In this document: positions 1 to 38,221 of the stretch, one piece after another
Position numbering within the stretch: position 1 is the stretch's first letter
Layout of the letters: the number at the start of each line of letters is the position of its first letter
Origin: Capsulimonadaceae bacterium
GTDB lineage: Bacteria > Armatimonadota > Armatimonadia > Armatimonadales > Capsulimonadaceae
DNA length: 38,221 nucleotides
NCBI GenBank assembly: GCA_031292625.1
Contig: JARLGU010000064.1
Coordinates: 1-38,221, forward strand
Direction of reading: 5' to 3'
The notes under the pieces: model-generated
What the model was told of the DNA's origin: nothing
The model's input: only the letters and a program-made list of their open reading frames with translations
The model's database searches: none
Made by a program: the position numbers and the translations under genes

Positions 1-2
1 CA

Positions 3-128
3 TGGCTCGCAATCAAAATCGAAGCCATCAAGAAGAGCGTCACGCTTTACCAAGCCCAAGCCGTCCCGTTTCGCGAGTTCTTGAAGCAGCAACTTCGGCT
101 ACCAGCGATCCCAGCCTATGCGGGATAA
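3..128 (+). CDS. C-terminal end of an unidentified gene (truncated by window edge)
   Basis: An open frame runs in from the left edge and stops at a TAA (126-128). The visible 41 residues are helical and basic, containing AIKIEAIKKSVTLYQAQAV and ending in PAIPAYAG. The next gene starts 12 bases later on the same strand, as expected inside an operon. I do not recognise the family from this fragment. A second open frame starting at base 2 overlaps both this frame and the next gene and has a less protein-like composition, so I prefer this one. Confidence is limited because only the tail is visible. Confidence 0.4.
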   Translation, partial: WLAIKIEAIKKSVTLYQAQAVPFREFLKQQLRLPAIPAYAG

Positions 129-140
129 GCGAAAGTCCTA

Positions 141-458
141 ATGAATATATCGCCGTTGGAGCAGTTTATCGACTCTCATCCGTCGGTCGATTCGCTGATG
201 CCAGCCCTTCTAACGTTCGGTTCCTGCTTTATCTTCATCGGCGCATCGAGCTTAGTGCCTTATCAGGCCTATGGCTTCAACCGGTTTAGCGTTGCAGCCC
301 ATTGGGATTCGATATTCATGCTCATGGTTGGCACGTTCGGTCTCGCTCTGGCGCTGACCGTGCTTTACGCGCGCCAACGCGGCCTGGCAAGACGCGTTGA
401 GGCGCTGGAGCGGGCGGCGTCTGAAAATACTGGCCCTGAGGCGAGGCGATCCAGCTGA
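141..458 (+). CDS. small two-helix membrane protein, unknown function
   Basis: The 105-residue protein has two hydrophobic segments, about residues 20-43 (PALLTFGSCFIFIGASSLVP) and 57-76 (FMLMVGTFGLALALTVLYA). A short basic/acidic C-terminal tail follows (RQRGLARRVEALERAA), probably cytoplasmic and possibly coiled. No catalytic motif is visible and I do not recognise a family. It lies 12 bases after the preceding gene end and about 55 bases before the ECF promoter of the next transcription unit. The Shine-Dalgarno sequence is weak (gcgaaag), so the start is less certain than the frame. Confidence 0.55.
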   Translation: MNISPLEQFIDSHPSVDSLMPALLTFGSCFIFIGASSLVPYQAYGFNRFSVAAHWDSIFMLMVGTFGLALALTVLYARQRGLARRVEALERAASENTGPEARRSS

Positions 459-512
459 AGGAACGAAGCGCAACTCGCATCTGTTGAATTCAATAGGATT
501 TCAGCAGGAGTG

Positions 513-538
513 GGAACATTTAGAAAATGCCGTGCGTA
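513..538 (+). promoter_or_regulatory. ECF-sigma-type promoter upstream of the sigma factor gene
   Basis: GGAAC at 513-517 and CGTA at 535-538 are separated by 17 bases. This matches the general ECF promoter pattern (GGAAC/TGAAAC near -35, CGTA near -10, 16-17 base spacer). Transcription would begin near 545, just before the ATG at 560. This suggests the sigma factor activates its own operon and argues against an upstream start codon at 527, which lies inside the promoter. Confidence 0.6.
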
Positions 539-559
539 TACTGGAAGGGAAGGGACAAG

Positions 560-1180
560 ATGGCTGAAGCGTCCACCACAGTCGAACAGAGTGCGGCCCG
601 TTCGAGCGGCAGCGATGTCACGCTAGCGCGGCGGCAGGAAGAGTTTGACCAACTGATTCGACGGCACCACAAACATGCGTACAATGTCGCGTATCGCATG
701 ACGGGTAATCACGCCGATGCCGAGGACCTGACGCAAGAAGCGTTTCTGAGAGCCTTCCGGTTCTTCGGAAACTATCGCAGAGATTGGCCGTTCGACAATT
801 GGCTGTACAAGATCATGTCCAACCTGTTTGTCGACGATTTGCGGCGAAGGCCAAAGTCGAGGGTACAATCGCTGGATCAGCCGATTGAAACCGGCAACAA
901 GAGCGATGAAGTTTATCTCGAAATACCGGACCACGCATCCAATCCTGAACGGATCGTCATGCACGAAGAGCTTGACGGCCACATCCAAAAGGCGCTTAAC
1001 TCGCTGCCCAAGGAGTTCCGGATGACGGTAATTCTGGCCGATATTGAAGGTCTATCGTACGAAGAGATCAGCGAGACCATGCACTGCTCTCTGGGAACCG
1101 TCCGCTCGCGGTTGCATCGTGGCCGAAAGCTCCTGAGAGCAAGGATCGCAACATTCGACCCCAGGTTGAACGTTGCTTAG
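560..1180 (+). CDS. ECF-family RNA polymerase sigma factor (SigW/RpoE-like)
   Basis: The 206-residue protein has sigma-70 region 2 at about residues 28-98, including the core-binding part (DAEDLTQEAFLRAFR) and the -10-recognition part (FDNWLYKIMSNLFVDDLRRR). Region 4 with its helix-turn-helix is at about 143-195 (LPKEFRMTVILADIEGLSYE, then SLGTVRSRLHRGRKLLR). There is no region 1 or 3, as is normal for ECF factors. The start at 560 follows a GGAAGGGAAGGGA purine tract; an in-frame ATG at 527 lies within the putative ECF promoter. The cognate anti-sigma factor follows 15 bases downstream, and an HtrA protease comes after that, as in rpoE-rseA-mucD-type envelope-stress loci. The family assignment is firm; the inducing signal is unknown. 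Confidence 0.95.
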   Translation: MAEASTTVEQSAARSSGSDVTLARRQEEFDQLIRRHHKHAYNVAYRMTGNHADAEDLTQEAFLRAFRFFGNYRRDWPFDNWLYKIMSNLFVDDLRRRPKSRVQSLDQPIETGNKSDEVYLEIPDHASNPERIVMHEELDGHIQKALNSLPKEFRMTVILADIEGLSYEEISETMHCSLGTVRSRLHRGRKLLRARIATFDPRLNVA

Positions 1181-1195
1181 GAGAATTGTCTGAAC

Positions 1196-1828
1196 GTGAA
1201 TTGCCGACACGTACGGGCACTGCTGTCTGCCTACCTCGATAGCGAACTAACGGGCTATGAGATGCTCGCGATGCGAGATCATTTAGCCAACTGTTCCGGT
1301 TGCGCCGATGAGCGTCACTCACTGGAACTCGTCAGAGCCATGGTGCGAGCGCTCCCGCAGAGGGCGCCGCGTGAGCAATGGGTGTCGGAACTTAGGCAAG
1401 AGGTCACGTATTCGTCCCTCCCTTTTGCGGCGCGTCTTCGGACGCTGATCGACCGGGAATTTCCGGACACTACTCTCTTTGCCAGACGCGTGTCGTCGGC
1501 AGCCATGTTGGCCGTAATTGGCGTATTTTTGGCCGCGGCCGCGTCGGACTCGACAACCGCTCGATACCCTGATGAAATGGCCGTCCCCAACATAAATGTG
1601 GCAGCCAATCGGCCAATGCGCGTGCTTTATGGCCCGGACCGGATGTACTCCCAGGCATCCTTTGATCCGGATCTGCAGTTCCTCGATCCTCGAATGCATC
1701 CCGCCGATTTGACAGGCAATCAAACTTTGCTTGCCTCCTTCAACACACTCCGGCCCCAATCAGGCTATAATAATGTCAACCTGATCTCGCTGACGAGTTC
1801 GGGAAATCAGTTGGTCTCCTCTCGCTAG
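1196..1828 (+). CDS. membrane-anchored zinc-binding anti-sigma factor (ZAS/zf-HC2 type)
   Basis: This GTG-start gene encodes 210 residues and is preceded by AGGAG overlapping the sigma stop codon. The N-terminus has Cys3 and the ZAS zinc motif His29-x3-Cys33-x2-Cys36 (HLANCSGC), the domain that in known anti-sigma factors clamps the ECF sigma factor. A single transmembrane helix lies at about 98-117 (SSAAMLAVIGVFLAAAAS). The remaining 90 residues should be extracytoplasmic and contain no recognisable domain, only Asn/Gln/Ser/Pro-rich sequence. The predicted role is to hold the upstream sigma factor at the membrane until a stress signal triggers release, probably by proteolysis. The adjacent HtrA is a candidate for that pathway, but this is inference. 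Confidence 0.88.
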   Translation: MNCRHVRALLSAYLDSELTGYEMLAMRDHLANCSGCADERHSLELVRAMVRALPQRAPREQWVSELRQEVTYSSLPFAARLRTLIDREFPDTTLFARRVSSAAMLAVIGVFLAAAASDSTTARYPDEMAVPNINVAANRPMRVLYGPDRMYSQASFDPDLQFLDPRMHPADLTGNQTLLASFNTLRPQSGYNNVNLISLTSSGNQLVSSR

Positions 1829-1849
1829 CCGCATTTCAGGAGCTTAAGA

Positions 1850-3370
1850 ATGGCCCTTCATCGATCGGACCTCGCGCATTCGATGCCGACCTTCGTGTCG
1901 CTTGCCGCAGTTTTCATATCGCTGTCCGCGTCCGTTTGCGTCGCGGATCCTCTCGTCGGCGCGCCCGTGACGACGCCGAGTCAAAAGTCCCTGCTCCTCG
2001 ACATGCAGGATGCCTTTACGAAGATCGCGGCCACCGCGGAGCCCTTTGTCGTCAATATCAAAGCAGAGCGAGCAGTCGAAAACCAGCGCGCCGGTCACGA
2101 TAATCCGTTGCCCGCCATCCCGCCGGATCCCGACAAGTCGCCTGCGCCGGACACCGGCAACGGTGACGCCAGCCCTTTCCCAAAGAGCGCACAGTCCACG
2201 GGGTCAGGCGCGATCGTCTCGCCGGACGGCTACATTATTACCAACGACCATGTTGTCGAAGGCACCAAGCTCGTCACGGTCACGCTCAATGACGGTCGCG
2301 AGTTTACCGGCAAGGTCTGGTCCGACCACGCAAGCGATCTGGCGGTGGTCAAGATCGATCCGGGCGCCGCAAAGCTGCCCTTCTGCACCTTCGCCGATTC
2401 CGACGCCGTCACTCCCGGTCAATGGGCAATCGCAATCGGCAGCCCGTTCGATTTGCAAAACACGATGACGCTTGGAATCATCAGCGCGACGCGACGCCAT
2501 CAGACCATTCCCGACGGCCCGGCAAGCGGTCGCTATTATCCAGACCTGATCCAAACAGACGCCGCCATCAATCCGGGAAACTCAGGCGGACCGCTCATCA
2601 ATATCGACGGACAGGTCGTCGGCATCAACGTCGCCATCGAGTCTCCCGTCGAGGGCAACGCGGGCATCGGTTTTGCGATCCCGGCCAAGGTGGCCCAAAG
2701 GGTTATGGCCGCCCTGATTAAGTACGGCAAAGTAACACGCGGCTTTCTGGGTCTCGCTCCGGCCGATCTGACGCCAGCGAAGCAACAAGAATTTGGGCTC
2801 GTTTCAGGCGCCTGGGTCATGCAGGTAGACAAAGACAGCCCTGCTGGCCGCGCCGGAATCCACGCCGGCGATGCAATCGTTTCCTTCGCGGGCAAACCTA
2901 TCACGGATGAGCTCACACTGCGTCCGGCCATCGCCGACGCAGCGCCTGGTACGACGGTCCCCGTTCAGCTCGTGCGCGGCGGCCAAACGATCAGCGTCAA
3001 CGTCACAGTCGGCTCGCCTCCTCCATCGCAGGAAGTCGCCAAAGCCGAAATCACCCCACAGCCCGCTTCAAAGCGAATTGGCGTTGGAGTGCGCACGATT
3101 ACGGCGGCTGACAGAAGCCAACTTAGCCTCGACACGACGCAGACGGGCGCTCTCGTGGTTGCAGTGCTCTCCAACAGTCCCGCCGAACATTCAGGATTGC
3201 GAACAGGCGACATCATCACCCGGATCAGCAAGACGACTATTGCCACAGCCGACGATGCAGCTAAAGCATTGAGCGCGCTCGGGCCAGGAGCCCAGGCGAC
3301 CGTCATCATCATCCGGTCGGACCACGACAAGATTTTTGAGATCGCCCTCAATCTCCGATTTTCAGAATAA
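1850..3370 (+). CDS. HtrA/DegP-family periplasmic serine protease with two PDZ domains
   Basis: The protein has 506 residues. A signal peptide spans roughly residues 11-32. A Pro/Asp-rich linker (about 83-115) precedes a trypsin-like domain with the complete triad: His134 in TNDHVVEG, Asp163 in SDLAVVKI and Ser245 in GNSGGPLI. PDZ1 lies at about 287-375 (RGFLGLAPADL onward) and PDZ2 at about 410-500 (RIGVGVRTI onward). Family members degrade or refold damaged envelope proteins, and PDZ domains bind exposed C-termini. The gene starts 21 bases after the anti-sigma gene behind an AGGAG, so it is very likely co-transcribed and stress-induced. DegP, DegQ and MucD subtypes cannot be separated by eye, so I give no symbol. 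Confidence 0.95.
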   Translation: MALHRSDLAHSMPTFVSLAAVFISLSASVCVADPLVGAPVTTPSQKSLLLDMQDAFTKIAATAEPFVVNIKAERAVENQRAGHDNPLPAIPPDPDKSPAPDTGNGDASPFPKSAQSTGSGAIVSPDGYIITNDHVVEGTKLVTVTLNDGREFTGKVWSDHASDLAVVKIDPGAAKLPFCTFADSDAVTPGQWAIAIGSPFDLQNTMTLGIISATRRHQTIPDGPASGRYYPDLIQTDAAINPGNSGGPLINIDGQVVGINVAIESPVEGNAGIGFAIPAKVAQRVMAALIKYGKVTRGFLGLAPADLTPAKQQEFGLVSGAWVMQVDKDSPAGRAGIHAGDAIVSFAGKPITDELTLRPAIADAAPGTTVPVQLVRGGQTISVNVTVGSPPPSQEVAKAEITPQPASKRIGVGVRTITAADRSQLSLDTTQTGALVVAVLSNSPAEHSGLRTGDIITRISKTTIATADDAAKALSALGPGAQATVIIIRSDHDKIFEIALNLRFSE

Positions 3371-3437
3371 ATGCGTTTAGCGGCAGCACCGGCAGCGAAA
3401 ACTCTGCCAACCTAGCCGCACTCGCGGAGACATGCTC

Positions 3438-5015
3438 ATGACAGTTTTATCTCGTATCTCGGCGCTGGTCCTGCCTGCGTGCGTGACCGCGTACGCGTTC
3501 GCGACTCCAGCCGCCGTTGTCGTACCGGTCGAAGCCGTAACGCCATCCGCCATGACGCAGACGGCTCCCCTCGTCAATCCGAAGCCGAAACTGAGCGTCC
3601 ACGACATTGCGCTCGTGCAGGCGGGACGCGATGCCGACCTTGAGGCGGTTAAGATCCAACTGAGCGCTGGCGCAAGGATCAACTCCGTGGACGGCGCCTA
3701 TACCGCGCTGACGGGAGCCGTGTCGTACGGGAACTTTACTCTCGTCGCCTATCTACTCAGCCGGGGCGCCGATCCGAATCTCACGCCTCCGAACTCCCCG
3801 ACGCCGCTTGCGATCGCCGTCGAATCCGGCGCGGTCGATCTTGCCGATGCACTCATTCATGGCGGCGCCAAGGTGAATCTCGCTGGCGCTCTTGGCGAGA
3901 CGCCCCTCATGCGAGCGGCCATAGACGGAAATCTCGCAATGACCCGCCTGCTCATTCGGCGAGGAGCGAGGATCGATCAGATCAATGCATCCGGCGCAAC
4001 CGCGCTCTTCGCGGCGGCGGACGCCAATCACCCCTCCGTCGCCGCTGAGCTGATTGCGAAAGGCGCAAACGTCAACGCGTCCGACTCGGCCGGCTTTACC
4101 CCGCTAATTGTCGCGGCAGCAAAGGCCCGCTATGAGACGGTCAAACTGCTAATCGACCTCGGCGCTAAAGTCGACGCCGCGACCAACCACGGCGAAACCG
4201 CCCTGATGCACGCGGTGGCCGCAGCCAGTCCGTCTACCACGCAGCTTCTTGTCACCGGTAAGGCCAACGTTAACGCGCGCGACTCCAGCGGGCGGACAGC
4301 CCTCATGCACGCGATTCTCGTCCCTGCAAAAACCATGCAGGCAAGGCTTCTTTCCATACTTCTTCAGAATGGAGCAACGCCCGACGCCAAGAACGATTCG
4401 GGACAAACTGCCTTAATGTATGCGTGCGCGGCCGGAAGAGTCGACAGCGCAATGCTTCTACTCGACAAAGGCGCTAACGCCGGCATTGCCGACAACCTGA
4501 ACGCGGACGCCCTACTCTACCTCGCCGGTTTGCCGCTCGCGGATATTGCGATGGCACAGCCGTCAAGCCAGACTGCGGGCGACGTGAGCAGCACGGAACA
4601 GAAAGTTGCTCAGCGTCTTGCGGCAGCCCCGACGGAGCGCGCGGGCGAGAGAAATGCCGATGCGCTATGCGTTGCAGCCGGCACGGGCCGCATTGGCGTA
4701 GTCCGAGGTATTCTCGACGCGGGCGCATCCGTGAATACAAGGGCTGATAAGAATTTGACGACCTACTTCCCGACAGGCCGCCAAAATGCTCAAGGTGAAT
4801 CGGCTGACTGGCCAGTCGGCGTTACGCCCCTCATCGTAGCGACGGCCGAAGGCAAGAACGACATCGTTCGCGAGCTCATTCAACGAGGAGCAGACGTTTC
4901 GATCGCGGCCCAGAATGGTCAAACGGCCGCCGATTTTGCGAAGATCACGCATCACGACGTAACGGCGCAAGTTCTGCATGACGCCGCCTTGACCACTCAT
5001 ACGCCCACGGAATAA
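3438..5015 (+). CDS. exported ankyrin-repeat protein
   Basis: About 525 residues. A signal-peptide-like N-terminus (ISALVLPACVTAYAFATPA) is followed by about 11-12 ankyrin repeats with the usual TPL-x-AA and GA-x-(V/P)N signatures, for example GETPLMRAAIDGN, GFTPLIVAAAK, GQTALMYACAAG and VTPLIVATAEGK. A degenerate linker (about 365-410, Ala/Gln/Ser-rich) separates the main repeat block from two or three C-terminal repeats. No enzymatic domain is visible, so it probably serves as a binding scaffold in the cell envelope. I chose ATG 3438 over ATG 3432 because GGAG at 3425-3428 gives better spacing. It sits between the HtrA and serpin genes with gaps of 67 and 24 bases, implying the same operon. 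Its binding partner is unknown. Confidence 0.88.
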   Translation: MTVLSRISALVLPACVTAYAFATPAAVVVPVEAVTPSAMTQTAPLVNPKPKLSVHDIALVQAGRDADLEAVKIQLSAGARINSVDGAYTALTGAVSYGNFTLVAYLLSRGADPNLTPPNSPTPLAIAVESGAVDLADALIHGGAKVNLAGALGETPLMRAAIDGNLAMTRLLIRRGARIDQINASGATALFAAADANHPSVAAELIAKGANVNASDSAGFTPLIVAAAKARYETVKLLIDLGAKVDAATNHGETALMHAVAAASPSTTQLLVTGKANVNARDSSGRTALMHAILVPAKTMQARLLSILLQNGATPDAKNDSGQTALMYACAAGRVDSAMLLLDKGANAGIADNLNADALLYLAGLPLADIAMAQPSSQTAGDVSSTEQKVAQRLAAAPTERAGERNADALCVAAGTGRIGVVRGILDAGASVNTRADKNLTTYFPTGRQNAQGESADWPVGVTPLIVATAEGKNDIVRELIQRGADVSIAAQNGQTAADFAKITHHDVTAQVLHDAALTTHTPTE

Positions 5016-5039
5016 ATCGCTGACGTTACGGAGGTCCTG

Positions 5040-6260
5040 GTGAAATATTTTGCCGCGCTAATGTTCCTTGCCGCGACGATCGCGTGCGGCCCCGCTGCAT
5101 TTGGCCAATCGGATGTAATTACGTCGCCGGAAGTCCGTGCGGTCGCGGCGGCGCAAAACGGATTCGCCTTTGACCTGCTGCGCCGCCTGGTGCAAAATGC
5201 GCCGAAAACGAATGTCTTCATTTCCCCCGTGAGCGCTCACCTCGCTCTGTCACTGGCGTATTCAGGCGCTGCGGGACACACCAAGACCGAGATGGGCAAG
5301 ACGCTTTGCCTGCCAGCCGAGACTAACCAATCTCTTCAATTCGCCAATGCGGCGCTCATTCAAGATTTGACAGCTGACGATGATCCTCCAGGCTGCATGC
5401 AAATCGCAAACTCAATTTGGGCCAATAAGGATAGCCGCTTCTCGCCTGCTTTCCAGCAGGCCTGTGTATCAGACTTCCAAGCCTCCATGAACGTCCTCGA
5501 TTTCGGCTCCCCAAACGCCGCCGATACGATAAATCGATGGGTTAAGGCCAAAACCGGCGGCAAGATTCCGTCCATCGTGGATCGTGTATCCCGCCGCGAC
5601 GCATTGTACCTTCTGGATGCCGTGTATTTTCGAGCCGCCTGGAAGACGCCGTTTCCCGCCCGGCTGACGGAGCCCCAGCGGTTCACTACCGGAAGCGGAG
5701 CGGGCAAGACCGTCAAAATGATGCATGGGCACAATTGGTACTCGTACGGTGAGACGGACGTCTACCAAGCCGTGCAAGTCAGTTTCGAGGGAGTGCGATA
5801 CTACATGCTTGTCGTCTTGCCGAGATCCGGTCATGATCTTCCATCGCTCGCCAAGTCCATCACGCCGGAGACGTGGACAAAACTCAATGGCAGCCTGCGG
5901 ATATGCGAGGGCGACCTCTATCTGCCCCGCGTGACCATATCCTATAGTCGAGAGTTAGAAGACGACCTCAAGGCACTTGGGATACGCGAAGCGTTCTCGC
6001 CTCAAGCGGATTTCAGCGCAATGCTCCAGCCGCGCTCGCACATCTCCCGCGTAATCCACAAGACCGACCTCAGGGTAGATGAAGATGGCGCCGAAGCCGC
6101 TGCGGCGACGGCGGTCGGCGTCATGAGGTCAACGGTCCGAATTGCGCGGCCGCAGGCGTTCACGATGGTTGTAGACCATCCATTCCTCTGTGCGATCGTC
6201 GACCGAAAGACCGGCGCTATCCCGTTCATCGGGACGATCAATGACCCTATGGGCAAATAG
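5040..6260 (+). CDS. secreted serpin (serine protease inhibitor)
   Basis: This GTG-start gene behind ACGGAGG encodes 406 residues. Residues 1-22 look like a signal peptide; TIAC is a poor lipobox, so lipidation is possible but doubtful. Serpin hallmarks are FISPVSAHLALSLAYSGAAG (breach/helix B), LYLLDAVYFRAAWKTPF, YYMLVVLP, LYLPRVTI, the hinge DEDGAEAAAAT (347-357) and the C-terminal DHPFLCAIVDRKTGAIPFIG. The small-residue Ala-rich hinge (P15 Gly, P13 Glu, P12-P9 Ala) is the signature of inhibitory rather than non-inhibitory serpins. The reactive loop continues AVGVMRSTVRIARP, with Met or Arg the likely P1 depending on loop length; it is about four residues shorter than in alpha-1-antitrypsin. 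It is the last gene of the sigma/HtrA operon. Its protease target is unknown. Confidence 0.95.
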   Translation: MKYFAALMFLAATIACGPAAFGQSDVITSPEVRAVAAAQNGFAFDLLRRLVQNAPKTNVFISPVSAHLALSLAYSGAAGHTKTEMGKTLCLPAETNQSLQFANAALIQDLTADDDPPGCMQIANSIWANKDSRFSPAFQQACVSDFQASMNVLDFGSPNAADTINRWVKAKTGGKIPSIVDRVSRRDALYLLDAVYFRAAWKTPFPARLTEPQRFTTGSGAGKTVKMMHGHNWYSYGETDVYQAVQVSFEGVRYYMLVVLPRSGHDLPSLAKSITPETWTKLNGSLRICEGDLYLPRVTISYSRELEDDLKALGIREAFSPQADFSAMLQPRSHISRVIHKTDLRVDEDGAEAAAATAVGVMRSTVRIARPQAFTMVVDHPFLCAIVDRKTGAIPFIGTINDPMGK

Positions 6261-6318
6261 CCCGGCCGGCTCTCGTAACGCAAGCCGGAGGGGGCTTTTA
6301 CGTTTCTTCCCCGCTCAT

Positions 6319-6370
6319 AAGAAAGCGCCGCGCACCTGTCACAAAGAGACGGGATACGCGGCGCTTTCTT
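6319..6370. terminator. bidirectional terminator between serpin and alpha/beta hydrolase
   Basis: A perfect 14-base inverted repeat, AAGAAAGCGCCGCG at 6319-6332 and CGCGGCGCTTTCTT at 6357-6370, encloses a 24-base loop. It lies between two convergent genes, and either strand ends in a T-rich arm. It would end the five-gene sigma operon on the plus strand and the hydrolase gene on the minus strand. Confidence 0.75.
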
Positions 6371-6402
6371 GTCATAAACTTCGCAACGACCTGGAACCAG
6401 CC

Positions 6403-7431
6403 TCAGGCGCCGGCCTTCTTGGCGGTCGAGCGGCCCTTTGCAGCATTGCCATTGCCGGTCGCGGCGCCAGCAGGCGACGAATTGGACAGCGTCTCGATAA
6501 TAAACCGGTTGAACGCAGCAGCCTGCTCGTCGTGCGGAACGCTTCCCGCGCGGTCGAGGATCGTCAGTTCCGCGCGGCCGTTAGCAGCGAGGAACGCCTG
6601 AGCGTCCGAAAGCGGCGAGATTTTCGCTTCCCGTCCCCATAGGATATGGATCGACGTGTCTTCGAGGCGAGGCAAGGTATCCCGGACATCGAGCCCGAGT
6701 TGGCCAGAAACGAACGCAAGCGCGGCATGCTGGGATCCGTACTGGTGTGTCGCCGCCGAATAGTGCTCGACCATCTCATCCGTTACGTACGACGGATCAA
6801 AATAGACTTCGTTTTGCAGATAGCAACGCAACGATGCAGCGGATGCGATCGCATTGTAAACGCTCGTTCCCAAGACCGGCAGATCGAGAAGCGCCTTGAC
6901 CGTGGACTTGCACTGCGACACAGTGGCATCGGATGGGCGATCGAATCCAGCCGGGCAGACGAGGACCAGATTCGCGATGGCTCCCGGAGCGCGCCTTGCG
7001 GCCTCGATTGCGTATACAGAGCTCAACGAGCTAGCGATCACCGTGGCCGGTTCCCCCACCACATCGCGTAAAAACTGCGTCAGGATCTCAACGTACATCT
7101 CGCCGCTATACGCGATTTTCGGCTTGTCGCTCAACCCAAAGCCGAGCCAATCGATCGCGTAGACGGTAAAGCGCTCACTCAGTGCGGCAAAGTTCTTGCG
7201 CCACTCCCACGAGCTTGCTCCCGCGTAAATGCCGTGCAGCAGTACGATCGGCGGCTTGCCGGTTCCATGGCGCGTAACGAAAAGATCGCCCTCTCGCCAA
7301 GGCCAAAAACGACCTTCGCCGCCGATCGGATTGCCAAGCGCCTTTGCGCGAGAGAAGATGACGCTGTTAATCACGGCGGGCGCCGCCGCGACTGCGCCCG
7401 CAATGAGAGCGCCCTTCACAAATTTGTTCAT
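6403..7431 (-). CDS. alpha/beta-hydrolase fold protein with N-terminal membrane/signal segment
   Basis: 342 residues, with a strong Shine-Dalgarno (AGGAGG) before the ATG. The N-terminus (FVKGALIAGAVAAAPAVINS) is hydrophobic and may anchor or export the protein. Fold landmarks are the oxyanion loop (PPIVLLHGIYAGASSWEW), strand-turn YAIDWLGFGLSDKP and a nucleophile elbow read as ASSLSS in place of the usual G-x-S-x-G. The catalytic His is probably in SVPHDEQ. The position that usually carries the acid reads GREAKISP, with Ala where Asp is expected, so the acid may come from another loop. A low-complexity Ala/Gly/Lys tail ends the protein. The substrate cannot be inferred. It is a stand-alone gene convergent with the serpin operon. 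Confidence 0.82.
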   Translation of the reverse strand: MNKFVKGALIAGAVAAAPAVINSVIFSRAKALGNPIGGEGRFWPWREGDLFVTRHGTGKPPIVLLHGIYAGASSWEWRKNFAALSERFTVYAIDWLGFGLSDKPKIAYSGEMYVEILTQFLRDVVGEPATVIASSLSSVYAIEAARRAPGAIANLVLVCPAGFDRPSDATVSQCKSTVKALLDLPVLGTSVYNAIASAASLRCYLQNEVYFDPSYVTDEMVEHYSAATHQYGSQHAALAFVSGQLGLDVRDTLPRLEDTSIHILWGREAKISPLSDAQAFLAANGRAELTILDRAGSVPHDEQAAAFNRFIIETLSNSSPAGAATGNGNAAKGRSTAKKAGA

Positions 7432-7599
7432 TGGTATTCCTCCTAGGCGAAACGGTCATCGCCAGCGGACTTATCATCGCATCCCCGCTAGCTTCAATGA
7501 TTACGCAGAAACTATTCGCCGTGCGTCGCCGCCTCTCCTTCTCTAACGATATGCGTCGCGGCAGAGCAGCCTGAGAATCTCTGTTGAAACAGCCTCGCG

Positions 7600-7616
7600 C
7601 CCGCTTGTGCAGCGGG
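7600..7616 (-). other. hairpin downstream of the AraC regulator
   Basis: CCCGCT (7600-7605) and AGCGGG (7611-7616) form a 6-bp stem with a 5-base loop, 50 bases past the end of the minus-strand AraC gene. No T-tract follows, so an intrinsic terminator is uncertain. I recognise nothing else in the 7432-7665 interval. Confidence 0.3.
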
Positions 7617-7665
7617 TTGCCTAGAACCGGTCAGATCTCCAGTGGCTCGTAAGGCCGCCCCTGCG

Positions 7666-8496
7666 TCACGCCCCGCCCCGCCTAATCTCAAGGGGCGAGC
7701 CGCCCAAAGACTTGTGCATCAGTTTGTTGAACTGGCGCGGGTCGGAGACGCCCACTTGCGCGGCGATTGTTTTGATCGGCAACTGGCTGTTGCGCAGAAG
7801 ATGCGCGGCGCGCTCGACGCGGCGTCTCTGTATGTACCCGATCACCGTATCGCCTGTCGCGTCGCGGAAGAGCCGCGTAAGCTGATTGTGCGAAAGCTCC
7901 ACTTCCTCCGCGAGATCCGCCACGCACAGCGGCTCGCGCAGGCGCAGCTCGATCATCTCCATTGCGCGCCTGACCGCCGGGTGCGTCTTGTTCGTGGCCA
8001 AGTCGGCAAACCGGCTGGGACGCGCCAGTTGCCAGAGAATATCCCACAGCCTGACCTCCGCCTGAAGACGGCTCGACGGGAAGACGGCGATCGCCTCCTC
8101 CATCGCCCGGTAAAGGTCTCCAAAGCGCGGTCCCGCATCCTGCATGACCGGGATGTCGACAAGGTCGCTCGCTTCGGCATCCTCCGGGAACGAAAAATGC
8201 GCACACGCGTGAACGGACTTCCGCGGAAACGAGTAGACTGTCTCGGCCCCAGGCGCGAGGATCCCAACAGCGCCGGGATAGATCGGAGATTCGCGACCGT
8301 CTACCACAACGGCCCCTTCGTACGTGTACAAATGCACGCACCAATACCGCGCGACACAATGCCGCTCGCTCGCCGCCGGTCCATGCACCCCCAGCGCCAT
8401 CAACGCCGCCCTGGGCCGGCCGGAAAGCGGAATCCGCCAGGTAAAGTTCGGAGTGATTATGTATTGCGGCATAGGTTCAGCTATTGGGCTGCTCAT
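7666..8496 (-). CDS. AraC-family transcriptional regulator
   Basis: 276 residues. The N-terminal half is a cupin-like effector domain (ITPNFTWRIPLSGRP, then YPGAVGILAPGAETVYSFP) of the arabinose-binding type. The C-terminal half (about 170-272) is a double helix-turn-helix AraC DNA-binding domain: LCVADLAEEVELSHNQLTRL, then IGYIQRRRVERAAHLLRN, then IKTIAAQVGVSDPRQFNKLM. It is divergent from the PhyH dioxygenase gene, with about 140 bases between the starts, and is probably its regulator. Two in-frame ATGs (8496 and 8472) are possible; a weak minus-strand promoter (TAACTT at 8505-8500) lies so close to 8496 that 8472 may be the true start. Family firm, ligand unknown. Confidence 0.9.
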   Translation of the reverse strand: MSSPIAEPMPQYIITPNFTWRIPLSGRPRAALMALGVHGPAASERHCVARYWCVHLYTYEGAVVVDGRESPIYPGAVGILAPGAETVYSFPRKSVHACAHFSFPEDAEASDLVDIPVMQDAGPRFGDLYRAMEEAIAVFPSSRLQAEVRLWDILWQLARPSRFADLATNKTHPAVRRAMEMIELRLREPLCVADLAEEVELSHNQLTRLFRDATGDTVIGYIQRRRVERAAHLLRNSQLPIKTIAAQVGVSDPRQFNKLMHKSLGGSPLEIRRGGA

Positions 8497-8532
8497 TCAA
8501 AGTTATCCGATCATCGCAAGTGTGAAAATTAA

Positions 8533-8546
8533 CACCTTAAACGGTG
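8533..8546. promoter_or_regulatory. small inverted repeat, possible operator
   Basis: CACC (8533-8536) and GGTG (8543-8546) are separated by six bases just upstream of the PhyH promoter, in the region shared with the divergent AraC gene. Position fits an activator site for an AraC-type regulator, but the arms are only 4 bp. Confidence 0.3.
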
Positions 8547-8557
8547 CATTTTACGAA

Positions 8558-8586
8558 TTGACCCTTGCACATCACCGTGATATTAT
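8558..8586 (+). promoter_or_regulatory. near-consensus sigma-70 promoter of the PhyH gene
   Basis: TTGACC (8558-8563), a 17-base spacer and TATTAT (8581-8586) make a strong housekeeping promoter. Transcription should begin near 8593. That excludes the first in-frame ATG (8593) as a normal start and supports the start at 8644. Confidence 0.75.
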
Positions 8587-8643
8587 ACACCCATGCCGAT
8601 ACCTTTACAGGAGTGCAACTTCGGCTGTCAAAGGGAAATGCCA

Positions 8644-9489
8644 ATGCTCACGACCGATCAAAAACAGTTTTACGAGGAGAATGGATACATCCTCGTCAAA
8701 GGCCTGCTCTCGGCCAGCGAAGCGGCCGCCTACCGCCAAGAATGCCACGACCTCGCATCGCGGCTCCAACTCAAGCGCAGTATTGACGCAACCTGGGGAA
8801 GCGCGCGCGACCTCGGATACGCGGCAAAGCAAACTAGCCTTCTGCACTGCCACGATGTCCAGTTCCAGTCGGCGGCGTTCGCCAGATTGATCGTCGACGA
8901 GCGGCTAACATCGGTCGCCTCGGATCTCATCGGCCCCAACGTTCAGCTTCACCACACGAAGATGTTTATCAAGCCTCCCGAAAAAGGCTCGCCGTTCCCG
9001 CTGCACCAGGATGCGCCGTTCTTTCCGCACGAACGGCACTCGATGATCGCGGCTATCGTTCATTTCGACGATGCGCCGATCGAAAAGGGCTGCGTCCGAG
9101 TCGTTCCTGGCAGTCACAAGCTCGGCCTGCTTCCGCACATCGCCGATGGCGGCTGGCATTTGCCCGTAGACCGCTACCCGATCGAGAACTCCGTCCCGCT
9201 TCCGGCAGAGGCGGGCGACGCGCTGTTCTTCTCGTACCTCACCATTCACGGCTCAGGGATCAACGAGAGCCCCGAAGCGCGCACCACGGTCCTCGTGCAA
9301 ATGCGCGACCCAGAGGACCTGCCCACCGAGCTGACACACGGTTCACGCGGACAGGGCATGATGCTGCGCGGGATCGATCCGCTTTGCGCCGAGTACCCGT
9401 TCGCGGAAGCCCGGCCGCAGGTCGCCGACGCCATTCGCTCGAAGCAGGAGCTTGCGCGGCCAATGGGAGGGGCGATGGGGATGGGATAG
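8644..9489 (+). CDS. phytanoyl-CoA dioxygenase (PhyH) family Fe(II)/2-oxoglutarate oxygenase
   Basis: 281 residues from ATG 8644, chosen because AAGGG (8631-8635) is 8 bases upstream; ATG 8638 is the alternative. The protein opens with the typical PhyH start (QKQFYEENGYILVKGLLS). The iron-binding facial triad is His121-x-Asp123 (LHQDAPF) and His202 (TIHGSG). Arg213 (PEARTTVLVQ) is placed to bind 2-oxoglutarate. Members hydroxylate diverse small molecules, and the substrate here is unknown. A URO-D-family gene follows 245 bases later on the same strand and the AraC regulator is divergent, a pattern suggesting an inducible catabolic module. Family firm, pathway inferred. Confidence 0.92.
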   Translation: MLTTDQKQFYEENGYILVKGLLSASEAAAYRQECHDLASRLQLKRSIDATWGSARDLGYAAKQTSLLHCHDVQFQSAAFARLIVDERLTSVASDLIGPNVQLHHTKMFIKPPEKGSPFPLHQDAPFFPHERHSMIAAIVHFDDAPIEKGCVRVVPGSHKLGLLPHIADGGWHLPVDRYPIENSVPLPAEAGDALFFSYLTIHGSGINESPEARTTVLVQMRDPEDLPTELTHGSRGQGMMLRGIDPLCAEYPFAEARPQVADAIRSKQELARPMGGAMGMG

Positions 9490-9734
9490 ATATTAAGATG
9501 CCATCCGTGGCCGGACTGGCCATTTTTCGCTATCTGTAGTAAAAGTCCCTGGCGTCAAAACCAAGACGTATTCGTAAACGAGGCGCTGTACCGCGCGGGA
9601 GCGCGCAAAAAAACGCATGCGGAGCATGCCGCTCCCCGCGGAGGGGCCGCCGGAGGCAATCCTAATCTCCGTCTACTGTTCTCATCTCTAAGCAAGCATC
9701 GAGTACAAAAAACCACATAAGGAAATTGCACACA
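9490..9734 (+). other. intergenic region with GC-rich hairpins
   Basis: Between the PhyH and URO-D genes. GCATGC-GGA-GCATGC at 9615-9629 can form a 6-bp hairpin, and CCCC/GGGG pairing follows at about 9634-9646. There is no T-tract, so no clear terminator. The stretch from about 9573 (GTAAACGAGGCGC) weakly resembles one module of the dispersed repeat at 30090-30281 and 37815-38046. AAGGAA at 9719-9724 is the ribosome binding site of the next gene. Confidence 0.35.
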
Positions 9735-10730
9735 ATGACAACCGCCCTACCGCTCGCGGCTCCCGTCGCCGCGGACGCTCCGCCCCGTGATCGCTTTATC
9801 GCGGCGCTCGAACGCCGCCCGCTTATCGGACGCGTCCCTCACTTCGAGCTCGTCTTCTTCCTCACGATGGAAGCCTTCGGGCGCGTCCATCCCTCGCAGC
9901 GCCACTACGGCCAGTGGGATCAGATGGAAGAGAAGGAGCGCGAGTTGCATCGACGCGACATGGCAAGGCTCTATATCGAAACGGCGGAGCGTTACGAACA
10001 CAGCGCCATCTTCCTGCATCCCAATCCAGGCGGAGTCGAGGAAACATGCAAGCTGATAGACCACGTTCGCGAAATGTCAGGGAACCACTATTGCCTGCTG
10101 CTTCACGGGGATGCCACCTACTCCATCCCAAACGGCGAGCAGATGGTCAATTTTGTCTACCGCCTGGTTGATGAGCCCGAAAAGGTTCTGACGGATGCGG
10201 CAAGGATGGTCGACAACGCGCTCGCGACCGCCGAGCGTTACGCCGCGCACGGCGGCCTCGACGGTTTCGCGCTCTGCGCGGACTATTGCTTCAACACGGG
10301 TCCGTTCCTGAGCCCCGCCCAGATGAGCGAGTTCGTCACGCCATTTCTGGCGAGGCTGACCAAAGGCTACCGCGACATGGGCTTCTACGTCATCAAGCAC
10401 ACCGACGGCAACATCAACCCAATCGCTGACCAGCTTGTCCAAACCAACCCGCATGCGATACATTCCCTGGATCCGCAGGGCGATGTCGACATCGCGGAGA
10501 TCAAGCGCCAATACGGCAAACAGGTGTGCCTAATCGGCAACGTCAGTTGCGCCATGCTCGACACGGGCACGATCACGGATGTCGAAGAGTCCACGCGGTA
10601 CGCGTTGCGCAGCGGTATGCCCGGCGGCGGATACATCTTTTCGACCAGCAACTGCATCTATACCGGCATGCGTCTGGAGCGCTATGAGGCGATGCTGCGA
10701 GTCTGGCGCGAGGAAGGCAACTACAAATGA
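9735..10730 (+). CDS. uroporphyrinogen decarboxylase (URO-D) family protein
   Basis: About 331 residues from ATG 9735, with AAGGAA ten bases upstream; a TTG at 9726 is in frame but less likely. The fold is a URO-D-like TIM barrel: early RDRFIAALERRPLIGRVP, central GFALCADYCFNTGPFLSPAQ and YVIKHTDGNINPIADQL, late PHAIHSLDPQGDVDIAEIK and LIGNVSCAML, then MPGGGYIFSTSNCIYTGM. It lacks heme-pathway neighbours, and the central HTDGN motif is typical of the non-heme URO-D superfamily (corrinoid methyltransferases and unassigned catabolic proteins). Its neighbourhood (PhyH, AraC) also points to catabolism rather than heme synthesis. The exact reaction cannot be read from sequence. Confidence 0.85.
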   Translation: MTTALPLAAPVAADAPPRDRFIAALERRPLIGRVPHFELVFFLTMEAFGRVHPSQRHYGQWDQMEEKERELHRRDMARLYIETAERYEHSAIFLHPNPGGVEETCKLIDHVREMSGNHYCLLLHGDATYSIPNGEQMVNFVYRLVDEPEKVLTDAARMVDNALATAERYAAHGGLDGFALCADYCFNTGPFLSPAQMSEFVTPFLARLTKGYRDMGFYVIKHTDGNINPIADQLVQTNPHAIHSLDPQGDVDIAEIKRQYGKQVCLIGNVSCAMLDTGTITDVEESTRYALRSGMPGGGYIFSTSNCIYTGMRLERYEAMLRVWREEGNYK

Positions 10731-10891
10731 CGACGTCACGCGAACGCCGCGTTAACGATCTGCCCGGCCCCAATCTCGTCGTCAGTCCCAGTCACGAAGC
10801 GCTGCAGCCGAGTGTTCCGCCGGAGAACGTCCAGGCGATGGCCGAGGCTGCTGCGGAGAGGCCTCGAATGGCCCAACGCCGATCGTCGTGA
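10727..10891 (+). pseudogene. probable remnant: C-terminal tail of a second URO-D-family gene
   Basis: A 54-codon open frame whose ATG overlaps the stop of the preceding URO-D gene (ATGA, 10727-10730). It encodes NDLPGPNLVVSPSHEALQPS followed by VPPENVQAMAEAA. From family knowledge, the last 40 residues of many URO-D-superfamily proteins read (I/L)-x-SPSHEALQP-D-VPPEN-x-x-A-M. The intact gene upstream has its own different C-terminus, so this looks like the tail of a duplicated or fused paralogue whose body was deleted. The ATGA overlap would still allow translation, so a functional small protein cannot be excluded. Downstream to 11048 I see no further convincing gene. Confidence 0.5.
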
Positions 10892-11045
10892 TCGTCGTCG
10901 TTCTATGGGCTCCGATAATCAAGAGCGCTCTCCGCGCGGTCAGCGGGATAGCCTGGGCCGCTGGTTGAGGCTGCGCGGGCGGTCGTCAACTTGTTCGTCG
11001 CAATCGCCGATTTATTGCGCGTGCACCTCGTTGCATACGCTCGAA

Positions 11046-11054
11046 TGCTATAAT
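11046..11054 (+). promoter_or_regulatory. extended -10 promoter of trpE
   Basis: TGC-TATAAT: an exact TATAAT at 11049-11054 preceded by TGn at 11046-11048, the extended -10 configuration. No good -35 lies at normal spacing, as is common for extended -10 promoters. Transcription is expected about 7 bases downstream, at or next to the ATG at 11061, predicting a leaderless mRNA. Confidence 0.7.
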
Positions 11055-11060
11055 AGCCGC

Positions 11061-12563
11061 ATGAAGTACTCACCGACGCGCGCTGAGTTTCACGAAAAGT
11101 GCCGGCAGGGAAACCTCATTCCGGTTTGGCGCGAGGTTCTTGCGGATACCGAGACGCCTGTCTCCGCGTTCTATCAGATCGCTTACGGCCGTCCCTATGG
11201 CTTCCTGCTGGAAAGCGTCGAAGGCGGCGAGCGCCTTGCGCGCTACTCTTTCATCGGAACGGAGCCCTTTATTACGTTTCGCAGCAAAGGCCTGACAGCA
11301 ACTGTCGAACAGGACTTGCACTCTGAGACGTTCGATCTTGAGGCCGGCAGACGCGACCCGCTCGACGTTGTCAAAGAGATCCTCTGCCGCTACACGTATG
11401 TCAGCGCCCCAGAACTGCCACGCTTTGTCGGCGGCGCTGTGGGCATGATCGGCTACGACACGGTCCGCTTTTTCGAGACGCTTCCCGACCTTAATCCGGA
11501 CGACGTGGGAATTGACGATTGCATCTTCCTATTTACCGATGCCATGGTTGTATTCGATCATGTCAAACACCGCCTGCTCGTCCTATGCAACGCGCGCATC
11601 GACGGCGAGGGAGATGTAGACGCAGCATATGACCGGGCGATCGCCAAGATCGATGAACTTCTCGGCCGCTTGCGCGGCCCCGCCGTGCATCCGGAACCGC
11701 GCGAAGTTCTGCCCGAAACAAAGCGCGGAGAGTTCCTCTCCAACTTTACGCAACCGCAATACGAAGAGGCTGTCCGCAAAACCAAGGAATACATCGCGGC
11801 GGGAGATACGTTCCAGGCGCAGATCGCGCGGAGAGCCCATAAGAAGCTGCATGCCGATCCTTTCGATGTCTATCGAGCATTGCGTTCGATCAACCCGTCG
11901 CCGTACATGTTTTACCTGGCGTTCGATGACGTCAAGCTGATCGGGGCCTCCCCCGAGGTCCTTGTCTCCGAGGTCGACGGCGTGGTAACGATCCGGCCAA
12001 TTGCCGGCACGCGTCCGCGCACCGGCAATCCGGAGGACGACGAACGCCTATCGACGGAACTGCTTGCGGACCAGAAGGAACGCGCGGAGCACGTCATGCT
12101 CGTAGACCTGGGCCGCAACGACATCGGCCGCGTCGCAAAGTACGGCACGGTGCGCGTCGAAGAGTTGATGGTCATCGAGAAGTACTCGCACGTCTTGCAC
12201 ATCGTGTCCGATGTCAAGGGAGAGTTGCGCGACGATCTCGACCAGTTCGATGTGCTTCGAGCGTCCTTCCCCGCTGGAACGCTCACAGGGGCTCCGAAAG
12301 TGCGCACCATGGAGATTATCGAGGAGCTGGAACCCGTTAGGCGCGGGTTTTACGGCGGCGGCATTGGATACTTCTCGTACTCGGGGAACATGGACAGTTG
12401 CATCACGATCCGGACAGCGCTCGTCAAGGGCGACACGATCTACATCCAGGCTGCCGCCGGGATCGTCGCGGATTCGGATCCGTCATACGAATACCGTGAG
12501 ACGGTCGCGAAGATGCGCGGGATCGCCCGCGCGATCGAGTGGGCGGAGGCCGGTCTCGACTGA
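11061..12563 (+). CDS. trpE: anthranilate synthase component I
   Basis: 500 residues. TrpE converts chorismate and glutamine-derived ammonia to anthranilate, the first committed step of tryptophan synthesis. The N-terminal region contains the tryptophan feedback element LLES (49-52) in a PYGFLLESVEGGERLARYSF context. The chorismate-binding domain shows IRPIAGTRPRTGN, DQKERAEHVMLVDLGRNDIG, FPAGTLTGAPKVRTMEIIEE and AAAGIVADSDPSYEYRET, all hallmarks of TrpE rather than PabB. I place the start at ATG 11061, just after an extended -10 promoter; the open frame continues upstream but with non-protein-like Arg/Ser-rich sequence. There is no Shine-Dalgarno, consistent with leaderless translation. No other trp genes are adjacent. 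Confidence 0.93.
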   Translation: MKYSPTRAEFHEKCRQGNLIPVWREVLADTETPVSAFYQIAYGRPYGFLLESVEGGERLARYSFIGTEPFITFRSKGLTATVEQDLHSETFDLEAGRRDPLDVVKEILCRYTYVSAPELPRFVGGAVGMIGYDTVRFFETLPDLNPDDVGIDDCIFLFTDAMVVFDHVKHRLLVLCNARIDGEGDVDAAYDRAIAKIDELLGRLRGPAVHPEPREVLPETKRGEFLSNFTQPQYEEAVRKTKEYIAAGDTFQAQIARRAHKKLHADPFDVYRALRSINPSPYMFYLAFDDVKLIGASPEVLVSEVDGVVTIRPIAGTRPRTGNPEDDERLSTELLADQKERAEHVMLVDLGRNDIGRVAKYGTVRVEELMVIEKYSHVLHIVSDVKGELRDDLDQFDVLRASFPAGTLTGAPKVRTMEIIEELEPVRRGFYGGGIGYFSYSGNMDSCITIRTALVKGDTIYIQAAAGIVADSDPSYEYRETVAKMRGIARAIEWAEAGLD

Positions 12564-12645
12564 TCGAGAAAATCGATCGCCGCCAGTCACGCGCTTAGCG
12601 AAACCCGCTCGCTTGCCGGCATTCTGAAAAGTTGGCACGACACGG

Positions 12646-12651
12646 TATAAT
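12646..12651 (+). promoter_or_regulatory. -10 element upstream of the SUFU-like gene
   Basis: An exact TATAAT lies at 12646-12651 without a good -35. Predicted transcription starts near 12658-12660, immediately before the long stem of the structured leader. Confidence 0.5.
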
Positions 12652-12661
12652 TACGAGTAAT

Positions 12662-12724
12662 CGTCTCATTGCGTACGCACACGCATATCCGGAGGGTTGA
12701 AACCTCCTTCTTAGCAGTGAGACG
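12662..12724 (+). ncRNA. candidate structured 5' leader RNA of the SUFU-like gene
   Basis: CGTCTCATTG (12662-12671) pairs with CAGTGAGACG (12715-12724) over 10 bp with one G-U pair. It encloses a second hairpin, GGAGG (12691-12695) with CCTCC (12703-12707) and a 7-base loop. The predicted RNA starts two to four bases before the outer stem, and the structure ends about 33 bases before the ATG at 12758. CCTCC is also anti-Shine-Dalgarno-like. I do not recognise a known riboswitch class. Confidence 0.45.
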
Positions 12725-12757
12725 TAGGCACCACCAGTAGGAACAAGAGATCGCAAC

Positions 12758-13330
12758 ATGGACAAACCAGGAGCGTCGACGACACTCTTTCTTCGCCACT
12801 ATGAGACTGCACTCGGAGAGGCGTCGGACATGCACGTTTACGGATCCGAGGCGTTTGCGACCCCATTCTATGTTCTCCAGTACAGCAACGTCGTTCCACA
12901 CGGGCATCTTCTCCTCACGGCTGGCCTGAGCGACTACGCTGAGCAGATCGGATCCCGCCTGGAAATCGCTTTAACCGTTGATCAATATGTCGATGAACTC
13001 GGCGACTTCTTAATCACGGCCCTTCATTTCGCGGTCAGGCAGAAGCTGCCGATTGCGGAAGGGTTCAGCTTGCAGGGACTATCGGGAGTGAATGCGACTC
13101 TCGCGAATGCCATTGGCAAGGAAGCGGTTTACTTCACGAAGCTCCGCGTCGCTCCAGACAGGTTGAGCGTCGTGCCAGATTCCGATCCTCGCGCACGCGT
13201 CATCGGCGGCGTTCTGATCTCTGCATCGGAGAATGAGTATTTCCTCGATCACGGGGCCAAAGCGCTCGAATCCAAATTGACCGAAGCCATCCTGACCAGC
13301 CCCAACATCAAGCGCGCGCCGGTCGTCTAA
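12758..13330 (+). CDS. suppressor-of-fused (SUFU)-like domain protein
   Basis: 190 residues with no signal peptide, transmembrane helix or Cys-rich motif. The region FYVLQYSNVVPHGHLLLTAG, then LSDYAEQIGSRLEIALTVD, resembles the SUFU core, in which a hydrophobic strand is followed by a T-x-GLS turn and a strand ending in a hydroxyl/acid motif. Bacterial SUFU domains are mostly uncharacterised; some are immunity proteins in polymorphic toxin systems, but no toxin is visible here. The gene has a structured leader and its own -10 element. Its stop overlaps by three bases the stop of the convergent YkgJ-like gene. The SUFU call is a pattern judgement. Confidence 0.55.
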   Translation: MDKPGASTTLFLRHYETALGEASDMHVYGSEAFATPFYVLQYSNVVPHGHLLLTAGLSDYAEQIGSRLEIALTVDQYVDELGDFLITALHFAVRQKLPIAEGFSLQGLSGVNATLANAIGKEAVYFTKLRVAPDRLSVVPDSDPRARVIGGVLISASENEYFLDHGAKALESKLTEAILTSPNIKRAPVV

Positions 13331-13875
13331 GCCGGCGCGGTCTCAATTTCGGAGCCTTGCCCGTCGCCGACGGCGCGCAGCAGGGCGTCGTGAGCATCGC
13401 CCAGCAGCCGGACGAGCCGCTTAAGCTTGCGCATATCGGCATCTGGCATGTGTCGATGCATGGGATTGCAGATATAGGCCGCGCAGCCATGCGGCCGCAG
13501 GTCATCCGGGAACGTGCAGCGCCCTCGTTCGATAAACTCGCACGGCAGATCGTGGGATAACTCATCGACAACAGTCAGCTTGACGGCGGATGGATCGAGG
13601 CGTTGCTCAGCGTGCTCAGCCGCGATATCCACCGGGTCGATCGCTCCAAGATGCGGAAACGAATGGCCGCAACCAACGGCGATGATGACGTCGAGCGGCG
13701 TAACCCGGGAGGGGCGAATGCAGCAAGGCGTTTCGCACGTTGGGCAGTGCTTTGCGGTAAACGGATCGTACACTGCTCGAATCTCACGAAGCAATCGCCT
13801 GTACTCCCGCAGTGGATTGCCGCCAGCTCGTCGCTTTTTCACGAGTTTCTCCCGTCGCGCCAGGTCTGTTTCCAT
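13327..13875 (-). CDS. YkgJ-like cysteine-cluster protein (putative metal-binding)
   Basis: 182 residues with nine Cys: 44, 47, 51 and 52 (CPTCETPCC), 69, 112, 120, 131 and 136. The arrangement CEFIERGRCTFPDDLRPHGC matches the second half of the YkgJ/Fe-S or zinc-chelating cluster family (Cys-x-hydrophobic ... x-x-C-x-hydrophobic ... RP-x-x-C). The basic N-terminus (RREKLVKKRR) is unusual. The ATG lies inside the end of the agmatinase-like gene (37-base overlap), suggesting translational coupling and a link to polyamine metabolism. YkgJ-family function is poorly defined in general. Medium confidence in the family, low in role. Confidence 0.6.
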   Translation of the reverse strand: METDLARREKLVKKRRAGGNPLREYRRLLREIRAVYDPFTAKHCPTCETPCCIRPSRVTPLDVIIAVGCGHSFPHLGAIDPVDIAAEHAEQRLDPSAVKLTVVDELSHDLPCEFIERGRCTFPDDLRPHGCAAYICNPMHRHMPDADMRKLKRLVRLLGDAHDALLRAVGDGQGSEIETAPA

Positions 13876-14789
13876 GCGGGCGACGACATGATCAGGTTCA
13901 TAGTCTTATAGACCAGTTTCGCCGCGGCGAAATCCGCGTAGTGGAGGCCGGCGACGGGGGCAAGTTCCACGCAGTCGAACGCGATGACACGCCCGATTCC
14001 CGCGACGATGCGCAAAATATCCAAGGTCTCCCGCCACGTCAACCCGTCCGGTTCCGGCGTGCCGGTCGCCGGGATGATCGAAGGGTCAAGAGCGTCAACA
14101 TCGATGGTCAGGTAGACGTCGCGGCCGCGGACAAACTCCGCCAGTCGACCTTGCCAATCCTGAGAACCTCGCATCGTTTCGACGTCGATGGACGTTACCG
14201 TCGCAGTGTTCGCCGCAATGAATGCGGCTTCCGTAATGTCCAGCGACCGAATACCGAGCTGAAAGAGAGGGCTGCCAAGGTCGACGATCCGCCTCGCGAC
14301 ACATGCGTGGCTGAGGGGCGTGCCGTCGTACGTATCCCGCAGATCCGCGTGTGCATCAAGCTGGACGGTCACGTAGTCTGGGACGACCTGGCGCAACCCG
14401 CGCGCAACGCCGATGCTCATTCCGTGCTCGCCGCCCAGGGCGCAGATCTGGCGTGAAGGATCGTAATGCCACGCGATGCAATCGGCGATCGCGTCGATCG
14501 CTCCGGCGGGAGAAATGCCTTCGAGACCAAGGGGCGCAAGAGTATGAATGCCGTACGCGTGCGCGGGCTCGCAACCAAGCTCGCGATCGTAGTACTCGAC
14601 CTGCGTCGACGCCTGCAGGATCGCGTCGGGACCGCTCTTGGAACCGTGACCGTAGGTCGTCGTGGCTTCGTACGGCACGGGAAGCACCCAGACCCGGCTC
14701 TCCGGTCCGGCGCATTGCAGGGGCAAGCCCAAAAACCCCGCTCCGAAGTCTGGCTCCGGAAGCGGGTCTAGCTGCGGGATGCCACCCAC
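13839..14789 (-). CDS. speB: agmatinase-like ureohydrolase (arginase/agmatinase/formiminoglutamase family)
   Basis: About 316 residues. The two-manganese site is complete: His122 (GGEHG), Asp145, His147 and Asp149 (DAHADLRD), Asp230 and Asp232 (TIDVDALDP). The fold starts at VWVLPVPYEATTTYGHGS and ends FDCVELAPVAGLHYADFAAA. Agmatinases hydrolyse agmatine to putrescine and urea; close relatives act on N1-aminopropylagmatine to give spermidine, and residues alone do not decide. I chose GTG 14789, eight bases after GGGAG and overlapping the speD end by 22 bases. A TTG at 14822 is in frame but poorly supported. It is third in the minus-strand polyamine operon. Confidence 0.85.
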   Translation of the reverse strand: MGGIPQLDPLPEPDFGAGFLGLPLQCAGPESRVWVLPVPYEATTTYGHGSKSGPDAILQASTQVEYYDRELGCEPAHAYGIHTLAPLGLEGISPAGAIDAIADCIAWHYDPSRQICALGGEHGMSIGVARGLRQVVPDYVTVQLDAHADLRDTYDGTPLSHACVARRIVDLGSPLFQLGIRSLDITEAAFIAANTATVTSIDVETMRGSQDWQGRLAEFVRGRDVYLTIDVDALDPSIIPATGTPEPDGLTWRETLDILRIVAGIGRVIAFDCVELAPVAGLHYADFAAAKLVYKTMNLIMSSPAWKQTWRDGRNS

Positions 14790-15196
14790 GTCTTCATCTC
14801 CCGGTCGATCCCTTCGCTCCAATGGATGCCCCGGTCAAGCGTGTGCTTTTCGACGATCCTGAAGTCCCCCAGGTACTCGAGCAGGACTTCGGTGACCTGC
14901 TCCTGGTTGAAGTCCTTACAGGAAAAAACGTCGACAAACGCCTGCCCAAGCTCTGGATAGGTGTGGATCGCCGCATGGGACTCGTAGAGGAGTACCAGAC
15001 TAGACCACCCCCGCTTTTCCGGCGTGCCCGACTCTTCAGCCGTGAGCGGCCCCGCCAGGATTCGCATACCAATGCGTTGGACAAGGGTAACGAGAAGGTC
15101 GCCAATTGCGGGACCATCGAGAGCCTCTTTGCGGGAGACCTCGGAGAGTCGAAGCGTAAGGTGCATGCCGTATGTCGTAGGGGTGTCTCTGTTCAT
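14768..15196 (-). CDS. speD: S-adenosylmethionine decarboxylase proenzyme
   Basis: 142 residues. The enzyme makes decarboxylated SAM, the aminopropyl donor for spermidine. The pyruvoyl-forming self-cleavage site is Glu72-Ser73 (YESHAAIHTYPE), with His78 and Cys93 (DVFSCKDFN). The spacing (Ser to His 5, Ser to Cys 20) equals that of the Thermotoga-type class 1B enzyme. The N-terminus (TTYGMHLTLRL) matches the GxH start of the family, and the length is normal. No Shine-Dalgarno is visible; an A-rich tract (ATAAAAAA) and a 14-base palindrome precede the ATG. It is second in the operon and overlaps the ureohydrolase gene. Confidence 0.92.
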   Translation of the reverse strand: MNRDTPTTYGMHLTLRLSEVSRKEALDGPAIGDLLVTLVQRIGMRILAGPLTAEESGTPEKRGWSSLVLLYESHAAIHTYPELGQAFVDVFSCKDFNQEQVTEVLLEYLGDFRIVEKHTLDRGIHWSEGIDREMKTWVASRS

Positions 15197-15209
15197 TTTT
15201 TTATCGAAT

Positions 15210-15223
15210 GGGCTACGTAGCCC
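15210..15223. other. 14-base perfect palindrome before speD
   Basis: GGGCTACGTAGCCC can fold as a 5-bp stem with an ACGT loop in the mRNA between the deoxyhypusine-synthase-like gene and speD. It lies 13 bases before the speD ATG, which has no Shine-Dalgarno. It could be a protein-binding site or an RNA hairpin affecting speD translation. Confidence 0.4.
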
Positions 15224-15294
15224 CGCAAATATCTCCCGGTGCTTGCCTGAGCCAGCGGCGCTTCGCGACGCTCTGGCGGTGATGAGAGTGGATG

Positions 15295-16263
15295 TTAATG
15301 ACCAAGAACATAATTAAAAATAAGCGGCGCGACGATCGTCGCATCCGATTCGATGATGTAACTCGGGGTTGAGCTGTCCAGCTTTCCCCAGGTGATTTTC
15401 TCATTCGGAACCGCACCGCTGTACGATCCGTATGAGGTCGTGCTGTCGCTGATCTGAGCGAAATACCCCCAGAGACGACAGTCTTCCTCGAGATCCTGGC
15501 GAATCAGAGGAACGACACAGATCGGGAAATCGCCAGCGATTCCTCCGCCGACCTGGAAAAATCCAAGCGAAGCGTCCACCGTGACGTCTTTATACCATTG
15601 AACCAGGAACGTCATCAGATCGATGCCGCCGCGAACGACGTTCGACCGGCTGATGTCTCCGCGAATGACGTGGCTCGCGAAGATATTGCCAAGCGTTGAG
15701 TCTTCCCAGCCAGGCACGAATATCGGAAGCCCCTTTTCGCAGGCGGCCAACAACCACGAGTCGTCCGGGGCAATTTCGTAAGCGCTCTCAAGCACTCCCG
15801 ATCGCAAAAGTTGGTACATGAACTCGTAAGGGAAATAGCTTTGCCCTTCGGCATCCGCCTTTTTCCAGAGATCGAGCACGTGCGCTTCAATCCGCCGGAT
15901 CGCTTGATCCTCCGGGATGCACGTATCGGTCACGCGATTGGCTCCGCGGTCACGCAGCGCAAGTTCCTGATCGGCGCTCAACGTCCGGTAACCTGGGATT
16001 CGTTCGTAGCTGGTATGCGCAACGAGGTTGAAAACGTCCTCTTCGAGATTCGCGCCAGTGCAGCAGATCCCATGAACTTTATCCCCTCGAATGAGTTCGG
16101 CGAGGGAGATGCCAAGTTCGGCGGTGCTCATTGCGCCTGCCAGCGTCAGAAACATTTTTCCGCCGCCGTCAAGGTGCTTGATCCACCCTTGCGCGGCATC
16201 CACGCACACGGCCGAATTAAAGTGCCTGAAGTTGCGATCCATAAAGGAGCGAATCTGTCCCAC
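15295..16263 (-). CDS. deoxyhypusine-synthase-like protein (possible homospermidine synthase)
   Basis: 322 residues. Landmarks of the deoxyhypusine synthase fold are KMFLTLAGAMSTAELGISLA, GICCTGANLEEDVFNLV, GLPIFVPGWEDSTLGNIFAS, VDASLGFFQVGGGIAGDFP and the active-site Lys294 in WGKLDSS (human Lys329 equivalent, SWGK). Bacteria generally lack the eIF5A substrate; characterised bacterial relatives transfer aminobutyl groups to polyamines, for example making homospermidine. The GTG start follows GAGGAG. It is the first gene of a four-gene minus-strand operon with speD and a ureohydrolase, so a polyamine role is likely. Spermidine or putrescine would be the donor. The family is firm, the acceptor inferred. 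Confidence 0.9.
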   Translation of the reverse strand: MGQIRSFMDRNFRHFNSAVCVDAAQGWIKHLDGGGKMFLTLAGAMSTAELGISLAELIRGDKVHGICCTGANLEEDVFNLVAHTSYERIPGYRTLSADQELALRDRGANRVTDTCIPEDQAIRRIEAHVLDLWKKADAEGQSYFPYEFMYQLLRSGVLESAYEIAPDDSWLLAACEKGLPIFVPGWEDSTLGNIFASHVIRGDISRSNVVRGGIDLMTFLVQWYKDVTVDASLGFFQVGGGIAGDFPICVVPLIRQDLEEDCRLWGYFAQISDSTTSYGSYSGAVPNEKITWGKLDSSTPSYIIESDATIVAPLIFNYVLGH

Positions 16264-16279
16264 GTCTCTCCTCGCAGAA

Positions 16280-16308
16280 AATAGGAGACGCCGCTAGCGT
16301 CTCCTATT
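16280..16308 (-). promoter_or_regulatory. leader hairpin of the polyamine operon with possible SD-sequestering alternative
   Basis: A perfect 12-bp inverted repeat (AATAGGAGACGC at 16280-16291, GCGTCTCCTATT at 16297-16308) with a 5-base loop lies 17 bases before the GTG start. On the minus-strand transcript the second arm contains UCUCCU and the ribosome binding site downstream contains AGGAGA. The second arm could therefore pair either with the first arm (site free) or with the ribosome binding site (site hidden). Confidence 0.5.
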
Positions 16309-16732
16309 CCGAGCATATCAATTTGCCTGACAAGTATACCCTCTTGGTTGCCCGATATATGTGATTTTTGAGCGACGAAAACAAGAATTTCAATGGCAGC
16401 GAACGAAGCATTCTCATGGCGTTATTCGCCGTCGTGCATCATGCCAAGCTTACGTATATTCAAAATTATATATGTCTCGACAGAGCGCCGTCGCGCCAAC
16501 GCCTCCGCGGCTGCTTAAGCAGTGACCGGACCCGTTGTATCTTTGGATACTGTGCATCAATGGGTGTATCAAGCGAGTAAGCCACGATACAGATCACACG
16601 TGACATTTCAAATGAAAGAATGATTGCAAAATCGAACGATTCATGCTAAACTTACGTCTAAGGTGTTGGTATGTGGTCGAAAACAGCTTAGGGTGCGCCC
16701 ACCACTGACGTTCAAGCACAAGCCGCTCTCAT
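16309..16732. other. AT-richer intergenic region with one promoter
   Basis: This 424-base gap separates the divergent polyamine operon and the membrane ATPase gene. It holds GTATC-TTTG-GATAC at about 16538-16551 and the promoter listed separately. A 70-codon TTG-started open frame (16368-16580) has unconvincing composition and no ribosome binding site. I see no tRNA or known RNA element. Confidence 0.5.
16624..16652 (+). promoter_or_regulatory. candidate promoter of the membrane ATPase gene
   Basis: TTGCAA (16624-16629), a 17-base spacer and TAAACT (16647-16652). This gives an approximately 75-base leader to the ATG at 16733. Confidence 0.5.
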
Positions 16733-18331
16733 ATGATAAACGCCTTATCTAGCCGCTTCCCTTTGGATAGCCACGCCGACCATAAGTCATCGGCCGTCGC
16801 AAACAAGGGTTGTATTAGCTTGGTGTTGCGATCGGCGTCCCTGTTTATTGCGACGCTTGGCGGTATCGTTCTTGTTTCCTGGCATGCCCATTATCTTCCA
16901 GGCCTTCGCCTACTCCCTTTCTTCGCCGTAATGGCGTACAATGCCGCATTTTGCTTTCTTGTGTTAGGCCTCGGATTCTTTTTCGCGCTTTCAGGTTACC
17001 GTCGCGCCGCATGTGTCGCCGCCCTCGTCACGGGCACAATCGGCGGACTGACACTCATTGAGTTTATCGGAAACGTCGATCTGCATATCGATGAGCTCAC
17101 GATGAAGTGCTATATAAACAGCGGCTACCCGCCCTACGCGCGAATGGCGATTTCCAGCGCCGTATGCTTCGTGCTCGCACCGTGCGCTCTCGCGCTCATG
17201 TCTCGCAAAACCGCCAGACCATTGGACAACCTGATAATCGTATTGCTGGGCGGTATCGTTTTTCTGCTTGGAATAGTCGGCGCGAGCGGCTACTTGACCG
17301 GGGCCAGTCTGACGTACGCTTACGGCTATCTGACGCGCATGGCGCTGCATACGTCGATCGCATTCGTTGTTCTGGGGGCTATCATCGTCGCCGATGCATG
17401 GTCTCGCAGCAATGATACATTGACCGGAACGCCTTCGTGGCTCCCCGCGCTCCCCGGAATGGCCTGCTTGGCCCTCACTCTAATCGTCTGGCAAACGCTC
17501 GTCGTTCACCAGGCGGCGCTAGACGCATCGGCCGGTCATCTTTCGGCGAGTTCCGTGAAGGCATCAGGCAACCCCATTCGTTGGGCTGAATCCCTTGTGC
17601 TCATCGAAGAGGTCGCCGCGGGTCTGATCAGCGCAATCCTTTTGACCGCATGCGCCTTCTTCCATATGCGCTCCCGGCACTCCGCCGCCGAACTTGCCTT
17701 AGCCAATGGAACGCTCGAAGCGCATGTTGCCCAACGCACCGCAGAACTCGCCCAAGCCAACGACGAGATTGAGCTTTCAAGCAAACGAATGAAAGTATTC
17801 GTCATGGATGTCCTCGCGAGCGTCACCGAAGGCCGCTTAAGACTCTGTAACGATCCGTCGGAATTGCCGGCTCCTTTTCCCACTCTGCTCCGCACTCCGA
17901 TCCCACTCTCCCGTAAGCACGGCATGGCTGAACTCCGGTCCGTCGTGAAAGAAGCCTGCGGTATCCTTAAGTTCCAGGATGAGCGGTTCTATGACCTTCT
18001 GACGGCAACCGGGGAAGCCGCCATGAACGCCATCGTGCACGCAACCGAAGGAGTGGCCGAAGTGCGCGTCGATGGGGACAGCCGCGTCCAGATTTGGATC
18101 CGCGATTTTGGATCCGGCATCGATATGCGCAATCTCCCCCGGGCAACTCTCGAGCGTGGGTTCACCACCGCCGGAAGCCTCGGACACGGCATCAAAATGA
18201 TCCTGCAGACAGCCGACGCCATGTGGCTGCTCACTGGAGCGAGCGGAACCACGGTCGTTCTGGAACAGAGCGCGGTCGCCCCGACTCACGCGTGGTCATC
18301 GAGCGACTGGCCAGGCGTGTTCCCCGGGTGA
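16733..18331 (+). CDS. multi-pass membrane protein with C-terminal RsbW-like histidine-kinase-type ATPase
   Basis: 532 residues. About eight hydrophobic segments fill residues 30-315, for example SLFIATLGGIVLVSW, LLPFFAVMAYNAAFCFLVLG, LIIVLLGGIVFLLGIVGASG and LISAILLTACAFFHM. A predicted coiled segment (about 318-350, ANGTLEAHVAQRTAELAQAN) leads to a GHKL ATPase domain. Its N-box is EAAMNAIVHA, G1 is RDFGSGID and G2 is GSLGHGIKMI. There is no phospho-accepting His box, and the ATPase resembles RsbW/SpoIIAB anti-sigma kinases more than sensor kinases. It may be a membrane-tethered switch kinase, but no anti-anti-sigma partner is adjacent. The start lacks a clear ribosome binding site. Confidence 0.82.
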   Translation: MINALSSRFPLDSHADHKSSAVANKGCISLVLRSASLFIATLGGIVLVSWHAHYLPGLRLLPFFAVMAYNAAFCFLVLGLGFFFALSGYRRAACVAALVTGTIGGLTLIEFIGNVDLHIDELTMKCYINSGYPPYARMAISSAVCFVLAPCALALMSRKTARPLDNLIIVLLGGIVFLLGIVGASGYLTGASLTYAYGYLTRMALHTSIAFVVLGAIIVADAWSRSNDTLTGTPSWLPALPGMACLALTLIVWQTLVVHQAALDASAGHLSASSVKASGNPIRWAESLVLIEEVAAGLISAILLTACAFFHMRSRHSAAELALANGTLEAHVAQRTAELAQANDEIELSSKRMKVFVMDVLASVTEGRLRLCNDPSELPAPFPTLLRTPIPLSRKHGMAELRSVVKEACGILKFQDERFYDLLTATGEAAMNAIVHATEGVAEVRVDGDSRVQIWIRDFGSGIDMRNLPRATLERGFTTAGSLGHGIKMILQTADAMWLLTGASGTTVVLEQSAVAPTHAWSSSDWPGVFPG

Positions 18332-18347
18332 TCAAAAGGCCGCTCGG

Positions 18348-19220
18348 CTATATTCGGTGCAGGCGGTTCTCCGCCCGATAGGTCGAAGGCGGAACACCTT
18401 GGATCGTCTTAAACACGCGGCAGAAGTGATACGGATTGCTAAAGCCCATGATGTCCGCAATCTCCGACACGCTAAGTTCCTCATGCACGAGCAAACGGCA
18501 AGCCTCCCGGACGCGGAGAAGACGCACGTACTCCATCGGCGCGTGCCCGAATTGCTCCTTAAACACCATATGAAAGTGCGACGGCGACATACAAGCGCGG
18601 TCAGCCAGCGTCTCGATCTTGATCGAATGGGACAGATTCTCCGCAATGTAATCGAGCACCGGCGTCATCCGCGCGGAGTGTTCGAGCAACGCCAAGCTTC
18701 CAGGCTTGAGATCTGAAATCTGCCAGACAAGACCGACGAGACGGTAAATGAGTTCCCTCGTCCGCAGCGCATCTTGAACCGATTGGCGGCTGTTGATCGA
18801 CTTATCGCCGGATGCCGCGGAATGATCCATCGGCGTTAGCATCTCGCCAATGATGTCGCTGATGGCGCGCGCGGCATCGCCTGATACTCGAAGCGGCATA
18901 TTCAGCAACGACGTCAGTTCATGGTGTCGATAGAGCGTGCCATAGAAGTGGAGCCAACGCGCTTCCATATACCGATCACGACCATAATGATGACCGATCG
19001 TCAGCGGCGTGCCGGCTGGCGTAAGGAAGAGCTCTCCCGGCTCTATGCGCTCGGAGCCGCCAGGAATGGATATTTCGTAGGCGCCGGAAACGACCTGCGA
19101 CAAGATAGCTTCCGGAACCGTTTTCTTATGGATAAAGCCGTCAGCAAAGTCACGCGACGTCCCGACGCTCACGGAAACGACCTCAAGTTGAGGCATTAAG
19201 TCGATTCTTTGTACAGGCAT
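18348..19220 (-). CDS. AraC-family transcriptional regulator of the adjacent sugar cluster
   Basis: 290 residues. An N-terminal cupin-like sensing domain (AYEISIPGGSERIEPGELFL, then TPAGTPLTIGHHYGRDRYME) is followed by a C-terminal AraC domain at about 185-288. The domain shows IKIETLADRACMSPSHFHMV, then FGHAPMEYVRLLRVREACRL, then SVSEIADIMGFSNPYHFCRV. It is divergent from the isomerase/dehydrogenase/ThuA operon, with 125 bases between, and most likely activates it in response to a sugar or sugar derivative. The gene is convergent with the membrane ATPase gene, 16 bases away, with no obvious terminator. Confidence 0.9.
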   Translation of the reverse strand: MPVQRIDLMPQLEVVSVSVGTSRDFADGFIHKKTVPEAILSQVVSGAYEISIPGGSERIEPGELFLTPAGTPLTIGHHYGRDRYMEARWLHFYGTLYRHHELTSLLNMPLRVSGDAARAISDIIGEMLTPMDHSAASGDKSINSRQSVQDALRTRELIYRLVGLVWQISDLKPGSLALLEHSARMTPVLDYIAENLSHSIKIETLADRACMSPSHFHMVFKEQFGHAPMEYVRLLRVREACRLLVHEELSVSEIADIMGFSNPYHFCRVFKTIQGVPPSTYRAENRLHRI

Positions 19221-19345
19221 AATGATTCACCGCGATAGCACAATCAGAGAAACGGATATGCTTTCCGTACTTCGCGGCATGGATCGAACATTCCTGTTTC
19301 GCTTATCATGGAGGAGCAAGATAACTTCCTTTCAAGGAGCCCTTC

Positions 19346-20149
19346 ATGAGCACAGCATTTCCCGCCAGAGGCGTCTCTGCGTGGACATTTCACAAGCAAT
19401 TTCAGAACAACACTCTGGAACACCCAGAGTTCTTCCGCATTATCGCGGACCTCGGCGTACGCGACGTGGAGCTTATCGCGGCGTTTCTCCCATCCCAGGA
19501 GCCAGAATACCTGCGCGGCATTCGCCAGGCGGCCGAAGCCCACGGGTTGCGCTTCGTCAACATCGCCATCGATGACCGATACGACCTTTCGTCGGCGGAT
19601 GCCGCCAACAGGCGGAACGCCATCGATAGGACGATCGCCTGGCTTGACGCCGCCGTCATCCTGGGCTGTCCCAATGTCCGCAACAACTCCGGCGGTGAGA
19701 ATATGGACGCCTGTGTCGAAAGCTTTACGACGCTTGCGGCGGAAGCCGGCAAGCGCGGGTTGAATATGCTTATCGAAGCGCACGGCGGGTTCTCGTCGGA
19801 CGCTGCAATCATCTTGCCGATCATCGACCGCGTTCGCCAAGCTCACCCCGGCCGTCTGTCATTGGTCGCGGACTTCGGCAACGTTTATACGACCCCGGAA
19901 AGAGATCGCTACGCACAGATTCGCGATATGGCGCCGTACGCGTCCATCATCCACCCTAAGATGCACAACTTCGACGAAAACGGCGACCAGCCCGAATGGA
20001 ACACCGCGCGCCTCGTCAAGATCGTCCTCGATTCCGGATTCGATGGACCCTGGATTGTGGAATATGAAGGATCGAACGACGATCCCGTATCGGGGCTTAA
20101 TAAAAGCTACGCGCTTCTGGAGCGGTGCTTCCAGTTGGCGAAGGAGTAA
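19346..20149 (+). CDS. sugar phosphate isomerase/epimerase family TIM-barrel protein
   Basis: 267 residues behind AAGGAG. It belongs to the xylose-isomerase-like/AP-endonuclease-2 TIM-barrel family. Strand ends visible are RGVSAWTFHKQF, DLGVRDVELIAAF, GLRFVNIAIDD, LGCPNVRNNSGGE, NMLIEAHGGFSSD, LSLVADFGNVY, SIIHPKMHNFDENG and GPWIVEYEGSNDD. Metal ligands are probably Glu (IEAHGG), Asp (VADFGN), His (HPKMHNF) and the last Glu (EYEG). Relatives isomerise or epimerise sugars, or act on inositol or keto-sugars. First gene of a three-gene operon with a zinc-free dehydrogenase and ThuA. The exact substrate is unknown. Confidence 0.88.
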   Translation: MSTAFPARGVSAWTFHKQFQNNTLEHPEFFRIIADLGVRDVELIAAFLPSQEPEYLRGIRQAAEAHGLRFVNIAIDDRYDLSSADAANRRNAIDRTIAWLDAAVILGCPNVRNNSGGENMDACVESFTTLAAEAGKRGLNMLIEAHGGFSSDAAIILPIIDRVRQAHPGRLSLVADFGNVYTTPERDRYAQIRDMAPYASIIHPKMHNFDENGDQPEWNTARLVKIVLDSGFDGPWIVEYEGSNDDPVSGLNKSYALLERCFQLAKE

Positions 20150-20151
20150 TC

Positions 20152-21117
20152 ATGGAAAAGCGAATCGCATTCGTCGCGCCTGAGCAAGCCGCGCTGGTAG
20201 ATGCCGCGCCCCCCACGCCGCCAGGAAGCGGCGAGGTTCTGGGCCGAACGATCGTAACGCTAATCAGCCCCGGAACGGAACTAAACGCGAACTATAGAGG
20301 AACGACCTTTCCATCCTATTCCGGATACGCGTCGATCTTCGAGGTCGCGCAGGTCGGACCGAACACTACCGGAGTTTCCCCAGGACAAATCCTGTATGCG
20401 ATGGGCGGCCACTGCAGCTTTCAAAAGATCGCCGTGGCAAACACCTTGCCCGTCCCCGACGGACTGCCTCCGCAGCGCGCCGTCATCGCAAGGCTGATGG
20501 GCGTTTCGATGACGACGCTCGTGACTACGCGCGCTCGTCCGGGCGAGATCGTGCTGGTCGCCGGCCTCGGTCCCGTCGGCTATCTTGCGGCGCTGCAATT
20601 TCGCCGAACCGGGTATCGCGTGGTCGTGTGCGACCCGGAGCCGTCCCGCCGCAATCTGGCCGCATCCGCCGGATTTACGGAAGTCTTCCCGTCCATACCC
20701 TTCGAGGATCCGGCATACGCCGGAAAAGTCGCTCTCGTGGTTGAATGCTCGGGACACGAACAGGCCGCGCTCGACGGTTGCAAGATCGTCCGCCGCCTCG
20801 GCGAAGTCGTGCTCGTCGGCGTTCCGTGGAAGCAATACACGGATATCTCGGCCCATTCGATCCTTCACGCCGTATTCCATAAGTATGCGCTCCTGCGTTC
20901 CGGATGGGAATGGGAGGCGCCGATGCACTCGAGCTTATACGATCCCGTTGGCATCATGGACAACATTGCGACCGCCCTGAGATGGCTGTCCGATGGCAGC
21001 GTGGAGATCGGCGACACAATCAACTTGCTCGCCCCGCCGGACGCCGCGAGTGTCTATCGCTCGCTCGCCGACCGCACTCTGCCCGGCCTCTTTCCCGTGT
21101 TCGAGTGGTCAAGGTAA
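20152..21117 (+). CDS. zinc-independent medium-chain dehydrogenase/reductase
   Basis: 321 residues. ATG 20152 follows AAGGAG that overlaps the previous stop, indicating coupling. The N-terminal GroES-like domain (GEVLGRTIVTLISPGTELNA, then YSGYASIFEVAQVGPNTTGV) lacks the catalytic-zinc Cys and the GHE motif, so this is a zinc-free member. The Rossmann domain has VLVAGLGPVGYLAALQFR and VVVCDPEPSRR, the acidic residue after strand 2 favouring NAD(H). DLVVECSG-type (LVVECSGHEQAAL) and GEVVLVGVPW follow. Such enzymes often act on sugar-derived alcohols or ketones. It is the middle gene of the sugar cluster. Confidence 0.88.
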   Translation: MEKRIAFVAPEQAALVDAAPPTPPGSGEVLGRTIVTLISPGTELNANYRGTTFPSYSGYASIFEVAQVGPNTTGVSPGQILYAMGGHCSFQKIAVANTLPVPDGLPPQRAVIARLMGVSMTTLVTTRARPGEIVLVAGLGPVGYLAALQFRRTGYRVVVCDPEPSRRNLAASAGFTEVFPSIPFEDPAYAGKVALVVECSGHEQAALDGCKIVRRLGEVVLVGVPWKQYTDISAHSILHAVFHKYALLRSGWEWEAPMHSSLYDPVGIMDNIATALRWLSDGSVEIGDTINLLAPPDAASVYRSLADRTLPGLFPVFEWSR

Positions 21118-21125
21118 TTACTGAC

Positions 21126-21818
21126 ATGACAAGCAACGCGCACGCTCCGAAAACCTCGAAAGGACTCGAAACTCGTGTGGCCGTCGTAACCGGCGGTCAC
21201 ACCTTCGACGTCCCAAACTTTCATCGGCTGTTCCGTGATCTAGAAGGCGTCGATCCATACATTCAGTCCATCGATGATTTTGCCGCGTCCCCCAAAGAGG
21301 TTCGCCAATCTTACGACGCCATCGTGTTCTTCATTATGATGCTTCCGTCGCCGGAGGATGAAGGCCACGAATGGTATGCCGGAAAGCCGCTTACGGCTCT
21401 TTCCGAACTCGGAGAAGTCCCGCAGGGGATCGTCATTTTTCATCACGCCCTCTTCGCGTATCCGCAATGGCCGCAATGGGACGAGATCGTTGGGATCAGC
21501 AATCGCAAGGGTGGTTACGAACTCGGCGTACGCGTCACAACGAATGTCGCACTCGATCACCCGATAACGCGGGGATCCGGCTCGTGTACAATGATCGATG
21601 AAACGTACACGTTGCCAAACGCAAGCGAGGGTAGCCAAATCCTGCTCACCTGTCAGCACTCCTCGAGCATGAAGACGCTCGCCTGGATCCGTCAATACCG
21701 CCAAAGCCGCGTCTTCTGCTACCAGGGAGGACACGATAACTCCGCATGGTCTCAACCAACCTTCAGAGAAGTTCTACGCAGGGGAATATTGTGGAGCGCG
21801 GATCGTCTCTCGACGTAA
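21126..21818 (+). CDS. ThuA-like domain protein
   Basis: 230 residues. I start at ATG 21126, eight bases after the dehydrogenase stop; the open frame extends further upstream but inside that gene. The fold is ThuA/class I glutamine amidotransferase-like: RVAVVTGGHTFDVPNFHRLF, YDAIVFFIMM, GIVIFHHALFAYPQW and PITRGSGSCTMIDETYTLPN, ending SRVFCYQGGHDNSAWSQPTF. The G-x-H-x-F start and H-PI ... DE-Y segment are typical. ThuA proteins occur with sugar dehydrogenases in catabolism of disaccharides through 3-keto derivatives, which agrees with the operon. Catalytic role unproven. Confidence 0.88.
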   Translation: MTSNAHAPKTSKGLETRVAVVTGGHTFDVPNFHRLFRDLEGVDPYIQSIDDFAASPKEVRQSYDAIVFFIMMLPSPEDEGHEWYAGKPLTALSELGEVPQGIVIFHHALFAYPQWPQWDEIVGISNRKGGYELGVRVTTNVALDHPITRGSGSCTMIDETYTLPNASEGSQILLTCQHSSSMKTLAWIRQYRQSRVFCYQGGHDNSAWSQPTFREVLRRGILWSADRLST

Positions 21819-21858
21819 TGGCGTCCTGTCGCAAGATTCGCCTCCGTGCGCCGACCAA

Positions 21859-22650
21859 TCAATAGGCGGGAGATGCGTAACACTTTGCAATCGCATCCGC
21901 GACCTGCCCTTCGACATCCTGCGTAACGCTTCGATGCGACATTGCGTCACGCAATTCGCGAAGCCCTGCGGAGACATCCTTCGGGCAATCCGCCGGACGA
22001 TCTTTGTAAAGGTTGTCAACGAGATCGAGCGATGCGATGTCCGGCGACACCGTCCTCGCGGCCGCGAGACTTGCCGATAGCTGGCCAAGACGAAAGCTCC
22101 ACAGCGCCGCAGGGCTATGCGTGAGTTTCAGCCAAATGGCAAGCCGGCTCCAGGTTCTTGGGATCACACGATCAGATTCGTCCATTGTCGCAAGGATCCG
22201 CACGATCGCGGGATCGATCTCCTTCGATACCTTAGCGGTTTCGGCCGTGTCAATGGATCCCGACAGCACCGCCGCCGCCTGAACGGCATCGGCATATGTG
22301 CTGTCAGGCGCTCCTAAGCGCTTGAGATGCCCGACGGCGTCCTCAAGCGCGGCGCGCTGCGAGCGGCGGCAGGCGTCCGCCATGCGGTCGAGACGGTCGA
22401 TTGCCGCGCGCGGCGGAGGATCGCTCGGAAGTTCCTTCAACGTCTCGACCTGCTTGTCCAGCATCAAGATTTTGCACCTGGGCGTAGCGAGCGCCCAGCC
22501 AAGAAAATAGGCCTGGTTTGAGGGGTCTGATACCGCCCATGGACCGTCATCCGCCTGAGCGATTGAGACCAAGAAGGCAAAACAGAGGAGAGGCAATGCC
22601 GCAAAGCGGATTAACGAAGGCAACGAGTTCACAGCGAGTATGACCGCCAA
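21859..22650 (-). CDS. exported protein of unknown function
   Basis: About 263 residues from TTG 22650, or 257 from GTG 22632; neither has a good ribosome binding site. A clear signal peptide is present (LIRFAALPLLCFAFLVSIAQA, cleaved near AQA-DDG). The mature part is mostly helical with conserved-looking aromatic residues near its start (WAVSDPSNQAYFLGWALATP) and three or four Cys that could form disulfides. No enzymatic motif or repeat is visible and I do not recognise the family. It is convergent with the ThuA gene, 40 bases away. The zinc-ribbon gene upstream on the same strand is separated by a hairpin, so transcription may be separate. Confidence 0.65.
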   Translation of the reverse strand: MAVILAVNSLPSLIRFAALPLLCFAFLVSIAQADDGPWAVSDPSNQAYFLGWALATPRCKILMLDKQVETLKELPSDPPPRAAIDRLDRMADACRRSQRAALEDAVGHLKRLGAPDSTYADAVQAAAVLSGSIDTAETAKVSKEIDPAIVRILATMDESDRVIPRTWSRLAIWLKLTHSPAALWSFRLGQLSASLAAARTVSPDIASLDLVDNLYKDRPADCPKDVSAGLRELRDAMSHRSVTQDVEGQVADAIAKCYASPAY

Positions 22651-22678
22651 AGAGCATCAAATGTTTCGACAATTATGA

Positions 22679-22710
22679 CCCGCCTGCCGGAGAGGGCGCC
22701 GGCAGGCGGG
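22679..22710 (-). terminator. strong hairpin after the zinc-ribbon protein gene
   Basis: A perfect 12-bp stem, CCCGCCTGCCGG (22679-22690) and CCGGCAGGCGGG (22699-22710), has an 8-base loop and lies 18 bases past the stop of the minus-strand gene. No T-tract follows on the minus strand, so termination efficiency is uncertain. Confidence 0.5.
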
Positions 22711-22728
22711 CCAAATCGTCAATAAACG

Positions 22729-23388
22729 CTACGCTCTCAGCGCTCGTATGGAAACCGACGGAGCGCCTCCATAGACCGGCCCCGGCGCAATCGTCGTAGC
22801 AATCCGGTCGCCGCTCTTATCTACGAGCAGGATCCTGACGGTTTGATCGTGCGCCCTCGGAAAATACGCTACTCGAAGGTCGCGCAGCAGGTACGCCGCA
22901 AACAGGACCCGGTTGCGAGCCTGCCGCACCGTAAGCGGCGAACTTGCGATCATCAAAACCTGATCGCCAGGGCGGCGCGAATATGTGGAGTGATGGATGA
23001 AACACTGTGTGCTCATCGACAACATGACGTCGGTTGCATAGCGACGGCTTCCGTAGGAATCCGCCGAGTCCGCTGCAAGATCCGCATCCAACGCCTGACG
23101 GATCGATGCTTGACCGCTCGTCGCAGCCAATGAGACATGCCCAGCCGGCTTGGCCACGCCAAGCACCGACAAGCAGACTATTGCTGCGCCAAATGCGATC
23201 TTCAGAAGTGCCCGCCCCGCCCGGCGAGACTGCGCGAGCGGCACCATAGAGGGCACAAGCAAAACTGACGCGCCAGGAGCAGGCGAACCCTCTGGGACCG
23301 GTTCATCAAAGAACGAATCGCAGTGCGCACAAAATACCGCGCCCTCGATAAGCTGCTTTTGGCAATTTGCGCAACGATAAACTTGCAT
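22729..23388 (-). CDS. zinc-ribbon membrane protein, unknown function
   Basis: 219 residues behind GGAGG. The N-terminal zinc ribbon is CANCQKQLIEGAVFCAHC, with two CxxC pairs, followed by a Pro-rich linker. A transmembrane helix (ALLKIAFGAAIVCLSVLGVA, about 60-80) leads to an approximately 135-residue extracytoplasmic domain. That domain has mixed alpha/beta character (ILLVDKSGDRIATTIA near the end) and no known motif. The architecture, zinc ribbon plus a helix plus an exported domain, is common in poorly studied bacterial proteins. It is alone between a hairpin and a 245-base gap. Confidence 0.7.
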   Translation of the reverse strand: MQVYRCANCQKQLIEGAVFCAHCDSFFDEPVPEGSPAPGASVLLVPSMVPLAQSRRAGRALLKIAFGAAIVCLSVLGVAKPAGHVSLAATSGQASIRQALDADLAADSADSYGSRRYATDVMLSMSTQCFIHHSTYSRRPGDQVLMIASSPLTVRQARNRVLFAAYLLRDLRVAYFPRAHDQTVRILLVDKSGDRIATTIAPGPVYGGAPSVSIRALRA

Positions 23389-23633
23389 ACCATCCTCCAG
23401 ACAAACGCGAGTTCCTTAAACTCGTAACAACGGATCGAAAAAACGCAAAAATAAGTCCTGTGTTAGAAACGAGCCCACGTTGATCGACGATGATATATCT
23501 ATTATGCACCGACTTTTGCCGAGCTGTATGAAATAAACGTGAATTTTATATAATTTTCGTATGAAGCTCTATGTCATTAGACGAAGCGGAGATTCCATTT
23601 GTTCACGGGGAAAGCTCCATGCAATCCGACAAT
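23389..23633. other. AT-rich intergenic region
   Basis: This gap lies between the zinc-ribbon gene and the VWA-protein gene, both on the minus strand. It holds AT-rich tracts around 23490-23560 (for example ATATATCTATTATG and ATTTTATATAATTTT) likely to contain the zinc-ribbon gene promoter. I cannot define -35/-10 elements confidently. A plus-strand open frame at 23561-23830 runs antisense into the VWA gene and is not convincing. Confidence 0.4.
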
Positions 23634-25544
23634 TTATGGAAAAGTCGAACGCTGCCGAATGCGCCCGGAATGATAGAGCCCCCACTCAAGCAGCAGAAGC
23701 AATAAGGCGCCTACTGCCGCCCACGGCGCAAGCGACGAGGGGACAAACGCCTGAGACGTATTTTGCCGTCGCACGATCGCGCGCAACGCTGGATGGTCCC
23801 GAGCGCGCAAATCCGTCACGTGTTCGTTGACGACGCTGCGGGCTAAAAAATGGGTCGCGCCGCCATACCTAAAAATATAAACGCCAGGCGCGGAAATCAC
23901 GTTAGGATCGACGCTGCATCCGGCGCCAGACGGCTCCGTGCATTGGCCTGACGCGCCGCCGCCCGGTCCAGCGAAGGACCACCGTCCCGCGTGGCCTGGT
24001 ATCGCAAACGGCGTCCCGATTGCCTCCGCGTCCACAGTGTCCATCCCCGCGCCGAGCCACTCGAGCGCGTTCTCGACAAAAATAGGAAACGCCGCAACAC
24101 CCGTAAAATCGGAGTCCGCAGGCGAAAACCCAACCCAAGCCAATCGACGCCCTCCCGCGTCGCTCGCCAGGATCACCGGCCCAGCGCTTGTTTCAGCGAG
24201 CGTCCGCGCACCTGCCGCAGGAGCGGCGAGAGCCTGACGGGCCACGTGAACAGCGCCAAAATCCACGAATCGCAAGAGTGGGTGTGTCCCGCTCCAATCG
24301 ATTACCGGCAATTCGCCTGCCGGCCCCTGCCCCTGCTGAGCGATCGCGGGGCCGCCATCCGCAAATGCATCGATAATCAGCGAATTGCACGGCGGAAGAG
24401 TCAATGGCGCATACCGATCGAATATGACAAGATCGTATTGGCCAACATCCACCGTGTTGTATCCCGACGGCGGACACCCGAACAAGGCAATGTTTGCATT
24501 CGCAAGCACCGCCCTTTCAAGCGCCGAGTCGCCCGCCGACACTAAGAGTATGCGGCGCGGACCACCACGCGGCAACACGAGCGATGCACGATTGTCGCTT
24601 TCCAACGCATCCGAGCCCACATTCTGCATTGCGACACGCAAAACGGACTCATGCGACGGCGGCGAAACGGTAAACGCAACCGTCGCCTCTGCGTTCGGCC
24701 GTGCGGCCGCCGGGTACCTACCGATCGGCTTGCCGTCCAGCGTCGCGCTCAGGTATGCGTCGCGAAGCTGAGTGGGCGAAGCGTTCAGGACGCGCACGAA
24801 AACGCGCATCCGCCCGGGGGTAATCGGATCGGCGCGGGCGCTCAGGGCGACAATCCCAGCGTTGCGCGGGACGGCTAACGGCAAGGCAAGCACCTCGATT
24901 GGCACATCACCGCTCGACAGCCTTGCTCCAGCATCGTCATCCGGATCCCAAGCGCCATCCGTGCAGACGACGATTGAGCGCGCGTCTGGCGACGAGGGCG
25001 CGAATTGCGCCGCGGCCACGGCAAGAGTGCCTGCTAAGTCGCGCGGGGCATCGGTGAACGGCACGGCGTCGATAGCCTGTCTTGCCGCAGTTCGACTTGT
25101 CGTCCAGGCGAGCGACACGTGCGGGACAGGCGAGGTCACGACGACACAAACGCGATCCCCGTCTCTCATCCGCCCACCGAGCGCATTTCCAGCGAGCGAT
25201 TTTGCACCGTCCAGCCTCGAAGGCGCGGCGTCGGTCGCACGCATTCCGGCGGAATTATCAATCACGACGACCACGGCGCGACGGCCCTGTCCGCGTCCCA
25301 CGAACAAGGGACCTGCAAGCGCGGCTATGAGAAGGAAAGCGATCAGCAATTGGAGAAACAGAATCAAACTCGTCCGCAAGCGCTGGAACGGCGTGTCCGC
25401 CTTCTGCACTGGCGTTATCGCGCGCCAAAGCGCCAGGCTCGACACCACCTGATCGTGCCGGCGCATCCTGAGCATCCAAAGTAGGGCGATCCCGCCAAGG
25501 ATTGGGAACAACCAGAGAAGGTTAAGCGGCGACAGGTAGTTCAT
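23634..25544 (-). CDS. BatA-like membrane protein with von Willebrand factor A domain
   Basis: 636 residues. The BatA/CoxE-associated N-terminus (YLSPLNLLWLFPILGGIALL, transmembrane helix) and a second helix (ILFLQLLIAFLLIAALAGPL, about 61-80) precede a VWA domain at about 88-245. The MIDAS is degenerate: DNSAGM (96-101) instead of D-x-S-x-S, though a VCTDG strand is present. A large C-terminal part includes an immunoglobulin-like region and a glutamine-amidotransferase-like stretch (DLVIFDRYAPLTLPPCNSLI). It ends in a transmembrane helix (WAAVGALLLLLLEWGLY). These proteins usually accompany MoxR ATPases and DUF58. The matching DUF58 gene lies upstream, beyond an inverted upp gene. Divergent from upp by only 21 bases. 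Confidence 0.88.
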   Translation of the reverse strand: MNYLSPLNLLWLFPILGGIALLWMLRMRRHDQVVSSLALWRAITPVQKADTPFQRLRTSLILFLQLLIAFLLIAALAGPLFVGRGQGRRAVVVVIDNSAGMRATDAAPSRLDGAKSLAGNALGGRMRDGDRVCVVVTSPVPHVSLAWTTSRTAARQAIDAVPFTDAPRDLAGTLAVAAAQFAPSSPDARSIVVCTDGAWDPDDDAGARLSSGDVPIEVLALPLAVPRNAGIVALSARADPITPGRMRVFVRVLNASPTQLRDAYLSATLDGKPIGRYPAAARPNAEATVAFTVSPPSHESVLRVAMQNVGSDALESDNRASLVLPRGGPRRILLVSAGDSALERAVLANANIALFGCPPSGYNTVDVGQYDLVIFDRYAPLTLPPCNSLIIDAFADGGPAIAQQGQGPAGELPVIDWSGTHPLLRFVDFGAVHVARQALAAPAAGARTLAETSAGPVILASDAGGRRLAWVGFSPADSDFTGVAAFPIFVENALEWLGAGMDTVDAEAIGTPFAIPGHAGRWSFAGPGGGASGQCTEPSGAGCSVDPNVISAPGVYIFRYGGATHFLARSVVNEHVTDLRARDHPALRAIVRRQNTSQAFVPSSLAPWAAVGALLLLLLEWGLYHSGRIRQRSTFP

Positions 25545-25565
25545 ATTACGACTAGAAAGACTAGA

Positions 25566-26189
25566 ATGGGCCTAACAATACTTGCGCATCCCCTTGGATC
25601 GCATCTCTTGACACAACTTCGCGACAAAACAACGGAACCGGCGCAATTTCGCTCCGTAACCCGGCGACTGACGCTCCTGCTAGCGGCCGAAGCGACTAAG
25701 TCTCTCAATACCAATACCGTACACAAGGAAACGCCGCTCGAACCATTCGACGGAGCCGAGCTTACTCCCGTCGTTGCGGTGCCGATCCTGCGCGCCGGGC
25801 TCGGCATGCTCGAATCATTTGTCGAACTGGTCCCTGACGTCGCGGTCGGCTATATTGGCCTTGAGCGTGACGAATCGACGGCGGTCGCATCGTCCTACTA
25901 CGCAAAGCTGCCGCCAAACATTGCCGGAAAGCCGACGTTTGTGCTTGACCCAATGCTCGCAACGGGCGGATCGGCATCGCAAGCCGTCTCGCTCGTCAAG
26001 AACGCCGGCGCTGGACCAATCACCATGGTCGCCATTGTCGCCGCTCCCGAGGGAGTCGATCGGCTCCTAACTGTCCATCCCGACGTCGCCATCGTCACGG
26101 CCGCGCTCGACCGTGGCCTCAATGACCGGAAGTACATTTTGCCCGGGCTTGGCGATTTCGGCGACCGCCTCTACGGCACCGAGCCATAG
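25566..26189 (+). CDS. upp: uracil phosphoribosyltransferase
   Basis: 207 residues, normal family length. It converts uracil and PRPP to UMP in pyrimidine salvage. Motifs are the substrate loop PILRAGLGML (73-82), the PRPP-binding segment TFVLDPMLATGGSASQAV (124-141), AAPEGVDRLLTVHPDV and the C-terminal uracil-binding YILPGLGDFGDRLYG. Catalytic and PRPP residues appear intact. Its promoter must lie mostly inside the divergent VWA-protein gene because only 21 bases separate the start codons. It stops nine bases from the convergent DUF58 gene. Confidence 0.95.
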   Translation: MGLTILAHPLGSHLLTQLRDKTTEPAQFRSVTRRLTLLLAAEATKSLNTNTVHKETPLEPFDGAELTPVVAVPILRAGLGMLESFVELVPDVAVGYIGLERDESTAVASSYYAKLPPNIAGKPTFVLDPMLATGGSASQAVSLVKNAGAGPITMVAIVAAPEGVDRLLTVHPDVAIVTAALDRGLNDRKYILPGLGDFGDRLYGTEP

Positions 26190-26198
26190 GGAACACGG

Positions 26199-27140
26199 CT
26201 ACCGCACCAGTCCTCCGGTTCGCAAATATTGCAGCACCGTCTCCTCGAACGGCGTCTGCGTGGTCACGCGCACGTACTCTACACCGTGGCGTCTGGACAA
26301 AATGCTGATCTCTTCGACGAGGGACGCGAGCCGGGCCTGGTATTCGCCGAGCAGAAAGGGAGAAATGGACACGACGAGTTCCTCGCCTGTTTCAGCATCG
26401 ACCAAGCGCATATCGCCAGCGAGCGCCGGTTCGACTTCCGCCGGGTCGAGGATCTGGATCAGCACGATCTCGAATCCACGCGCGAGCAGCGCATACAAGC
26501 CATCTTTGAGCCCTTCGCCGAGGAAATCGCTCAGCACGATGGCAAGGCCAGGAAATGCTTCCCGCTCTGCGTAGCGCCGAAGCGCCCCGGTGAGATCAGT
26601 CTGCCCGCCGGGGGCCTCCAAGCCGCTCAAAAACCGCAGATAGGTTGGAATACTGGCGCGGCCGCGCAAATGCGGCAGCCGCTGTCCAAGACCGGCGGAG
26701 AAGGTCGTCACGGTCACACGGTCGTATTCGAGCAGGCCAATATAGCCAAGCGCCGCGGCGATTCCGGCGGCGTACCGCGCCTTAGTGATTGGCGCGCCAA
26801 AGGCCATCGACTTGCTGTTATCGATCAGCAGGTGGACACTCAAGTCCTCCTCTTCACGAAACAGCTTCAAGAACAGCTTATCCAACCGCCCGTAGGCCTT
26901 CCAGTCGACGTATCGCAAGTCATCGCCGGGCGCATAGTCCCGGAAGTCGGCGAACTCGACGCTGTGTCCCTTTTTGGCGGTCCGACGCTCGCCCTTCATT
27001 CGCCCCGCATAGCTTTTGCGCGCCACGAGGGTCAATGTTTCCAGTTTTCTCAGGAATTCAGGTTCGAGCAATCGATCACTTGCCACAAACAGATCATACC
27101 CGCCACAACAGCTCCGCGCTTGCACAAGGAGATCGGCCAT
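26199..27140 (-). CDS. DUF58 family protein with VWA-like domain
   Basis: 313 residues. The DUF58 signature is KGHSVEFADFRDYAPGDDLR then YVDWKAYGRLDKLFLKLF (roughly 58-98). The VWA-like part has an intact MIDAS: LLIDNSKSMAFG (D-x-S-x-S), GGQTDLTGAL and VLSDFLGEG. Members work with MoxR-type AAA ATPases and BatA-like proteins, probably in assembling envelope or metal enzymes; no MoxR gene is in the window. The start at ATG 27140 has no obvious ribosome binding site, and a shorter form beginning near the SDRLLEPEFL segment is possible. Divergent from the DUF1003 gene. Confidence 0.9.
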   Translation of the reverse strand: MADLLVQARSCCGGYDLFVASDRLLEPEFLRKLETLTLVARKSYAGRMKGERRTAKKGHSVEFADFRDYAPGDDLRYVDWKAYGRLDKLFLKLFREEEDLSVHLLIDNSKSMAFGAPITKARYAAGIAAALGYIGLLEYDRVTVTTFSAGLGQRLPHLRGRASIPTYLRFLSGLEAPGGQTDLTGALRRYAEREAFPGLAIVLSDFLGEGLKDGLYALLARGFEIVLIQILDPAEVEPALAGDMRLVDAETGEELVVSISPFLLGEYQARLASLVEEISILSRRHGVEYVRVTTQTPFEETVLQYLRTGGLVR

Positions 27141-27191
27141 GCCATATCGAATTATTATGCAAACATTCGAGACGTGAGAGGACTAACTGAC

Positions 27192-27812
27192 ATGCCCACT
27201 GAGCAAAATGGCGAGCCCGACTCAGCTGTCGCTATTACCCAGGACTTTTGGCAGTTTCTGAAGCTGCCGCACTACGTGCACGAGCATCCGCCGGTCAAGA
27301 ACGCCAATGACATTAATAGCGACCGGCTTTCGCCCATCGACAAGCTGGCGATCGCCATTACGGACAAGGTCGGCTCCTTCGGCTTTTTCGCGATAATCTT
27401 CGTGTGGACCATCATCTGGTGCGGCTACAACATTCTGGCCACGGAAGTGCCGGTCCTGCATTGGAAGTCATTCGACCCATTTCCAGCGTTCGTGGCGTAC
27501 TTGCTGATCAGCAACGTCATCCAGATTCTCCTTATGCCTCTGATTATGGTAGGACAGAACCTTCAAGGAAGGCATGCGGAGATTCGCGCCGAGCTCGATT
27601 ATGAGACGAACGTCAAAGCGGAAAAAGAGGTGGAAATACTGTTGCGCCATATCGAGCACAACTCGGAACTGCTCGTTCACCTGATGCGGCATGTCAATTG
27701 CCGGCTGACCGAACAGGAGCAGGAGGAGCTAAAGCATCATCGCGACGTTATGGTGCAGATCGTGGACCAAGGCGTGAATCCGTCCAGCCTTCCCAACGGA
27801 GGAAGCAAGTGA
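27192..27812 (+). CDS. DUF1003 membrane protein
   Basis: 206 residues. The family core is DRLSPIDKLAIAITDKVGSF, then two transmembrane helices, GFFAIIFVWTIIWCGYNIL and FVAYLLISNVIQILLMPLI, then MVGQNLQGRHAEIRAELDYE. A helical C-terminus follows (KAEKEVEILLRHIEHNSELL). DUF1003 proteins are widespread and of unknown function. I chose ATG 27192, after GAGAGGA; the longer open frame upstream lies antisense to the DUF58 gene and is not protein-like. Confidence 0.9.
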   Translation: MPTEQNGEPDSAVAITQDFWQFLKLPHYVHEHPPVKNANDINSDRLSPIDKLAIAITDKVGSFGFFAIIFVWTIIWCGYNILATEVPVLHWKSFDPFPAFVAYLLISNVIQILLMPLIMVGQNLQGRHAEIRAELDYETNVKAEKEVEILLRHIEHNSELLVHLMRHVNCRLTEQEQEELKHHRDVMVQIVDQGVNPSSLPNGGSK

Positions 27813-27839
27813 TCCGGATCTGAGCAATTCCACGACTCG

Positions 27840-28202
27840 CTAGCAGATGCTATCGTCGGTAAACAGACGATTGAAGTGGTCGCTGTGCAACTGCTCGATC
27901 CCGGCATAAGCCATATCGAGAGAATACAGCCACAGGAGAAGAATCGCATTTTCACCTGGCGATTCGAGGGTGCGGACGAAAAACTGCCGCACGCTCCCCT
28001 CGTATGTCAGTGGCGCGCCGCAAGTGTCGAGATCCAAAGGAGGCCGTGGACACCCCGACGTTGCAGCCGCCTCCGCCTTCTCCTGATTCCACAGGTCGCG
28101 GTAAACCGAGTCCACAAACTCGCGGACGTTCGCAGGCGTCGCGTGCTCGAAATCTGGGCCAAAGGCTTGAATGGCCCTGAGTTTGAATTCGCTGAGTTCC
28201 AT
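27840..28202 (-). CDS. small protein of unknown function
   Basis: 120 residues from ATG 28202; the frame extends to a TTG at 28241 but nothing supports that start. It is acidic and soluble: MELSEFKLRAIQAFGPDFEH, then REFVDSVYRDLWNQEKAEAA and ILLLWLYSLDMAYAGIEQLH. No metal or catalytic motif is visible, although three Cys are present. The frame has good amino-acid balance, but I do not recognise a family. It is convergent with the DUF1003 gene, 27 bases apart. Confidence 0.6.
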   Translation of the reverse strand: MELSEFKLRAIQAFGPDFEHATPANVREFVDSVYRDLWNQEKAEAAATSGCPRPPLDLDTCGAPLTYEGSVRQFFVRTLESPGENAILLLWLYSLDMAYAGIEQLHSDHFNRLFTDDSIC

Positions 28203-28523
28203 TGAATTCACTGTACCGTAGTTTTTCCGGGATGCGCCCAAGATTGTTTTACTGAGCGACCCTACAAATTGCCATCGACGGCAGCCCGTCTTCCACTCCC
28301 AAGCGACGCCGCTGCCGTCAGGGCGCAGCCGCCTTGTTCGCGCTCCCGCCCACGAGATCTAGCCTGGCGAGATTAAGACCTACTCCAACGGAAGAGCGCC
28401 CTATTCCGCTACCTGCAAACCAACTGGAATCCGGACAGGAATTGCCGCGTGGAACGGCGAACAAGATCCGCATGCGGCGGCGCGTAATGCGCTGCGCAAG
28501 GATCATGTGAAAGAGTATTACCT
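28203..28523. other. intergenic region with a possible gene fragment
   Basis: This 321-base gap precedes the SGNH hydrolase. From 28363 an open plus-strand frame without a start codon runs 54 codons to a TGA at 28525, overlapping the SGNH start. Its end (AWNGEQDPHAAARNALRKDH) looks protein-like, so it may be the tail of a decayed gene, but I cannot name it. GAAAGAG at 28509-28515 serves as the ribosome binding site for the next gene. Confidence 0.35.
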
Positions 28524-29168
28524 ATGATGAAAATTGCAGCGAACAACAAACTCGTCATTGTCGGAGATTCAATTACCGACAACGGACGCGCCAGGCCGAT
28601 CGGCGAAGGAAACGGTCTTGGCAACGGCTATGTGATGCAGATCGACGCTCTTCTCGGCGCGGCTTATCCCGAGCGCAACATCCGCGTGATCAATACGGGG
28701 ACGAGCGGCAACCGCGTCCGCGACCTCAAGGGACGCTGGAACACCGATGTCCTCGACCTCGCGCCTGACTGGGTGGGCATTATGATCGGAGTCAACGATG
28801 TCTGGCGCCAGTTTGACGGCAGCCGGCTATTCGACGATCAGGTGCTGCCCGAAGAATTCGCGGCGACGCTGGACGAACTGGTCGCGGTCACAAAGCCGAA
28901 GGTCAAGGGAGTCGTCCTGATGACTCCGTTCTATCTCGAAACGAACGCGTCCGATCCAATGCGCGCCCGCGTCGACCAGTATAGCCGCATCGTGGAAAAG
29001 ATCGCGAAAAAATACGACACCCTCTATGTCGACCTGCAGGCAACCTTCCTCAAGGTTCTTGAACACACGCCGACCCAGGCCCTTGCCGGCGACCGGGTGC
29101 ATCCCAACCGCGTCGGAGATATGGTTATTGCCAGGGCGTTTCTGACCGCTCTCGGCTTCGAATGGTAG
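28524..29168 (+). CDS. SGNH/GDSL-type hydrolase (esterase)
   Basis: 214 residues. All four SGNH blocks are visible: Ser16 in IVGDSITDNG, Gly62 in TGTSGNRV, Asn91 in GVNDVW, and Asp190-x-x-His193 in GDRVHPN. The family hydrolyses ester bonds of lipids or acetylated carbohydrates. There is no signal peptide, so it is probably cytoplasmic, like acetyl-xylooligosaccharide esterases. It is followed by an SDR gene on the same strand, 86 bases away with a strong hairpin between. ATG 28524 and ATG 28527 are equally possible. Confidence 0.93.
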   Translation: MMKIAANNKLVIVGDSITDNGRARPIGEGNGLGNGYVMQIDALLGAAYPERNIRVINTGTSGNRVRDLKGRWNTDVLDLAPDWVGIMIGVNDVWRQFDGSRLFDDQVLPEEFAATLDELVAVTKPKVKGVVLMTPFYLETNASDPMRARVDQYSRIVEKIAKKYDTLYVDLQATFLKVLEHTPTQALAGDRVHPNRVGDMVIARAFLTALGFEW

Positions 29169-29188
29169 ATTAAGCTGCAGCAAGCGGT

Positions 29189-29216
29189 GAGATCTCGGCT
29201 GGCGCAGCGAGATCTC
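29189..29216 (+). other. strong hairpin between the SGNH and SDR genes
   Basis: GAGATCTCG (29189-29197) pairs with CGAGATCTC (29208-29216), with a further CTG/CAG pairing in the loop. No T-tract follows. It may be an mRNA-stabilising or partial-termination element between the two genes. Confidence 0.4.
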
Positions 29217-29254
29217 TCCGCGCAGCCCATGGCGATGTCACGGACCAGGATCAC

Positions 29255-30001
29255 ATGCCCTATACGATCGACTTAGACGGTAAAAACGCAGTGGTGTCGG
29301 GAGGGACGCGCGGCATTGGCCTGGCAATCTCGCGGATGCTCGCGGAGTGCGGCGCCAGCGTCACGATGATCTACCGCGCCGACGATGCGGCGGCGGATGC
29401 GGCGCTCGAAAACCTGCCCGGCGACGGACACTGGGCCGTGAAGGCCGACATCGCCGACGCGGAAGCGGCCGAGGCCATCGCGGCGGAATGCGCCGAGCAG
29501 GCGGAGGGCGGGATCGACCTCATCGTCCTCAACGCGGCCCTGATCGCGGGCGGTTCGTTTTCACGCACGGACGCCGCAGCTTGGCGCAAAATGGTGGACA
29601 CCAACATACTCGGACAAGCGGCGCTTCTGCGTGGACTGGACAAGCACATTCGGCCGGGCGCAAGCATCGTCTTTATCTCGAGCGGCGCGGCCCACGAACC
29701 CATTGAGGGCATGACCGCGTACGGGGCAAGCAAGGCCGCAGTCAACCACTTCGCCGCCATCCTCGCTCAAGAATGGGGACCGCGCGGAGTTCGCGTCAAT
29801 GTCGTCTCGCCTGGCGGCACATCGAAGACCGCGGTCGATTACGACAACCTCACGGAGGGGCAAAAGGAGGCGATCGCTTCAACGGCGCTTCGGCGGCTTG
29901 GCACGACGGAAGACGTCGCCAAAGCCGTCCTCTTCTTCCTCAGCGATCTGTCCGGATTTGTTACCGGACAATGGCTTCGTTGCAACGGCGGGCGAGTCTG
30001 A
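29255..30001 (+). CDS. short-chain dehydrogenase/reductase (FabG-like)
   Basis: 248 residues of classical SDR architecture. The nucleotide motif is SGGTRGIG (15-22), with NAAL (93-96) in the NAG position. The catalytic residues are Ser142 or Ser143 (FISSGAA), Tyr156 and Lys160 (YGASK). The C-terminal half has WGPRGVRVNVVSPGGTSKTA and FLSDLSGFVTGQWLRCNGGR, the usual FabG-like end. The residue after strand 2 (YRADD) leaves cofactor preference open. The substrate is unknown. Neighbouring SGNH hydrolase suggests a small carbohydrate or lipid pathway. Confidence 0.92.
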   Translation: MPYTIDLDGKNAVVSGGTRGIGLAISRMLAECGASVTMIYRADDAAADAALENLPGDGHWAVKADIADAEAAEAIAAECAEQAEGGIDLIVLNAALIAGGSFSRTDAAAWRKMVDTNILGQAALLRGLDKHIRPGASIVFISSGAAHEPIEGMTAYGASKAAVNHFAAILAQEWGPRGVRVNVVSPGGTSKTAVDYDNLTEGQKEAIASTALRRLGTTEDVAKAVLFFLSDLSGFVTGQWLRCNGGRV

Positions 30002-30089
30002 TGCGTTGCTCCCGAGTTCGATTCGATGCAACTTGGCGTCGTTCGGGGCAACGGCCTCTAGGAAAGAAGGGGTGTCATTAATCGGCGTC

Positions 30090-30281
30090 GCGAGAAAGAT
30101 TCAGGACGGCTCGTGCCGCCGGGGCATTCTTTGCCCGCGCCTCGTTCACGGCGTTTGCAGCTAACGTCCGATACCAGCGTGTATCGCGAAGACGTTCAAC
30201 CGCTGTGACGCTCCTTATCCAAAAACGGCCACGGCGGCCCGGGAGCCGTCTTAAAACGCCTTTTGATTGTTTACACGCTTT
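30090..30281 (-). repeat. dispersed repeat, copy 1 (about 190 bases)
   Basis: Read on the minus strand this copy starts with AAAGCGTGT (30281-30273), then TAAGACGGCT and the hairpin GGCC-GCCGT-GGCC followed by TTTTT. It then has a diverged middle with a shared ATCGGAC, and ends with GTGAACGAGGCGCG (from 30149) to CCTGAATCTTTCTCGC (30090). The same modules in the same order occur at 37815-38046 on the plus strand. Here the terminator-like hairpin faces away from any gene end, so it is part of the repeat rather than a gene terminator. The unit fills most of the 350-base gap between the SDR and flavin-protein genes. Confidence 0.75.
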
Positions 30282-30351
30282 CTACATTGTTCTATCGCCT
30301 GACGAGGCTCCCTCGCAGGCACTCATTCTGTTACGAAAGGACCTTACGAAA

Positions 30352-30759
30352 ATGGCACGTATTCCTGAGAAAATCGTCACGCTCCTTGAGGGAGGCCACG
30401 CGTTCTGGGTCGCCACGGCAAGCGCCGATGGATGGCCCAATATTGCAATTAAAGGCAGCGGGGCCGTAGCCGATCCGGAGCACCTATTCTTCGCCGATCT
30501 TTTTTCCAAGAAGACGCGAGTAAACCTCGAGCACAACCCGCTCGTCGCCGTCGCGATCCATGATGCCGAGAAGCATATTGCGGTACAGGTTAAAGGCCGC
30601 GCGACATTGTCCGAATCAGGACCGCTCTACGATACCGTCGTCGCTCGGCTCGCCGAAAAGGCGCCGTCACTGCCTAAACCCAAATACGTTGTGGAGATCG
30701 CCGTCGAGTCGGTATGGGACATGACCGCCGGGCCGAACGCGGGAGAACGCATCGCCTGA
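30352..30759 (+). CDS. pyridoxamine 5'-phosphate oxidase-like flavin split-barrel protein
   Basis: 135 residues from ATG 30352, 7 bases after AAAGGACC. It is a flavin reductase/PPOX-like split barrel: IPEKIVTLLEGGHAFWVATA, then GWPNIAIKGSGAVADPEHLF, FFADLFSKKTRVNLEHNPLV and YVVEIAVESVWDMTAGPNAG. Relatives bind FMN or other deazaflavin or heme cofactors; the small size and GWPNIA motif match the general stress / pyridoxamine-oxidase-related group. No substrate is predictable. It is convergent with the LacI-family gene across a strong terminator. Confidence 0.85.
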   Translation: MARIPEKIVTLLEGGHAFWVATASADGWPNIAIKGSGAVADPEHLFFADLFSKKTRVNLEHNPLVAVAIHDAEKHIAVQVKGRATLSESGPLYDTVVARLAEKAPSLPKPKYVVEIAVESVWDMTAGPNAGERIA

Positions 30760-30767
30760 CCGAATGT

Positions 30768-30798
30768 CGTTGAGCGGGCATCAACAGCCCGCTCAACG
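30768..30798. terminator. bidirectional terminator between flavin-protein and LacI genes
   Basis: A perfect 12-bp inverted repeat, CGTTGAGCGGGC (30768-30779) and GCCCGCTCAACG (30787-30798), has a 7-base loop. It lies between convergent genes. T-tracts are lacking, so it may act as a weak or factor-assisted terminator. Confidence 0.55.
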
Positions 30799-30809
30799 CA
30801 TGGCAGCGA

Positions 30810-31943
30810 TTACCGGCTGCCGGTCGCCAAGAACCCTTCGGGCAGTGAGATGCGGGGAGGGCCGGTCGTTGCGCCGTCGATAATGGCCGCCGCAACGCTC
30901 AACCGCAGCGGCGGCGTCGCGGGAAACGTAATTCGCTGCACGGCGAGCCGGACGGCGCAGCGTCCGAGTTCGATAAAGTTTGGATCGATCGTGCAGAGGT
31001 TAACCAAACCGATCGTTTCCGTGCTGACATTCGAGCGGTCGTTGTCGAACCCCGTCACGCTGACATGCTCGGGCACGGCAAGCTCGAACCCCTCGACAGC
31101 AGTCAGACATTCCAAGGCAACCTTGTCGTTGACGCAAACAAATCCCGTAACATTCTGTTCCGCTATCAAACGACGGATTAAGTTGTTATCGAGACGCATC
31201 CCGGCCGCCGTTTCGATATAGTCCTCCGTGCGCACGCGATGGCGATCCGAGACGCCAATTCCGAACTGCTCGCACCCCATAACGAAACCCGCGTAGCGTT
31301 CCAGATACATACTGCTGACGTTGCAATCGTCCACAAAAGCAAGGCGCCGATGAGCTAAAGCAGCGAGGCGCCCAACCAATCCCGCGATCGCAGCCACATT
31401 GTCCTGTAGCGCGGAGTCCGCATGCAGGCTATCAAAACGCCGCGACAGCACAACGACCGGCAGGCGGCGGCAAAGCGCCTCGATAAACTCCTCCGGCAGA
31501 GCGCCGACGACAACAACCGCGTCGCACTGACTCTCCGCCACTTTGTCCGCCAATCGATCCACTTCGCCCGCGGGCAAACGGCCGCCGGTCCAAGGAGCCA
31601 TGAAAAGGCTGTTGCGCACGCATTGAGTGTCGCACTCCGCCGTAATTCCTTGAAGCATGTGCCCGTAAATGCCATGTTGGCGCGCTTGGGCGACATGTCT
31701 CAGCGCGAGAACAATTCCAATAAGCGGTCGCCGCACATCCGGCTGGGCAGCGCCCCGGCCGTGAACACCGGCTCGCCGGCTCGGACCGCGGCCGGCCCGG
31801 CCCTGGTAGCCGAGGGCTACGGCCATCTGGTTTACCCGCGCGCGCGTTTCCGGGTGAACCAGTAGATCGTTGCGCAAAGACCTCGAAACCGTGGCCGTCG
31901 AGACCTGCAACTTATCGGCGATTTCCTTGATCGTAATAGACAT
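30810..31943 (-). CDS. LacI-family transcriptional regulator
   Basis: 377 residues from ATG 31943; the frame begins slightly earlier at a TTG but this ATG starts the canonical domain. The LacI helix-turn-helix is ITIKEIADKLQVSTATVSRS, with a hinge region at about 50-70 that is unusually long and Arg/Gly-rich (QGRAGRGPSRRAGVHGRGAA). The periplasmic-binding-like sensor domain follows (PLIGIVLALRHVAQ, VVVVGALPEEFIEAL, VTGFVCVNDKVALECL, VSVTGFDNDRSN). It is divergent from a DUF1559 gene, with operator-like repeats between, so it probably represses itself and that gene. The inducer is unknown, probably a sugar. Confidence 0.93.
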   Translation of the reverse strand: MSITIKEIADKLQVSTATVSRSLRNDLLVHPETRARVNQMAVALGYQGRAGRGPSRRAGVHGRGAAQPDVRRPLIGIVLALRHVAQARQHGIYGHMLQGITAECDTQCVRNSLFMAPWTGGRLPAGEVDRLADKVAESQCDAVVVVGALPEEFIEALCRRLPVVVLSRRFDSLHADSALQDNVAAIAGLVGRLAALAHRRLAFVDDCNVSSMYLERYAGFVMGCEQFGIGVSDRHRVRTEDYIETAAGMRLDNNLIRRLIAEQNVTGFVCVNDKVALECLTAVEGFELAVPEHVSVTGFDNDRSNVSTETIGLVNLCTIDPNFIELGRCAVRLAVQRITFPATPPLRLSVAAAIIDGATTGPPRISLPEGFLATGSR

Positions 31944-31990
31944 ATTGAGCCGCCAATGCAATCATATCACATGAAGGGAAATAGTTGTTG

Positions 31991-32002
31991 CATGTTTTTA
32001 CA
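31991..32002. promoter_or_regulatory. operator-like site 1 (CATGTTTTTACA)
   Basis: The 12-mer CATGTTTTTACA occurs here and again at 32067-32078 in the LacI/DUF1559 intergenic region. This copy lies just upstream of the LacI start, where it could affect LacI expression. Confidence 0.45.
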
Positions 32003-32066
32003 ATTCAGGTGCGACGCGCGGCCTTTCTTCCTAACCAGAACCCGCTCATCCACGATACCTAACATA

Positions 32067-32091
32067 CATGTTTTTACATTATCGCTTTTTT
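32067..32091. promoter_or_regulatory. operator-like site 2 (CATGTTTTTACA plus adjacent CTTTTTTACATT)
   Basis: An exact second copy of CATGTTTTTACA (32067-32078) forms ATGT-TTTT-ACAT, a short palindrome. A related sequence CTTTTTTACATT begins at 32085. It lies 11-35 bases upstream of the -35 element of the DUF1559 promoter. It is a candidate binding site for the adjacent LacI-family protein. Confidence 0.45.
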
Positions 32092-32101
32092 ACATTCCTT
32101 A

Positions 32102-32130
32102 TTGACAACAAAAATATGCCGTGATACTAT
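32102..32130 (+). promoter_or_regulatory. strong sigma-70 promoter of the DUF1559 gene
   Basis: A consensus TTGACA (32102-32107), exactly 17 bases and TACTAT (32125-32130). Transcription would start near 32137, leaving about 40 bases of leader. This rules out the TTG at 32151 as the preferred start only weakly, but the purine-rich ribosome binding site AAAGAGG (32165-32171) supports ATG 32178. Confidence 0.8.
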
Positions 32131-32177
32131 AGAGTGTAGGCGCGACAAAATTGCGCCGACGACGAAAGAGGCTAATG

Positions 32178-33071
32178 ATGCTTGTATCTCGTGAATACTC
32201 TTACGCTCATCGCCTGGAATGTGCCGACAGCTCAACGCGGCGAACAATCGGTTTCACATTAATAGAGCTGCTCGTTGTGATCGCAATCATTGCCATTCTC
32301 GCAGCAATCCTGTTTCCTGTGTTTGCGACGGCTCGCGAGAAGGCCCGGCAGTCATCTTGCGCCAGCAATCTTAAGCAAATCGTCCTTGCGGACATCCAAT
32401 ACTCGCAGGATTACGATGAAATGGCGATTCCCGCCCGTGTCGGAGTGACGGCGACGCCTGTCCTTTGGAACTGGTGCTCCTCGATCTACCCCTATGTTAA
32501 GAGCACCAACGTATTCACGTGTCCCAGCCAATCGCTCAGCGGCAGTGTTCTCGACTATACTTACAACTGGGAAATCGCCGCGGACTTTGGCGTAACGGGC
32601 AATCCGCCGCGCAACATATCGACCATCCCCTTCCCGGCCTCCACGGTCATATTCGCCGACGCAATGGGTGGAAATGCGAGCAGCAGCGGCGCCAACGCGG
32701 TCACGAGTATCGTCAATGCCACGGATAAGTGCCTGATATTCGCGCCGGCTCCGCAAACAAGAGTCGTTAGCGCCAATCAGTGGGAAACTGGACGTGTCTT
32801 GACGGGAGGCGCAACCAACACGGGCGTATTCGTCTGTGACGCCAACGTCGCGTCGATTCGCCACTCAGGCGGAGCCAACTACGCCATGGTCGACGGGCAC
32901 GTTAAGTGGTTCATGGCGACCATCGGACAATACGGCTTCCAAAACGGCTTGAATGTTACGCTGAACTGCACCGTACCGTGGGGATACAATCAGAACGTCG
33001 GTCCGCAATCGAACGGACTGAACTACTACCCTGATGACAACCTGTTGGGAACATCCGACGTATACAATTAG
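32178..33071 (+). CDS. DUF1559 / type II pseudopilin-like protein (H-X9-DG)
   Basis: 297 residues. The N-terminal type III (prepilin) signal is [20 protein letters not shown], cleaved after the Gly by prepilin peptidase. Then come [17 protein letters not shown] and a beta-rich DUF1559 domain with the C-terminal His-x9-Asp-Gly motif ([12 protein letters not shown]). These are the structural subunits or surface proteins of pilus- or secretion-like machines, and form large paralogous families in Planctomycetes, Verrucomicrobia and Armatimonadota. Its strong promoter and divergent LacI regulator suggest regulated, high expression. No pilus-assembly genes are adjacent. Confidence 0.95.
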
Positions 33072-33100
33072 CGGGCCGGATTCGTCTAACTCCACAACCA

Positions 33101-33142
33101 AAAACGGCGGCGACGCTAATCAAATAGCCTCGCCGCCGTTTT
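33101..33142. terminator. bidirectional terminator after the DUF1559 gene
   Basis: A perfect 13-base inverted repeat, AAAACGGCGGCGA (33101-33113) and TCGCCGCCGTTTT (33130-33142), lies between convergent genes. On both strands the stem ends in TTTT. Confidence 0.85.
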
Positions 33143-33158
33143 CCACATCGCGTTTTCC

Positions 33159-34028
33159 CTAGCCTGCAAGATCTTCCAGAACCTTGACCACGGCGGAGTA
33201 ATCCTCGTCGCCATACCCACGCGCAACGGCGCTTACGAATAGCTCGCGCGCGGCGGCATTCATTGGCTGCGGCAGATTGAACGCGGACGCGGATAGCGAC
33301 GCCAGGTTTAGATCCTTGAGCATGTTGCGCACGAAGAAGTTCGGCGTGAAGTTCCGGTCGAGCAGCGTCTTGCCTTTCGGGCCGTACATCGGCGCGGCAA
33401 GGTTGGAGGACTGGATAATATCAAGGACGGCATGCGGATCGACGCCGCCTGTTTGGGCATACAACAGTGTCTGTCCAAGGGCTAGAATCATCTGAGCGAT
33501 CAGCATGTTGCAAGCAAGCTTTGTCGTCGCCGCCTGTTGCGCGTCCGGAAACCGGCGCACCTGACCGGAAAAGGCGCTCCACGCACGCTCGCACTGATCG
33601 ATGTCGGCAGACGCGCCGCCCGCCAGGACGATCAGCGTCCCTTCCGCGATCTGCTTCTTGCTCCCAAGCACCGGCGCCTGCACGAATCTTCGCCCCTCGC
33701 GTGCGTACCGCGCGGCCAACGCCTCCGCCGACTGCGGCGTGACGGTACTCATGTCGCAATGCACGCCGGAATCGGAAAGCGCCCTCGCAATGCCGTCCGG
33801 ACCGAACGTAACCGCCTGAACCGCGTCAGGATCTGTCACGACGGAAATAACGACATCGCTGCCCGCCGCGGCCCGCGCCGGCGTCGCCGCCGCCTTCGCG
33901 CCAAGCTCGATCAGGCCGGCGATCTTGGACGCCGTCCGGTTATACACGACGACGTCATGCCCGGCAGCCAACAAGCGCGGCGCCATCGGCGCACCCATTA
34001 CGCCAGCGCCAACGATTCCTACACGCAT
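33159..34028 (-). CDS. beta-hydroxyacid dehydrogenase (3-hydroxyisobutyrate dehydrogenase family)
   Basis: 289 residues. The Rossmann motif is GIVGAGVMGAPMAPRLL (4-20). The residues after the second strand (YNRTASK) favour NADP(H). The substrate-binding segment reads DMSTVTP (92-98) and the conserved G-x-x-G stretch reads VLGSKKQIAEGTL. The catalytic Lys is 170 (TKLACNML). Such enzymes reduce or oxidise small beta-hydroxyacids, including glyoxylate/succinic semialdehyde and tartronate semialdehyde. The substrate is not determinable. It is a stand-alone minus-strand gene convergent with DUF1559. Confidence 0.93.
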   Translation of the reverse strand: MRVGIVGAGVMGAPMAPRLLAAGHDVVVYNRTASKIAGLIELGAKAAATPARAAAGSDVVISVVTDPDAVQAVTFGPDGIARALSDSGVHCDMSTVTPQSAEALAARYAREGRRFVQAPVLGSKKQIAEGTLIVLAGGASADIDQCERAWSAFSGQVRRFPDAQQAATTKLACNMLIAQMILALGQTLLYAQTGGVDPHAVLDIIQSSNLAAPMYGPKGKTLLDRNFTPNFFVRNMLKDLNLASLSASAFNLPQPMNAAARELFVSAVARGYGDEDYSAVVKVLEDLAG

Positions 34029-34112
34029 CCTTTTGTTCCTCTCGTAGTTACGGAGATTGGGGCAATCCTGGCATAGAAGGATGCAACCAGCGTCTCAACC
34101 GCAGCGGCTTTT

Positions 34113-34493
34113 CTAGTACCGCTCGCCGTCTTCCTCGCCATCATCGTCATCATCCTCGAAGTCGTCGTCGATGTCGTCCAGCGCGCCCGAGGAATCGGTG
34201 TACGAGGAGATCTCCTCGCCGCGGAAAACGGTGACAAGGAAGTCCTCTCGATCAAACGAAGGAAGATAGGACGACACCACATCCTCATCGATCTGCGAAA
34301 GCAACTCTTCCTCGGTTTCCGGGGTCAGATCTGCTTCGAGCACGAGGGTCGCATGGATCGTATCCTGCGCATAATGGACATCGAGCTGACCAATGCGCTT
34401 GTCTTCTTCCCAAATCAGAAAGATCTCAGAAGACTGTGTTCGGACAAGACGGGAAAGACGATAAGGGTAGGTTTTGTGTTGGGTATTGTCCAT
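34113..34493 (-). CDS. small protein with acidic C-terminal tail, unknown function
   Basis: 126 residues. The N-terminal about 95 residues form a compact mixed domain (YRLSRLVRTQSSEIFLIWEE, then DTIHATLVLEADLTPETEEE). The last 20 are almost entirely Asp/Glu (DDDFEDDDDDGEEDGE). Such tails often mimic DNA, or bind basic proteins or ribosomes. I do not recognise a family. It follows ftsH on the same strand but a terminator separates them, so it is likely transcribed on its own. Confidence 0.7.
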   Translation of the reverse strand: MDNTQHKTYPYRLSRLVRTQSSEIFLIWEEDKRIGQLDVHYAQDTIHATLVLEADLTPETEEELLSQIDEDVVSSYLPSFDREDFLVTVFRGEEISSYTDSSGALDDIDDDFEDDDDDGEEDGERY

Positions 34494-34509
34494 CGGTGGA
34501 GAACTCGTT

Positions 34510-34536
34510 AAAACGGGGCCGGAATGAACCAGCCCC
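34510..34536 (-). terminator. intrinsic terminator of ftsH
   Basis: On the minus strand GGGGCTGG and CCGGCCCC form an 8-bp stem (34536-34529 with 34522-34515, one G-U pair) around a 6-base loop, followed by GTTTT (34514-34510). It is about 100 bases past the ftsH stop codon. Confidence 0.75.
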
Positions 34537-34632
34537 TTTGTTGATAGTCGATACAGAATGAAGCGCGGCCAAGATCGGAACGCCTAAAACGCTGCGTTGC
34601 GATCAAAAGCCACGCTTCGCGAACATACGCGA

Positions 34633-36582
<1,950 letters not shown>

Positions 36583-36727
36583 ACGGACTCACTCCTCCGC
36601 AACCCAAATGCGGGCCGCGAAAGCCGCGCTGCCCGTCTCGACGATCGGGCACAAATATAGTTTCGCTCGATTGTTGGTCGCTCTCGCTGTTATCGAGCAC
36701 ATTACAAGCACAAAAACCGTAAAGACC

Positions 36728-36733
36728 ATTATA
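36728..36733 (-). promoter_or_regulatory. candidate -10 element of ftsH
   Basis: An exact TATAAT on the minus strand (36733-36728) lies about 145 bases before the ftsH start. No good -35 is visible, so the leader and promoter strength are uncertain. Confidence 0.4.
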
Positions 36734-36771
36734 CCTCGACTTCCGGTCCAGAGCCGAAACGTCACAATATC

Positions 36772-37161
36772 CTATTCTTCAAAGGACTTCGCGCAAAGCT
36801 CAAATGTTTCCATTGACTCGAACAAGCCGGAACGTCCTACAGTTCCTTCGGCTAGCTCGATCGTATCCGTCGTCCCCGGCGGTCCAGCGACCAGGCGCCC
36901 GGGACGAACGCCCTGGCAAACTCCCTGGCATCGTCCGGCCCTATCAAGAAACAGCAAATCTATGGCATATCTCATGCCCATAGTATGGACGGAACGAACG
37001 CCGCGAAGCCACAGACCTTCGCCTGCGTTCAATGCCGGTGAGCCGATCAACCCCCAACCGCGTTGCCACCATGTCGACGCAAGCGTGACGCGATCAGCTA
37101 CAACCGTTCCCGACGGACCGTGAACTAATAGATACGTTGTCGCAGTGTCTTTCGTCGCCAT
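36772..37161 (-). CDS. DUF192 family protein
   Basis: 129 residues from ATG 37161; the frame runs to an ATG at 37233, but the region before 37161 has poor composition. GAGGAG directly abuts this ATG, leaving unusually little spacing. The DUF192 core shows VADRVTLASTWWQRGWGLIG, VRSVHTMGMRYAIDLLFLD and the Gly/Pro-rich stretch before TIELAEGTVGRSGL. DUF192 proteins are small, widespread and of unknown function. It is upstream of ftsH on the same strand and may share its regulation. Confidence 0.82.
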   Translation of the reverse strand: MATKDTATTYLLVHGPSGTVVADRVTLASTWWQRGWGLIGSPALNAGEGLWLRGVRSVHTMGMRYAIDLLFLDRAGRCQGVCQGVRPGRLVAGPPGTTDTIELAEGTVGRSGLFESMETFELCAKSFEE

Positions 37162-37219
37162 CTCCTCAAAAGAGCCACAAAAATGGAAGGAAAAATCGTT
37201 CCAGCACGCGCGCAAACGG

Positions 37220-37225
37220 TAAAAT
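37220..37225 (+). promoter_or_regulatory. candidate -10 element of the GNAT gene
   Basis: TAAAAT at 37220-37225 lies nine bases before the GNAT ATG (37235), predicting almost no leader. No convincing -35 is visible. A minus-strand promoter for DUF192 must overlap this area. Confidence 0.35.
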
Positions 37226-37234
37226 AGCCACATT

Positions 37235-37816
37235 ATGCCAGGAATACCGACTCTTACCGGACAGCACGTCAGACTCGAAAAACTCTCGCCGGATCATGCG
37301 TCCGGCCTCTGGGAAGCATCGCGGTTCGACGAAATCTGGTCCTACATGCCCAAGCGTCCGCGCACTCTCGACGAGATGTGCGCCATGATCGAGAGCTTTA
37401 CGACACCCACGTACCTCGACAGCAACAAACCATACGCAATCATCGAAGCGGCATCAAATGCCGTGATCGGCAGTACCCAACTGCTCGACATCGACTGGGC
37501 AAACCGCGGAGCCGAGATCGGCTGGACGTGGCTTACTCCCCGCGTCTGGCGATCACCCGTCAACACCGAATGCAAACTGCTGCTGCTTGCACACTGCTTC
37601 GAGACGCTGAAGTTCTTGCGCGTCCAGCTTAAAACAGACGCGCGGAACGAGCGTTCCCAGAAAGCGATCGAGCGCCTTGGAGCGGTCCGCGAAGGCGTCC
37701 TCCGCAGGCATCGAATTCTTTCGGACGGCTTCGTCCGCGATTCCGTCTACTATAGCATTGTATCAGAAGAATGGCCCGCCGTCCGCGATCGTCTCAATTT
37801 CGCGCTTCGACGTTAA
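37235..37816 (+). CDS. GNAT-family N-acetyltransferase (RimJ/RimL-like)
   Basis: 193 residues. It transfers an acetyl group from acetyl-CoA to an amino group. RimJ/L-type landmarks are VRLEKLSPDHASGLWEAS, PYAIIEAASNAVIGSTQLLD, AEIGWTWLTPRVWRSPVN, LLLLAHCFETLKFLRVQLKT and the late DARNERSQKAIERLGAVREG, a conserved CoA-contacting segment. The C-terminal SDGFVRDSVYYSIVSEEW is typical for the subfamily. The substrate (protein N-terminus, ribosomal protein or small molecule) is unknown. It ends exactly where the second dispersed-repeat copy begins. Confidence 0.92.
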   Translation: MPGIPTLTGQHVRLEKLSPDHASGLWEASRFDEIWSYMPKRPRTLDEMCAMIESFTTPTYLDSNKPYAIIEAASNAVIGSTQLLDIDWANRGAEIGWTWLTPRVWRSPVNTECKLLLLAHCFETLKFLRVQLKTDARNERSQKAIERLGAVREGVLRRHRILSDGFVRDSVYYSIVSEEWPAVRDRLNFALRR

Positions 37817-38046
37817 AGCGTGTGTAAAGAATCGAAAGGTCTTGTAAGACGGCTTTGCGGCCGCCGTGGCCGTTTTTGAAAAAGGGCCGGCATGGCGATT
37901 TTACTGATTAACGATGGGTGCGGTGATCGGACCTGTCAGCAAAAGGCCGTACGCGTGTTGACGCGGCATCGTAAACTACCGCAGTGAACGAGGCGCGCGC
38001 AAAGAATTGCCTCGGCGGCAACGGAGCCGTCCTGAATCTTTCTCGC
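37815..38046 (+). repeat. dispersed repeat, copy 2 (about 230 bases), including a terminator
   Basis: It begins with AAAGCGTGT overlapping the GNAT stop codon, then TAAGACGGCT and CGGCC-GCCGT-GGCCG followed by TTTTT (about 37859-37878). This hairpin with its T-tract should work as the terminator of the GNAT gene. The unit continues through a diverged middle (shared ATCGGAC at about 37926-37932) to GTGAACGAGGCGCG (37984) and CCTGAATCTTTCTCGC (ending 38046). Compared with copy 1 it carries an extra block of roughly 35 bases before the last module. Confidence 0.75.
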
Positions 38047-38221
38047 AATACGCCAGTTTAGTACGATCGTAGGAAAATACAGCTCAATTTGAGCGTGGTT
38101 CGCGCGTTCGGAGACCTCTCTACCCCATCGGAATGGGGTCCCCTTCTCTCCGAAACGGAGAGACTGTTGGCCGCATTGCCAAGCGCTCCTAAGCTCCTCC
38201 CGCTTCGGCTCCTCGGCCTCG
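38047..38221 (+). other. intergenic region with hairpins at the right edge
   Basis: TCTCTCCG-AAA-CGGAGAGA (38145-38163) is a perfect 8-bp hairpin with a 3-base loop, preceded by CCCCAT/ATGGGG pairing at about 38123-38138. No gene start is visible before the window ends. Confidence 0.4.

Follow-up and report, generated by a model that had tools for sequence, protein, structure and literature searches.

The window (the whole 38,221-nucleotide stretch that was analysed) holds two oppositely oriented copies of a dispersed repeat (Table 1). Copy 1 lies between two plus-strand genes, a short-chain dehydrogenase gene (29255-30001) on one side and a PNPOx-domain gene on the other, while copy 2 begins, as originally predicted, on the stop codon (TAA) of the open frame encoding a GNAT acetyltransferase. 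The repeated pair is real: aligned locally, the two window copies score 171, compared with a maximum of 37 in 300 shuffles, and every sequence block named in the original prediction is present. The extents given there (30090-30281 and 37815-38046) located the repeat correctly but were slightly short, the family consensus giving those in Table 1. The description as an inverted repeat pair holds in the sense that the two copies are oppositely oriented, and means nothing further.

Copy 2 is a full-length single-unit form whose right terminus is lost, with other sequence in its place. Another repeat (GGAAAATACAGCTCAATTTGAGCGTGGTTCGC, positions 38070-38110 of the window) adjoins this truncated end and recurs beside copies of the element elsewhere, at the edges of L100 and L083. 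In other copies, the equivalent of the core block of copy 2 recurs at 93-bp intervals together with the linker RAGACCGGTCCGTGACCGGC. Copy 1 has lost ~37 bp internally (anchor distance of 140 versus 177 bp) and carries a right end of a second type (CGCCGATTAATGACAC...); within its right module, the conserved CGAGCCGTCCTGAATCTTTCTCGC core at 30090-30113 is an exact match to the genome-wide pattern. No target duplication is recognisable at either window copy, and neither contains a promoter-like site. A terminator scan of the two copies gave matches only slightly above those of shuffled sequences.

Table 1. Position, strand and basis of assignment of the element copies, their modules and associated features. 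Coordinates refer to the window unless a locus is named.
Feature	Position	Strand	Basis or remark
Copy 1 of the proposed MITE	30072..30284	-	Consensus positions 3-254, 71.8%; degenerate termini
Copy 1, right (C) module	30090..30153	-	89.6% to copy 2
Copy 1, left-module terminator-like hairpin and T-run	30221..30240	-	Stem 30239-30227, then GTTTTT
GNAT acetyltransferase gene	37235..37816	+	Pfam PF13302 (Acetyltransf_3), 2.5e-19; stop codon coincides with start of copy 2
Copy 2 of the proposed MITE, full-length single-unit form	37813..38064	+	Consensus positions 2-252, 87.7%
Copy 2, left terminal inverted repeat AAGCGTGTGTAA	37816..37827	+	Pattern match 37816-37834; 1 change from GAGCGTGTGTAA
Copy 2, left-module terminator-like hairpin CGGCC-GCCGT-GGCCG-TTTTT	37858..37877	+	Terminator scan; compensated pair changes in family
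Copy 2, core block (B unit)	37929..38000	+	Quantised family lengths; unit alignment
Copy 2, right (C) module: inverted hairpin (TTGCCTCGGCGGCAA) and GAGCCGTCCTGAATCTTTCTCGC	38001..38046	+	Right-end pattern 38023-38046; family-wide minus-strand hairpins
Second-repeat loci struck by the proposed MITE	L021:1758; L116 6836 (-); L068 1236 (-); L181; L183

Family size, ends and target site

The right-end 24-mer has at least 141 matches in the 5.77-Mb genome (three mismatches or fewer), while a reversed-pattern control has none, which bears out the earlier guess that the window copies represent many in the genome. A set of 80 relatives, which included six members of the same family, gave no match to the element. 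An exact 23-mer was absent from a collection of 84,980 species, a search that would miss diverged relatives, a 19-mer was absent from IMG/VR, and relaxed BLAST against plasmids and phages found no element; these collections may omit records closest to the genome from which the window comes. Within the reach of these searches, the family is restricted to this one species. A second MITE subfamily (~240 bp; L161:1429-1670) differs in its left half but has the same terminal repeats and right-arm hairpin as the first, and its diagnostic module occurs at 16 sites in the genome. These shared features imply that both subfamilies would be served by the same transposase.

The original prediction proposed aligning copies to define the ends and target-site duplications, and both were obtained in this way. 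The full single-unit element is ~256 bp long, and conservation among the dispersed copies begins and stops at the terminal inverted repeats GAGCGTGTGTAA...TTACACACACTC. An exact two-ended pattern found no match across the genome because the ends have drifted. Directly outside the ends lie TNA trinucleotides. Of the 53 copies whose ends can be recognised, 20 have identical three-base flanks (5000 shuffles: mean 6.1, maximum 15), and 18 of the 22 copies having TNA on both sides carry the same N (shuffled mean 5.8, maximum 14). The flanks display a symmetric preference, TC-TNA-GA, part of which is inseparable from the element itself, as this starts with GAG and ends with CTC; the duplication may be longer than three bases.

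A second repeat family, GACTTTCGCTTTNTAAGAGAAGATGAGGATTAAGATG, stands uninserted in 16 places and thus provides related empty sites. At L021, L116 and L068 the element sits exactly at the TNA of this repeat, with TNA on both sides, and the right half of that site can be recognised at L044, L091 and L166. Compared with the uninserted sites, these loci are direct evidence of insertion, in the form of footprints within one genome. The second family (GGACTTTCGCTTTGTAAGAGAAGATGAGGATTAAGATGCCCTC..TGGCCGGGCTGGCCATTTTT) is itself dispersed and has its own terminator-like hairpin, and the element has repeatedly inserted into it at one site.

Set against the features that define MITEs (PMC10969869), the element is shorter than ~600 bp, occurs in many dispersed copies, has terminal inverted repeats and a TNA target-site duplication, and contains no transposase gene, being too short for one and having no consistently kept frame. 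The proposal of a non-autonomous mobile element is strongly supported by the inverted repeats, the TNA duplications, the related empty sites, the lack of an internal transposase and the presence of at least 141 mostly intergenic copies. The element is very probably a non-autonomous DNA transposon (MITE) moved by a transposase in trans, with an A-B(n)-C layout, inward-facing hairpin arms and a core that grows stepwise.

Modular core and hairpin arms

The distance between the left and right anchors is 173-181 bp in most copies and steps to 269-277, 353-363, 455-457 and 633 bp in others. The quantised lengths of 177, 270, 363 and 456 bp correspond to 93-bp steps, each added unit consisting of a 73-bp block and a 20-bp linker. 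The family also includes two right-end types and head-to-tail composites. The genome contains 92 linkers, several of which lie at extreme contig ends, and nine contigs (C2, C9, C20, C21, C23, C32, C33, C53 and C56) end in or beside linker-bearing arrays. Longer arrays therefore probably exist and break the assembly, and the element helps to explain the assembly breaks in this genome.

The 17-bp palindromic linker core, ACCGGTCCGTGACCGGC, has a divergence of 0.26% versus 7.1% for the blocks, in which the best 17-bp window diverges by 2.5%. Without the loci that had been selected by their linker, the values are 0.23% for the linker and 7.5% for the block. Across the 93-bp arrays (e.g. L053, L090, L039 and L174-L178), divergence of the linker is ~27-fold lower than that of the block. 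Selection on the linker and a recent single founder followed by later block exchange can both explain this conservation. A bolder reading, which we hold to be unlikely, is that the element is an expandable self-insulating cassette, where ACCGGTCCGTGACCGGC would be a working site for protein binding or recombination that drives the 93-bp growth while the paired inward terminators isolate the array.

The left arm aligns with the reverse complement of the right arm over ~75 bp (score 31; shuffled maximum 16), and each arm bears a hairpin with a T-run oriented for transcription entering from that side. The left hairpin is found in 80 of 101 copies, the right in 89 (stem of at least 4; 55 with a stem of at least 5) and both in 71, compared with 0-3 and 5-8 in base-shuffled controls. 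The left stem is paired in 97.8% of cells, 16 of which are compensated against a shuffled mean of 2.5. The compensated variant TTGCCGCCGGGGCAA is close to the right-arm hairpin in reverse complement, and outside the hairpin the copies that carry it are not mutually nearest relatives, so that exchange between the arms explains the pattern as well as repeated compensation does. A left hairpin resembling the reverse complement of the right-arm hairpin was observed at L026, L059, L095, L099, L111, L115 and L092, which suggests exchange between the inverted arms. As judged from sequence, bidirectional terminator activity of the element is possible.

The combined results suggest a model of how the family spreads and persists. 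A transposase supplied in trans would recognise GAGCGTGTGTAA/TTACACACACTC and insert the element at TNA, preferably within TCTNAGA, leaving the observed duplication of three bases. The arms, which are long imperfect inverted repeats, would tend to stop polymerase arriving from either side, as their predicted hairpins suggest, and the core block is probably amplified in 93-bp steps by unequal recombination or slippage, in keeping with the quantised lengths. Damage to the host may be limited by the intergenic position of the copies and by arms that insulate the neighbouring genes, a combination that would explain the occurrence of copies in all gene orientations.

Genomic setting and alternative readings

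The position of 101 copies was analysed relative to genes called with a simple codon-usage gene caller. Ninety-four copies lie between genes and seven partly overlap a predicted frame. The flanking genes are co-directional in 33 + 26 cases, convergent in 17 and divergent in 13. The upstream gene is directed at the element in 52 of the 94 cases, a split of 52 to 42 without clear bias, and copies do not build up downstream of genes as would be seen for a co-opted terminator. The family is thus unlike a standard 3'-end terminator. That copy 2 supplies the terminator of the GNAT gene, as originally suggested, is possible for this single copy but is not borne out for the family. Copy 1 had been said to point away from any gene, which is wrong; placed between two plus-strand genes, it would be entered from its right end by transcription of the dehydrogenase gene.

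These data also bear on whether the copies, while of MITE origin, are now kept mainly to separate host transcription units as domesticated bidirectional terminators, a reading compatible with the MITE explanation as to origin. It is consistent with the intergenic positions, with inward hairpins and T-runs on both strands in 71 of the 101 copies, and with the almost complete pairing of the left stem. The convergent arrangements (17, versus 33 + 26 co-directional and 13 divergent) nevertheless reveal no preference for sites where such a terminator would be useful, and a protective role inherited from a parent IS would account for the hairpins too. We regard domestication as improbable.

The original prediction also raised a family of structured RNAs, here taken to mean regulatory RNAs or riboswitch-like leaders, spread by duplication, whose conserved part functions as transcribed RNA. 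The RNA fold energy (z = -3.3) and the excess of compensated cells in the left hairpin are in keeping with this, yet the fold of a single DNA strand is no less significant (z = -4.57), the window has no Rfam match at the gathering threshold, and placement relative to genes is inconsistent. The covariation check proposed at the outset found compensated changes in the terminator-like hairpin only, where those of TTGCCGCCGGGGCAA could reflect exchange between arms. Over the whole element covariation is nearly nil, with 3 of 33 predicted pairs compensated. A function as structured RNA is not supported by these results, and we consider it very improbable.

Short open frames matching between the two window copies had been suspected to be by-products of DNA conservation, and this proved to be so: among 65 single-unit copies, 39 differ in length from the most frequent form, in most cases by 1-3 bases. 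Plus-strand peptides were rejected, as the anchor-to-anchor length shifts by 1-3 bases in many copies. On the minus strand, long open frames with 31-residue repeats cross the multi-unit copies L045, L072, L065 and L090, none of them consistently kept. That the element encodes a minus-strand repeat peptide, selfish or host-derived, with 31-residue repeats such as ARASFTAVIYDASSTRVRPFAAIVRRSRTGL, is scarcely credible despite a 93-bp unit equal to 31 codons, a frame free of stops in 65 of 67 units and an apparent dN/dS of 0.56, given that a site-level permutation of the phase effect yields P = 0.21, that copies differ in which of two minus frames is open, with no single frame kept, and that length changes of 1-3 bases are common.

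Possible parentage and comparison with known systems

No transposase with the ends of the element was found in the genome, a 65-contig draft that could lack or collapse the parent. None of its six PF01609 matches carries the element ends, and PF13586 and PF13340 have no match in the draft. Among 30 loci with near-intact right ends, the test applied identified 29 as MITE copies, and the other (L149, at a contig edge) also holds element sequence. An end-like match with two mismatches occurs at L122; another, at L126, was dismissed as a parent IS end as it falls within coding sequence. The GAG-type ends are, we assume, compatible with the IS5 family, IS1031 group. Derivation from the IS1031, IS427 or ISL2 groups of IS5 is not supported, the TNA footprint alone agreeing and no IS5-family transposase with shared ends being found in this draft genome. 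Insertion at a three-nucleotide site characterises the IS1031 group (PMC2516522); the three-base target is thus common to both, and the group may be regarded as a possible parent.

Among characterised repeats, SPRITE of S. pneumoniae consists of a single duplex with a T-rich tract and is enriched near the 3' ends of genes (PMC3049150). Dispersal and a terminator-like hairpin with T-run are common to both, whereas the element described here is modular and without enrichment near gene 3' ends. BrickBuilt of P. gingivalis is a MITE with an internal 23-bp minisatellite without spacers, present in 19 copies per genome and having bidirectional promoter activity (PMC4596501). The two have in common a leader, internal minisatellite and tail, inverted-repeat ends and an intergenic location. 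The present family differs in its 93-bp units with linker, its at least 141 copies, its terminator-like arms and the lack of a promoter-like site in the window copies.

The architecture also matches that of BOX in S. pneumoniae and S. suis, in which a pair of end modules, themselves exchangeable for alternative ones, encloses a variable boxB array (PMC3049150). Both are dispersed and modular, with two distinct end modules flanking a tandem core of variable copy number, predicted stem-loops and insertion into other repeat families. The alternative modules of S. suis (boxE/F around the same boxB) have their counterpart in the two right-end types and the second subfamily. Unlike BOX, the present element has 93-bp units with a nearly invariant linker, a visible TNA duplication and paired inward terminator-like arms. 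The label BOX-like refers to architecture and makes no claim of homology to boxA/B/C.

The family is a further case of a BOX-like, modular and expandable MITE, with clear target-site evidence, and no such family was found described for this genome. Its quantised array and conserved linker make minisatellite growth inside bacterial MITEs testable, and, if the paired inward hairpins terminate transcription, it shows how a high-copy intergenic repeat can stay tolerable in either orientation. The repeat is a new family of MITEs, BOX-like in architecture and of a known kind, the linker being its most unusual part.
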